In this document: one piece after another, positions 1 to 64,000 of the stretch
Layout of the letters: each line of letters opens with the position of its first letter
Position numbering within the stretch: the first letter of the stretch is position 1
Origin: Basidiobolus meristosporus CBS 931.73
Lineage: Eukaryota; Basidiobolomycota; Basidiobolomycetes; Basidiobolales; Basidiobolaceae
Direction: 5' to 3'
Assembly (NCBI GenBank): GCA_002104905.1
Contig: MCFE01000100.1
Span: 108,447-172,446 of the forward strand
DNA: 64,000 bases
Translations under genes and position numbers: made by a program
The notes under the pieces: model-generated
Seen by the model: the letters and a program-made list of their open reading frames with translations, nothing else
Database searches by the model: none
What the model was told of the DNA's origin: nothing

Positions 1-19
1 ACCACAGACTTGGGTCATG

Positions 20-300
20 AGTCACAGGTACTGATGCAGGTAATTGGCTAATGCCAGTTCATATACTTGATGCAATGAGTGGGACTAAAACATCTTGGTG
101 TATGATAAGATTCCCTAGCCAGTTGGGGTAAATTGTGACCACACCTACAGTTGTGTCTAATTGGTCATTTGCTAGCTGTACTTGAATGATATTGTTGGGA
201 ACTATTTCTAACTTTATTTGTTTTGCCAATGACTCTGCCATGATCAGCATAGAGGAACCTGTGTCAATGAGGGTAAGAATCTCCTTATTCTTAAACTATC
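20..300 (-). pseudogene. Ty3/Gypsy retropepsin fragment
   Basis: Minus-strand reading gives an aspartic protease stretch. The catalytic motif Asp-Thr-Gly-Ser-Ser is encoded at 251-265, preceded by hydrophobic residues and followed by a region typical of LTR-retrotransposon retropepsins. The frame stops soon after, near the window edge, so this is a relic; its reverse transcriptase would lie left of position 1. It belongs to a different copy from the Gypsy element at 2,736-5,790, which has its own protease. The motif is seen directly; assignment to Gypsy rather than another LTR class rests on its neighbours. Confidence 0.6.
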
Positions 301-2735
301 AAAAAAAATATAACCCAGATTTCATCACAATAATACAAAAGTGGCTTTTGAATAGTTTTCTGACAATTTTCTCACTCTCTGATCCTGAACACTCTATCAC
401 CTTGTACATTTGTGTGCATTGATTGGCTATTGCCTCTTTTTTACACTTCTTACTTCCTGACTCAGCTGTTTCTCTTACTTTTCAAGCATATAATTGATTT
501 ATATCTGTTAAAACTTCAGTTGTACCACAATTGCCAATTGCATTGTCCTATGCAGGTTCCTATACCCTATACTAACATTAAGTGCAACCCCACACTGAAG
601 AAGTAACTCCATTAAAATCCAGCACTCAATGGGTATTTCAGCTGTAACACTCTGTTTCCATGACCTTGGTGGGAACCCTACATCTTTATGCCACTATTCA
701 TTCACTTGTTCCCATATGTCCTGGTCTTCAGCCAGCACTGCAAGGTCTAGCACCTCATCTGCCAGTATTTGCAATAAATCCTTGCAATATTCAAGTGTGT
801 TTTCTTGAGCACTGATCTTGAGAAGTGCTGTGACCTCTTGATGTGCCTATTAATGTTCCAAAATTCCTGAGAAGACATTGTGGTAGTCTTTTGAGTTGTT
901 GGCATTGTCACTTTGTTTGTAGTGAGATCTCCACTCTGTCAACAATGATGCATATGGAGGCTGTTGTAGACAAACCCTATGAAAAAACTTGGTCCTGCAG
1001 GTGGTTCTGATTTGGATGAGCCATCAGGAGACTATTATAATACCAGCAGCTTGGAATTAATGGCCTTCTACGCAAACGTATGACAGGATTACAACAGTTT
1101 TTGGCTGATTTTACCACCAAATAATGTTAAAAAACACAATAGTGTTTGGGTGGTGTATTGCTAAGAGTTGCATGGAATTGTTGCGGTCTTAATGCACTCT
1201 ACAACTATTTGAGTGGATTTAACTGGCAGTACATTCAATTCACTTATATGGCCAGAAACTTGACAGTGTTTTGATGGCCTCATTCCAAGCCTCTGATGAT
1301 ATTATCATGGCAGTACGGTGGCCTACTGCTAGTTCTATATAATGCTACCATACCAGTATAGCAAGTGGTATTTCCTTTATCTGCCTCCCCTTGTGCAATT
1401 TATATATTTTGCTGTTGAGTCAGCCCTCTTTATTTCCTGGCCCACTACCACCTTGGGTATTCCACATATAGTTTAAATCAGAGAAAACTATGGCCTCCTG
1501 CTTACTAACCTCTACAAACATACACACCTGCTATAATTGACATACTTCTATCACCACAACTTTACAGATTTTTGGTGTGATACTTGCAAAGTTGAAATAT
1601 ACCTTGTACTGCTGGTAACATATACATCTTGCAAACATATGCTTGGTTACCTCTACTTCTGCCATGAATACCTCCTGAATATCCACAAAGAACTTTTTGG
1701 TATTTAGCAAATATGTTCCTGCTCCCTTCTGGATTCTAGTCCCCCTTGAAGGTGAGTTCTGGCCCTTGTTTGTGTGAATTTTGTATTGAATGGTATAGCA
1801 ATTGGCTTGTAACCAATAGAAACCTGGCATACCTTGGTAGAGTTTTCCTAATAAAAATCAGTTGCTTGTTGCACTCAGCCCAACTTTGCATTACATAACT
1901 GATTACCCACACATTGGGGCTGCTTAGCTTCTTAATTCCATAGGAATAGGTGTCTCCATGTGCACATCTGTCCTCACTATTGTCCAACTCTTCCTGGAAA
2001 AGTGTAATGAAACTTTTGAATGAGTTAACTGAACCTATATGACAACTAAGCACAGAATCTTAGAATTGTCAAGGGTGACAGAAATATTAGCAGAGAAGTA
2101 CTGGTTTAATATTGGCTTTGTATATAGTTGAGTTAGGCTATAAAGGCAACAGAGTTGCTTTGCTATACAGACTAGGCTTGGTGTTCATGGGAATTCTAGA
2201 TATGCTGGTCTTGGGTGGAAACTAGAACAGAATTGTTGAGTTCTTAATTTTGCTGAGGCACAATCCTAATTTTGTTGAGACACACACTAAACCAAAAGAT
2301 TTGGTAAGCTGTATTCATATTTCTCTGATCAAGTTGAATTAGTAAGAGCCAAGAGACTGGGCTGATTGAAATCTGTTTGGGTGCTCATAGGTGCATATGA
2401 TAAATGAGAAATTGCATCATTAATCAGCTGATGTCTTGGCAACTGCTCAGTAGTTGGATAGATCTCAGATGACTAATCACTTGGAATGGCTTAGCAGATC
2501 AGTTGAGGACATAATGACTGTATCATAACTGATCAGGTGTGACAGCTAAAAATTGATTTTGAGAAGTGATAACATAAACTATAGCTGGGATTAGTTATGC
2601 TTGGGTTAGGGAAAATCAGTTAGGGTACTAGATTTTCTAACAGAGTAATATAGGCTAAGTTTTAAATGTTGATGCACAACATCACTTCCTCCCCAGAGAG
2701 GAGTTTTCTGATATCTTTTGGGTTCCCCTGTGGCT
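301..2735. other. Gene-free transposon debris
   Basis: No intact gene is visible. On the minus strand this is where the gag and 5' LTR of the protease relic at 20-300, and then the 3' LTR of the Gypsy relic at 2,736-5,790, should lie. Short broken minus-strand frames (for example 1,736-2,053) could be decayed gag, but no zinc knuckle or other diagnostic motif survives. LTR ends could not be placed by eye. Confidence 0.4.
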
Positions 2736-3278
2736 CTAATACTGATTGAAGATGGCAAAATCATCAAAGTTGGTGTAAGGTTCCCAGGTGTTGTGTTTGG
2801 CATCATATCCTTTCCACTTGACTAAATAAGGGCAACTTAGTTCTTCTCTATCTTGGTCAACAATAGCTTCAACTTCATAGGATTTTGAAGTAACTGGGTC
2901 TTGAGATATAAGCTTCAGTGAAGAAGGTGGAAAGTTTTTGGGTAGCCATGCTCCTGTATTGTCCTGAAGTACATATGATCCTCCAGTGGTCCATCTGACA
3001 ACTTTGAATGGGCCTTCAAATTTGGGGTTGTGTTTAGATTGTTGGATTGGATCTAGTGTCATGACATATAACCCATCTGGCAAGCTGCTGTTCCTGTGTC
3101 TTAAGGCATATGTTGAAGTCATCTTTTGCTGTGAGGTCTTACATCTGGCACTGATATCAGGGTAGACAATGTTGTTAAGGTACTCAAGCCAGTTCTTTAG
3201 CTTGTCTGTATTCAATTTTGCTAACTCTGTATTCTGGTAGTCTCCAAAGTGTTTGAATTTTCTTCCATACATCAACAA
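2736..3278 (-). pseudogene. Gypsy integrase C-terminus with chromodomain
   Basis: A 180-codon open stretch. The middle part has the GPF/Y-like integrase module (FEGPFKVVRW followed by a Gly-Ser-Tyr-Val strand). The last 50 residues are a chromodomain: a Tyr-Glu-Val-Glu strand, LVKWKGY, an Asn-Thr-Trp-Glu-Pro turn and a final helix. In chromoviruses this domain steers insertion toward particular histone marks; that is family knowledge. The frame is offset from the integrase core upstream, so the protein is broken here. Confidence 0.8.
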
Positions 3279-3900
3279 AATGGCATCAATCCATGTAGAG
3301 CAGCAATTTTGGGGTTGATAGCATACTGTATGGTTGGAATGTACTTGTCCCAGTTACTCTTGATACCTTTGATAGATTTCATGATGATGATCACTGAGGT
3401 CTGAACATGTCTTTCAGCAAGTCCATTAGCTTTGCAATGATATGGAGTGATCAGAAGGTGATTAATGGCGCTATTCTGACAAAGGGTTTTGATCACGTGA
3501 TTCACAAACGCTGCTCCATTATCTGATTGAATTACCTTGCGGAATCCTAATAGGCAGAAGAGCTTGAATTGTGCTTGTGCAATAGTGACAGCATGCTTGT
3601 CTGGGATAGCTTGGAGGAAGACAATATATGTGCAGACATCCACAGCTGTAAAGAGGCAGTGATTACAATCATCAATAGTGGTGAAAGGTCCAGCCAGATC
3701 AATTGCAATATGATCCATAGGAAGGCTTGCATGGATGGGACTCAAAGGGTGAAATCCTAGTGATATCCATCAGAATGTAGCCTCTTCATAAGTGTGCCAG
3801 CTCCAAAGTGGCCATGCAAATGACTCCTCTGCATCAATGTTTTCATTTCATTGGCATGTGGAAATGTCCAAGTTGCTGAATCCAGTTAAGGAATTATTTT
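3272..3900 (-). pseudogene. Gypsy integrase core fragment
   Basis: The catalytic D,D,E triad can be read: Asp in IDLAGPF, Asp in QSDNGAAF and Glu in GLAER, with spacing typical of rve-type integrases. Upstream (about 3,750-3,900) a His-x3-His stretch (HLHGHFG) resembles half of the HHCC zinc-binding domain, but two in-frame stops separate it from the core. The core overlaps the chromodomain frame by a few bases, so a frameshift separates them. Confidence 0.8.
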
Positions 3901-4079
3901 GGAAGCTGTAGTGAGCTTACTGACTATGTCAGTAATCACATGTCCCTCCCAAGGTGAAGTTGGGAAAAGTCTTGAGAGGTGGTCAGGCAGGATGTTGAGG
4001 ATTCCTTGGCAATGAGTAACTGTATATTCATAATCAAGTTGAGTATCAAGCCAGTTGGTGAGCATTAGAGTCAGAGTCT

Positions 4080-5417
4080 GTTGAGTATGGATATAGACAA
4101 GGGCTTGGTGGTCAGTGTACAGGGTAAAGGGTTACCCCATAAGTACTGATGAAACTTCTTCAAGGCAACAACTATGGCAAGTGGCTCATTCTTAGCAGCA
4201 GAGTAGTTTCTCTCAGCAGGTTGTGGTGACTTGGCTTGGAAAGAGATCTAGTGAGGTGGATTTTGGTCTTCATCCTGGTATAGGACAGCCCCTAACCCAA
4301 CATTAGATGCATCTGTAGCAACAACAAAGGTCTTAGTAAGGCCTGGGTAGGATAGGGTGGGTGCTAGTGGGAGCAGCTGGCAGAGTGACTCAAATGCTTG
4401 GGCATGATCCTTGTTCCAGGCTGAAGGAAGATCAGGACTATGGCATGATGCATCCAAAGGGGCACTCAAAGAGGACATGAGAGGAATGTGTTCCCTGAAA
4501 TAGCTGAATACTCAAAGATAATGTTGGAGTTTCTTAGCGTTAGTGGGTTTTGGCCATTCAGGAATATTGACCAGCATGAAAGGGTCAAGTTGGTGGCCAT
4601 CTGGTGTGACTATGAATCCAGGAAGATTGATTTTGAGGCAAGCAAGACTGCACTTTTCAGCATTAAGAATCAGTCCAGCAGCTGTTAGTCTATTGATGAC
4701 ATTGATGACATGAGTTGCATGATCATCATGGTTTGTGGAAAATATGATGGCATCATCAACAAATACTAAGGTGTATGTTGCATTCTTGAGTATCATAGTC
4801 ATGACTCTCTGGAACATGCTGGTAAGTGTCTTTAGGCCAAAGGGAGCTCCCTGAAACATCCATTTCATAATATTCCTAGTAAAGGCAGTTGTATGCTGAT
4901 GATAAGGATGGATCTGGATTTGGTGATATGCATCCTTCATGTCCAATTTGGAGAATACTTTTACACCTGATAGTGAGGAAAAGATATCCTGGATTTGTGG
5001 AATTGGAAGTTTATCATCTTGGAGAAGTTTGTTCAGAGGTCTAGGGTCCAAACAGGGCCTCTTCAGAGTTAGATTTCCATTTGCATCCTTCTTGGGTGCA
5101 AGTATCAAAGGGCTATTGAATATTGTGTTGACAGGGGCTTGAGTGATAATTCCATTGTCAGCCCACTTTTGGACTATTTCATCAACTAAGTGCTGACAAG
5201 AATGTGGAATTGGGTATTGCCTCCTCCATGTTGACTCACCAGGTGGGGTTTCTAGCATAACAATGGATTCTGGAATAGTGCAGAAACTGCTCCTAGGAAT
5301 GACTTGGTTTCTTTCAATGGCCGGCTGAATTTCCAATTTGACTGATTGAGAATACACTTGAAAAGTTGGGGTTGCTCCTCTGCTTCCAGAAGGGGAGATA
5401 TAATCTCTGGAATCCAA
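4080..5417 (-). pseudogene. Gypsy reverse transcriptase and RNase H
   Basis: The main frame (5,417-4,512) contains ordered RT motifs: FSKLDMKDAYHQIQIH (first catalytic Asp), the QGAPFGLK region, and the catalytic VFVDDAIIFS box (a VDD variant of YVDD). After a frame break near 4,485 it continues (4,478-4,248) into the connection and RNase H start, with TDASNVGLGAVL as the first RNase H catalytic motif and then a stop at 4,248. RNase H-like sequence continues in broken form to about 4,080. All catalytic Asp residues needed for RT are still visible, but the polyprotein is not continuous. Confidence 0.85.
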
Positions 5418-5790
5418 TCTGTTCTGGGTGGCTGAGACTTAGTGATTCCAGGATATGAAACTTGTAGTCTGTCTATATGAAAGCCAAGTTTGGTGAAGGT
5501 GTCTAGACCAATGACTAACTGAGGTCCATCTGGAATGTCAATAACTTCTATTTGATGGATTATAGTCATTGAACCACAATGTATGCTGATTGGGTTGGTG
5601 ATACCAATTCTTGGGGCTGAGAGGTCCTTAGCTGCAAGTATGATTTTTCCTGGTTGATTTTCTATTTCCAATTTGAGTTCTTTGACTACATTAGGTGATA
5701 CAATAGAGTTGGATCATCCAGTGTCTAGTAGTGCTACATATGATTGGCCATTGAGTTAGAGTGGCACCTCTATAGCTTTTGGCTGTGCAA
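5252..5790 (-). pseudogene. Gypsy protease with internal stop
   Basis: The minus frame reads VALLDTG then a TGA stop, then SNSIVSPNVV, so the retropepsin active-site Asp-Thr-Gly is present but truncated. Downstream the fold continues with a GLDTF segment and overlaps the RT frame by about 165 bases. A second stop lies further upstream. The open part is 139 codons. Function is lost in this copy. Confidence 0.7.
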
Positions 5791-6420
5791 TCAGTTGCTT
5801 CTTTTCTTGAACAGTTGCAATCTTAGCTGGAATTTCAAAAAGGTTGTTATAATCTTAAACTGTCAGTTCTTCATATGATTCCTCACACCCTGTCATTTCA
5901 TTAGCTGAATTTCATCTAGGATCTGAGTAATCTTTGCCATTGGTGTAGTGGGGTCACAATGACACCCACTGACAGATGTGCTCATTCCTATATTTTCTAC
6001 TTCCCTATTCCTCTACTACACTTATTTTAGTTTCATCCCATTTGTCTTACTTAGTCAGTACTATCCCAAAAGCCAGCTGACTATCACACCTGCTTACCTT
6101 ATTGAATAAGTTATCCCTCACTTTATGTAAGATTACTAGCTGTAAGTGCTTCTATATTAGGCAGGTACCCGTGCCAGTACCTGTGACATATGATCTACCC
6201 ATGTCACCATCCCTACCATTTCTATACCATATATGATATCCCTATGCTACACAGGCTTCTGAGTACTGATTCCTGATTAGTTGGATGTGCTGTGCCTCTT
6301 AGAACCTTCTGGGACCTACTTAGAATACTCTTAGCTCATTCTGATGTGATTAAGATTTCTACTGATCTCTGGAACCTTCTGGAACACCATGATTAGTATT
6401 CACTTAGCCAGTGAGAGAAG

Positions 6421-6428
6421 TATAAAAG
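6421..6428 (+). promoter_or_regulatory. TATA box of the plus-strand LTR
   Basis: TATAAAAG lies about 600 bases before the primer-binding site, inside the putative LTR. It is the best match to a core promoter in this block and would mark the U3/R part of the LTR. Confidence 0.5.
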
Positions 6429-7018
6429 GGAGGCAATCCCTCAACAATAAATCATCATCCCTTTTATCAATAAGCCAACTTGTTGATTAGTGTGATCACT
6501 GCTACCTGCTGCTACCTGAACTTCCAACCCCAGACCACAGGACACTCCCAGGAAACTGCATTGACAGCCAACTGACCTTGGAAGCACTACTTGGGAGGAA
6601 TACTCAGAGTAGGTATCTTTGATTATATTTGATTCTTTCCCAAGTTTGTTCTTGTTCAGGCAAAGAAACTTTTCTGTCTTTGTAACTATTGACCACAGCT
6701 GCATTGTTATCAAGTCCCTGCCGGTGGAGTTTACAATTGTTTTGACTTTGGAAGCTTTAATGCAGTGTCATATCAAAGGACACTAAACCCAGTACATACT
6801 TTTGTTAAGACACCAACTAAGTTGGGAATTGTAGCTCAATAGTTCTCTCTTGACAGGCCTGTGACTTTATTCCCCCTCACATTAAATTAGAGACAGAACC
6901 CAAGTATTTGTAGCAAGCTTTTGCCAGAGGTTATTGCACCCAGTAAGCACCACACACGCAAAACACTTGAGAAGTGTTGTATGTATCTCTCCCTTGGACT
7001 TATACACCACCACATATT

Positions 7019-7036
7019 TGGCACCCAATGTGGGGG
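7019..7036 (+). other. Primer-binding site, tRNA-Lys-like
   Basis: TGGCACCCAATGTGGGGG is a close match to the Lys1,2-type retroelement primer-binding site (TGGCGCCCAACGTGGGGC, recalled from general knowledge). It sits just after a CA-rich end consistent with an LTR terminus, which supports the plus-strand orientation of this element. Confidence 0.55.
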
Positions 7037-7155
7037 GATTCATACAAGCTCCTTAGGACCCAACAAGATGTATCTGTAAATTTGAGCCATTGTCCACTTA
7101 TTGAAAAGAGACTACCAATACCATCAAGATTACAACACCAACCTACCTACCCAGA

Positions 7156-7387
7156 ATGAACTCTATGCCATTACCACTCTCACATGGAGCTCCACAGTTT
7201 GATGGAAGAAATATGGAAAGCTTCATATTCCAATGGGAGAAGCTCTGCAAGATGTGCAGCCTATCTGAACAAGAAATGGCTGAGGACTTCCCCTACTACT
7301 GCACCAAAGATATTACCACTAAGCTTCTCAGACAAAGTGACATTCTCACTGACTGGGCCTTAATGAAGACCTACCTACAAACCAAAT
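7156..7387 (+). pseudogene. Truncated gag-like ORF
   Basis: The ORF opens with ATG at 7,156. Residues about 10-75 resemble a retrotransposon gag capsid start: an FDGRNMESFIFQWEKLC segment of the type seen in Gypsy gag, then a helix-rich stretch ending in a Trp-containing helix. The ORF is cut at about residue 77 by the Copia LTR starting at 7,388. It is 120 bases downstream of the primer-binding site, as expected for gag. Confidence 0.55.
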
Positions 7388-7610
7388 TGTTGTAAGAGTC
7401 TTGGAGATATTGGAAGTGATTGGGAGAACAAGTAGATTATGTGGTTTTCACTTAATGATTTACTGAATGTAAAAGTAGTATTTATACTTTTACATGGTCT
7501 TGGCATTAGAAACATGTAAAATAGGCTAATGAAGGTCCCAAAAACATGTGTGCAAAGTTTGGGGCTGTTTGGACAGCTTTGAGAATTTTCATGTTCTAGG
7601 TACCTGGTAC
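7388..7610 (-). repeat. Partial Copia LTR
   Basis: Begins TGTTGTAAGAG and matches the first 223 bases of the complete LTRs at 7,612 and 11,946, then stops abruptly where the next LTR begins. It is a remnant of an earlier insertion of the same family, sitting directly upstream of the complete element. Confidence 0.8.
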
Positions 7611-7611
7611 T

Positions 7612-7960
7612 TGTTGCAAGAGTCTTGGAGATATTGGAAGTGATTGGGAGAACAAGTAGATTATGTGGTTTTCACTTAATGATTTATTGAATGTAAAAGT
7701 AGTATTTATAGTTTTACCTGGTCTTGGCATTACAAACATGTAGAATAGGTTAAGGAAGGTCCCAAGAACATGTGTGCAAAGTTTGGGGCTGTTTGGACAA
7801 CTTTGAGAATTTTCATGTTCTGGGTACCTGGTATTTTGGTGAAATTATTCCAAGTAAATCCCAACAAGGAATTTGGTCAGTATTCTCTAGGATTTGAAGG
7901 TGATGATCTAAGTGACTAAGTTAGGTGAATATTTAGGTGGAAATACAAATTTTTACAACA
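7612..7960 (-). repeat. Copia 3' LTR
   Basis: A 349-base terminal repeat with TGTTG...CAACA ends, very similar to 11,946-12,293. It contains TTTATTGAATGTAAAAG followed by a TATTTATA element, the likely core promoter or polyadenylation region. Confidence 0.85.
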
Positions 7961-7971
7961 CTCCCACTCAG

Positions 7972-9039
7972 CTAAATGTCCATACTGACTAGTCGTAATT
8001 TTGACCTAAGATATTCAAACTTGTCTCTAGCCAATGGTTTGGTAAATATGTCTGCAATCATTTCATCTGTAGAACAGTTAACTAAGCTAACTAAGTTATT
8101 CTCTATAGCTTCACGTATGAAATGATGTCTAATATCTATGTGCTTGGTTCTAGCATGAAAAGTTGGATTTCTACCTAATTGTATACATCCTTGATTATCT
8201 TGAAATAAAGTAATAGGCGTTTTTTGACATAGGCCTAAATCTGCAAAGAGCTTTCTTAACCACATTGCTTCTTTTGTAGCTTCACAGGCTGCAATATACT
8301 CTGCCTCTGTAGTAGAAAGTGCTACGGTTGGTTGCTTTCTTGAATTCCATGAAATTGCTCCTTTACAGTAAAGAAAGGTGTATCCTGTGGTGGATCTTCT
8401 GTCTTCCAAATTTTGTCCCCAATCAGCCTCAGAGTATCCCACAAGATCCTGTTCTGAATCCTTATAAGTGTATCTTAAGCAGATATCAGCAGTTTCTTTT
8501 AGGTATCTAAAAATCCGCTTAACTGCTGCAATATGATCAGATCCATAATTCTGATTATGTTGGCTGACAACTCCCACTGAATATGAGATATCTGGACGTG
8601 TTCCAAGCATGCTATACATCAGACTGCCGACCATAGATTGATAAGGAAAGTCAGGGCTTTCAGATGGCACCAAGCTCTCTTGATTTGGTTGAGTTTTGAC
8701 CAAGTTAAGGTTTGTCTCCATTGGGGTAGCTGCCGGTTTACAGTCTTCCAGTTGGTACTTCTTTAGTATATCTTGAATATACTTGGATTGGCTTATGGTG
8801 ATAGTCTGGGTACTTCTGTCTATGGAGAACTTAATCCCTAAGTAGTAACTAAGTTCTCCTAGATTGGACATCTTGAACTCCTTAGATAGGCTAGATTTAG
8901 TCTCTTCCAATGTTTCTAGGTTATTGGCGGCTAAAATAAGATCATCCACATATAGAGCTAATAGAACTGGATTTGCTCTATCTGGCTTATAGTATATACT
9001 ATAGTCAGCATTACTCCTTTTGAAACTCAAAGATTCCAA
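7972..9039 (-). pseudogene. Copia RT C-terminal half and RNase H
   Basis: A 355-residue open block. It contains the RT catalytic box LLALYVDDLILAANN (YVDD) near residue 30, the YYLGIKF strand, and a full RNase H: the GYSEADWGQNLEDRRSTTGY motif, the ALSTTEAEYIAACEA helix with the catalytic Glu, and the TKHIDIRHHFIRE motif near the end. It closes 12 bases inside the 3' LTR edge. It would be continuous with the RT N-terminal half (9,094-9,693) but for a stop near 9,093. Confidence 0.85.
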
Positions 9040-9093
9040 ATAAGAATCTATCTTGCAATTCCAGGCTCTTGGTGATTGTTTGAGACCATATAG

Positions 9094-9693
9094 TTACTTT
9101 TTAAGCTTGCAGACCAAATGGGGGTTATCTTGGTCAACAAACCCATCAGGCTGGTCCATATACACGTCCTCATCAAGTTCTCCATTCAAAAATGCAGTTT
9201 TTACATCCATTTGATGAATAAAAAACTTATATTTGGCTGCAATAGCCAATATTAATCTGATGGAATTAAACTTGGCTACCGGTGCAAAGGTCTCAGTATA
9301 GTCAAGTCCTTTTGTTTGAGAGTATCCTTTGGCTACAAGTCTTGCTTTGTATCTTTCAATTGTACCATCAGCCTTGTATTTTGTCTTGAAGACCCATCTG
9401 CATCTAATTGATTTTTGGTTGATTGGTAATGTGGCTAAGTCCCAAGTTTGATTTTCCATCAGGGCCTGATATTCCTCAGTCATTGCAGATCTCCAAAACT
9501 TCATCTGAGGGCTATTTAGGGCCTCTTTTACAGTCTGGGGTTCATCAATATGGACTGAATAGGCATAGGCTAAGTTTGTGCCCTCATTGATATAGTAATT
9601 TGGGCTATTTCTTGTCTGATTGGATCTCCAGGCATTTGATACTGGAATGATCACTTCTGGGATATTCCTGGGCACTGATTCAGGCTGAGCCAC
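9094..9693 (-). pseudogene. Copia RT N-terminal half
   Basis: Carries the typical Ty1/Copia RT opening: W..AM..E..AL..N.TW, the RCRWVFKTKYKADG segment, the RYKARLVAKGYSQ motif, the APVAK segment, and HQMDVKTAFLNGEL with the first catalytic Asp. The frame is interrupted before the YVDD box, so RT is split between this block and 7,972-9,039. Confidence 0.85.
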
Positions 9694-9992
9694 AGTTGTA
9701 GAGTCCTCTGGAGTAAAAAAATTTTCACTGTTTTACTCTGACTCAATCCTGACAATTGGTGGACTTGAGATCAAATTTTTGTCATTATCTGATGTCATTT
9801 TTTGTGAAAGTTTTGAATTTTCCTCAAACAACACATCCCTGAGCTTGATTAGCTTCTTTGCTTTGGTATTGTAGAGTCTGTATGCTTAACTCTTATTGCA
9901 GTAGTCCAATAATATGCATTTTACACTGTTTGGCTCAAATTTTGACTGATTTCTGGGCAGATTCTTGGCATATGCTGTACATCCAAATATTC

Positions 9993-10382
9993 TTAGATGT
10001 TCTGCACTTGGTCTGTATCCATACCATGCTTCAAATGGAGTAGAATCAAAAGTATTCTGTTATAACTCCTGTTTTTAAGGTATACAGCTGTGGCAACTGA
10101 TTCCACCCAAAAATCATAGGATAATTTTTGATCATGGATCATAGATTTTGCCATATCAATTGTTGTTCTGTTTGCATGTTCTGCTACTCCATTTTGCTGT
10201 GGGGAGTATGGTACAGTAGTCTCTTGCTTTATCCCATGAATTTTGCCGAAGTGGATGAAGAGTTTTGAGGTATATTCTCCACCAATGTCAGAGTGTATTT
10301 TCTTGATTTTTTCACCAGTTTCTCTCTCCACCATGGCTTTAAACTCCCTAAGCTTAGACAGAGCTTCTTCCTTTCTCTTCAT
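9993..10382 (-). pseudogene. Copia integrase core fragment
   Basis: Includes the second catalytic Asp (KIHSDIGGEYTS) and the PYSPQQNGVAEHANRT motif with the catalytic Glu, followed by the helix leading out of the core. The first catalytic Asp region lies upstream, near 10,440, in a broken frame. The downstream part fails after about residue 125. Confidence 0.8.
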
Positions 10383-10492
10383 GAAGTAGACTCATGTGTA
10401 TTGTGTATAATCATCAATAAAAGTGATTAAATACTTCATCCCGCCTAGGGATAAATTTTGCAAAGGTCCACACAGATCTGAGTGAATTAGAT

Positions 10493-11941
10493 CTAATTTT
10501 TCTTAGTTTTAATTAACCCAGAGCTCTTGAATGGTTGTCTGGCTTGTTTCCCATATATGCAGGCTTCACAGTGCTCCAAATTAGCTGGGGGACCAATTTT
10601 TACTCTGGAAATTAGCTGATCTTTGATCATTTTGCACAAATAATCATAGTTGATGTGTCCAAATCTCCTGTGCCAAAGTATTGGTGTCGCTTCATTTAAG
10701 TTACTTATATTGGCTTCCAAATGTGATGGAATATAAGTCAACTTGTATAGATTCTGATCTCTGATACCCAAAGTAATATGGGCACCATTTTGATCAGTGA
10801 TCTTGCATCCAGAATTGTCAAAGCTGAAACTGAGTTCTTCTGCAGTGGCCTTGCTTACAGATAGTAGGTTCTTGGCTATTTCTGGTACATAGAGTACTTC
10901 TTTGAAGGTCAGTGTATGGGTTCCTTCACTGCTTCTTAGATTTACTTGGATAGTTCCTTCTCCCACTGCATCAAGTGTTCTATTGTCACCTATGAAAACC
11001 TTCTTAATTAGAATTTCTTGATATTGGGTAAAAAGTTCTATTTGGTGTGTAAAGTGTTGAGATGCTCCAGAGTCAATATACCATGTCTGAGAATCCTTGT
11101 TTGTGGTCATATATAGTGCAGGTATGAGTAGTCTTTCTTCAGTTGTTGCAGCATTTTCATGTTCAGGCTTCTTTTGCTGATTATCTTTCTTTTTGAAGCA
11201 CCAGTCTAATATGTGTACTTTCCTTTTGCAGTAGTTACAAAACAGGTTGCTGTTACCTTTGTAGGGTCTTGGGTACCTCCTTTGTTGGTTATCATTGCTT
11301 ATTAAAGCATTTTCTTCTTCCTTCTTATTTGGGCTTGATTTTCTTAATTCTTCATCCAGGAGCCTTCTATATATGTAATATAAGGTCAAATCTTCAGTTC
11401 TGGTCTCAAGGGCTGATACAAGGCCCTGAAACTTGTCTGTCAGGCTATTCAGGATGGTAACTATCACATCCTCATCAGTAGTTGGTACACCCACAGATCC
11501 CATTTCATCTACCAGCAGGGAAATTCTGTTAATTAGATTTTTCATTTCTTCTCCTAGTAGCATCTTTGTAGTAAAGAATTTTTGTCTCAGATACATTTTC
11601 TGAGCAGCTGAACATGACTGGTAGGTGTCTTCTAATGCCTTCCAGGCATTCTTTGTCATTTTTGCTCTTGAGCATTGAATTAGCAATTTGTCCTTGACAT
11701 TAAGGCAAATGCAGTTAAAGGCACTTTGTTCTTTCTTCTGGTACTTTAAGGCTTCCTCTCCCACATTTTTTGGAGGGTATTCTTCTCCCATGACAATATC
11801 CCAATGGCCTCTTTGTTGTAGCAGCATCTTCATCTTCACCTTCCACACTTGGTAGTTAGATCCATCCAACTTTTCAGCAGAGTGAAATATTCCAGTAATA
11901 GCAGTAGTAGACATTGCAGAGAGTGACAGCTTGGGGCTCAT
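10493..11941 (-). pseudogene. Copia gag, protease and integrase zinc domain
   Basis: Starting at the ATG at 11,941, just inside the 5' LTR, this frame has a gag UBN2-like region (KLDGSNYQVWKVKMKMLL), a CCHC zinc knuckle of the form C-x2-C-x4-H-x4-C (CNYCKRKVHILDWC), the protease active site WYIDSGASQHFT, and the GAG-pre-integrase domain WHRRFGHINYDYL followed by C-x2-C. It ends in a stop just before the integrase core. The adjacent longer reading upstream lies in the LTR and is not coding. Confidence 0.85.
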
Positions 11942-11945
11942 AGCC

Positions 11946-12293
11946 TGTTGTAAGAGTTTTGGAGATATTGGAAGTGATTGGGAGAACAAGTAGATTATGT
12001 GGTTTTCACTTGATGATTTATTGAATGTAAAGTAGTATTTATACTTTTACATGATCTTGGCTTTACAAATATGTAAAATAGGCTAATGCAGGTCCCAAGA
12101 ACATGTGTGCAAAGTTTGGGGCTGTTTGGACAACTTTGAGAATTTGCATGTTGTAGGTACCTGGTATTTTGGTGAAAATATTTTAAGTAAATCCCAACAA
12201 GGAATTTGGTTGGTATTCACTAGGATTTGAAGGTAATGATCCAAGTGACTAAGCTAGGTGAATATTTAGGTGGAATTACAAATTTTTTCAACA
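11946..12293 (-). repeat. Copia 5' LTR
   Basis: A 348-base repeat matching 7,612-7,960 with the same TGTTG...CAACA ends. Scattered base differences between the two LTRs show that the insertion is not brand new. Confidence 0.85.
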
Positions 12294-12861
12294 TATTCAA
12301 CATAAGATGAACATACTGCACTGTGTATCTGAGCTCAAATGAGATACCAATAGTATCCTGCTGACTCATATCACTGATGAGGCCAAGACATGCAGCCAGC
12401 ATGTGAAGATTGAAGAGGTGAAACTGTCACAGTCACTGATCATCACACAAAAGGTGATAAAAATACAACCTGCCTGTGAGATGGTGATCTTGTAAGAGAC
12501 ACCCATAGCTTGTTTGACAAATGAGTATATGATAACCCCAACAAAGGTATTGGACCATCTAGTAGGAATCTCAGTCCTTAAAGCATCAATACCACCAAAA
12601 TTTGAAGAGCAAAGCTTGAACTGCTTAGTAGTTAATCACATACAATGCACAGTGATACTACCTAGAGGAGTGTTGTTGTTGAACATACAAGAAGTTGACG
12701 GTAACAACCAAGTACCACCTACAGGCAAAGAGCCAAAAGAGGAGCCCCCTGAGCTGGATGTGGACCCTGGTCCACCTCCTGTGCTACAGGATAAATACCT
12801 AGAAGGAATACACCCACCTGTCCATGTATTCTCTAAGAACCAGGTGGAATTACAAACTCTT
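12294..12861 (+). other. Degenerate stretch with a weak pol-like ORF
   Basis: A plus-strand frame is open from 12,514 to 12,909 (131 codons). Its proline/acidic middle and a LEGIHPPVHVFSK segment vaguely resemble the linker between protease and RT in Gypsy elements, and its end runs into an LTR fragment. No catalytic motif is present. I treat it as likely transposon debris, not a gene. Confidence 0.3.
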
Positions 12862-13075
12862 ACAACAAGAACAACTAGATTAGCTGGTTTTCACCTAATA
12901 ATCTATTGAGTGTAAAAGTAATGTCTATACTTTTACATAAACCTGGCAAAAATAGCCCATAGAATATGCTTAGGAAGGTACCAAAAGCATATGAGCAAAG
13001 TTTGGAGCTGTTTGGACAACCTTAAGAAATCATGTGTTCTAGGTGCCTGACATTTGTTGTGATTATCATGTTGTC
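12862..13075 (-). repeat. Diverged Copia-family LTR fragment
   Basis: Matches the middle of the Copia LTR (AGAACAA..TAGATTA, GGTTTTCAC, ATTGAGTGTAAAAG, the AAAGTTTGGAGCTGTTTGG block) in the same orientation as 7,612-7,960, but is clearly more diverged and truncated at both ends. Confidence 0.65.
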
Positions 13076-13368
13076 ACCTAGATATTCATACTAACTAACT
13101 CACATAGATCTTATTCTGTGATTAGCATTCTGTCCTGACCAGACTTCTTGTTGGGACCTGGAATATTTTCAGCAAATTATCAGGTACCCAGATTATGACC
13201 TTTCTCAAGGTTATCCAAAAGACCCCAAGCTTTGCACACATATTCTTGGGACCTTGCTAAGCATATGCTATGTGCTGTTTTTGCCAAGACTATGTTAAAG
13301 TATAAACATTACTTTTACATTCAATAAATTATCAAGTGAAAACCAGCTAATCTAGATGTTCTTGTTGA
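13076..13368 (+). repeat. Copia-family LTR, inverted
   Basis: Reverse complement of the same LTR family: the CCCCAAGCTTTGCACACAT block is followed by TTTTACATTCAATAAATTATC and then GAAAACCAGCTAATCTAGAT, ending in CTTGTTG. It lies head-on against the fragment at 12,862-13,075, forming an imperfect inverted repeat. Confidence 0.65.
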
Positions 13369-13560
13369 AAAAATTTGTAATTCCACCTAAATATTCACCC
13401 AAGTCACTTGGATCATTACCCACAAATCTTATAGAATTCTGACCAAACTCCTTGTTGGGATTTACTTGGAATATCTTCATCAAAACATTAGGTACCCAGA
13501 ACATGAAAATTCCCAAGGTTGTCCAAGCAGCCCCAAACTTTGCCCACATGCCCTAAGGAG
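13369..13560 (+). repeat. Copia-family LTR fragment, inverted
   Basis: Starts with AAAATTTGTAATTCCACC and runs through CCTTGTTGGGATTTACTTGG to the CCCCAAACTTTGCCCACATG block, that is, one part of the LTR family in inverted orientation. It ends at the boundary of the gene island. Confidence 0.65.
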
Positions 13561-14316
13561 GATCGATAACCAGAGCTGGGGTCCTCAGGGAGCGGGATAA
13601 AGCAGAAATAATGCCATGAGGATCATTATATGTGTGGAGGGATAGATTACGCATGGGCATCCATCGAGCGGTTTCGTGATAAGAGCAGAAGATTGAATAT
13701 TGTTATGGATTGGTAGAGAATGTTGGTGCCAAACACCCCCCCCCTCCAAGGTTTTGTGGCAACTGACATTAGGTTTGGGTGCGATTGAGGAAGTGTGGGC
13801 ATGGTATTGAATATATTACAGAAGGGCATGGTGCAGCGAGCACAGAGGTTTGAGTGATTGGCCAAATCTGCGGAGTTGAAGAATCATCTAAAATTATGAA
13901 ATTCGCTGACATATTGTACGATCGGCCGGGCACACCCTCCGATGTCGTTGGCAACACTCTGGACCTTCGAAACCGAACCCATGGCAATCTCGGAGGCTAC
14001 CAGAGCCATGAGGTCGGGAAGGCAGCCAAGGTTTGGAAGCGACGGGGATCCTCAATAATAGTACAACTTTATAGTGGTTTCTGAATACATAAGGTGAGCT
14101 AGACTTGCAAGTTAGAGATAGACTGGATAGTGTCACATAAAATACATTTTTCATGATCAAAAACTAAACGTAGGCGTGGGAGTGGGAGTGGGAGTGAGAG
14201 TGAGAGTGGTGGAGGTGAGGTACGGTGAGGTTCGGTTGGGTGCGGTGCGGTGCGGTGAAGAATCACTAAAAAATTGGATATAAAACACGAAATGAAAGGG
14301 ATTCCATCGGTGAGAT
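13561..14316. other. Intergenic edge of the gene island
   Basis: No convincing gene. It contains a low-complexity stretch (about 14,170-14,265) of GGGAGT/GAGAGT units followed by GGTGCGGTGCGGT repeats; on the minus strand this is CACTC/CCGCAC-rich and lies in the likely 3' untranslated region of the PUF gene. Short overlapping frames here disagree with each other and have no recognisable domain. Confidence 0.5.
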
Positions 14317-16999
14317 TCAGTAGAATGGATAGCGCATGTTGTTGACCTTCATGGGATGCTTGTAGTCTGCTCGGATCCCCTGATACCCGGAGTGGTTCAT
14401 CGGGACCGAAGTTGGCGGGGGGTAGGCGCCGTTCGAGTGGCTCGGCTCCCTCAGAAGCTTCCCTTGGATCCGCTTGCCGTAGGGGGTGTTCTTGATGAAG
14501 GGGATCATGGGCTTGATGCACTCGACCAACTGGGTTCGTTGCACCGGATCCGCGTAATCGAGCGCCGTCTGAACCACGTAGTTGGCGAACGAGTCTCGGA
14601 GCAGCTTTTCCAACTGCTCCGGGTTCAGGAGCTCCTCGATCAAGCCTTTGCGGGTCTCGGGGTCGGCGACTCGGATGCACTTCTCGATCACGTTCGAGCT
14701 GAACTTCTGCACCGAGAGAACACACACGCTGCCCCAGAAGGTTCGGATCAAGGGGCTGGAGAACTGCTCCTCCCCCAGGTCCAGCACGTACTGGACCACG
14801 TAGTTGCCAAAGGGGTCCTGCACAAGCTGTAACCCATTGGCCGTGATCTCGTTGATCAGCTGGGCCTTCTGGGCGGGGGAAGCGTAGTCGATACACCTCT
14901 GGAACACGCAGCACCCGTGACGATGTGAGGCCACCTCGACGCAATGGCGGCTCACGGCGTCGTAGATGAACTGTTTGTTCTCCGGCAGCATGGAGTTCAG
15001 GCACTTCTGGATCACATGATTCCCGTTGAGGTCCTTGATCAAGGGGACAACGCTCGGGGTCAGCGCAGCTATGACCAGCTGGATCTGCGTGGGGTTCGAC
15101 AGGAACTCGATCAGCTTCTGGGCCGCGCGTGTTCCATGCATGTTTAGCGAGATGTTCACCAGCTCGGGTGCCACCTTGCCAACGAGGACGGTCCTCTGCT
15201 CGTCACTGGAGTACTCGAGCAGTTTCTGGCACAGGTAGTTCCCGAATGGGTCGGTCATGAGATCCACGAAATACCCGTTCACCTCGTCGAAGATCAGGTC
15301 GGTGTACGCCGGGTTCTGCTCCTCGAGTTTCTTCTGCAGGTAGCGGCACCCATGCTGGTCCCGGCACAACCCATGGACCTCCCCCATAAGGCTCTCCAGG
15401 CTGACCCCTTGGAACCGGCTCATCAGCTCGACATCGTTGGCGGATTTTTTGTGGCCCCCCTTGTTGGAGGATGGCTTGCCGTTCTTTCCGACCGCCTGGC
15501 CTGCCTTGGAGTAACCGTAACCGCTGTGGTGGTTGTTGATGGCCAGGCTCGCTGCCCCAAACTCTCCCTTGTAATGGCCCTCGTGGTAGCTGCCACCGCG
15601 CACCAACTTGGGCACCAGGTGACTGGGCTCCATGTCGTGACCGAAAGCCGACTGTTTGCGCATCCCTGGCCCCTGCTTCAGGTATTGGTGGCGGACGTCG
15701 TGTTCGTCTAGAACTGAGTAGCCATCGTCAAAGAAATCCGGAGTAAACAGGTTGTGACTCCGGGTCGAGCTGGGCACAGAGATCAAGTCGTTGTATGCGG
15801 TTAGATTCCCTCGGATGGGCTGGCTGTTCACCCTTCCAGAGGAAACAAAAGCTCCCCAATCGGCTCCGTGGACATCCTCAGACACCGCCAATGGATGGGG
15901 GACACCCGAGAATGAGGAAGTGGTGGAAAGCTACATCAGAGAGACAGTCAGGTTAGACTATGTGTGGAGGGAATCAGCTGCGCGTAGACGCTTACCTTGG
16001 CTGGGAATCTGTCCGCCTCATTGTGCATACGAGGGTTTCTATGGGCAAAAGCACCGCCTAAAAATCAGGTTAGAATCCGTTCGAAGTGGCCAGGTGAACT
16101 TCTTGCCGTACCTTGATGAATGAAATTGCTGTCAAAGACGGACGCCAACCCACTGTGCCCATTCAGATTGGAATGCAAATCGTTGGTGGTGCTGTTGTAC
16201 AGAATCTTGCTATCGTTCAGGTAGGATGCTCTGTTTAATGGACCGGTTAGACCTTGGGGTGCTGTGGAAGTGGCTCGCTGGATGGAAACTAACTCTTTTA
16301 GCTGATGCGGGTTCTCCTCGAGGTTGAGCTTATCGAAGCTTTCCCAAATATTAGTATCATCGCTGGGGAAACGCTTGTACAGGGTGTGGCTGCGAGTAGG
16401 TCCTTCAGCGCCCTGAGGGTCCATACCACGTCTATGCGAGAGTCCAGCATACTGCTCAGAGAAATCCGACTCCTGTGCCAGCATCTCGTTGTTGAAAGTA
16501 GATGGCATAGTATTGGCACGGTGTCTATTCTCAAGAAACACCGCCTTAGGTGGGGGAAGGTCAGATTGCAGCCTAGGAATACCAAAGTAGGACTACGTTT
16601 CATTAATCTAGATGCTCACAGAAGAGTAAGCGAAAGGGGAGTGTAGGTTACCTGTCGGGTAGCATCCTCGACCGGGCTGTCGAAGACGGTCCCGCGACGA
16701 TCGTACGGGGTCGCTTGGAAGATCTCCTCGTTGGGACTGAAGGGGCTTTCGCGAAGGAAGTCGATCGAGGGATTGTTCGGATTGGGAGGCAAATCCTCCC
16801 GCGGGGAGAGCAACCTTTCACGCGAATTGGGCCGCTTTACGCGAACATCCAAAACCTCACCAGGCGTAAAATCGGTATGCCGCTGAAGCAGGCCATCGCT
16901 CACTTTTAGGCTGAGAATGCCGGGCTTTCTTTTCGAAGCCTCATCAAGAGCGCTTTGGTCAGGCCCGCTTGAATCGAGGACAGTGCGTTCTTTCGACAT
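14317..16999 (-). CDS. Pumilio/PUF-family RNA-binding protein
   Basis: Four exons fit the splice signals and phase: 16,999-16,652, 16,544-16,112, 16,057-15,996 and 15,930-14,317, giving 818 residues. The C-terminal 350 residues are a Pumilio homology domain with about eight PUF repeats, for example FGNYLCQKLLEY, HGTRAAQKLIE, NGNHVIQKCLN, HGCCVFQRCIDYA, FGNYVVQYVLD and FANYVVQTALDYA. Each carries the helix whose side chains contact one RNA base. PUF proteins bind 3' UTRs and repress or localise mRNAs. The N-terminal 450 residues are low-complexity and unstructured, as is usual. The acceptor of exon 2 was chosen because it keeps phase after a pyrimidine tract; a nearby AG would give a stop. The PUF identity is firm; which subfamily is not. 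Confidence 0.93.
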
Positions 17000-17842
17000 G
17001 GATTGTCAGCTTTCTAGGAAACCCTGGGCGTACTTGTCGGGGTAATGTACAGTACTATGAGGAAGTCAAAAACATCCCATTAAAATCGGGCCAAACAGAA
17101 GAAAACGTCGACAGGGCAGAAAAGAGCCGCCAGCACTACGTGCGCCCAGATCTGAGAGTGGGGAATACTTACGTGGAAAGAGAAACCGGTGGTCTGTGGA
17201 GTTGGGTAAATAGAATATCGAGGTTGCCGACAGATATTAGAGAAAATATAGTATACAAAGTGGAATTCTAACGACAGAGAGAACAAGCTCACCAAAGCAA
17301 GGATTTTGGTCAAATTAAGAAATTACGAAAAAGACAAAAACAAGATGGTGGTATTTGTGCAATTGTAAGTGGGTGTTGGGTCTCTGGGTAATTGGCGCGA
17401 TTCCGATGGATTTGCCCATCAATTTGGCCATCCTTGGACAATCCCATGTTATTCCTCAGAAATCATCGGATGGATTTGGGGTTGGGTGGTACAAGCCAGA
17501 CGGACTGGTAAACAAATGGAATTGCGCATCCAGCGGGACGCGATCTTGACTCGCGCAACAAATCTCCATCCTCAAAATGGACTTACCATATGCGGCCTGG
17601 GTGTGCTGGATCAGGCATGTGCGTTCCCAGCAGAAACCATGTTCCGAGTGAGACGAGGAGTGGCAAATGGCGATCGCCGAAACACAGTGAACAGGAACAC
17701 ATGTTGGATTAAGATTCATTTTAATGAAATTGAGGTTTGGTGAGAATGCTGGAAGACCGTCAAGAGCAATGTAAAGTGGGATTTCTACAGGAAAGGGTAA
17801 GGGTGTGGCATGGTCATGGTCATGGGAGTAGAAAGAAGGCAT
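17000..17842. other. Intergenic region between PUF and RIP1
   Basis: Upstream region of the PUF gene and 3' flank of RIP1, both on the minus strand. Open frames on both strands are short and without motifs. I see no RNA gene or repeat. Confidence 0.5.
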
Positions 17843-18596
17843 CTATCCGATGATGAGCTGGTTGCCATCGATAGTATATTCAGGGATTTCCAAGTTAAGA
17901 GGGGCGGGTCCCTTTCTAATACGTCCAGAGATGTCGTAGTGGGAGCCGTGGCAAGGGCAATACCAGCCTCCGTAGTCTCCGGCCTCACCAATGGGTACAC
18001 AGCCCAAATGGGTGCAGATACCAAGCATGATCATCCACTCGGGCTGTTTGGCACGCTCGGAATCTTGTTGGGGGTCTCTGAGTTCAGACACGTTCACCGA
18101 GTTGGCTTCGTTGATCTCAGCTGGGGTTCTGTGACGGATGAACACTGGCTTACCACGCCATTTGACGACGACGTTCTTGCCTTCGGGGATGTTGGCCAAA
18201 TCAACCTCGACCTTGGCAAGGGCCAAGACATCAGCGGAGGCGCTGAGATTGGTGAGGAAGTCGTATACAGTGGCCTTGGCCATCACGGCAGTGGCTAGAC
18301 CGGTGGTTCCCACCATGAAATAACTGAAGGCTCTGCCAGAATCTTCACCAGAGTTCTCTTTCTTGTAAGCAGAGAAGTCAGGGACCACGGTGGAGTTACG
18401 GGAGTAGGAGGTGTGGCGCTGTTGGTAACCTAGGGAGATGCACCAGGAGTTGAGCGAAAAGAAGAACAGAGATGGGGATGGTTGTCGTGGTCTTACCGAA
18501 AGCCTCCTTCCTGACGATGGAGGAGCAGATGGGTTTCAGAGCAGCGGAAGCCTGAAGGGAACGCTTCGCCAAGGCAGAAGTAATCAAAGAAGCCAT
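17843..18596 (-). CDS. RIP1: Rieske iron-sulfur subunit of cytochrome bc1 (complex III)
   Basis: Two exons, 18,596-18,497 and 18,429-17,843, give 228 residues, a usual length for fungal Rieske proteins. The 2Fe-2S ligands are in CTHLGC and CPCHGSHYD near the C-terminus, with the GPAP loop after them. The N-terminus (about 50 residues, Arg/Ser/Ala-rich, few acidic residues) is a mitochondrial presequence, followed by the membrane anchor around FSYFMVGTTGLATAVMA. The protein passes electrons from ubiquinol to cytochrome c1 in the inner membrane. The ATG at 18,596 is used; a GTG two codons upstream is not. It faces RRF1 across a 508-base divergent promoter. Confidence 0.97.
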
Positions 18597-19104
18597 CACT
18601 AAGGGTTGGGAAAACTAACGAGACAAAGGTAAGGGAAACCTCGGGGTTAGGACAATCAAACTGAGCTAGAGGTTTTCAGAAAATCCAAATACCAAAAATG
18701 GCTTTCACTGCGGGAAAGAATTTGCTACTGAGGCTGGCTCAAATTTCTCCTATTTCACAACGACCCACTCAGCATGTTGGGCCCCCACATCCCCGATCTT
18801 TTTTCACCCAGAATTTATTACTGGTCGTGGTGAAGCCCCAAACAAGTCACAAAGATTAGTGGCCCTTCCCCAAATTATATTACCACCCCGCTGCAAGCCT
18901 AGACTCGAATTTGGGCCCCCAAATCTTGATTTTCCACAAGAGGTTTAGACGATCGAGTTAACCAGGGAATTATGCTTGGTTGTCAAATGCCAAAGATCTA
19001 CAAATCCCAAGTTACACGGCATCATGAAAATTTTGAATGGATGAGAGAGCAAACATGTTCGGTCGCTAATATTAAGCTGGAGATTGGAGTGACACTGGGC
19101 AACC
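18597..19104. promoter_or_regulatory. Divergent promoter region RIP1/RRF1
   Basis: A 508-base gap between the start codons of two nuclear genes for mitochondrial proteins, transcribed away from each other. No clear TATA box is seen. A shared control region is inferred from layout only. Confidence 0.4.
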
Positions 19105-19986
19105 ATGTCTTTCTTGAGCAGTGCCCTTAGACCACTTACCCCCGCCACCGCTCGCTTCGTGTCGGGCCGAGTGGGCGTTTCCCTACTAACACACCATACC
19201 AACTCGCTCCACCTTGAATACCAACAGCAGCGTGGCTATGCCAAGAAGAAGGGTGGGAAAGGCAAGAAGGGCGAGGAGCAAGAATCGGCCTCGGACGCCC
19301 CCGCCGCTCCTGAGTTCGATTTGTCCAAGTTTGAAGCCAAATTTGCTGATAGTGTCGAGGCGTTGAAGAGAGAATTCAACTCCATGCGTATTGGAAGAGC
19401 GAATCCTGGTACATAGCGTTGGGCTCGTTCGAAAAGAGGCAAAAGAGATTCTAACTTCCAACCTTGTAGCCATTCTGGATAGCGTCGTAGTTCCAGTGGA
19501 CGAAGGAACTTTCCCCCTGAATCAGCTAGCCCAAGTTGTCGTCAAGGATCCTCAAAATCTTATCGTCAACGTCTACGACAGCGAGGTAAGCTAGCAGAAG
19601 TTTCCCCCAGAGGCGTGTCCTTGTCGACTAACGCCGGTGGTGATTGTTAGACTCTTTCAGCAGTGGATAAAGCGATCCGTATCGCCGGCCTGAATCTGAA
19701 CCCCGTGATTGACAACAAGATTATTCGAGTTCCTATCCCCAAACTCAACAAGGAGTTCCGGGAAAATCTGATCAAGATGGCAGGAAAGACCTCGGAGAAA
19801 GCCAAGATGTCAGTTCGTAACGTGCGCCAGGACGCTCTGAAGCAGGTGAAGAAGGAGAAGAGCAACGGAGCATCAGAAGACGACATCAAGAAGCTAGAAA
19901 AGAAGGTGCAAGCCATCGTGGACAAAGTGTCCAAGGAAATAGAAGACATCCACAAAGCCAAGTCCAACGAGATCATGAAGAGTTAA
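19105..19986 (+). CDS. RRF1: Mitochondrial ribosome recycling factor
   Basis: Three exons, 19,105-19,408, 19,470-19,585 and 19,651-19,986, encode 251 residues. After a basic mitochondrial targeting sequence (about 60 residues ending near GYAKKKGGKGKK) comes the RRF fold: the FNSMRIGRANPG helix motif, the LDSVVVPVDEG strand, the Q.A.VVVKDPQNLIVNVYD region, IRIAGLNLNPV, the IRVPIPKLNKEFRENLIK motif, and the long C-terminal helix rich in Lys and Glu. RRF splits post-termination ribosomes with EF-G2. The protein is longer than bacterial RRF (about 185) by its presequence. The head-to-head neighbour RIP1 is also mitochondrial. Confidence 0.95.
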
Positions 19987-20294
19987 CTCGGACGCATCCG
20001 CCACCCACCACCCACTACCCACACCCCATACATCCATTCGAGCAAACATTTCTACAAAAGGCTTATATAGATTTATATGTTGTTGATTATCATGCTTGAA
20101 GTAAAATGAACTAGGCATGAGCTCCAATATATTTGCACATCTGTGGTGGCTTAATCCAAATTAACTACAACAATAACATCTTCCTCTACGAATAAAAACA
20201 ATGCAAAGGTACATGAGCAGAGAGGATTCCGAGCAGAAGGGCAAAGGTTGATTACCCTAAGGTTGATTACGTCCCAAAATGATGATTACTTAGT

Positions 20295-23200
20295 TTAGTG
20301 TCTAGCTTTTTTCGGTGGTCTGGCGTTGTTTCCGTTGGCCTTGCGCTTGGTTTCTGTGGTAGGGGCACCGTGCTTCTTCTCATCATCTACAAAAGCAAAG
20401 CTTAGTTGGCCGCTGCCATGGGCTGTTCCCGTGTCCTAGCACTTACACTTTCGCGCCTTCTCTTCCAGCTCATCCCAATCCTCTCCGGATTCTTCTTCTT
20501 CTGACCCGGATCCCGAGTCGGATTCTGAGTAATCGTCCGAATCCATAGAGCTCTCCTCTGTCGAGCTCTCAGCAAAGTCATCCGACTCCATCTCGAATTC
20601 GCTCTCCATTTCTTCGGTGGCGTCGGAGTTCTCGGCATCCGAGTCGTTGCGCAAGAAGCTCCAGCCACCATCCTGGAAGAATGCTGCTGGATCCTCGTTG
20701 ATGGTTTTCATGATGGTATTCCAGTTTAGATTGAGCGGACCTTCTGTGAATGGGACATCGACCGAATCCAGCCATTCTTTGACATTGTCCAGTTGTGTCA
20801 TGGGAATGGTGTTGATGTGGAACGGCTGCCTAGAATAGTCTTTGAACACAAACACAAGGTCGAAGTTCTTCAAGCCAAACTGCACTCTTTCCAGGTGGGC
20901 GAGTTCAATGTCGGCCAGTGTGATCACCAGGAATGGTGGATCGGAGAGATGGATCAACGCCTCGGTAGTGGGCTGGAGGAGAACGTTCGTTCTGTACGGA
21001 ACCCCTTGGAACCCGAGCTCTCGGAACGGAACATCCACCTCCACTCGAGATTCGCTCAGCTCGGCGATCTTCTCGGAGAATGATCTAAACTCCTTGTTCA
21101 GCAAAGCACGACGTCTACGCTCTTCCTGCTCGGCCTCAAGTTCATCTTCATCTCCGTAGTTGTATCTGCGTCGTCTGTTGCCGGTCTCGTCGAACTGGGC
21201 ATCGGAGGCTTCACGGTAGAATTGCACATCTTTGGTCTTCTTCTTTCCAATCATAATGGGGTTCTTCAAGTGAACGTGAAGGATAACAACCAACTCGTGG
21301 TCGCATGGTTGGAAGAAGAGATGCTTGATGTTGCTAAAGAGCAGGTCGATCTTCTGCTCGTTCTTCAGTGGGGAGATGTAGCGCAAGCCGTTAACATGGA
21401 TTTCCAATTCACCAGGGATTCTCTTGCCATCCAGCACGGGTCTGGCAAACACGTCGGGGAGTCTGAAGGGTCTCTTTCCTTTGACCTCGATAAGCTTGTC
21501 CTGCTCGATGATGTCGGCCATTTCCTTCTTTTCGGCTTCGCGCTTGGCCAGGTTCTTCTTGAGGTCGAGGATGTTCTTGTAGATTTCGGTCATACGATAT
21601 GTATCGGAGCTGCGGTAGGTGAGGGCGCGAACGAAGTTGGCATTCGGGTCGTCAAATGGCATGTCTTCTTTTTTTCCAACGCCTTGACCGGGAGTCAAGA
21701 AGTTGAGACGAAGGTAAACATAGTCGCCCTCGTCGTTCTTGCTGGCATTCTTCAGGGTGGATATATGGAACGGGACCGCCAAGCCGTAGATGGGCAAGAT
21801 GATACTCTCGTTCTTGTGATCCACGACGATCCTGAGTTCCTTGACTTCCTTTGGCAGCAGTGTTTCACGCTTGTAACTCTCGTACTTCTTGAACACCGCC
21901 TTCTTGTCGTCGGCGTTTTCCTCCTTTCCTTCGGCGAATCTAGCCAAGCCCTCAGCCTGGATTTGGCCGGCAAGCTCTTTTTGATGGTCCTTTCTCTTTT
22001 GCTCAGCGCTCTCCTCGGTCTGCTCTTGGCTTCTAAACTTGCTCTTCAGGATGGCCGAGTTTTTGGGCTGCTGAGGCGCTGGCTCCGCTGCACGTTCTTT
22101 CTTGACAACCTCTTCGGCCTCCTCCTCCTCGGCATCATCCTTGAAGAAGTAGGACACATCATTCAAGCTAGCACTGCATTCGGTGAGAATGGTTGGGGAA
22201 GAATTGGTGACGCGCACTGTATCGATCAGCAGCAGTGAGTAGAGCTTGCTCTTGCTGTCGCTGGCTTTTGGATTCTCGATGTCTTGGAAGCCAAGCACCA
22301 CGATCACCGCCATCCCGCTCTTGAGAGTCCGGTTGTTTTTCCCGTTGATGATGAAGGCGGATTCTCGGAACTCGATACCGGTCACAAAGCCGCAATTTTT
22401 GACGAAATGCTTTTCCAGCTCGGGTCTCTTGGACTTGATGTAAGAGACGGCCTTCAGGTAAACATCCTTGAGCTTCACTCCATCCTTGATCGAGTCCATG
22501 ACGCGTCGTTGAAGGTCAAGCAAAAACTCGTAGTTCTTCTCTTGTGTCTAGAGGGATGCAAATGTGGTCAGGAGGCGCTCAGCATTCACTCGGAAATCCA
22601 GCTCAACGTACTTTGTTGGGGTCGATCAAGAAGGTGCGGCCGATATTGGAGCAGTACGACTTGTATCTGATTCCGAGGGAGCAAACAATGGTGCCGGCGT
22701 GGAGATTGTCGTTGTTGGAAATGGCCGACGACCGCAAGTCGTATGAGCCACCGCTCTGCACGATAGGGGAATAACACCAATCGGCTAGATCCAGCTTTGC
22801 CTAGATCCGAAACGGTTAGCCTGCTCCCATGGACAACCTGCAAGCAGACACTTACATCGGCTGGGAAACGAAGACGCTTAACAATATTTTCGTCCCAAAT
22901 CGAATTTTCCGTCAGCTCGGACAGCTTGTCGTGGGTGATTTGCTTCTCCTCGTCGATGACCGAGGACATCTCGTCTATGAAGAAGTTCTTCATGATAAGG
23001 GAGCTAAGTCTACACGCCAGCTTGGTGGTTTTCTACAACAGAACAATCGGTTATTCCCGTCTACGCCATTGCGGATCGATTAGCGGCAACTTACGATCTC
23101 CTCCTCTTCTTTCACTGCCAGCGTGGCGGCGATGGCTGGGCTAATATCGATCTCCTCAAATGTGTGGGAGCTTTCCTTCAAGATGTTTTTCCATTCGTCC

Positions 23201-23899
23201 ACAAATTTCCCTCCGACCTTGTCCTTGGCGAAGACACCAATACGCTTCTATCGTTGGGCAAAAGTCAAGGGAAATAACCGCACATGGCCGCCTTCAGCGA
23301 CCGCTGCGGAAACCAAAGAGATTCACAAAAAAGATACACCCTCGTTAGATTTGCCGATAAGCTCAATCACATTCTCAAACAACTGGCGGTTGTGAGCATC
23401 GTCCTTACTGCGCTTGTGGATTTCGATAGGCACCTGGCTGCTCCCAACCTTCAGTCCCTCCAGCAGGTTACCTGAAGAACCATCAATGCCATGCAACAGG
23501 TGCGTCTGTGTGTAAAGCAAACCTCACGAACCTTTACTAGCGCTTGTGATGAAATGGAAAGTGTCGGCCGTCACAACCAAAAGTGTGCTTGGAAACTCGT
23601 AGCCAAGCAACCAAGTCTACCATAAGGGGTGGGCTGGTTAGAAACCGAAGATCCACGTGCAGCGGAAAGGGAAAATACCTGGAGTGCGGTGGATTTCTGG
23701 TAAGGAATTTCTTCGTCCGCATTACCAGTCACCACAACAATGCTGTCTACTTGTTCGAAAGAATCGGCGGCTCCGTTCTAAAAAACAAGGCACGGTGAGT
23801 CACAACTCCACTTGGCCCCTGCAATCCACCTACTTTCCAGTATGAGAGCAATTGTCGAGCTCTCCGATGAAAAGTTCGCGCGTCCAGTTGGATACTCAT
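20295..23899 (-). CDS. SPT16: FACT complex subunit Spt16
   Basis: Nine exons join in frame: 23,899-23,834, 23,777-23,679, 23,616-23,532, 23,471-23,338, 23,247-23,095, 23,032-22,856, 22,800-22,612, 22,547-20,447 and 20,386-20,295. The product has 1,031 residues, the usual size. The order is an inactive aminopeptidase-like N-domain ([28 protein letters not shown]), a middle domain with tandem PH folds (for example [16 protein letters not shown]), and an acidic Ser/Glu/Asp C-tail that holds H2A-H2B. The last exon adds a short basic end ([17 protein letters not shown]). Spt16 with Pob3 moves nucleosomes during transcription and replication. Introns are clustered at the 5' end and the large exon covers most of the protein. 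The donor of exon 4 was set by phase. Confidence 0.96.
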
Positions 23900-24312
23900 A
23901 GTGTTGTCAACAGCAAACGATGCTGGAATAGAAACTGCTTATATAGTTGGAGCGAATATGACGGCTAGAAAAATCCAGCGTCGGTACGTGATGTTGGCCA
24001 GGCTTGTTTTTTTCTGATTTGTTATGAATCACTGATGGTTCTGTCCCTCGCATCCTCAGATCTCCAATTTTCTATGGGATTGAATGTAAACAAAATGGTT
24101 TGTTGTCACTTAGGGCGGGTAATTAACGTTACAATGGTGGTGGCCAACCACTCTTCCAAATATTGACGTATTGTTCGCACGGGGTCAGATACGTATTTAT
24201 TGGAAATGAGCAGAGACAGCAGGGAGTTGTTAAGGGTGACCACTGGCAACAGTTGAATTTGTCATCTATTTATTACAGGCTTTGGGATCTAATGTTACAA
24301 AGGGGAGAGGGC
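23900..24312. promoter_or_regulatory. SPT16 upstream region
   Basis: This 413-base gap lies between the SPT16 start and the RVB2 stop, both genes being on the minus strand. On the minus strand a TATATAA element at about 23,938-23,945 lies roughly 40 bases before the SPT16 ATG, and is a plausible TATA box. Nothing else is recognised. Confidence 0.45.
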
Positions 24313-25842
<1,530 letters not shown>

Positions 25843-26201
25843 TTAGTGTGAATATGCGAATAGAAGCTTTGGACGACCACAAGCAACGATGAGTATAATT
25901 ACGAATTCTATGCGGTTTGTAAACAAAATAAAAAAAAGGATTTTTTTTTCGTATAAAAATTCTTAATCAATGTTCATTTATGTCGCTGCGTTGCGGTTGC
26001 CAACTAGCACTAAGCAAGCTATGTCAATCAGCTGATTGCATCGGGAATAAAAATGGGACTCATATATATATATAGGTAGCAACAGGGGCAGGTGATGTCG
26101 TCATCCATAGCATGTACGTGATAGGGGAGAATTTCCGGTGTATGCTTGACGCATCATTCTCTATCAAACCTCGTCTACTGTTGTTTGCGTAGTTAGCAAG
26201 A
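25843..26201. promoter_or_regulatory. Divergent promoter region RVB2/SCD6
   Basis: A 359-base region between two genes transcribed away from each other. It has an AT-rich run (TTTTTTTTTCG near 25,940) and an alternating TATATATATATATAG tract near 26,060, about 140 bases before the SCD6 start. Either could serve as core promoter; this is inference. Confidence 0.45.
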
Positions 26202-27617
26202 ATGAGCGCGGAAGGATTTATCGGTTCAACAATTAGTTTGATCTCCCGTTCAGACATTCGCTATGTTGGTATTCTTCATAGTATCAACGCACAAGAGTCT
26301 ACGATTGCCCTAGAAAAAGGTAAACATTCGCCTATATTACAATGGATGGATTAAGGATGGATGGATATGGCTACAACAGACATGCTCTATCCTTCCAACT
26401 CTGAAAATCAGCCCATAGCCATGCCTACACTTTCCTTTGCCTTGGCCGAGTTCCCGCTTTGACCCCACCCCACCCGCACCCCAGCACACCATCATCTAAT
26501 CCGCATCCCTCATCTTTTTCCCTCATCTAGTCCGCTCCTTTGGTACTGAAGGAAGAAAAGGAAATCCTGCCGAAGAGATCGCTGCATCTGATCATGTTTT
26601 CGAATACATTGTGTTCCGTGGCTCCGATGTCAAAGATCTGAACGTTTGCGAGGCACCACCCGCTCCTCAGCCTCCAGCAGTTCCCAATGATCCAGCAATT
26701 CTTCAGGTCACTATTCCCTTTCTATTCCTTAATGGGGTCGAGTTGTTTGCTCATGTTCTTTTTATTAGACCACTGCTCCTCCTCAACCTCCCGGTTTCCA
26801 AAACTACGGAAATAACGACGTGAACAGACCAAAAGAAACTGGGGGCTCCTTCGGGCAGCCTCAACCTGCATATCCTAATCGGGCTCAGCAGTACTGGCAA
26901 CAGCCCGGTCACGATGCTAGCGCAGAGCCACAGTCGAAAGAATCTGCCGGCGGCATTGAGCAAAACGGTGCCTCCGACAGGCTCCCTGGTATGGGTGGTC
27001 ACTTGACCCACAACAACCGCAGAGGACGTGGAAACCGTCGCCACAATGGAAGAGATAGAAACAATATCCCTATTCCCTCATCCGATTTCGACTTTGAATC
27101 ATCTAACGCTAAGTTTGATAAAACTGAGCTATTGAAGGAGATCGAGGATGACGAGGTGCCAGAGCAACCCGTCGAGCCTTCGACCCAACCATTCTACAAC
27201 AAATCCACCTCGTTCTTCGACAATATTTCTTGTGAAGCCAAGGAAAGAATGGACAACAACGATGGCCGGTAAGGACACATTCCGCCAGCATAAGCCCGCC
27301 CAAACGGAACTAACCCTTTTCAATTCTTGCTCAGCCCCAGACTTTCATTTAATGAACGCCGTGAACGACAACACCACGAGCGCCAATTGAATCTCGAAAC
27401 CTTTGGACAAACATCTGTTGATTCCAGTAGGTACAGAGGGCGCGGTCGTGGAGGCCATCGTGGCCGTGGTTCCGGCGGTGGTTCCCGAGGCGGTCGTGGG
27501 GGCTACAACCACAACAACTACCGTAACGTAGGAGCTAGAGTAGAAAACGGAACATTCTGGAACAACAACAACAACAGCAGCAGCAACAGCAACAACGTCG
27601 CCAATAACCGTGTATAA
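26202..27617 (+). CDS. SCD6: LSM14/Scd6-family translation repressor
   Basis: Four exons, 26,202-26,319, 26,531-26,706, 26,769-27,268 and 27,335-27,617, encode 358 residues. Order: N-terminal LSm14 domain ([19 protein letters not shown], then [10 protein letters not shown] and [13 protein letters not shown]), a Pro/Gln linker, an FDF motif ([13 protein letters not shown]), an FFD box ([12 protein letters not shown]), a TFG box ([13 protein letters not shown]), and a C-terminal RGG region with Asn/Ser repeats. In yeast, Scd6 binds eIF4G and Dhh1 and moves mRNA into P bodies; family knowledge predicts the same here. The C-terminal Asn/Ser run is low-complexity and may be variable in length. Confidence 0.94.
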
Positions 27618-28114
27618 ATACTTGAAAAAGACAGCCTGACATATCACTCACACCCGATATTTTCGAGACCAAAATCCCTGCTTAGGAAACGCCACTTTAC
27701 TATTTTTCTTCTACCCAAATGATTTACCTTTCCAACATCTTTTTTTATATCCATTAAAAGTCAACTTGTTTCTACACTCGTAAAATCCCACTGTAATCCC
27801 TCGGTTTTTCTTCGGAAATATAATGTATAAGAATCGGTCTAGCCCACATTTTTTGGTTTCCTCCATTACAGCGCATTCTCCAGCGAAGATGGTATCACGA
27901 GCATTGGGGTAGAGAAGTATTGAAATCGATTTATTGCTGGTGACAAAATGGGTGGTGTCTTTTGTATTATGGTTGCTCAAGCTTTGTGTTTCTACATTAT
28001 GCTCCGATGAAGCGCAAGGCTGTATGGCTGTATTAGTGGTATGATGTTGATAGGTGGTGGATGGTGGTCGAAAAGGTGTGGACGTGAGTACGGAAGAAAT
28101 GATGTGTATTCGAC
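27618..28114. other. Convergent 3' region SCD6/VMA1
   Basis: A 497-base gap between two convergent genes, presumably their 3' untranslated regions. Only short frames, no motif seen. Confidence 0.5.
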
Positions 28115-30100
28115 TTAGTCAATAAGCTGTCTGAAGCGATCCTCCATTTCTCTGTTCAGTTGGCCAAAACGCTCGATCAAAACCTCTTCTCCATCAGCGG
28201 GGTCTTCAAACTTCATGGAGCTGAGTTTATACAAGATGTCCGACATGTTGTCCCGGATCTTAGCCCAGGTGATCTGGTTGTTGGTAACCTCAACGGCATG
28301 AGTAGCGTGGTTGTAGAAACCAATCATGTTGCGGAGTAGCCAGACAGTCTTGTAGAATGGGCAATAGCGATCATAGGACGAATAGCCATTTTGCTGCAAG
28401 AAATCATCCTTGATGATTCTAGCTACCTCCAAGGTGATCTTATCGGTCTCGGCAAGGGCGGACTTGCCGACCAATTGAACGATTTCTGATAGATCCTCCT
28501 CCAACTGAAGGATTTCCTTACACTTGGTTCTCAAATCAACGAACTCGGGATCGGCCTTTTCGTAGAATGGCTCCAAGGATTTGAGGTACTTGGAGTATGA
28601 GAGAGACCAGTTGACGGATGGGAAATGCTTACGTTGGGCTAGCTTCTTGTCAAGGCCCCAGAATACCTGGACGATGCCCAGGGTGGAAGCAGTGACTGGG
28701 TCGGAGAAATCACCACCAGGGGGAGAGACTGCTCCGACAACAGACACAGATCCCTCACGTCGGGGATTACCGAGACAGACGGTTTTGCCGGCACGCTCAT
28801 AAAATGATGCCAGACGAGCACCAAGGTAAGCAGGATAGCCGGAATCGGCAGGCATCTCAGCTAAACGTCCAGAAATCTCACGAAGTGCCTCTGCCCAACG
28901 GGAGGTGGAATCAGCCATCATAGCAACATTCTTACCCTGATCACGGAAGTACTCGGAAAGAGTAATGCCGGTGTAAATGGATGCCTCACGAGCAGCGACT
29001 GGCATGTTGGAGGTGTTGGCAACGAGGGTAGTTCTCTTCATGATCGATTCTTGTCTGCCATCAATGTTGACTGAGAGCTGAGGGAAATCCATCAGCACCT
29101 CAGCCATCTCATTGCCACGTTCACCACAACCCACGTAGATAATGACGTCGGAGTTCGAGTATTTGGACAGTGACTGGGAAATGACAGTTTTGCCACATCC
29201 GAAGGCTCCGGGAATAGCAGTGGTCCCTCCTTGAACACATGGGAAGAGAGCATCGAGAACTCTTTGGCCAGTAAGCAATGGATAGTCGGCGGCAAGCTTT
29301 TCTGCAACAGGACGAGGGGTACGGACTGGCCAGAGTTGCTTCATGGAATACTTTGTAACAACACCATCGAATTCGGCCTCGAGAACGGTGTCTTCGATTG
29401 TGTATTGACCCTTTGGAGCTATGTATGTAATGGTACCGGCAGACTTGGGTGGTAGCATGATCCCGTGACTATTAACGAGCGAATTTTCGAAGACTGTTCC
29501 GTATATATCACCGCCGGTGATGTGATCACCAACTTGGAAATTAGTTGGAGTAAAGTCCCATAGGAGTTGGTTATCCAAAGCAGGCGTAGCGATGCCGCGG
29601 GGAATGTAAATGGAATCTGACGCTTCTTGGATATCCTTCAGCGGGCGTTGGATACCATCGAAAATATTGGAGCAAAGGCCAGGTCCTAGCTCTACCGAAA
29701 GAGGTTTCCCAGTCTTCAAAACTGGATCTCCTACGGTAAGACCCGATGTTTCTTCGTAGACTTGGATGGTGGCTTTATCCCCGTCGATTCTAATGACTTC
29801 ACCAACCAGTTCTTCGTGGCCAACACGGACCAGCTCGTACATAGCTGAACCAGTCATTTTTTCGGCGATAACGACTGAATAGTGATACCGTCAGCGAACT
29901 GGGATAGAACTAGAAGCATCCTTCAATACTTACCAGGCCCCGAGACGGAATAAATGTAGCCATATTCACTTTCGCAGGCGTCGGAGATTTTGGGTAATTC
30001 CCTCATAGCGTTTTCAAGAGCACCAGCCTACAACGAAGGAGAAACGTTGGTGAGCGTCGACTTGCAAAGGGTTTAGGGGTTCAAAAGGATAACATACCAT
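28115..30100 (-). CDS. VMA1: V-type H+-ATPase catalytic subunit A
   Basis: Three coding exons: 30,100-30,098 (ATG only), 30,027-29,934 and 29,874-28,115, giving 618 residues, the family's normal length. The Walker A loop is GAFGCGKTV, with the [18 protein letters not shown] and [19 protein letters not shown] segments that mark subunit A; the N-terminal VSGPVVIAEKM and MYELVRVG strands start the beta barrel. There is no intein in the P-loop region, unlike Saccharomyces VMA1. The subunit hydrolyses ATP in the V1 sector to acidify vacuole and endosomes. The first coding exon is only the start codon, followed by GTATGT; a phase-0 join to A-G-A-L-E-N-A-M is the only frame that fits. Confidence 0.96.
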
Positions 30101-30904
30101 TTTAGTGTTAGGTGAGGACAGAAAAGGTGAAGGAGGGAGCTTGTAGAGAAAGAATTATGATGGAGAAACGGCGTGGTGACTAGCTTTAATATTAACTGGC
30201 CGAAGAGGTCAACCCTCTCCATAGCTCGAGAATTCCGGGCAGACAGGGACCCAAATGAGGATCTGGGCCACAAATTGGCATATACTCTCACCTTAAACTT
30301 TGACCATCGGCAATTTAGATAATTTAATTTTAATTAGTTCGCCACTCGAGCCAATCCTCGGTTCGTTTCATTGCAAAACCAGGGCATTAATCCAATTTTG
30401 CTGGATTGCGTTAAATGCGTTCAAATCGACCACCCAGCCACTCTTGTTTCCAAACGGAGTATGAGGCCAATCATCACACTTGTAAGACTTGGGCAATGTA
30501 TATTATTATAGGCAGGTGGACAAAACAGGTTCTCCAATAAATACATAAATATCCATTTATATGCTCTGTAAATCTATACAAATATAGGTTGATCAGAGCA
30601 AGGACGTTCTTCGTGGTGTGAATCTTGGAAGCTTGAGCCATTTTTGCGCAACCCTCCACCAGTTTTCTGATAATCAGAACGTATGCTAAAGAATCTCATT
30701 CGAATAGGGAAGGGTATGGCCAAGCCACATATAAAGAGTGAACAATCCGGACGGCTCTACGTTGCCGTGAGAGCAAGGCGTTCATTTAATAGGTGATTTA
30801 ATCTCGATGGCTTTATATTGCTGTACATCTCTATGTTGTTGGTTATATGATATAGTGGAGGATATGGTGCGGATGTTGATTAAACATGCTCAATATTGGC
30901 AGGG
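30101..30904. other. VMA1 upstream region, no gene seen
   Basis: An AT-rich stretch with short open frames only. One minus-strand frame near 30,474-30,659 starts with a plausible ATG, but has no domain and no supporting splice pattern. VMA1's promoter must lie in the first few hundred bases. Confidence 0.4.
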
Positions 30905-31129
30905 TCACATAAGGATATCTTGGAACTTCACCCAATGTAAGCTGGAGCCTTCGACACTTTGAAAAGTCAGAAAGTCCATCTTGGAGGGAGCAACAGGCTC
31001 GAAAGAACCAACAAGGCCAGTCTTGGGTTCTACCAGCGATATGGTAACGTGGATCAAAAGAAGACCAAGGAGTATAGAGAAGTAGATTAGGACGCGGGTT
31101 ATATTGGCTGAAAATTTGGTAGTGGCCAT
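30905..31129 (-). CDS. Small single-pass membrane protein, hypothetical
   Basis: From the ATG at 31,129 the frame gives 74 residues; a longer 96-residue version from 31,195 is possible. A basic N-terminus (MATTKFSANITR) precedes one strong membrane helix (VLIYFSILLGLLLIHVTISLV), then about 40 polar residues with two aromatic clusters. I do not recognise the family. The shape would fit a small tail- or signal-anchored subunit of an organelle complex. It lies between VMA1 and the GPI protein, all three on the minus strand. Confidence is limited by its short length. Confidence 0.4.
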   Translation of the reverse strand: MATTKFSANITRVLIYFSILLGLLLIHVTISLVEPKTGLVGSFEPVAPSKMDFLTFQSVEGSSLHWVKFQDILM

Positions 31130-31376
31130 GTTACGTGAGAGGTTAGTGAGTAATGATTGATGTGGAGCCATCCATTTAAATGGACTCGTTGACAATCACG
31201 CATCCTCCTTCACATCTATGCAACAATCGGCCTTTATGCTCATTCTTCATAATCAAATCTCCTTGAGGACAATTGGTCCATTGGTTTTGCTTGACGTACT
31301 TTATTGTGGAGGTGTAGTCAACAGAACAAAACCAAGTACTATATAATAATTAGCTAATATTTTGGCGGCAATTGGC

Positions 31377-32260
31377 TTACTGGAACCAGAGAAGGAGCAG
31401 GGCTAAGATAGATGTAGCCATCACTGGTGATGTCCGAGCACTGTTACTAAGACAGGCAGTACAGAATGCTAGAAGCTTGTTAGTTTAGGCCTGGCAAAAT
31501 GTTCCAAAGTATGCAATACTTACGGTCACCACCGCCGCGGCGGTACAAACCAAACGGCATTCTAAAGATTGCTAACCGACCGGCTTCCGGAACTGCCTTC
31601 AAGCCTCTCTCATCATAGATTTGAAGTATATAGTCCTTGTCCTCGGTCAAGGGGGCTAAAGTTTGGTTCCAGGTGCTGGTTTTCCAGATGTACTCTTTAG
31701 AACTTCCGGAGATGTTAAACGCAATCGGATATTCCAGGTTTCTTGAGATTCTGGCCGCCAGCAAGTATAGCTCCTTTGGTGGTATCCTCAGGTTTTTGTC
31801 AAATTCCCATTTGAAATGAATATCGTCTCCTATCGCGAACCTAGGAAAGACGGTTGCGGGATTGGATGGATTCACCATAGTGATCCGCCCAGGCGGGTCT
31901 CTAGGGTCCATGATTATAGTACTATTGCCCTTTTCACCACCTGCTAGCGTTCCGTTTCCTGGTGCGCCTCCTACTATTGGGCCGGTGCTGGTGCTATTAC
32001 CTGGGATATTTCCAGATGCTGGTAGATTAGGACCTCCGCCGATTGGCAGTTCTGGCGCGATTGGACTCGCCAATGGTCCAGGGGGAGATGATATCTGTGG
32101 AGGGGTGTCTGACGTTGGACTTGGTGGCTGCACTAGAAACGATATTAGCATTTGTTTTCCTAAACATGCCAGTTTCAATGTACCCACCGCCTTGTGAGAG
32201 TATAGGAGAGGCCAAAATTAGCACCGTCAATGCCAAGCTTACTTTGGTAGCCCAAACCAT
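31377..32260 (-). CDS. GPI-anchored DUF7137-type protein
   Basis: Three exons, 32,260-32,188, 32,132-31,524 and 31,468-31,377, encode 257 residues. A cleavable signal peptide (MVWATKVSLALTVLILASPILS) is followed by a Pro/Gly/Ser-rich linker with NST-type glycosylation sites, then a domain with MDPRDPPGRITMVNPS and a beta-sandwich pattern (FAIGDDIHFKWEFD, LYLLAARIS, DYILQIYDERG, LAIFRMPFGLY), which matches fungal DUF7137 as I recall it. The third exon ends with a short Cys/Ser stretch, then MATSILALLLLWFQ, a hydrophobic GPI-attachment tail. So it is probably a cell-surface or wall protein. Its role is unknown. A TATAAAAT element lies about 70 bases upstream on the minus strand (near 32,335). 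Confidence 0.85.
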
Positions 32261-33029
32261 AATTAGTCACGTATTAAGAAATCCCGTGAAGCAAAAATTC
32301 AATAAACAGGAACAGCATGGCGACCGTCAATTTTATATCGTTGCTGGCTACAAGTGGGGATGTTTCATGTAAGATATAATGTGGAAGAGAGACATCACGA
32401 CTACATTACTTCTCTTTGTACAAGATCATATCTTCCTTCAAGTCATTACTATGTAGGAACCCATGCATCGGATAAAATTGGATGGTATTGACGCACTAAT
32501 CCTTGGTGCATTGCTTAGCATACATTCTCCTTACCATTCTTAGCATACATTCTCCTTACCATTCTACGCCTGAACACTCGATACTTATTGGCATTCCCCT
32601 ACAGCTGATCGCTATAGTGTATGTCAAGCTAGTCACAATATGATTAGTTGGCTCGAAAACGCGATAAATTATGCCAATTCCACCAACACCATGATTCTCC
32701 TGGTTTTTGATAATAAACTTCGATTTTACCCCAGGCAATTCCAGTGACCCCATAAGGAGGGGAATCACCGAAGGATATTGAATTTATTATACTGCTTGAA
32801 ATATAAAATAATTTTAAATCTATCGAACTGGACACAGGATAGAGAATTGTTCAGCTACCTTAGTATACAACCATCATAGGTCCTTTATTTTCCCTCCTGT
32901 TAGAGGTACTCGTAAGATATCGCTGACTTAAAGGTGACTATTTTTTTCTTTTCTATCGCTGTAGCATTGGCTACCCTCCATTCGGCTCTTGGAGAGTTTG
33001 ATTGCTGACCCTTGCAATTTGATAGAAAA
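32261..33029. promoter_or_regulatory. Divergent intergenic region, 25-bp direct repeat inside
   Basis: Between the GPI protein (minus) and NDUFB9 (plus). It holds two adjacent copies of a 25-base unit beginning CTTAGCATACATTCTCC at 32,513 and 32,538. No gene is seen. Confidence 0.45.
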
Positions 33030-33479
33030 ATGAGCATCGTAGGAACTCCCGAACACACAATCCGTGTAGCACGTCTCTACAAGCGCTGCTTAAAACTCTC
33101 CCTGGATTGGACTATCCGTAGAGATGTGTGGCGTGTTCAAGCCTTGGAAATTCGTCGTTTGTTCGATGCCAATCGCAATGTAACCAACCCCAAACTTGTT
33201 GCCTCCCTCATTGACAAAACCGAGAAAGATTTGGAGAGAAACTGGCATCCTGATCCTTATAAGGGTTAGTAGAAGCACCTAATAGTATTTCCTGAGTATG
33301 GAATCTCCTAACGCCCTTCCTTTCCAGCACCTACCTCTCCCGAAGGTACTAAATGGGAGAGACATGGATTGCCCGATCCTGAGGTAAGGACAAGAGTTCA
33401 TTGACTCCAACATCACCACCTCGCTGACCTGCTTCGATAGGACCCACGTCACTTCTGGAAGACTGAAAGCACACACTAA
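33030..33479 (+). CDS. NDUFB9: Complex I LYR subunit NDUFB9 (B22)
   Basis: Three exons, 33,030-33,264, 33,328-33,383 and 33,441-33,479, encode 109 residues. The LYR motif is ARLYKRCLK near residue 15, followed by the RRDVWRVQALEIR helix and the RNVTNPKLVASLIDKTEKDL helix, then the HPDPYK and PEGTKWERHGLPDPE segments typical of NDUFB9. LYR proteins bind the mitochondrial acyl carrier protein; this one is an accessory subunit of the membrane arm. The last exon has 13 codons including the stop. Its presence shows the fungus has respiratory complex I. Confidence 0.92.
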
Positions 33480-33783
33480 AACTCTTGAGAGTTTCACCTA
33501 TTATCATAGTATCATTGAAAATCACCCATTTTTCTTTCAACATGAATTGGCCCATACCGATATAAAGTATAAATTAAAGAAAGATCGCCTCTTATTTACT
33601 CATGCTTCTTTCTATTGTATTTCTAGCCGGGGGTCGAGTGCGCAGTGTGTGGAAATTTTATTCGGGTTATATGCCGGTAATGATGGGCAATTTTTTGGAA
33701 GTATATAGTTGATGAACCATAGACAGATGCGATAGTGAAGATGCAAGAGGTTTCCTCTATGATGATCGGGCGGCTCCGGTACG
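33480..33783. other. Convergent 3' region NDUFB9/DnaJ
   Basis: A 304-base gap between converging genes, presumably their 3' untranslated regions. Nothing else seen. Confidence 0.5.
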
Positions 33784-35489
33784 TTAAGCTTGAGAGGTGG
33801 ATTTTTTGTCAGCATCAGTGGAGCGCCCCTGGCTCTTTAAGCCGGCGAACTCTTCGATGAGCTCCCGTTGGCGTGGCGTGATGTTTCTGCAAGAGAGTTA
33901 GCTTAAAAGAGGCCGACATGACAATTATTCAACCACATTACGTACCTAGGAATTTCTACCTTGAGCTTGACATATTGATCACCGTGTGCATTTCTGTTTA
34001 ACTGCTTGATGCCTCTGTTTCTGAGGACACTGACATCCTCCGGCTGAGTGCCGACTGGGATCTTGAGCTCCACCTCGCCGTCCAAGGTGGGAACGTGAAT
34101 ACTGCCACCAAGAATGGCGGTATGCAATGGAACCTTGGCATCAACAAAAACGTTGGCACCCTCTCGACGGAATATATTCGAGGGTCTAACGCGAAGCCTG
34201 ACGTATAAGTCCCCAGCAGTTCCCTTTCCAACCACCGGCATATCGCCTTCATTCGACAAACGAATCTTGACCCCTTCGTCAACACCAGCCGGGATGTTCA
34301 CACTAACAGTCTTGGGCTTTTTGACTCTACCAACGCCGTTACATGTAGGACATTGGCTACTATGCGGGATGTACTTTCCAGTGCCAGCGCAAGAGTTACA
34401 GGTGCTTGCTATCATCCCAATACCAATGGAATAGGAAGTCTGTCCAGTTCCGCCACATACTTTGCAAGTTTCTTTCTTTTTACCACTCTTTAACCCCTCT
34501 CCATGGCAAGGCTCACAGACACTAACCGGGGATACAGTAATCCGCTTCGTTGTACCCTTAACTGCCTCCAGGAAGTCAATAGCCAGGTTCACCTGAATAT
34601 CGTCACCAACTGTAAACTGGCTAGCTGGATTGCTTCTTCTGCCAAATCCGCCACCGAACATTTGACTAAATATGTCATCGGCATTAAACCCGTGGAAGTC
34701 ACCCCCCGGAAAGCCCCCAGCACCTGGTGGTGCATTGCCGTCAAATCCAGCATGTCCGAACTGATCGTAGGCCGCACGCTTTTGTTCATCCGACAAGATC
34801 TTGAAGTATCGAAATGTACCAAATAAGCAAATCGAATCTGGGGCATAAGCTTGCAAGCAACCTTACCTCGTAAGCTTCCTGAATCTTCACGAATTTCTCC
34901 TGTGCTGCTTTATCTTTGTTTGTGTCTGGGTGGTATTTTTTGGCCAGCTTTAGACAGAATATTAGTGAACCTGAACACAGCTATGGTTAATTCTTCTGTC
35001 AGTTACCTTGTAATACGACTTTTTGATATCTGATTGCGAGGCATTTCGAGCTACACCAAGGAGTTCGTATGCATCTTCCTTCTTTTCTTGTGTAGAGGCT
35101 GAGTCGAACGAAGATCAGTACGAGTAAATGCAGTTTTAGGAACACAAATGGTATTACCAGTGCTATGGAAATGGCTCTAGGGAAGTATTAGATCAAGTTG
35201 ACGATTGTTGCATGGAACTCTTATCTAGCCCTACCTTTTGAGTCGTCACGCTTGGAATTAAGCCCAAAACTCGAGTGGCATCTATTCAGGCAGATAATAA
35301 CGTAAGACAATGGAAGACAGTCACTTGGATAGTGCTTTGGTGCTGAAAGGAGTACTAACCTCGATAATTGGGGCTGATAAACGCGCGTCTGTGGAGATGA
35401 ATGCTTGACGAAATGGTCGAGAAATTTCTACCCGACAACTTTGAATATACTCTAGAAGCAATCTGAGCGGGGGTTGAGAAAGAGGGCAT
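33784..35489 (-). CDS. MDJ1: Mitochondrial DnaJ co-chaperone (Mdj1-type)
   Basis: The start is the ATG at 35,489, and the coding exons run through 35,098-35,007, 34,947-34,867, 34,799-33,946 and 33,886-33,784, with two or three short 5' exons upstream (to about 35,170). A mitochondrial presequence (Ser/Arg/Thr-rich) leads to the J domain (DAYELLGVARNASQSDIKKSYYK, with HPD in KKYHPDTN), a Gly/Phe region, the DnaJ zinc domain with four C-x2-C-x-G-x-G motifs, and the C-terminal substrate-binding domain (PAGVDEGVKIRL, GDLYVRLRVRP). It would stimulate mitochondrial Hsp70. The class A order with both zinc sites and a presequence makes Mdj1/Tid1 the best match. Confidence 0.94.
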
Positions 35490-35918
35490 TTTGGACTGCT
35501 TATACTCTGCAGAAGTAGTAACTCGATTGAAGTAAACCGTTGAGAAGCACTATATTACTGTCGCTTTTGTCCGTCCTGCTTGGGGAGCCAATTTAAACCT
35601 GACGATATCAAATTTGTCCCCGATGAATATCCCCGATGAATTTGGCCATCTTTCCACGATTTTCGAAATTTTTCCGTCCCCGAGGCTTCACATCGGCTAG
35701 ATATCTTATATCTCGAAACCGCCATGAATGTTAAATGCCACAACCAGCTACCATTGGTACATCAAAAAGCGAACCATGAATACCGCAATTTCTAATTTGT
35801 GATTAGGCTGAGGATCCATCGAATTTATGAAAATTTTCTTCGATCAAGTCAAAATGCTCTCCGGTTAACAGCATGTTGATGTAGAAGCCGTCTCCCAGTT
35901 GTACCTTATAACTTTAAT
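35490..35918. promoter_or_regulatory. Divergent promoter region DnaJ/PPR
   Basis: A 429-base region between two genes for mitochondrial proteins, transcribed away from each other. It has a direct repeat of CCCCGATGAAT around 35,620-35,640. No TATA box is obvious. Confidence 0.4.
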
Positions 35919-38039
35919 ATGAATAGAATTTCTAGCCTCAGTCGGGGTCTTAGAAGACTCCGGATACAGCCAGTTTCGCAATATAGCCAAAGAATAGCTC
36001 CTACAAGTTACAGATACTTCTCTAGCATTCCCAGCGACTCCAATTTGACTTCCAACAACGAGCCAAGCAAGGCTGTCGAGTTGGAAAAGGAAACCACTCA
36101 TTCAGTGAACACGGACGTTTCCTCAGAAATCTACAAGCCTGCTGTGACAAGCGAGTACGTTCCCAAATGGCCAAAGTTTCGGGATATGTCTCCTGAAAAA
36201 GCATACGAAACCTTCTTGACCACAATCAAAGGCTCCTCCGATCAGCCGACCATCAGAGAATTCAACGGCTTGCTAAATGCTCTGAAGAAGCAAAAGAATC
36301 TGCTTGGGGTGAATCGCATGCAAGAGGTATATAGATACATGGGCAGTTTGGAGTATGTGGAACCAGACGTCGCAACGTACAACACGATGATCCACGCATT
36401 TGGCGAGATCCAGGATGTCAAATCGGCCTTGTCCTATTTCCAGAAAATGAAAGAGGCAAACATCCAACCCTCTTCTGTCACCTACAATACACTCATCAGC
36501 ATATTCACATTCAATAAGCAAACCAAAGCCATACCGCAGCTACTAGAGGAGATGAAGTTAGATGGCGTCAAGCCAGACATATTCACTTACAGCACGTTGA
36601 TCCACGCATACAGCTTCGATAGAGACTTGGATCGCGTACTCCAGGTGGAGAAAGATATGCAAGCCTCAGGCATCTACCCTGATGTGGTCATTTATAACGC
36701 GTTAATCAAGGCATGTGGCAATGTAAAGGCCCTTGACAAAGCTTTAGAGCTATTCCAGAAAATGAAGCAAGAGGGGTACACACCCGATCTTGCCACATTC
36801 AACTCGCTTCTCCGGGTATGTCGCAGATGCGAGAAGCGCAAGCTTGGCCAGTCATTACTTGATGAGATGCTGACAGCTAACATCGAGCCGAATCACACCA
36901 CACTTCACGAAGCCAACCTGGATCCACTGACGGCACTTGGCAAAATGAAGGCCGCTGGAATGGCTCCGTCTGGGCGTACGTACGAGACGTTCATCAACAC
37001 CGCAATCAAGAAGAATGACTTTGCTACTGCATACAAGATCCTTCGTCAAATGGCCGGTAGCGGCGTTGCACCTACTGTCTACAGTTATGCGGTTCTGATT
37101 GATGCCCTGGTGAAGAGTGGGGATGTAGCGGGGGCCGTTCAGTTGAGCAAAGACATGAGGGTAGCCGGCCTTCAGCCAGATGTCGTCATCTACACCACGC
37201 TAATTGACGGCATGGCGTCTCTGTCTGACACAAAGGGTACAATCGAGCTTTTCAAGAACATGGTCTCCTCCGGGGTGCAACCAAACGTATACACCTTCAA
37301 CAACCTGCTCAATGCCTGCGGCAAAAACTCTGATTGGAACCAGGCCGTGGAGCTGTTCGGCAGTATGAGTAAATATGGAGTCAGACCCGATGTCCGGACT
37401 TACAACTCGCTCTTCGCTACCTACAACGAAGATATCGACCCAGCTCACGTGTGGGCGATTTACAAGGAAATGAGTAACGAGCGGATAAAGCCCGATCGCC
37501 TTTCTTATGTCCTGCTGACCAAGATCTTTGTCACCTCGAAATACCCCAAGTACGCCATGAGGATTTACAACACCATGCAGGATTCCGGGCATCGCCCATC
37601 GCTGGACACCTTCAACAAGTTGATGGAGTTGAATCTGTCACATAACGACGACGCGGCCGTTTTCAGACTCTGGTCGGATATGAAAGCGCTCAAGGTGACC
37701 CCCGACATCACCACCATTGGCATTTTGTTGAAGTCGTGGGACAGAGAAGGGCACCTGAGCGCGGCCATCACTAATATGCATCTCCTTGTGAAGAACAGGT
37801 TCCATCTCACACCGAATCTCTGGATCACATACATCTCCGTCTTGACCAAACACGGGCTCTTCGAGGAGGTGGTCAAACTCTTGCCGCTGTTCCGTAAGAA
37901 TGAGATCTTCCCCAACCAGCGCGTACTCGAGGCAGTCAAGCGCTCCCTCGAGTTCAGTGGCAACACCCAGCTATTAGATGAGGCGTTGAGCCTGATAGAC
38001 AAGTACAAGTGGATAAGAGAATCAAAGCCCACCAAATAG
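35919..38039 (+). CDS. Mitochondrial pentatricopeptide repeat protein
   Basis: A single exon of 706 residues. The first 40 residues are a mitochondrial presequence (Arg- and Ser-rich, ending near YRYFSSIPS). From about residue 105 there are roughly fifteen 35-residue P-type PPR motifs, each with the pattern xTYNxLI and ending in a Pro-Asp or Pro-Asn turn, for example VTYNTLIS...GVKPD and VVIYTTLIDG...GVQPN. One motif in the middle (about residues 325-350) is short and irregular. These proteins bind single-stranded RNA one base per repeat and act on mitochondrial transcripts. No extra catalytic domain is seen, so it is likely a stability, processing or translation factor. Its exact yeast counterpart cannot be told by eye. 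Confidence 0.93.
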   Translation: MNRISSLSRGLRRLRIQPVSQYSQRIAPTSYRYFSSIPSDSNLTSNNEPSKAVELEKETTHSVNTDVSSEIYKPAVTSEYVPKWPKFRDMSPEKAYETFLTTIKGSSDQPTIREFNGLLNALKKQKNLLGVNRMQEVYRYMGSLEYVEPDVATYNTMIHAFGEIQDVKSALSYFQKMKEANIQPSSVTYNTLISIFTFNKQTKAIPQLLEEMKLDGVKPDIFTYSTLIHAYSFDRDLDRVLQVEKDMQASGIYPDVVIYNALIKACGNVKALDKALELFQKMKQEGYTPDLATFNSLLRVCRRCEKRKLGQSLLDEMLTANIEPNHTTLHEANLDPLTALGKMKAAGMAPSGRTYETFINTAIKKNDFATAYKILRQMAGSGVAPTVYSYAVLIDALVKSGDVAGAVQLSKDMRVAGLQPDVVIYTTLIDGMASLSDTKGTIELFKNMVSSGVQPNVYTFNNLLNACGKNSDWNQAVELFGSMSKYGVRPDVRTYNSLFATYNEDIDPAHVWAIYKEMSNERIKPDRLSYVLLTKIFVTSKYPKYAMRIYNTMQDSGHRPSLDTFNKLMELNLSHNDDAAVFRLWSDMKALKVTPDITTIGILLKSWDREGHLSAAITNMHLLVKNRFHLTPNLWITYISVLTKHGLFEEVVKLLPLFRKNEIFPNQRVLEAVKRSLEFSGNTQLLDEALSLIDKYKWIRESKPTK

Positions 38040-38163
38040 TATTCTTTCCATCGTTCACTAAGCAATATAAACAAACGACATCGTGCATCTCCAATGATTG
38101 TTTTCTATTATTTATTGGTTTGTATACATGCATACACCCATTGAGACCGCTAAGTACAACGAT

Positions 38164-38785
38164 TTAGTTTTCCTACAAAAGAAAATGCGGTTAATTACAG
38201 TGCTGTTGGGCTCACAAGAAACAGCTCACTTACGGGGATTTCGACTTCTCCGGCATCGATAGCATCGGTGAGGTCCTTGGGGTTTTGTCCATCAACAGTG
38301 CAGCCAACAGAGAAGCAGGTACCCAAGATTTCCTTGACGGTACCGCTCAACTCACGGGCCAAAGACTTGTAACGCATGGTTCTGGCAATCTCAATAACGT
38401 CATCCAAGGTGATGTTACCGCTGTGCTTGATGTTCTTCTCCTTCTTACGATCTCTGATGGGCTCCTTCAAAGCTCTGATGACAAGTGAGGAGGCACTGGG
38501 AACGACAGAAACAGCGGCTTGACGGTTTTGGATGGTCAATTGAACGGTGATACGAAGACCCTTCCACTCTTGGGTAGCCTTGGCAATATCTTCACCGACC
38601 TTCTTAGGAGAGAGACCAAGAGGACCGATCTTGGGAGCAAGAGCGGAGGAAGCACCAACTTCACCACCGGTAGCTCTAAGGTAGACTATAGATCAACATG
38701 AAGGTTAGAACGGGATCCACGAGACAACGGGTCATTGCATCTGCTTACTAATTTTAACTTCGTTGGGATCGGCCTTTGGTGGCAT
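38164..38785 (-). CDS. RPL12: 60S ribosomal protein L12 (uL11)
   Basis: Three exons, 38,785-38,749, 38,685-38,234 and 38,172-38,164, encode 165 residues, the same length as yeast Rpl12. The order is [44 protein letters not shown], the [18 protein letters not shown] strand region, and the [15 protein letters not shown] rRNA-binding helix. The last coding exon has nine bases (Glu-Asn-stop), restoring the usual EIPEN end after a GTAAGT donor. Reading through this intron would add an unrelated tail. It faces mL44 across a 378-base divergent promoter. Confidence 0.96.
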
Positions 38786-39163
38786 GTTGAATTACTCAAT
38801 GGATGAACCTACGTGAAAAGTGGATGGATCCAAAACCAAGGGGAAAGAAGGAGCCGGTCTTCGCTACTTTCACTTTTAAGAAAATCATCCACTTTCCTAC
38901 TTTTTCTTGCCTCTGGCCAATAAGAGGCCCCAGGAGTGGAAATTCTTTTTAACCCGCGAGGATTTGATTTGCCTTGGATTTAAGCAAGCCAGTGAGGAAA
39001 TTTGACTAACCTAAGCAGGTCAAAATTTTCATGGGTTGACAAGGGGCCTATTTACCAGTATGCATTTTTCGAAGATGGACGAAATTTTTTACATTTTAGT
39101 CGACGCGAAAATTTCTTATTGTACTTGGTCGGACCAAGTAGAACCATTTTAACTAGCAGCAGT
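38786..39163. promoter_or_regulatory. Divergent promoter region RPL12/mL44
   Basis: A 378-base gap between the start codons of a cytosolic and a mitochondrial ribosomal protein gene. A pyrimidine-rich run (CTACTTTTTCTTGCC at about 38,897) may be a start-region element. A longer in-frame extension of mL44 (from 39,002) has no presequence character and is rejected. Confidence 0.45.
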
Positions 39164-40212
39164 ATGAACGCATTGACCCTTCTACGTGCCTCTCGTGCAA
39201 GCATCCCTCGTCTGGCCGCTTGTGCTTCTATCCACACTTCCTCTGTTCTTTTGTCTGCCAGCAAGGCGGCTCATACCAAGAGCATTTATGGCAAGGAAAT
39301 CAACTCCAATTCCCCTTCTCTGCAGGCATTCTCCGCCAGAATCGGGATGAATTTCTCTGAGCCCGACCTTATGCTACAGGTTGTCACCCACCAGTCATTC
39401 AACCGCAAGCTTCCAAGCAACGAGAAGCTCGAAATCCTCGGACAGAAGGCTTTGGAATTGTATGTCACCGAGTACTTGCACCTGAAGTATCCTCTGTTGC
39501 CAGTAGATAGTTTCCAAGTACTTTTAGAGCAATACACCGGACCTCAAACCTTGGCCTATATCGGCAACGAAATGGGTATCCATCACATTCTTAGGTGGAA
39601 GCCTTCGCTGGAAGAGAATGCCCAAGCCAGCACCAACGCCATGATGGCCAAGGCAGTCCGTGCCTTATTTGGTGCCATCTCTCACGATAAGGTAATTTCC
39701 ACGGCGAAGCGGCCAACGGTATCCCAGTCTCCCTATTTATACTTTGACGTTCTAGGGTCCTGCTGTTACAAGAAAGTTCGCTCATGCCTTCGTCCTCTCG
39801 AGAAGCGTCGATCTGGAGCTCGTGCTTCCTACACCTGAGCCCAAGAGAATGTTGACCGCCTTGATGAAGCGTCTCGGCAAAGAAAGACCCATCTCTAGGT
39901 AAGTGTGGGGCGAATCGGGGAAACCAGGCATCCCATCGACTAACCGCGACTTTCGTTCATAGAATCCTCAAAGAAACCGGTCGCCACTCCAACTCCCCAG
40001 TGTTCATTGTTGGAGTATTCTCCGGCATCGAAAAGATCGGAGAAGGATACGGCAGCTCCATCAAGATGGCCGAGCACAGAGCCGCCAAGGACGCACTTCA
40101 GAACCATTATTTGAAGGAGGTGAAAGACTTCGATCTACCAACTGACACTGAGATCAAGTCCGGAGTCACCTACAGGGCCAACAAACTTGGGGACACACCA
40201 GCAGTGTTGTAA
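39164..40212 (+). CDS. MRPL3: Mitochondrial large ribosomal subunit protein mL44
   Basis: Three exons, 39,164-39,691, 39,756-39,898 and 39,963-40,212, encode 306 residues. A mitochondrial presequence ([22 protein letters not shown]) precedes an RNase III-like fold with the helix motif [27 protein letters not shown] and a C-terminal double-stranded RNA-binding domain ([28 protein letters not shown]). The RNase III acidic residues are not conserved as in the enzyme, which fits the structural protein mL44 (yeast Mrpl3). It is part of the mitoribosome near the exit region. Its start codon is the first ATG of the presequence. Confidence 0.93.
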
Positions 40213-40967
40213 AGCATCACAACTCCACCATTTTCTGGCATCATAAACCCTTCAAGCACATCCATTCGCTCTTTTCAGCAGCCTTCTTTATCGAACATGC
40301 CATCATATACATAAAGATTTCACCCCACTCACTTTATTGGGAAGTTTATCCTTAGAATCCGGAGCACATTTGGGCTGGTCAAAATAAAACTTCAAGTCAC
40401 TTTCCAAATCGGATGTTCCGTTGTTTCGTATGGCTTGCTCCGGATGCGTGTCTTGTCGATAGCCATATATGTGCAGGGAGTGTGATGTAGGGATGACTCA
40501 AACCAGATGTTTCATAGAATACCCGTTACTCTACAGCATGCTGTCACGTTACCCTACCATATGCCATTGAATTCGACACGGAGGCCTAGCCTCACGATTT
40601 AAGGTTATCCTGCAATGTTCCCCCGAATCTTGGCATCTCATTGTTGTCCCCAATCATCGAATTGTGGGCTAGGCACAAGCAATTCATAGAATTTCCAGAC
40701 TGCAAATTGAGCAATTACTCCGCCTGCCAAATATGACCTATACAATACCATTCGTATCTTCCTTATTTGGCCAACTGAAGACACAAATCAATGAAATCCC
40801 AGCGCTGATCTAAACACATCAGGTGGGTCCGCCATATGCATCGGTGGAAAATCCAAAAAGAATCCTCCAACCGCAACGGATATAAAACCGCCGTCAGCTC
40901 CCCTGGGTCTCCTCACTTGCATTTATAAACCCTCAGTTAACACTACCGCTAACCACATAAACCATTG
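40213..40967. promoter_or_regulatory. Upstream region of the arrestin gene
   Basis: A 755-base region with no gene. TATAAAAC at 40,881-40,888 lies about 85 bases before the arrestin start codon and is a good TATA box candidate. Confidence 0.5.
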
Positions 40968-42056
40968 ATGTTTACACGATCCCGAAAAGATTCCTCCCTG
41001 GCCCGACTCGAAGGGCTGGAAATTGTTCTTCACAAAGACATCTTAACGATGTACGGTTCCTCCGACGAGTCCGTAGGCTGCATACTGCGCGGTGCCTTGA
41101 AATTCCAAATTCTCGAGCCGATGAAGGTCAAATCCATTTCCCTGAGTTTCAACGGCAAAGTTAAAATTCTGACTCCTGCAGGTATGTTTGTCTCTCTGTT
41201 GGCCTTGTTGTTGCCTTGCTAACCCAGCCTTTGTTTAGTAACCCCGTTGCGAGAACTCGACCTCCTGGAGCACAAGTGGACATTCCTCGAGTCCGAGCAA
41301 GACCCTTATCTACTGGCTCCTTCTAATTACGAATATAACTTTGAACTCCCTTTACCTGGTAACCTACCCGAATCGGTGGAGGTTCCATATGGCGATATCT
41401 CTTATAACCTCCTCGCTATCGTGGAGCGCCCAGGCTTCAAATCCGATTTCAAGACTGAGAAGAAGGTTGACATACAACGTGCTCCTTTGCTGTTCACCGA
41501 CGAGCTCCTTCATCCGAACGTGGCCACTGGCATTTGGCAGCAGAAGGTGGGGTATTGTGTATCTATTCCCGACACAAACTACACCGTTGGCCAGACGTTT
41601 CCAGTGCACTTCAACTTACTATCATTGGACCCATTCCTGTGCATCACAAAAGTTACAGCCGTGATGAAGGAGTACGTAACCTGCAAATTCCAGGGTTTCC
41701 GACCAATGATCAAATACCATGATGTTGGACGGTCCAGTGTTCTTCCGAACCGCGAGCAGGAACTGGTTTGGGACGGGTCTTTGAACCTTGAGATTCTCAA
41801 ACGGGCTTTGTATGATTGTGAGACAGACTATATCCAAGTATCCCACAAGCTATTCCTTGACATAGAGGTGATGGAGCCCACTGGGGAAATCCAAACCTTC
41901 CGAGTTCAAATGAAAGTAGGGATCCAGTCTAGCCTGCAGAACGAACTGGCCCAGTCCCCACCGAGATATCAACCATTTTCCAGCTTCACTGGACTACCTC
42001 CACCACCCTATAACTTCGACATGAATCCCGACTACTCTCACATCCTTGTCATCTAA
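40968..42056 (+). CDS. Alpha-arrestin (arrestin-related trafficking adaptor)
   Basis: Two exons, 40,968-41,181 and 41,239-42,056, encode 343 residues. The N-domain strands (LEIVLHKDILTMYG, VGCILRGALKF, VKSISLSFNGKVKI) and the C-domain starts (PYGDISYNLLAIVERPG, FPVHFNLLSLDP) follow the arrestin fold. Near the C-terminus two PPxY motifs occur, PPRY and PPPY, which bind WW domains of Rsp5/Nedd4 ubiquitin ligases. Alpha-arrestins direct membrane transporters to endocytosis. It could regulate the CNT transporter in this region, but that is only a thought from proximity. The intron after residue 71 keeps phase. Confidence 0.9.
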
Positions 42057-42513
42057 CCCGCTCCAGCATTTCGCTTGATTAGAGATATATTATATCATAG
42101 TTGTTGTACTTCTAGCCTTGTAGATACACCCTACTGTCCCGCCCTGACTTCCATTTCTATATCACTAATCCTCGGCATCAAAAGACCATCACTCAGCATC
42201 AAATGAGAATAAACCATCACTCAGCACCACTGGTCACGTGGAGCTATTTGTTTCGGGCGCAATTGATGAAACCGGTACTCTAGGCTTCAAAGGGGAGATT
42301 TGTACCGTGGAATTGTGTGTAATCCGGAGGAATTCTAATCGCATGCCCGACACTCAATTCTAATCGCATGCCCGACACTCAATTCTAATCGCATACCCGA
42401 CACTCAAGCTACCACCCGCGGTGGCAGCCAGTCGGCCAGTATGATATAACCAGGACAGAGGGCATCGAAGCGCTACAGTTTATTGATATTGTTATATGCC
42501 AATGCAATTCACT
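42057..42513. other. Convergent 3' region arrestin/riboflavin synthase
   Basis: A 457-base gap holding the 25-base triple repeat at 42,331-42,405 described separately. No gene. Confidence 0.5.
42331..42405. repeat. 25-bp unit, three tandem copies
   Basis: Three adjacent copies of a unit beginning AATTCTAATCGCATGCCC, at 42,331, 42,356 and 42,381; the third has one base change (ATGCCC to ATACCC). A minisatellite in the 3' region between two convergent genes. Confidence 0.85.
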
Positions 42514-43405
42514 CTATTTCTTCATTTCATTCAATTTGTTTTGAACAATCCTCTCAATCATGGATTCGAGTTGGGGTGATGTGGTCAAAGAGTCCTCTTC
42601 GAATTTGGCCGAGACGATTCTCTCCACATACTTTCCGAGCATATCTACCTCGACGTTGACTCTGTCTCCGGGCTTCTTGGATGGCATGATGACATGCTCC
42701 TGAGTGTAGGCGACCATCATGAAAGTGAACCACTTTTCGGCGTAATTGACCTCGCAGACGGTCAATGAGGTGCCATCCAGAGCAATATAGCCCTTGGGGA
42801 TGATATATTTCATCAGCTCGCCGTTCTCTACTTGAAGTTTGAACCACAGAGAGTTGCCCTCGGGAACGATGCTAATAATGGAAACAGTATCGTCGACATG
42901 TCCCTTTTAAGACGAAACCAACTCATGAGCACACTGTTGACAGGAACCATACGGAATAAGGGTACCTGAACAAAATGACCACCGAAACGAATTCCAGAGC
43001 CCATAGCACGCTCCAAGTTAACCTTGGCTCCCACCTGAAGATCGCCTATAATATTCAATCTCAGAAACAACCACCCCGAGACAATGGTGGAGGAGTGACA
43101 ACCTACCCAAGTTGGTTTTCTTCAAGGTCTCGGGAGATACGCCCACTTTGAAAGTGTCTTTGTCGAACTCGGTCACGGTCAAGCAAGTACCTGGAGAAGG
43201 ATCGTGGGTAAGCTCATGCATCCTTGTAGCTTGTTGGGCGAGCGAACATACCGTTGATGGCAATGCTATCGCCAAGGTGACAGTCGTCGAGAATTGCCTC
43301 GGCATCCTTAACAGTAATGGTCCAACCCTTTCCTCCGGATTCCGAAGTATCCAAAGTGTTGACGTTGGCAACGGTGCCGATAATTTCCACTATTCCGGTG
43401 AACAT
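42514..43405 (-). CDS. RIB5: Riboflavin synthase
   Basis: Four exons, 43,405-43,252, 43,190-43,107, 43,045-42,966 and 42,903-42,514, encode 235 residues. It shows the twofold repeat of the family: first half MFTGIVEIIGTV, GDSIAINGTCLTV, then VNLERAMGSGIRFGGHFVQ; second half YIALDGTSLTV and a final helix. Two molecules of 6,7-dimethyl-8-ribityllumazine are converted to riboflavin and an amino-dione. The usual GHFVQGHVD junction is created by splicing of exon 3 to exon 4. C-terminal residues (NKLNEMKK) are a short helical tail. Length is normal. Confidence 0.96.
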
Positions 43406-44114
43406 ATTTAAGGTATTCTGAAACTCAGGGTATATCCAAGTGCGTGTTTAGTATCAACCTAGAGAGAAGCAGGTGCAAAAGATGTACCAGCAGTGAGCAA
43501 AAAATCAATCTGATAAGCACTAGTTTTGCCTAAATCGTGGGCCAAATCGTGGGCCAAATCGTGGGCCATAGATGCCTTAGTAATGCTAATAAAAGAAACG
43601 ACCAAGATCACGAGACACATGAATCATCGCTTTTAGTCAGCTTAGATGGAAGGCTCGGGATGAAACCATCATCATAAATGAGGACAATGGCGGCTCTCGA
43701 AGACCGCTTGGCAACATCACTGCATTGATCGCAGCCTCGACATGACACAACGATCACCAGAAGCCCCGCCTGATCACTAGAAACACCGCTTGGAGGGCCT
43801 CTTGAAACCCCAAATTGCGAGAAGCCTTAACAATGTATGGAAAGTCAGTCTTAAACAAATTAATCATTGTTCGGACATTCGTGATGATGCAAATTGATCG
43901 CTCAGCATGCTCGCTCGATCTAACCTCGGTATCAGATTCCTTTTTTTCCATTAATAACCTGTTGATTCCCATCTCAATTTAGTCTTCTCTTTTTCATCGA
44001 AGGCCTGCAGCTGCTCTACCCCAAAGCGTATCTAGCCACCTCTTCGCCACTGCCCATTGTAAATAACCCTCACACCGGCCTATTTTTGGTGCGCCTTATT
44101 CCCCCTGTTAAACC
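43406..44114. promoter_or_regulatory. Divergent region riboflavin synthase/G-gamma
   Basis: A 709-base region between two divergent genes. It contains the 12-base triple repeat at 43,532-43,567. No gene; a short minus-strand frame near 43,754-43,972 has no domain. Confidence 0.4.
43532..43567. repeat. 12-bp unit, three tandem copies
   Basis: AAATCGTGGGCC repeats three times without change, about 130 bases upstream of the riboflavin synthase start. Could be a set of factor sites, or slippage; the sequence alone cannot decide. Confidence 0.75.
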
Positions 44115-44409
44115 ATGCCCACGTCCGGACTTAACGCCATGTCGGAGCAGAAGCTCAAGAAGATGCTCGAGCAGAACAACCGTTTACGTGAACAATTGGA
44201 CCTACCACGTGTCCCCGTGTCTCAAGCAAGCCAAATGTATGTTCCTTCTTCGGACACTTCCCAGCACCCCACCAACTAATCCTTCCCCTAGGCTCATAAA
44301 ATACGTCTCCACCACACGTGACTACTTGGTGCCATCTGTATGGGGAACACCGGGCGCCAACGATCCCTTTGCAAACAAAAGTGGTGGTTGCGAATGCACG
44401 ATTCTATAG
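44115..44409 (+). CDS. Heterotrimeric G-protein gamma subunit
   Basis: Two exons, 44,115-44,236 and 44,292-44,409, encode 79 residues. A GGL-type helix (SEQKLKKMLEQNNRLREQL) is followed by VSTTRDYLVPSVWG and NDPFANK, ending in CECTIL: a CaaX box (Cys-Thr-Ile-Leu), with a second Cys that may be palmitoylated. In fungi Gbeta-gamma passes pheromone and nutrient signals from receptors to kinase cascades. The start could also be the second ATG eight codons on. Confidence 0.92.
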
Positions 44410-44786
44410 AATTCCTCAGTTCACGCCAGACATCCACCCCATCTGCTTAAGCTTGTATTTTGTTTGGTGCTGTTCGATTCTTTAAGTCTCGGTAACCCCG
44501 ATCAACAAGTGCCTCACCAACATTCCCATATTTTGCTTCGTACTCGAGACCTCCCCAACCCCATCACACTCCTCTGTTCCAAAGCGGTTTTTGCATCCCA
44601 GCTTAACTTAGTCTGCCAGTTTGGTCATATCTGATGTACAGAAAACACATTCCGTTTGCAAAAGGTTTCTCTTTTCAACGGACATCTTAACTTTAATATC
44701 TTTAAATATAATTAACCCCATTTAAACGTGTCTCCTGATGAATCCGCAGCCGAGGTTGGCGTGTTTACTGAATCCACACGAATCGA
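44410..44786. other. Convergent 3' region G-gamma/LRR gene
   Basis: A 377-base gap between converging genes. Short frames only, nothing recognised. Confidence 0.5.
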
Positions 44787-45942
44787 TCATTGCAGCAGGT
44801 CAGCGTTTCGTCTCTGAATGCTTCTTAGGCAATGTGTGGAGCAAACTCGATGCAGTAGAGGTATCGCCATCCCGAACTGCTTGGACTTCTCTAGTATCTG
44901 GAGGGGAGACTCGAAAACAGGGCGATGGCATACTGTACAATGTATTAGCTGGTTGTGTCGAAGGAGTTTGTATAGTCTAGTGGGGAATTTCTCAGGAATC
45001 GACAGAGGGGGTTGGAGGCTAAGAATCAGCCGGCCAGTGATCTCTCGCAGGGAGGGAAAGTAGTCGGGGTCGTTTTCCTCCTCCAACTGGAACACCAATG
45101 AGTCCTCAGACACTTGCAAAACCAGGTTCGGTATCTCCAGGATCTCCGCTGGCAAGTATTCGATATGATTTCCGGTGAGGAAAAGGGAATGGAGTTTGGG
45201 CATACGACCGATGGACGCGGGTATTCTGGTCATCTCATTGTTGAAGGCAAAGATCGCTTCCAAAGCGACGCACTTTGCTACGCTCAAGGGTAAGCCTTTG
45301 AGCTTGTTGTGGGCCACGTTGAGTGCGTTGAGCTTGGTAAGCCCGGAGAGATCGGGCAGGCTGGTGAGAAGGTTTCCACGTAAGCCTAGTGCCACCAGTT
45401 CGGTCAGTTCCCCAATCTCTTTGGGTAATTCTCGGATCTCGTTGCGTCCTAGTCCCAAAACCTTCAAGGTGCTCGCCCAGCTTCGCAGCACTTCCGGAGG
45501 CACACTTGTCAACCGGTTGTCGCTAAAATCGCAAATCTCTAGCCTTGTCCACGCCGCACATTTCTGCGGGATCTCTTCCAGAAGGTTTCCCCGAAGCCGC
45601 ACCTCCTTGAGGTATACCAAATCAAACACCGCCTCGGGTAGCTGACGTAGGTCTGCCTGTTGCAAATTCAAAAGAACGATGCTTTGGTATGAAGGAGAAA
45701 GCTTGATAGCTCGATTTGGGTCTAGAGGGGGCGGTGGAAGGGTTAGAAACAGAACTGGTAAAGGGAGACCGCATCACCGCTGCCTTACTTCTTCTGGTCA
45801 GTGAGCCGAGTATTCGTAAAAGTTTATTCCACCTCGCGGCATTTCGATCTACCCACCAACTTGGACGGTGGCTGTTCAGTGCGATCCTTAAGCCGTCACA
45901 AAAAAGGAAGCTCTCGGGCTCCTGTAGAAAGGGTGACATCAA
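44787..45942 (-). CDS. Leucine-rich repeat protein
   Basis: Two exons, 45,942-45,789 and 45,721-44,787, encode 362 residues. About eight LRRs run from residue 75 to 250 (LRQLPEAVFDL, LLEEIPQKCAAW, RLTSVPPEVL, EIRELPKEIG, LLTSLPDLSG, KLKGLPLSVA, EMTRIPASIG, HIEYLPAEIL), each with a LxxLP pattern. The C-terminal 100 residues have two Cys pairs (CTVCHRPVF, CSTHCL) that may bind zinc, as in LRRC58-like proteins. An adaptor role is likely; the partner is unknown. The intron lies before the first repeat, with branch-like CTAAC and a pyrimidine-rich tract. Confidence 0.88.
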
Positions 45943-46372
45943 GAGAGAAGCATGTAGTGGTGGTGGTTTGGTGGATTTAATATCTTTGCCATTGGTTTAT
46001 TGGATGATGGGTGCTGGTAGATCGTCACAAATCGATATCTGGGGTACTTCCGTGGTGGGAGGATGCATATCGAGATCGGAGACCAACCTCATGTTTAGGC
46101 TTGAAACTCTTCGGAGTTTCATAAGCATGAAAAAATGGCTGTTTTGAAATTGATGATTCATGTCCAAGATACAAGGCAAACATATGGTGAGGCCCATTTC
46201 TAAACGTTTTAAGATTTCTGGGAATTCCAGGGGAATGTTTGGGTGTTTGGATCAGGTGTAAGTGTAGAGTGTAAATAACGAGTTGGTTTCGAATTTCCTA
46301 GTCCAGTCATATTTATAACCTCCACTGCCCACTTTCCGTTTGAAGCACAGCGCTCTTGCTTACTTGTCTGCC
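45943..46372. promoter_or_regulatory. Divergent region LRR gene/repeat protein
   Basis: 430 bases. An ATTTATAACC element at about 46,310 is about 60 bases before the start of the repeat-protein gene and may be its TATA box. Nothing else seen. Confidence 0.45.
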
Positions 46373-49300
46373 ATGAAGCTTCATCCTCTAAGTTCACAGG
46401 GAAGGAGCTGTGGACTACGGATGCTCCACACAATTGCCACGTTGGTTATTGTGGGGAGTTTTGCTGATCTGGGTAGATACGTAGCTGCCGAATCCCCTGG
46501 ATATGGTCCTCCAAATAACGGTGGCTATGGATCCTCTAATAGCGATGGTTATGGTATGGGAGAGCTCAACTCCTACGGCGTATCCAAACCACAGGGCGCT
46601 TATGGTTCTAGTTCCTATGACAGCTCCAGCAATGGCTACGGCAGCGAGAGTACAATGAGGTACGGGGGCAACGTAGTGAAGAAATATGTACCCGGTAAGA
46701 CAGTAAAGAGAAAGGTGTATGGGGGAGGGACCACCGTCAAAAAGATCTACAAGCCCGGAAAGATCACCAAGAAGTATATCCCCGGCCAAAAGGTGAAGAG
46801 AAAGGGATACGGAAGTACTACTATCAAGAAAATCTACAGACCTGGAAAGACCATCAAGAAGAAGAAGTACATTCCCGGCCAGAAGGTGAAGAGAAAGGGA
46901 TACGGAAGTACTACTGTCAAGAAGATCTACAGACCTGGAAAGACCATCAAGAAGAAGAAGTACATTCCCGGCCAAAAGGTGAAGAGAAAGGGATACGGAA
47001 GTACTACTGTCAAGAAGATCTACAGACCTGGGAAGACCATCACCAAGAAGAAGTACATTCCCGGCCAGAAGGTGAAGAGAAAGGGATACGGAGGTACTAC
47101 CATCAAGAAGATCTACAGACCTGGAAAGACCATCAAGAAGAAGAAGTACATTCCTGGTCAAAAGGTGAAGAGAAAGGGATACGGAAGTACTACTGTCAAG
47201 AAGATCTATAGACCTGGGAAGACCATCAAGAAGAAGAAGTACATTCCCGGCCAGAAGGTGAAGACAAAGGGATACGGAGGTACTACCATCAAGAAGATCT
47301 ACAGACCTGGAAAGACCATCACCAAGAAGTACATTCCTGGTCAAAAGGTGAAGAGAAAGGGATACGGAAGTACTACTGTCAAGAAGATTTATAGACCTGG
47401 GAAGACCATCAAGAAGAAGAAGTACATTCCCGGCCAGAAGGTGAAGACAAAGGGATACGGAGGTACTACTGTCAAGAAGATCTACAGACCTGGAAAGACC
47501 ATCACCAAGAAGAAGTACATTCCCGGCCAGAAGGTGAAGAGAAAGGGATACGGAAGTACTACTGTCAAGAAGATTTATAGACCTGGGAAGACCATCAAGA
47601 AGAAGAAGTACATTCCCGGCCAGAAGGTGAAGACAAAGGGATACGGAAGTACTACTGTCAAGAAGAAGAAGTACATTCCCGGCCAGAAGGTGAAGAGAAA
47701 GGGATATGGAGGTACTACTATTAAGAAGAAAATCTACATCCCTGGAAAGGTGGTTAAGGTCAAGAAGCCTTATGGACCTACCTATGGCTACAAGAAGATC
47801 CGTATCCCAGGGCAAACCAAGTACAAGAAGGTCAAGATCCCCGGGAAAACCACCCTCAAGAAGGTTCCTTACGACGCGGTCTACAAGTACAAGAAAACCC
47901 AAATCCCTGGCGGAACCACCAAGAAGAAGGTTAAGGTTCCCGGCGGATACGGTAAGAAGAAGGTTCCGATCGACGCGGTATACGGCAAGAAGAAGGTGTA
48001 CAAAGGAAAATACGGGGATTCCGAAAGCCAGTGGGGCTACAAGAAGATCCGTGTGCCAGGTGGCTTTACTAAGAAGAAGGTCAAGGTTCCTGATCAGTAC
48101 AAGTACAAGAAGGCCAAGATCCCTGGCGAGACCCAGTACAAGAAAGTCAAGGTTCCTGGGAAAACGGTTACCGAAAAGGTGCCTACCCCTCCAGTATACG
48201 GAACCAAGAAGATCCGGATTCCAGGGAAGACCGTCACCAAGCCTGATCCTTACAAGACCAAGACCATTACAGTCAAGAAACAGATCCCCCCACAGTACGG
48301 CTACAAGACCGTCGAGATCCCGGGAGGGTATACCACCAAGAAGCGGGTCATTCCGGGCAAAACCATTAAGAAGAAGGTTCCATACGGCAAGCAGTATGGC
48401 TACAAGAAGGTCTACGTCGACGGAGAGCCAGTCAAAACGAAGGTTCAGATCCCTGGGCAAACATACATCAAGAAGGTGCGCATCCCTGCGGAATACGGCT
48501 ACAAAAAGATCGCCGTGCCAGGAAAAACCACCAACAAGAAGTACAAAGTGCCCGGAGGAAGCAAGAAAATCAAGTACAAGAAGCCGGCTACTTATAAATA
48601 CGTGCGACGCAAGATCTCAGGTGGCACCACCACCAAGACGGTGCAGATTCCTGGCCAGACTCTTACAAGAAAGATCCCGACCAGTCCTAGATACGTTTAC
48701 AAGAGGATACCTGTTGAAGGAGGGTTCACCAAAAAGAAGGTTGCAGTCTCAGGTAAGACCATCAAGACCAAGGTCCCAACAAAGGCCGAATACAAGTATG
48801 TCAAGTACCAGGTTCCTGGTGGGACTAAGGTGGTTAAGACCCGAGTCCCCGGAAAGCTTACTCGCCAGAAATACAAGATCCCAGCCAAGTACGGCTACAA
48901 GACAACCAAGGAGAATGGACCACCAAGCTACAAGAAGATCTACGTTCCAGGGAAAACGATGGTCCAGAAAGTGCTTGTGCCAAAAGATAAGGATACTAAG
49001 GTTTATCTGCCACCGGATCAGGAATTTGTGGAGGAGTACTACAATGAAAGTATCGGTACTTTCGTACATAGACTCAAGCATTGCTCGTGGAATATTGACC
49101 AGAAGCAGTATAACTGTGTAATTGAGAAGGACTCGGTTGATGAGTATTTGCAGCCTGACTCCACCAACAGCCGTATCCCCCTTGAGCAACGCTACATTGA
49201 GGAGTACTACGATGAGATTAGCCAGAGCATCAGACGTCGTTTCAGAGTGTGTACCTGGAGCTCCGAAGCCAGAGACACTGTCTGCCACACTGAACAGATG

Positions 49301-51304
49301 CCCGATAGCCCGGATACTCCTCGAGTGCGGGATCCAGGAGAATTTGTCACGAATGTGTATCTACCACCAGACCGTGTCTACACCGATGAGTACTACGACA
49401 AGACTACCAACACTGTACGCAGGAGACTCAGAGTGTGTACTTGGAGTGTCGTGGACAAACGGTACAACTGCTCCTTCAGAGACATCGGTAACGACTTCAG
49501 GGTGGGTTACGGAGAGGAGACGGTGATTACCGAGTTCGTGGACACATGGAAGGGTGAAATCAAGTATCAGATCAGAAGTTGCAAGCTATCCTCGGAAGGG
49601 GCTGAGCGTGAGTGCACCGTCGATAACGGAGTAAGCTCAGATGGCTATAAGCCTTTGGGAGCAACGTACAAGGAGGGATATGCCAACGATATCATCCGTG
49701 GAAACACTCGAATCCGGTCGGCTTACTGGCCCGAGAAATCCTCGGCCAACCAACGGGTATACATCTATGAATACATCGACAAGCCTAGCAGGAAGTACAA
49801 GAGACGTCTGATGATCTGTCGCCTTGACAAGCAGTGGGAGTGCGCCACCTCCAACGACCACGTTCTAAGCTCGCCATTGGATATCATCCATGTAAACCCT
49901 CGCGGCCAGCAGCCCAACCTCATCAAGCTGGAAAGTCCTAATGAGGTAGAGAATATCAACCTGTCTGCCGGGAAGAACCCTCCAACTGAGCGAATCTACG
50001 TCCAAGAGTACCTGGACCCGATCACCAGCGCCATCCAGAGGAGAATCAAGGTTTGCACACTCGGCAAAAAAGCATGGGAATGTACGCTCTCTGACACTGG
50101 ATCCACTTACGGCCAACTGAGCCAGAGAGTGCTTGGTGACGATGAGGTGGAGACGGTTGACCTGTACTTCGATTACACCGGAAGAATCACCCGAAACACA
50201 AAAACATGTAATACCAAGTACAAGGACCAGTGCCAGAATGATTCATCCAAGTTTGGCGGATTCAAGCCCATGCTTGGGGAAAATAATTCTTCCGAGTTGT
50301 CGTTGTACAGTGGACTCAAGTTGCAGAATGTTTACTGGCCAGATATCGACCCAAAGGGCCCCGTTTCTGATAGAGTGTATGTATACGAATTCGTGGATCA
50401 GACTTCGCGCAAAGTCGAGAGACGCATAGTTTTGTACAGGTTTGACGCGGATTCTCGCTCCTGGAAGTACACCACCGTTCCAGGTGAAAAACTATCGAGC
50501 CATGTTGATTTCGACTCCCTCACTGTTGATGGTGCTGATGGTGACATCGTTTTGAACAACGGAAATAGCAGGGAGGTACTGCACTTCTCCACCGGCAAGG
50601 GTGCCCCCCCTACCGAAAGAATCTTTATTCAAGAGTATTTCGATGCTACCTCTGGTTTCATTCGACGACGAACAAAATTCTGTATATTCAACAACAGTTC
50701 CCAGAAATGGGATTGGTCCGATAAGGATGAAGAGCTAGGTGGCCTGGATCCTTACGCTAGTACTGTGCAACTTCCATCCGACAGAACATATGTTGATGAG
50801 TATGTGGATTCCGATACTGGCAGGAAAACTGTCAAGACCACTACCTGCAGATATGACATTAGCAAGAGAGATTGGGACTGCACGCGAAACGTGAGCGCTG
50901 GTTTCGACGAGGGCTGGGAGGGCCAAGACTCTGATGTTCAAATCAGTAGAAGCGACTCGGAGAGTGATTCTTTGAATAGCCTGGAATGGTCCAGCGAGTT
51001 TAGCTCCTATGACGATGACTTGCATAGTTTTGAGAGCGACTTGAGCTTTGATGAAGATGAGGACGATGATATTCTACTGGACGACGACTTTAGTTCGTCC
51101 TCTACAGAATATTTGTACAAAGCTCCTTTGAGCATAACATCCCACAAGGTGGCCCATCCCAACAAATCCCATGCTTCTGTGAAGCTCGTCGACAAGAAAC
51201 CAGGTGGTAAGGACATGAAGCCCGTCTACAAGAAACCAAGTGGTAACGACATGAAGCCCGTCGACAAGAAACCAAGTGGTAACGACATGAGGCCCGGTTA
51301 CTAA
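46373..51304 (+). CDS. Secreted Lys/Tyr/Gly/Pro repeat protein, novel
   Basis: A single exon of 1,643 residues from the ATG at 46,373. The N-terminus has a hydrophobic segment (MLHTIATLVIVGSF) fitting a signal peptide after a short basic lead. Then come a Gly/Ser/Tyr/Asn region; about eleven 31-residue repeats with KYIPGQKVK and KGYGSTTVKK (residues about 135-460); an irregular region of [IV]PG[GKQ] turns between Lys/Tyr/Val strands (to about residue 875); about ten Cys- and aromatic-rich repeats (about 880-1,510); an acidic Ser/Asp/Glu segment; and four KKPSGNDMKPV-like repeats at the end. I know no family with this order. The composition recalls extracellular adhesive or elastic proteins, by analogy only. 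Codon and base use match the neighbouring genes, so it is not an obvious recent import. Confidence 0.9.
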   Translation: MKLHPLSSQGRSCGLRMLHTIATLVIVGSFADLGRYVAAESPGYGPPNNGGYGSSNSDGYGMGELNSYGVSKPQGAYGSSSYDSSSNGYGSESTMRYGGNVVKKYVPGKTVKRKVYGGGTTVKKIYKPGKITKKYIPGQKVKRKGYGSTTIKKIYRPGKTIKKKKYIPGQKVKRKGYGSTTVKKIYRPGKTIKKKKYIPGQKVKRKGYGSTTVKKIYRPGKTITKKKYIPGQKVKRKGYGGTTIKKIYRPGKTIKKKKYIPGQKVKRKGYGSTTVKKIYRPGKTIKKKKYIPGQKVKTKGYGGTTIKKIYRPGKTITKKYIPGQKVKRKGYGSTTVKKIYRPGKTIKKKKYIPGQKVKTKGYGGTTVKKIYRPGKTITKKKYIPGQKVKRKGYGSTTVKKIYRPGKTIKKKKYIPGQKVKTKGYGSTTVKKKKYIPGQKVKRKGYGGTTIKKKIYIPGKVVKVKKPYGPTYGYKKIRIPGQTKYKKVKIPGKTTLKKVPYDAVYKYKKTQIPGGTTKKKVKVPGGYGKKKVPIDAVYGKKKVYKGKYGDSESQWGYKKIRVPGGFTKKKVKVPDQYKYKKAKIPGETQYKKVKVPGKTVTEKVPTPPVYGTKKIRIPGKTVTKPDPYKTKTITVKKQIPPQYGYKTVEIPGGYTTKKRVIPGKTIKKKVPYGKQYGYKKVYVDGEPVKTKVQIPGQTYIKKVRIPAEYGYKKIAVPGKTTNKKYKVPGGSKKIKYKKPATYKYVRRKISGGTTTKTVQIPGQTLTRKIPTSPRYVYKRIPVEGGFTKKKVAVSGKTIKTKVPTKAEYKYVKYQVPGGTKVVKTRVPGKLTRQKYKIPAKYGYKTTKENGPPSYKKIYVPGKTMVQKVLVPKDKDTKVYLPPDQEFVEEYYNESIGTFVHRLKHCSWNIDQKQYNCVIEKDSVDEYLQPDSTNSRIPLEQRYIEEYYDEISQSIRRRFRVCTWSSEARDTVCHTEQMPDSPDTPRVRDPGEFVTNVYLPPDRVYTDEYYDKTTNTVRRRLRVCTWSVVDKRYNCSFRDIGNDFRVGYGEETVITEFVDTWKGEIKYQIRSCKLSSEGAERECTVDNGVSSDGYKPLGATYKEGYANDIIRGNTRIRSAYWPEKSSANQRVYIYEYIDKPSRKYKRRLMICRLDKQWECATSNDHVLSSPLDIIHVNPRGQQPNLIKLESPNEVENINLSAGKNPPTERIYVQEYLDPITSAIQRRIKVCTLGKKAWECTLSDTGSTYGQLSQRVLGDDEVETVDLYFDYTGRITRNTKTCNTKYKDQCQNDSSKFGGFKPMLGENNSSELSLYSGLKLQNVYWPDIDPKGPVSDRVYVYEFVDQTSRKVERRIVLYRFDADSRSWKYTTVPGEKLSSHVDFDSLTVDGADGDIVLNNGNSREVLHFSTGKGAPPTERIFIQEYFDATSGFIRRRTKFCIFNNSSQKWDWSDKDEELGGLDPYASTVQLPSDRTYVDEYVDSDTGRKTVKTTTCRYDISKRDWDCTRNVSAGFDEGWEGQDSDVQISRSDSESDSLNSLEWSSEFSSYDDDLHSFESDLSFDEDEDDDILLDDDFSSSSTEYLYKAPLSITSHKVAHPNKSHASVKLVDKKPGGKDMKPVYKKPSGNDMKPVDKKPSGNDMRPGY
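46770..47750 (+). repeat. 93-bp coding tandem repeat
   Basis: Eleven copies of a unit of about 93 bases (31 codons), for example the Tyr codons at 46,775, 46,868 and 46,961. Two types alternate: units with KRKGYGST and with KTKGYGGT; some lack a Lys or the IYRPGKT part, and the tenth is short. Units are close to identical at DNA level, which suggests recent duplication or gene conversion, and could vary in number between strains. Confidence 0.9.
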
Positions 51305-51594
51305 ATCCTGTTTCTTGCATATACATATACAGTAAAACACCATCCTTTGTTAGCCTCTTTTTTGAGAAATCACGTAATAAAATTGACGATGAAGTACACT
51401 TGCTGCAAACTTTTCCTTCAATCTGTGGCTCTTGATCAGAGTTGAACCTGTATCACATAACCTTCCGTAAACATCCCATTGTGCAATCGTAAAGTGCGGT
51501 TTTGGGTAAATGTCGTGCTCAAGCTTTCTTATGCAACACAAGATGCGACCACTCGTAGAAGGGTCCGAAGCCTACTAATCCATCAATCTTGCTG
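51305..51594. other. Gap before the CNT gene
   Basis: Under 300 bases, between two plus-strand genes. No motif recognised. Confidence 0.4.
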
Positions 51595-53346
51595 ATGCTT
51601 CAATCGTCTTTAACTTCCCTTCTTGCGTTATTGTCACACAGGATCAAGCAAATAAAATGGTGGCTGCCCATGGAATGCAACCACACCATCATGGCTGCCG
51701 ACAACACTACAGAACTTTCAAAGTCAGTGCCTCATCCCATATCCTCTCTGCCTGTCACCACCGGTGACAAGTATCCAGATAATGAAAAAATCCATCCCGA
51801 AAGAGGCTTCTACCACCGCTATCGTCTATGGTTTCATCTGCTTATGTTTGTGGCTATCACTAGCTTAATCATAGCTGCATGGGTGCTACATGGAAATGAA
51901 ACGTTGGTCCTTTCGTTGCTATGGGCTTTCATATCCTTGAAGCTTATGTTCTATCACGTGCCTACCAAAATTCTTTCAAAGCCATTGGGCTTGTTCTTCG
52001 GTGCCATCATAAAAGCAGTGTCAGCTATCCCCGCAAAAGCTCGGCCTATTTTGGGTGTTCTACTTTCCGTTGCGCTGATCATATCGGTTGCCCTGGCTCT
52101 TCCTACAATCGAGGGCCATAGTAGTCGTTTAGACCGGTTGCGATCACTATTGGGGCTTGTGGTATTCTTGGTAATACTGTATGCCACCTCTAATAATCGC
52201 AAGCTCATCCCTTGGAGAACAGTTGTAGTTGGCATCTTGTTGCAGTTCCTTCTTGGGCTGTTCATCCTTAAAACATCGGTTGGTTATGATATCTTCAGCT
52301 GGTTGTCAAACATGTGCTCTACTCTTCTTCAGTTCTCAGGAGCTGGTTTGGCCTTTGTGACTACCAATGAAATAGCCAGTATTCCCATCATTGTCTTCAC
52401 AGTATTACCAGCAGTGATTTTCTTCGCAGCTATCGTTCGCATAGTGTACTACTTGGGGGGTATGCAGTGGATTGTCCGAAAATTTGCCTGGCTAATGGTA
52501 AGACTAATGGGTACTAGTGGCGCGGAATCTGTTGTTGCTGCCGCTTCACCATTTGTCGGTATGGGAGAATCGTCTTTGCTCATTCTTCCGTTCTTGGAGA
52601 CGTTAACTCGTAGTGAGCTCCACTCAGCCATGACATCAGGGTTCGCTACTATTTCAGGCTCCGTGTTGGTAGCTTATATATCGATGAAGGTTGATGCCCA
52701 GACCCTAATCACTTCGTGTGTCATGTCTGTTCCTTGCGGCTTGGCCATTTCCAAGATGCGTTTCCCAGAAACCGGAGAGCCGGTTACCAAGGGTGCGGTG
52801 CGGATCCCTGATGGCGGGGGAGAGAAAGAAGCAAATTTCCTGCATGCTGCCTCCAATGGTGCTGCCCAGGGTATCCAATTGGCGCTGTTGATTCTTGCCA
52901 CTGTCCTGTCATTTATCTCTCTGTTGACTCTGGTCAATGCCTTCCTCACCTGGTTGGGAAATTTCCTGAACATCGATCATCTGACACTGGAGCTGGTTGT
53001 CGGTTATCTGTTCTATCCATTCATGTGGTTGGTAGGAATTCCTACAGTTAATATGCTGGCGATTGCCAGACTAATGGCCACAAAAATGTTTGTCAATGAA
53101 TTCGCTGCGTTCGCTCAGCTTTCGCAACTGGCTGCTTCAGGTGTGCTCACAGAAAGAGCCAACTCATTGGCCATCTACTGTTTGTGTGGATTTGCCAATT
53201 TTGGATCCATTGGGATTCAAATAGGTGCCCTAGGGGCCATGGCCCCAAGTCGCAAGAAAGATCTTGCTGAGCTTGCATTCTCAGCTATGTTGTGCGGCAC
53301 TATGTCAACATTAATGAGTGCTACTGTGGCTGGGATGTTGCTGTAG
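51595..53346 (+). CDS. Concentrative nucleoside transporter (CNT/SLC28)
   Basis: One exon; ATG at 51,595, 51,670 or 51,691 are possible starts, the last having the best context (A at -3, G at +4). From 51,691 it has 551 residues. About ten membrane helices can be seen. Family motifs: AAASPFVGMGESSLLILPFL, LTRSELHSAMTSGFATISGSVLVAYIS, ANSLAIYCLCGFANFGSIGIQIGALGAMAP and AMLCGTMSTLMSATVAGMLL. Such proteins import nucleosides with Na+ or H+. They are found in some fungi but missing in baker's yeast. The N-terminal 90 residues are variable. It sits just before the right-hand transposon block. Confidence 0.92.
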   Translation: MLQSSLTSLLALLSHRIKQIKWWLPMECNHTIMAADNTTELSKSVPHPISSLPVTTGDKYPDNEKIHPERGFYHRYRLWFHLLMFVAITSLIIAAWVLHGNETLVLSLLWAFISLKLMFYHVPTKILSKPLGLFFGAIIKAVSAIPAKARPILGVLLSVALIISVALALPTIEGHSSRLDRLRSLLGLVVFLVILYATSNNRKLIPWRTVVVGILLQFLLGLFILKTSVGYDIFSWLSNMCSTLLQFSGAGLAFVTTNEIASIPIIVFTVLPAVIFFAAIVRIVYYLGGMQWIVRKFAWLMVRLMGTSGAESVVAAASPFVGMGESSLLILPFLETLTRSELHSAMTSGFATISGSVLVAYISMKVDAQTLITSCVMSVPCGLAISKMRFPETGEPVTKGAVRIPDGGGEKEANFLHAASNGAAQGIQLALLILATVLSFISLLTLVNAFLTWLGNFLNIDHLTLELVVGYLFYPFMWLVGIPTVNMLAIARLMATKMFVNEFAAFAQLSQLAASGVLTERANSLAIYCLCGFANFGSIGIQIGALGAMAPSRKKDLAELAFSAMLCGTMSTLMSATVAGMLL

Positions 53347-53399
53347 CTAAGAAAGAATTGGCATGCTTTCAAATATATTAAATGGCCAATGTACATTTT

Positions 53400-53766
53400 C
53401 TAATCTAGCTTAATAAACATAAGAAAATAATTACTGATATCTCTGCGATATAGTCTCATTAGGTAGCCATAGTAAATCTTCTTCCAGTCCTTCTCATCGT
53501 TATCAATGTAATCTGGGAAATCTGGGTGGAGAGTATTGTAAATCTCATCTGGGAAATCTGGGTGGAGAGTATTGTAAATCTCATGAATCCAAGGGAGGCG
53601 CGTCATGTTAAAGATGCCTATTTGGATGCTGGAAATGATCGCATGAGATGAATGTCGACCCACTTGTCCACCCTGCATATCAGACCCTAAGCTCGTTGGC
53701 CAAATCATCAACCACCATCTTAGGGCCGTTGGTAGCAAAGTACAGGAATGACTCGGGCAGGCTCAT
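53400..53766 (-). pseudogene. Possible gene relic with 36-bp duplication
   Basis: A minus-strand frame (53,738-53,400) ends with a charged, aromatic stretch (YIDNDEKDWKKIYYGYLMRLYRR) and holds a 12-residue duplication (EIYNTLHPDFPD twice). Another frame starts at 53,766 with an ordinary-looking N-terminus (MSLPESFLYFATNGPK) and seems continuous with it after a frame break near 53,690. It may be a decayed F-box-like or other gene; there is no firm family match. Confidence 0.3.
53511..53582. repeat. 36-bp perfect tandem duplication
   Basis: Two identical 36-base copies beginning ATCTGGGAAATCTGGG at 53,511 and 53,547. The length is a multiple of three, so the frame of the relic is kept. Confidence 0.9.
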
Positions 53767-53884
53767 TTTCTGGCTGGAAAGTTTATCTACAATGCCTTGG
53801 ATGAGCTAAGTCTACTTTTGTACTTATCGTTGCCTAATCTTCTATTTGTACTTGCTCCTCACATGTTCATATAGTATTTATGTG

Positions 53885-54164
53885 TAAAACTACTCCCGTT
53901 CTCGCGATGGTCGCCAATATGAGGAGGAGGAGTATGATAATGAGTACGAAAGAGGTGTGTCTCGCAGAAATGTTCCTTAAAGCATCCTCGCTCTCGCTGT
54001 GGACGTCAGTACGACCAGGATGGCTATGATAACGAGTACCAAAGAGGAAGAGATGACCAGCGTTACTATCCCTATTCCCAATTTGGTCACTGGTGCGAGC
54101 AAGAAGATACTGAAAGAGGACTCGTAGGAAGGAACAGACAGCAGAACTACTCCCGCAAGAAATG
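53885..54164 (+). pseudogene. Remnant of an Arg/Tyr/Asp-rich repeat gene
   Basis: Two related segments on the plus strand. The first reads NYSRSRDGRQYEEEEYDNE then a stop; the second, in another frame, reads PRSRCGRQYDQDGYDNEYQ and continues to QQNYSRKK and a TGA at about 54,164. They look like neighbouring repeats of one protein now split by a frameshift and a stop. The source gene is not in the window. It lies directly against a LINE fragment, so transposon activity may have carried or broken it. Confidence 0.4.
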
Positions 54165-54204
54165 AGTACCAAAGCTCTTCCCGTTGTATGGTTAGCGTGA
54201 TTCT

Positions 54205-54378
54205 TGGTAGGAATCATTTGAAATAGATTGCTTATTTGTCCAAAGACATTAATAAGGGGAACATGACATGGATTGATACTCATTGTAAAGTGAGTGTGTC
54301 GCATATGGTACTACTGGCAACGAGCCGTCAGGTACTTCATGAAGGTCAACTTAGGCTCTCCTGACTGCAGAATATAGT
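54205..54378 (-). mobile_element. Old LINE 3' fragment
   Basis: Resembles the ORF2 C-terminal region of the LINEs at 56,133 and 60,736: HTHFTMSINPCHVPLINVF against HTPFMMNINPYHIPLINVV, followed toward higher coordinates by the GTACTTCA..GCTC..CTGACTGCAGAATATAG block. About a fifth of bases differ, so this is an older copy. It ends against a Copia LTR at 54,379. Confidence 0.7.
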
Positions 54379-54462
54379 TGTTGTAAGAGTTTTGGAGATG
54401 TTGGAAGTGATTAGGAAGGTCTCAAGAGCATGTGCATAGAATTTGAAACTGTTTGGACTGTT
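54379..54462 (-). repeat. Copia LTR start, truncated
   Basis: Begins TTGTTGTAAGAGTTTTGGAG, as the complete LTRs do, then jumps to a later part of the LTR (AAGAGCATGTGCATAG), so it has an internal deletion. Confidence 0.65.
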
Positions 54463-54772
54463 GTAAAAAATTTGTAATTCCATCTAAATATTCACCTAAC
54501 TTAGTCACTTGGATCATTACCTACAAATCTTGGAGAATACTGTCCAAATTCCTTGTTGGGACTTACTTGGAATATTTTCACCATAACATTAGGTACCCAG
54601 AACATGTAAATCTGCTAAGTTGTCCAAACAGCCCCAAACTTTGCAAACATGTACTTGGGACATTCCTAAGCCTATACTACATGATTGTCTTACCAAGACC
54701 AGGTAAAGTATAAATACTTCTTTTACATTTAATAAAGCATTAAGTGAAAACCACATAATCCACTTGTTCAAG
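54463..54772 (+). repeat. Copia LTR, inverted
   Basis: Reverse complement of the LTR family from AAAATTTGTAATTCCATC to GAAAACCACATAATCCACTTGTTC, lacking the last bases. It serves as the 5' LTR of the plus-strand Copia fragment that follows. Confidence 0.7.
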
Positions 54773-55613
54773 AAAGAGCAAAGGGCCTTAAACTGCATTT
54801 GCCTTAATGTTAAAGATAAATTGCTAATTCAATGCTCAAGAACAAAAACAACAAACAACACCTGGAAAGCATTGGAAGACACCTACCTGTCATGTTCTGC
54901 TGCTAAGAAAATGTATTTTGGACAAAAGTTCTCTACTACAAAGATGCTGTCAGGTGAAGAAATGAAAAATGGCAATTACATTATTACCCTGTTGGTTGAT
55001 GAGATAAGATCAGTGAGCATACCAACTATTGATGAAGATATAACAGTTACCATCCTGATTAGCCTAACAGACAGGTTTTAGAGCCTTGTGTCAACTCTTA
55101 GGGAGAGGCTGCATGCCAAGTAAGCCTCACAATCAGTGAAGGGAGTTACACAGTTACCTTCAAAGAAGTACACTATGTGCCAGAAATAGCTAAGCACTCA
55201 CTAACTGTAAGTAAGGCCACTGCAGAAGGACTCAGTTTCAGTTTTGTCAATTCGGGAGGCAGGATCACTGATCTAAACAATGCCCATATTGCTTTGGGCA
55301 TAGGAAATCAGAATCTATCTAAGCTGACTAATATTCCATCATATCTGGAGGCCGGTGTACTTAACCTAAACAAAGAAGCACCAATGCTTTGGCACAGAAG
55401 ATTTGGACATATCAATTTTGATTATTTGTGCTGAATAAGCAAAGATTGGCTAATTTCCAGAGTAAAAATTGATCCCCCAGCAGATTTGGAGCACTGTGAA
55501 GCCTGCATATATGGTAAGGAAGCCAGACAGCTGCTGAAGAGCTCTGGGTTGATCAAAACCAAGAGAGAACTTGATCTAAGTTGCTTGGATTTATGTGGAC
55601 CAATGCTACACCT
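54773..55613 (+). pseudogene. Copia gag-pol fragment, plus strand
   Basis: Plus-strand counterpart of the element at 7,612-12,293. It holds the gag middle (RALNCICLNVKDKLLIQC to ISLTDRF), an internal deletion near 55,085-55,140 that removes the gag end, zinc knuckle and protease site, then the protease end and GAG-pre-integrase domain (HRRFGHINFDYLC), and stops before the integrase core. The gag N-terminus and the LTR end are deleted as well. Confidence 0.8.
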
Positions 55614-55962
55614 TGTTGTAAGAGTCTTGGAGATATTGGAAGTGATTTGGGAGAACAAGTAGATTATGTGGTTTTCACTCAATGATTTATTGAATATAAA
55701 AGTAGTATTTATACTTTTACATGGTCTTGGCATAACATACACATAGAATAGGTTACAAAAGGTCCCAGAGCATGTGTGCAAAGTTTGGAGCTGTTTGGAC
55801 AACTTTGAGAATATTCATGTTCTGGGTACTAGGTATTTTGGTCAAAATATTCTGAGTAAATCCCAACAAGGAATTTGGTCAGTATTCTCTAGGATTTGAA
55901 GGTAATGATCCAAGTGACTAAGCTAGGTGAATATTCAGGTGGAATTACAAGTTTTTACAATA
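55614..55962 (-). repeat. Copia LTR, minus orientation
   Basis: A full-length LTR beginning TGTTGTAAGAGTCTTGGAG. It is the 3' LTR of a minus-strand Copia copy whose RNase H end follows at 55,968-56,128. It lies back to back with the plus-strand fragment to its left. Confidence 0.8.
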
Positions 55963-55967
55963 CTCTC

Positions 55968-56128
55968 ACTCAGCTAAATGCTTATATTGACTAGTCCTAA
56001 TTTTGACCTAAGATATTCAAACTTGTCTCTAGCTAATGGTTTGGTATATATGTCTGCAATCATTTCATCTGAAGGAGAGTAAACTAAGCTAACTAAGTTA
56101 TTCTCTATAGCTTCATGTGTGAAATGTT
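55968..56128 (-). pseudogene. Copia RNase H C-terminus, broken by a LINE
   Basis: Matches the end of the RNase H block at 7,972: EAIENNLVSLV, then DEMIADIYTKPLARDKFEYL. The copy stops in the middle of the TKHIDIRHHFIRE motif, where the LINE at 56,133 begins. The rest of the Copia element is not seen on the other side of the LINE. Confidence 0.75.
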
Positions 56129-56219
56129 GTCTTAAGGGGGGGGGGAGACAGTCACCAACAGGTGAAATCTTTATTTCAGTTAAAACAAAGAAGCCAGCGC
56201 AACTGTTGTAGCTTTGATA

Positions 56220-58967
56220 CAAGAGTGTGTAGCTGAGGGGAATTTGTAGATAAGTTAATAAGAAGTGATGATAGTTCTTCAGTGCTCAAGACACTGTTCA
56301 GTGGGAAGGGGGTAGCAAGAGAGGTAAGAATGACTTGTGAACAACATTAATGAGGGGAATGTGATAAGGATTGATATTCATCATAAAGGGAGTGTGCTGC
56401 TGCAGATATTGCTGCCAAAGGTCTGTCAAGTACTTCAGGTAGGCCAGCTTGGGCTTTTCTGACTGCAGAATATAGTGAGCAAACTTCTTGACTTCAGGAT
56501 CTCCAAGTATAGTTCTCCAGCAGGAGCCAGGTGTTGTGTGGTGTGTTCTCTTCCAGGCCTTAATCAGTGGGTTGTTGCAGTTGTGAAATCTGAGGTATAA
56601 TCTGGTTCTAAGGTAGAGAAGTCTGATCTTATAGGGCATAAGCCCAAATGCACCAAGAATAGCATGTCTGTAGGGGCATTCAGGCAAATGAGGCACCAGG
56701 GAGGTAATGCACCATACTGCAAACTTGTCAAGCTTAGTGCAGTCTCTAGAAGTAAGAGAGAGAAGTGGTAAGCCAAATTCCAGGACAGGGAAGACAAACT
56801 GCTTGAGTAGAAGGAGGCAGCTGGGAGCTGAAGTTGTAGGAGGAGTAACAGCCAGTAGCTTGTGGAGTGCCTGTCTTGCCAGGATAATTCTCTTCTTCAG
56901 GTGTGCTCCAGAGTCTAGTCCAGTAGGAAGGAAAGGAAAACCAAGTTATGTAGCAGAAACCTGAGCAGGTAGAGTGGAGTTCTCCAAGTTGATGGGAGAG
57001 CCCAAAGGTACTGTCTTTGCAATGGAAAGCTGGAGATTATTCTTCTGCAGATACTGGTGGATGGTCTGGGAGTCTTGTTGCACATTGGAGGAGGATATTC
57101 TGATGTCATCAGCAAAGAGAGTAACCAGGCAGTCAGCTGAGAGTCTTGGGAAATCATTCAGGAAGATGGCAAACAGTATAGGACCAAGCACAGAGCCTTG
57201 AACCACTCCATTAGGAACTCAGAACACAGCTGATTGCTCACTTGGGTGCAGAATTCTTGCTTGTGGATCCAGAAACAGAGACCTGACAAGGAGGGTGAGA
57301 GAGGTACTGGAGAAGCATTGCAACTTGGACCAAAGCAGATTTCTGTCAACTGAATCAAAGGCCTTAGTAATATCAAACAGAACAGAGGGATACTTGCACT
57401 GGAGAGAGTGATCTTGGCTAAGTATGACTGCATATTCCAAGGAGAGGCCAGGAACAAAGCCAAACTGTGCAGGATGAAGCTTGAGGGAGTTAGAGTAGAG
57501 CTCCTGAGCAAGCAGAAGCTCAAACACCTTTCTGCAGGTGGGCAGCAGAGATATTGGCCTGTAGGAGCTAGGATCCAGGTGCTTTCCTTTACCCTTGTAC
57601 AGTGGCAGAACATTTGCAAAGGACCATTCCTCAGGATTAGAAAGCTGGGCTGAGCATTGCTGAAACAGTGGAAGCAGAAGTGCAGACATGGCCTTGGTAC
57701 TAGTCTTCAGAAGCTCATAAGAGATTGTGTCCACACCTGGAGCAGTAGAGTTGGGAAGCCTCTTGAGCACATTATGGATTCTCCTTTGATCAAGTGCAAG
57801 TGGAATGGGCAGAGTCTTGAAGTCAGGATGAAAGCCAGGAGTTGAGTACTGCTTTGTAGAGAAGAAGATGTTAGCCAGCTGTTGTGTTGAAGGTAACTTC
57901 CTGGAAGAGGGCCTTATTGCCCTGTAGAGTCTTGATACTGTTCTTGTTATAGAGTTGGAAGATTGCAGAGGCAAAGAACTCATAATATGATCCCAGAGCT
58001 GAGTATGCAGAGTGTGGTGAATTGCCTTGGAGTGGTGTATTGCTGTCAGGAGGAGTTTCTCTGTTTTTGGGTTAGGGAAACTCAGGTAGCTTTGTTGCAG
58101 GGCTGAAACAATGGATTCCCATTTTCTTGAGGTAACAGCAGTAGTCTTGCATGGCAGTGAGAGGGAGGCAGAGACCAGAATCAGATGCTTCACAAAGAGC
58201 CAGGCATAGTTGAGATCATCTGGCAGAGAAAGTAGCAAACTGGCAAGCTTCAAGTAGTTCCCAAAGTCTTTCTTCTGATTCTTGGTAGCTTTGTGGGTGA
58301 GCACAGTAAGTTTTGGCAGCTTCTTCTTCACAACTGGTTGCATAGAAAGGGACCAGGCTGGGTGGTCAGAGGCTCTCAAGGATCCTAGCTCAGCTCCAGA
58401 GAATTGCTTAACTTCATTCACAAAGTAGAGGGCAGCAGCAGAAGGGCAGATCCAGTCAACACATCTTTTCTCAGATTGAGCACCTAGTGCTAGCAGATGG
58501 CTTTCTCTCAGGAAGTTCAGTAGGAATGTAGACCTTGGCTTCATTCTTGCAGTCAGAGTAGTCTTGTTCTCAGGATGGGGAATGTTGAGATCTCCAAGCA
58601 AGATAATAGGTGTTGATATAGATCGCTGGTATTGCTGAACTTTCTGGCATATAACTTGCACTTCCTGAAGGGCAAGACTTGGAGGCAGATAGCAGAGCAC
58701 CAGACTGATAGTTGGCAACTGGAGAGCAGCACAGTAAGGGGAGTAAAGAGGAACACAGAGCTGAGGAGTATTGATGGTAGAAGAGATGAAGCAGATAGAG
58801 GAGGTATTCTTTGTTCTAGGAGTAGAAAAGCAATATAGATTAGTCAAAAGTATAGAGGGTAGCTGGACATCAATCAAACACAAGAGGGAAAATCTTGAAA
58901 GAAGTCTCTCTAGAGTTGGTCTTGATGGCTGTATGCTGTTGCAGTTAAGCAACAGAACTTCAGGTAG
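56220..58967 (-). pseudogene. LINE copy 1 ORF2: endonuclease and RT, with stops
   Basis: The AP-like endonuclease (NCNSIQPSRP, LGDLNIPHPENK, VDWICPS, SDHPAWS) is followed by RT with YKGKGKHLDPSSYRPISLLPT, LFDITKAFDSVDR, GVVQGSVLGPILFAIFLNDF and the catalytic FADDIRIS. Two nonsense changes against copy 2 are at 57,219-57,221 (TCA to TGA) and 56,946-56,948 (TAT to TAA). A one-base difference in a G run at about 56,309 shifts the C-terminus. It follows ORF1 in the same frame after UGA. Confidence 0.85.
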
Positions 58968-60440
58968 TCAGGCAGAGGTTGTAGCTTCTTCAGAGGCAGC
59001 ATTGACAATGTGACCTGCAGAGTCCCAGAGCTCTTGAAATGGTGCATCACTTAAGTCAGCAAGGAGGGAAATGGCATGATTCTTGAGGAAGTATGCCACA
59101 TCATAGAAGGGGGCTTGTCACTTGATGGCAGCAAAGAAAGACAGAATGGCAACATGGGCTGGAGGCTTGTTGAACAGTAGAGAGTCAGAGGATTCAGATT
59201 CTTCAGGCACTATCTTGAAGTCAGTTTTCAGCCAGTTAAGGTTCTTCTCCACAAAGGCAACAAATGGGTCAGCAATGTTTTGATCTAGGATAACCTCCAG
59301 AATCCTCCCGTTTCTCCAGGCCAGGTTGACAATTCTTGAGAGCTGAATATTGCATGCCTTGAGTGCTTTCCTGATGTTGGAAATGGGAGTCCAGGGAACT
59401 TGCTTCAAGTACACCACAGTCCAGGTAGAAGCTGGTGGTAGGTTTGTTGGGGGCTTGTAAGTCCTTCTGTGTTGCAATGGAGCTGCAGTAGTCAGATTGG
59501 AGTCCACATTCTAAGTAGAGGGTTTTCTTGATGTGTCTTGCTGAATGGTACTGGAACTGGATGTGCTGATAATTCCTGCTAGAACCTTGCCTGCATAAGT
59601 CTGAGGTATAGTTGAGGTGACTGTAGAGGTGGTGGCAGCTGGTGCAGGTGGAGAGGCAGAAACTGAAGCAGGAACTGAGGTCACCTGGGAGAAGGCAGTA
59701 GAAGCAGGTTTTCTGGGAGGAACAGAGTTCACTATCCAGTTGTTCTGTAAAACACTGGAGTAGCTTTTCTGTGGAACAGGATCTTGCTCTTGAACAGGAG
59801 CAGAAGCAGGAGGCTGGGGCTGAGCAGTAGTGGTAAGGCAGTGGCACTCCAAGGAAGCTTTTTGCAAGGCATCTCTGGCAGTTTTCAGGGCAGTATTGGC
59901 TTCATTCTTGAGCTTCTTGCATTGGGCATCCAGTCTCTTGTTTTCAATAGCCAGGGCAGTATTGGCAGCCTCTAAATCAGCAATTCTCTTCTCAATTGCA
60001 AGGAATCTCTGAAGAAATGCATCAGTAGAAGTGCTGGCATCTGGGAGAGCAGTGGCAGGAATAGACTCCATTGACAGTGGGCTTCTTGGAGGCAAGGAAA
60101 GTGGACTGGCAGATTCAGGCACAAAAGGAGATATCCTGGCAGGAGGAGAAGGAGTATCCAAGGCAGTAACAGAGGCAATTCTTGTTGGTGAAGCAGCAGC
60201 AGGGGAGGCAAGCCTGTTCAGAAACTGGGCAGGAGATGAGTGCTTGAGGAGAGGGAGTCTTCAGCTTGCCAAGCATGTCTTCCATCAGAGTGATACCAAT
60301 ATTCCTGGTGCATTTGCAGAGAAAAGTAAGCTTCCTGAGTCTGCCAGCTCTTCCATTCCTTCTGATAGTTCCTTTGTTTCCACAGTTGGGGCAAGAAATC
60401 TTCTTGACAGACTTGTCAAAGCAATCAAGAACCTTCCTTT
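58968..60440 (-). pseudogene. LINE copy 1 ORF1, with stops
   Basis: From the N-terminus: a zinc-ribbon-like segment at about 60,420-60,280 (CPNCGNKGTIRRNGR, then FLCKC), a frame break near 60,250, a Pro/Ser/Ala-rich stretch, a coiled coil (about 60,040-59,880: EKRIADLEAANTALAIENK), then an RRM-like region (TWTVVYLKQVPWTPISNIRKALK) and a C-terminal domain ending NAASEEATTSA. Nonsense codons at 59,511 and 59,118; the second is AGA in copy 2. ORF1 proteins of LINEs bind their RNA. Confidence 0.75.
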
Positions 60441-60540
60441 CAGGTGTAGTAGGGCTCCTGTTGAGGTTTTGGTGGCATATCCAGAGTCTTCAGCTTCAAA
60501 TTTCAATTTTTGAGATTTTTGGGTGATTTTTGATGGGCAG

Positions 60541-60735
60541 GATCAAAATTAGGGTTAGGGTTGCGCGCTGTGACTGCTTTTTACGATCGCAAGGTCAGAA
60601 CCTAGGAAAAAATAAAAATAGTTAGTAAAGGTGATTTAATGGATGGATGGATGGATTCGGAGTCAGATTCAATCAAAAAATCAAATCGTTGACTAATTTA
60701 AGAGGTTAGAGTAAAGTGTGATTTATGATTAGGTT
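60541..60735. other. Spacer between two LINEs, with telomere-like bases
   Basis: It begins with ATTAGGGTTAGGGTT (about 60,547-60,561) and ends with ATTAGGTTAGGGGGG at the 3' end of copy 2. Between them are a GGAT microsatellite (60,640-60,656) and AT-rich sequence. It could be the 5' UTR of copy 1 or old target DNA. No gene. Confidence 0.5.
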
Positions 60736-60796
60736 AGGGGGGAGACAGTCACCAACAGGTGAAATCTTTATTTCAGTTGAAACAAAGAAGCCAGCG

Positions 60797-63565
60797 CTAC
60801 TGTTGTAGCTTTGATACAAGAGTGTGTAGCTGAGGGGAATTTGTAGGTAAGTTAATAAGAAGTGATGATAGTTCTTCAGTGCTCAAGACACTGTTCAGTG
60901 GGAAGGGGGGTAGCAAGAGAGGTAAGAATGACTTGTGAACAACATTAATGAGGGGAATGTGATAAGGATTGATATTCATCATAAAGGGAGTGTGCTGCTG
61001 CAGATATTGCTGCCAAAGGTCTGTCAAGTACTTCAGGTAGGCCAGCTTGGGTTTTTCTGACTGCAGAATATAGTGAGCAAACTTCTTGACTTCAGGATCT
61101 CCAAGTATAGTTCTCCAGCAGGAGCCAGGTGTTGTGTGGTGTGTTCTCTTCCAGGCCTTAATCAGTGGGTTGTTGCAGTTGTGAAGTCTGAGGTATAATC
61201 TGGTTCTAAGGTAGAGAAGTCTGATCTTATAGGGCATAAACCCAAAAGCACCAAGAATAGCATGTCTGTAGGGGCATTCAGGCAAATGAGGCACCAAGGA
61301 GGTAATGCACCATACTGCAAACTTGTCAAGCTTAGTGCAGTCTCTAGAAGTAAGAGAGAGAAGTGGTAAGCCAAATTCCAGGACAGGGAAGACAAACTGC
61401 TTGAGTAGAAGGAGGCAGCTGGGAGCTGAAGTTGTAGGAGGAGTAACAGCCAGTAGCTTGTGGAGTGCCTGTCTTGCCAGGATAATTCTCTTCTTCAGGT
61501 GTGCTCCAGAGTCTAGTCCAGTAGGAAGGAAAGGAAAGCCAAGATATGTAGCAGAAACCTGAGCAGGTAGAGTGGAGTTCTCCAAGTTGATGGGAGAGCC
61601 CAAAGGTACTGTCTTTGCAATGGAAAGCTGGAGATTATTCTTCTGCAGATACTGGTGGATGGTCTGGGAGTCTTGTTGCACATTGGAGGAGGATATTCTG
61701 ATGTCATCAGCAAAGAGAGTAACCAGGCAGTCAGCTGAGAGTCTTGGGAAATCATTCAGGAAGATGGCAAACAGTATAGGACCAAGCACAGAGCCTTGAA
61801 CCACTCCATTAGGAACTGAGAACACAGCTGATTGCTCACTTGGGTGCAGAATTCTTGCTTGTGGATCCAGAAACAGAGACCTGACAAGGAGGGTGAGAGA
61901 GGTACTGGAGAAGCATTGCAACTTGGACCAAAGCAGATTTCTGTCAACTGAATCAAAGGCCTTAGTAATATCAAACAGAACAGAGGGATACTTGCACTGG
62001 AGAGAGTGATCTTGGCTAAGTATGACTGCATATTCCAAGGAGAGGCCAGGAACAAAGCCAAACTGTGCAGGATGAAACTTGAGGGAGTCAGAGTAGAGCT
62101 CCTGAGCAAGCAGAAGCTCAAACACCTTTCTGCAGGTGGGCAGCAGAGATATTGGCCTGTAGGAGCTAGGATCCAGGTGCTTTCCTTTACCCTTGTACAG
62201 TGGCAGAACATTTGCAAAGGACCATTCCTCAGGAGTAGAAAGCTGGGCTGAGCATTGCTGAAACAGTGGAAGCAGAAGTGCAGACATGGCCTTGGTACTA
62301 GTCTTCAGAAGCTCATAGGAGATTGTGTCCACACCTGGAGCAGTAGAGTTGGGAAGCCTCTTGAGCACATTATGGATTCTCCTTTGATCAAGTGCAAGTG
62401 GGATGGGCAGAGTCTTGAAGTCAGGATGAAAGCCAGGAGTTGAGTACTGCTTTGTAGAGAAGAAGATGTTAGCCAGCTGTTCTGTTGAAGGTAACTTCCT
62501 GGAAGAGGGCCTCATTGCCCTGTAGAGTCTTGATACTGTTCTTGTTATAGAGTTGGAAGATTGCAGAGGCAAGGAACTCATAATATGATCCCAGAGCTGA
62601 GTATGCAGAGTGTGGTGAATTGCCTTGGAGTGGTGTATTGCTGTCAGGAGGAGTTTCTCTGTTTTTGGGTTAGGGAAACTCAGGTAGCTTTGTTGCAGGG
62701 CTGAAACAATGGATTCCCATTTTCTTGAGGTAACAGCAGTAGTCTTGCATGGCAGTGAGAGGGAGGCAGACACCAGAATCAGATGCTTCACAAAGAGCCA
62801 GGCATAGTTGAGATCATCTGGCAGAGAAAGTAGCAAACTGGCAAGCTTCAAGTAGTTCCCAAAGTCTTTCTTCTGATTCTTGGTAGCTTTGTGGGTGAGC
62901 ACAGTAAGTTTTGGCAGCTTCTTCTTCACAACTGGTTGCATAGAAAGGGACCAGGCTGGGTGGTCAGAGGCTCTCAAGGATCCTAGCTCAGCTCCAGAGA
63001 ATTGCTTAACTTCATTCACAAAGTAGAGGGCAGCAGCAGAAGGGCAGATCCAGTCAACACATCTTTTCTCAGATTGAGCACCTAGTGCTAGCAGATGGCT
63101 TTCTCTCAGGAAGTTCAGTAGGAATGTAGACCTTGGCTTCATTCTTGCAGTCAGAGTAGTCTTGTTCTCAGGATGGGGAATGTTGAGATCTCCAAGCAAG
63201 ATAATAGGTGTTGATATAGATTGCTGGTATTGCTGAACTTTCTGGCATATAACTTGCACTTCCTGAAGGGCAAGACTTGGAGGCAGATAGCAGAGCACCA
63301 GACTGATAGTTGGCAACTGGAGAGCAGCACAGTAAGGGGAGTAAAGAGGAACACAGAGCTGAGGAGTATTGATGGTAGAAGAGATGAAGCAGATAGAGGA
63401 GGTATTCTTTGTTCTAGGAGTAGAAAAGCAATATAGATTAGTCAAAAGTATAGAGGGTAGCTGGACATCAATCAAACACAGGAGGGAAAATCTTGAAAGA
63501 AGTCTCTCTAGAGTTGGTCTTGATGGCTGTATGCTGTTGCAGTTAAGCAACAGAACTTCAGGTAG
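60797..63565 (-). CDS. LINE copy 2 ORF2: endonuclease and reverse transcriptase
   Basis: About 922 codons, open from directly after the ORF1 TGA to the TAG at 60,797. Domains: AP-type endonuclease (residues about 5-225; LGDLNIPHPENK, VDWICPS, SDHPAWS), linker, RT (about 440-640; SSYRPISLLPT, FDITKAFDSVDR, QGSVLGPILFAIFLND, LFADDIRIS), thumb and a C-terminal region with a Cys/His pattern (HLPECPYRH; GSCWRTI). It nicks target DNA and copies element RNA there. There is no ATG at the start; the first Met comes at about residue 140, inside the endonuclease, so expression from its own AUG is not possible for a full protein. Confidence 0.9.
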   Translation of the reverse strand, partial: LPEVLLLNCNSIQPSRPTLERLLSRFSLLCLIDVQLPSILLTNLYCFSTPRTKNTSSICFISSTINTPQLCVPLYSPYCAALQLPTISLVLCYLPPSLALQEVQVICQKVQQYQQSISTPIILLGDLNIPHPENKTTLTARMKPRSTFLLNFLRESHLLALGAQSEKRCVDWICPSAAALYFVNEVKQFSGAELGSLRASDHPAWSLSMQPVVKKKLPKLTVLTHKATKNQKKDFGNYLKLASLLLSLPDDLNYAWLFVKHLILVSASLSLPCKTTAVTSRKWESIVSALQQSYLSFPNPKTEKLLLTAIHHSKAIHHTLHTQLWDHIMSSLPLQSSNSITRTVSRLYRAMRPSSRKLPSTEQLANIFFSTKQYSTPGFHPDFKTLPIPLALDQRRIHNVLKRLPNSTAPGVDTISYELLKTSTKAMSALLLPLFQQCSAQLSTPEEWSFANVLPLYKGKGKHLDPSSYRPISLLPTCRKVFELLLAQELYSDSLKFHPAQFGFVPGLSLEYAVILSQDHSLQCKYPSVLFDITKAFDSVDRNLLWSKLQCFSSTSLTLLVRSLFLDPQARILHPSEQSAVFSVPNGVVQGSVLGPILFAIFLNDFPRLSADCLVTLFADDIRISSSNVQQDSQTIHQYLQKNNLQLSIAKTVPLGSPINLENSTLPAQVSATYLGFPFLPTGLDSGAHLKKRIILARQALHKLLAVTPPTTSAPSCLLLLKQFVFPVLEFGLPLLSLTSRDCTKLDKFAVWCITSLVPHLPECPYRHAILGAFGFMPYKIRLLYLRTRLYLRLHNCNNPLIKAWKRTHHTTPGSCWRTILGDPEVKKFAHYILQSEKPKLAYLKYLTDLWQQYLQQHTPFMMNINPYHIPLINVVHKSFLPLLLPPFPLNSVLSTEELSSLLINLPTNSPQLHTLVSKLQQ

Positions 63566-64000
63566 TCAGGCAGAGGTTGTAGCTTCTTCAGAGGCAGCAT
63601 TGACAATGTGACCTGCAGAGTCCCAGAGCTCTTCAAATGGTGCATCACTTAAGTCAGCAAGGAGGGAAATGGCATGGTTCTTGAGGAAGTATGCCACATC
63701 ATAGGAGGGGGCTTGTCTCTTGATGGCAGCAAAGAAAGACAGAATGGCAACATGGGCTGGAGGCTTGTTGAACAGTAGAGAGTCAGAGGATTCAGATTCT
63801 TCAGGCACTATCTTGAAGTCAGTTTTCAGCCAGTTAAGGTTCTTCTCCACAAAGGCAACAAATGGGTCAGCAATGTTTTGGTCTAGGATAACCTCCAGAA
63901 TCTTCCCTTTTCTCCAGGCCAGGTTGACAATTCTTGAGAGCTGAATATTGCATGCCTTGAGTGCTTTCCTGATGTTGGAAATGGGAGTCCAGGGAACTTG
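63566..64000 (-). CDS. LINE copy 2 ORF1, C-terminal part
   Basis: Partial: the window ends inside it. The visible 145 codons match copy 1 (RRM-like end, KNLNWLKTDFKIVPEESE, then LLADLSDAPFEELWDSAGH) and end NAASEEATTSA before TGA at 63,566-63,568. Where copy 1 has TGA (59,118) this copy has AGA. The frame runs straight on into ORF2 past the stop. Confidence 0.85.
   Translation of the reverse strand, partial: QVPWTPISNIRKALKACNIQLSRIVNLAWRKGKILEVILDQNIADPFVAFVEKNLNWLKTDFKIVPEESESSDSLLFNKPPAHVAILSFFAAIKRQAPSYDVAYFLKNHAISLLADLSDAPFEELWDSAGHIVNAASEEATTSA

Follow-up and report, generated by a model that had tools for sequence, protein, structure and literature searches.

A Lys/Tyr-rich repeat protein of Basidiobolus meristosporus: candidate for a genus-specific, secreted and cross-linkable matrix protein

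Mussel foot protein 1 (FP-1) is marked by a Lys content above 11% and a Tyr content of up to 15% (PMC4220933). A screen for such a mussel-like Lys/Tyr composition in the diatom Amphora led to AC3362, a cell-wall protein that is no proven glue (PMC4220933). For fungi, Kex2-processed repeat proteins of the ust-RiPS type are defined by three or more tandem copies of 8-100 aa bounded by KR, KK, RK or RR, and the 43 proteins of this type counted for B. meristosporus CBS 931.73 are the most of any strain (PMC7329392). Capilliconidia with adhesive tips are described to hold to insects in two papers (PMC10964425, PMC7466969), and adhesive material on the beak is described for a sister genus in a third (PMC13370150). 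RNA-seq data of B. meristosporus are also available (PMC7466969). Among open-licence papers, no literature was found on the protein presented here or on a protein of the capilliconidial glue.

Gene structure and protein architecture

The window, i.e. the whole stretch of 64,000 bases that was analyzed, covers bases 108447-172446 of a 172446-base contig of the B. meristosporus assembly (89.0 Mb, 1311 contigs). The gene consists of one uninterrupted frame on the plus strand, 46373-51304, encoding 1643 aa. The frame is open over 46340-51304 and its earliest ATG is found at 46373. This start is supported by two homologues, K7432_006122 and K493DRAFT_295966, whose N-termini are related and start at the equivalent position (the former from the alignment, the latter by eye). 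At the given base composition 1643 open codons would occur by chance with a probability of about 10^-38, and the other two plus-strand frames contain 39 and 94 stops. Among the copies of a 31-residue repeat, 138 synonymous and 50 non-synonymous differences were counted (pN/pS 0.098; 27 codons of nine units, all pairs), distributed over codon positions 1, 2 and 3 as 36, 14 and 138. Since the copies vary mainly at third positions, this array is a translated repeat. The gene is coding and under constraint.

Table 1. Positions of the features of the gene and its protein in the window; segment boundaries were set by the authors.
Feature	Residues	Positions	Strand	Properties
TATA-like box TATTTATA		46310..46317	+	63 nt upstream of the ATG
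Signal-like N-terminus	1-39	46373..46489	+	hydrophobic core TIATLVIVGSFA, possible cut YVAA/ES
Gly/Tyr/Ser-rich stretch	40-100	46490..46672	+	25% G, 13% Y, 23% S
31-residue tandem array	101-452	46673..47728	+	31% K, 10% Y, net +127
[IV]PG array	453-880 (428 residues)	47729..49012	+	25% K, 10% Y, 10% P, net +101
Cys-aromatic region	881-1510	49013..50902	+	nine YVxEYxD...RRxxxC...WxC units
Ser/Asp/Glu-rich acidic tail	1511-1582	50903..51118	+	net -25
Lys/Pro C-terminal tail	1583-1643 (61 residues)	51119..51301	+	about three 12-residue repeats
AATAAA polyadenylation-type signal		51376..51381	+	starts 72 nt past the stop

A preliminary description of the locus had proposed an undescribed Lys/Tyr-rich repeat protein with a signal-like N-terminus, about eleven 31-residue repeats, a region of [IV]PG turns, Cys-aromatic repeats and an acidic tail. 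This outline holds on closer analysis. At the N-terminus the top 12-mer hydropathy reaches 2.08 and no value above 1.3 follows past residue 60 (hydropathy heuristic). The hydrophobic core is modest and preceded by a leader of 19 residues. Modest cores are also exhibited by K7432_006122 (1.76) and K493DRAFT_295966 (1.56), both of which share the small -3/-1 site. Signal-like N-termini are present in all three family members that have an N-terminus. Eleven KKYIPGQ starts are located at residues 133-432. The full pattern is matched by nine units, of which one has only 30 residues; the final two of the eleven are cut short. Tandem Repeats Finder (TRF) detected a 93-bp period with 9.7 copies at 91%. 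This region contains neither Asp nor Glu. The [IV]PG motif occurs 31 times in the protein, 18 times within the PG array. Nine Cys-aromatic units of about 40 residues were counted by their motif; their YVxEYxD, RRxxxC and WxC strands are taken from an AlphaFold2 model of the region that is nearly all-beta at a mean pLDDT of 47. The acidic tail was found as described, but the protein ends in the Lys/Pro tail. Lys and Tyr account for 16.3% and 7.9% of the whole protein, and for 31.0% and 9.7% of the 31-residue array as well as 24.8% and 10.0% of the PG array.

The TATA-like 8-mer TATTTATA occurs in about 0.3% of 40-nt windows. It is found identically at -66 in the paralogous gene on contig C380, and a third repeat gene on contig C539 (see below) exhibits TATATA at -65 and -63. 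All three repeat genes of B. meristosporus thus carry a TATA box 63-66 nt ahead of the start codon. Four further genes of the window (CNT, PPR, V-ATPase A, RVB) have neither TATTTATA nor TATAWA within 110 nt of their ORF ATGs. The shared box would suit switched expression of the three repeat genes.

Several further frames were observed in the window. An antisense open frame of 681 aa (46415-48460, minus) overlaps the repeat array and is probably a by-product of the biased codons, as 85% of the Lys codons of the gene are AAG. The neighbors encode a Na+-dependent nucleoside transporter of the CNT type (51589-53346, plus) and a leucine-rich-repeat protein (44787-45671, minus), and no functional link to either is seen. 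Near the contig end two near-identical RVT_1 (reverse transcriptase) frames of 577 and 917 aa are located (57219-58952 and 60797-63550, minus), which we read as non-LTR type. Retroelement fragments were also detected at 2736-5417 and 7972-9039 (minus), with chromodomain and RVT_1 frames and with an RVT_2 frame, the latter being copia-type by our reading.

Relatives and evolution of the two arrays

The family comprises four proteins: the window protein, K493DRAFT_295966 of B. meristosporus, and K7432_006122 and K7432_015417 of B. ranarum. K493DRAFT_295966 corresponds letter for letter to the 1249-aa frame of the C380 paralogue. Of 7988 candidates scored against the window protein, three relatives were obtained at E up to 0.001, and each of them is from Basidiobolus. 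A search with 685 residues from the Cys region of K7432_015417 gave three proteins, including the query itself, out of 5718 candidates with an E limit of 10. Both searches can detect a relative only where it has short exact words in common with the query. In the B. meristosporus genome the Cys region matched the window contig and C380 only, at E up to 1. With an E limit of 1 the window protein matched no Pfam family, and none of the four family proteins has a Pfam match above the curated cut-off, in accordance with the preliminary view of an undescribed protein. Bacterial proteins with VPAxY-type repeats exist. A bacterial origin was rejected, as no bacterial relative was confirmed among genome contigs (36 and 33 pattern matches, Cys and PG alignments) and none was found in plasmids. 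A pattern search with the 11-mer unit gave 0 matches and also missed the known gene itself, which makes it uninformative. As judged from these searches, the family is so far found only in Basidiobolus.

K7432_006122 and K493DRAFT_295966 match the window protein in the order of N-terminal leader, PG array and Cys-aromatic repeats. K7432_015417 shares the PG array followed by the Cys-aromatic repeats; it is apparently incomplete, because it lies on a contig of 4174 bases and its N-terminal part is absent. Over the 629 columns that are ungapped in all four proteins, K7432_006122 is 53%, K7432_015417 63% and K493DRAFT_295966 44% identical to the window protein. In these columns 9 of its 10 Cys, 6 of 7 Trp and 26 of 40 Pro are identical in all four, as are 23 of 48 Tyr and 21 of 74 Lys; by position, Lys and Tyr are thus kept only in part. 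The tree pairs the window protein with K7432_015417 and K7432_006122 with the C380 paralogue (four tips, long C380 branch; ultrafast bootstrap 100 for the Cys region and 93 for the PG region). This pairing is as expected if a duplication predates the split of the two species, and points towards two old paralogue lineages, both kept in B. meristosporus and B. ranarum.

Two findings go beyond the preliminary description, namely that the PG array has a period of 11/33 residues and that its length is conserved, unlike that of the 31-residue array. The PG unit comprises 11 residues, approximately KK[IV]x[IV]PGxTxx, with strand-turn character and arranged in 33-residue super-repeats. Autocorrelation amounts to 0.363 at 33 and 0.285 at 11, compared to 0.123 (sd 0.016) for shuffled sequences, and the 44 Pro show a period-11 phase clustering of 0.46, compared to 0.435 as the highest value among 10,000 randomized placements. 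Pairwise comparison of the window protein, K7432_006122 and K493DRAFT_295966 over about 430 residues gave 46-56% identity with 0-2 internal gap events. As a slipping, disordered array would vary in length, this suggests that the array either adopts a defined fold or has to keep a fixed spacing; the PG array behaves as a length-fixed strand/turn array. With low confidence, AlphaFold2 predicts 28 strands, 16 of them of 7-9 residues, at a mean pLDDT of 46 and a pTM of 0.16. The basic charge of the array is kept, with a net charge of +101 in the window protein, +68 in K7432_006122 and +70 in K493DRAFT_295966.

The 31-residue array was seen in the window gene only and is absent from all three homologues. 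At its place K7432_006122 has 11-residue PGKTIEKNDYT units and K493DRAFT_295966 a mixed stretch (both by eye). The array is the most Lys/Tyr-rich part of the window protein, and the matching stretch of the paralogue has 0.9% Tyr and a net charge of +15. By comparison of the available family members, it is a lineage-specific array without conserved length, unlike the PG array.

The C539 gene (L009:2970-4709, minus) encodes 579 aa with a signal-like start and 11/34-residue Lys/Tyr/Pro repeats. Its alignment to the PG array scores 12 sd above shuffles, but block-shuffled units score as high; the likeness is not colinear and may or may not reflect a common origin. Unlike the window protein, it has PD/PA-Y turns beside PG and a Gly/Tyr/Lys/Pro tail and is devoid of a Cys-aromatic region (by eye); it shares only the repeat style with the family. 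When the C539 protein was used as query, no match was obtained, not even to itself (E limit 10, 8000 candidates scored), and the window protein was likewise absent from the relatives listed in its own search. Both proteins are therefore apparently not included in the searched set, perhaps due to repeat masking at annotation.

Proposed function and alternatives

The N-terminal leader, the charge pattern, the supply of Tyr and Lys and the pairing of Cys would fit a secreted, self-associating material. Secretion as a material is likely on these features, and a material making use of Lys and Tyr is plausible. For the more defined proposal of a secreted, cross-linkable extracellular matrix protein specific to Basidiobolus, either of the wall or adhesive, we consider the chances to be about even. 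The putative N-terminal signal would be cleaved upon export. The middle 780 residues have the composition and period described above and are weakly predicted to form a cationic array of beta strands and Pro-Gly turns, presenting Tyr and Lys at regular intervals. The C-terminal region with its regular Cys pattern may fold into disulphide-paired beta repeats that anchor or oligomerize the protein, and the basic arrays could associate with the acidic Ser/Asp/Glu tail by charge. Tyr and Lys would then be cross-linked, most likely by secreted tyrosinases, potentially resulting in a hardened coat or a sticky layer on the spore or hypha. Several observations speak against the proposal: the Tyr and Lys residues are only partly conserved by position, the 31-residue array as the part richest in both is not shared by the paralogue, the hydrophobic cores of the homologues are modest, and the structure predictions are of low confidence.

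The search for such enzymes in the B. meristosporus genome gave 55 exon-level tyrosinase (PF00264) matches, which we merged into 32 loci on 30 contigs. One locus on C447 and one on C1126 received the same scores, perhaps because a single gene was assembled twice. The five top-scoring of the 32 loci all have a signal-like start, three by hydropathy score and two by eye; for L020-L022 an internal Met of the listed ORF was taken as start. None of the 14 control genomes contained any tyrosinase, which makes this control uninformative on an expansion. Lysyl oxidase and transglutaminase were not found in searches run without a positive control. Among the window genes searched or read, which represent part of the ORFs, a tyrosinase or DUF3328 gene was not seen, either beside the gene or elsewhere. 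Tyrosinases may also serve melanin or peptide making. Their number would allow, but does not show, the conversion of Tyr to Dopa and quinone tanning of the window protein.

B. meristosporus is a fungus of frog and lizard guts whose sticky spores ride insects. The most attractive site of the product would be the adhesive tip of the capilliconidium, although any wall layer is possible. In the most specific version the protein would be a quinone-tanned glue that evolved independently within Basidiobolus and holds capilliconidia to insect cuticle, i.e. a fungal counterpart of the mussel byssus. It would combine a polycationic strand-turn array rich in Lys and Tyr with a C-terminal anchor locked by disulphides and with an acidic tail, and would be set by secreted tyrosinases. 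This version is rather unlikely in its entirety. The family provides candidate genes for the capilliconidial glue, of which B. meristosporus has two and B. ranarum at least two. Were the glue version true, the adhesive would be a protein of non-animal origin built on an unusual strand-turn design of 11 residues; should the proteins belong to the wall, they would still form a structural family seen only in Basidiobolus, with the window member missing from the protein set searched.

A structural wall protein of spore, zygospore or hypha without adhesive function is possible, though less likely than the matrix proposal. There, the cationic array would bind acidic wall polymers and the Cys repeats would lock the layer. 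It draws on the same features as the matrix proposal, from which it differs in place and stickiness only, and no specific finding opposes it. It is also supported by the precedent of AC3362, the Lys/Tyr-rich diatom protein that was picked by mussel-like composition and turned out to belong to the cell wall (PMC4220933). More distant is a Kex2-processed precursor from which dibasic cuts release many copies of short peptides. Between dibasic sites the window protein contains IYRPGKTI six times and IYRPGKTIT three times, which conforms to the published rule by our own count of exact copies instead of the program used there, and such proteins are numerous in the strain as a whole (43; PMC7329392). 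By the same exact-copy count, however, such a repeat is absent from all three homologues, and with KR and RR alone no fragment of at least 8 aa recurs three times. KR is missing from 3 of 11 copies, which argues against this site being strictly required. The conserved part, PG array and Cys region, comprises 1058 of 1643 residues, unlike a peptide precursor, and the lack of a tyrosinase or DUF3328 gene among the window genes covered points in the same direction. We regard such a precursor as unlikely.

The very high Lys content, together with the modest hydrophobic core behind its leader, could also indicate a basic protein that stays inside the cell for want of a functional signal peptide and serves as a scaffold or binds nucleic acids. 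The N-terminus is, however, conserved across paralogues while the next stretch is not, the Cys are paired and conserved, and no family match above the curated cut-off was obtained for the four proteins. A match to a characterized intracellular family, named in the preliminary description as an argument against a secreted protein, was not found in Pfam or in the protein search. An intracellular role is thus very unlikely, and the secreted matrix protein remains our preferred reading.

Comparison with known systems

Some matches to known proteins were rejected. The designed proteins dTor_12x31L and dTor_9x31L in the PDB (E 1.6e-4 and 5.3e-4) were regarded as coincidental in their 31-residue period and composition. 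Weak Wnt matches of K7432_006122 (E 0.0053) and K7432_015417 (E 0.00081), under the Pfam cut-off, and a Wnt match of the profile in the PDB (E 0.7) were taken as chance; further, weaker Pfam matches of the family proteins are all under the cut-off.

The comparison with elastin drawn in the preliminary description was abandoned. The likeness to elastin and elastin-like polypeptides consists of Pro-Gly turns after a branched hydrophobic residue, but VPGXG is absent from all four family proteins, the period is 11/33 and not 5, and the PG array is strongly charged and conserved in length, unlike elastin. With fungal Kex2-processed repeat proteins of the ust-RiPS type the window protein shares the signal-like start and repeats between dibasic sites; the family differs from them by its large conserved PG and Cys regions and by the absence of dibasic repeats in the homologues.

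The PSYPP motif, part of the mussel decapeptide, has a count of 0 in the window protein, and no mussel protein is among the listed matches. In composition, the arrays of the window protein are close to the FP-1 marks for Lys and Tyr, being repetitive and high in both residues. Compared to mussel foot protein 1, the window protein is distinguished by the period of its PG turns and by its Cys-bearing C-terminal region.
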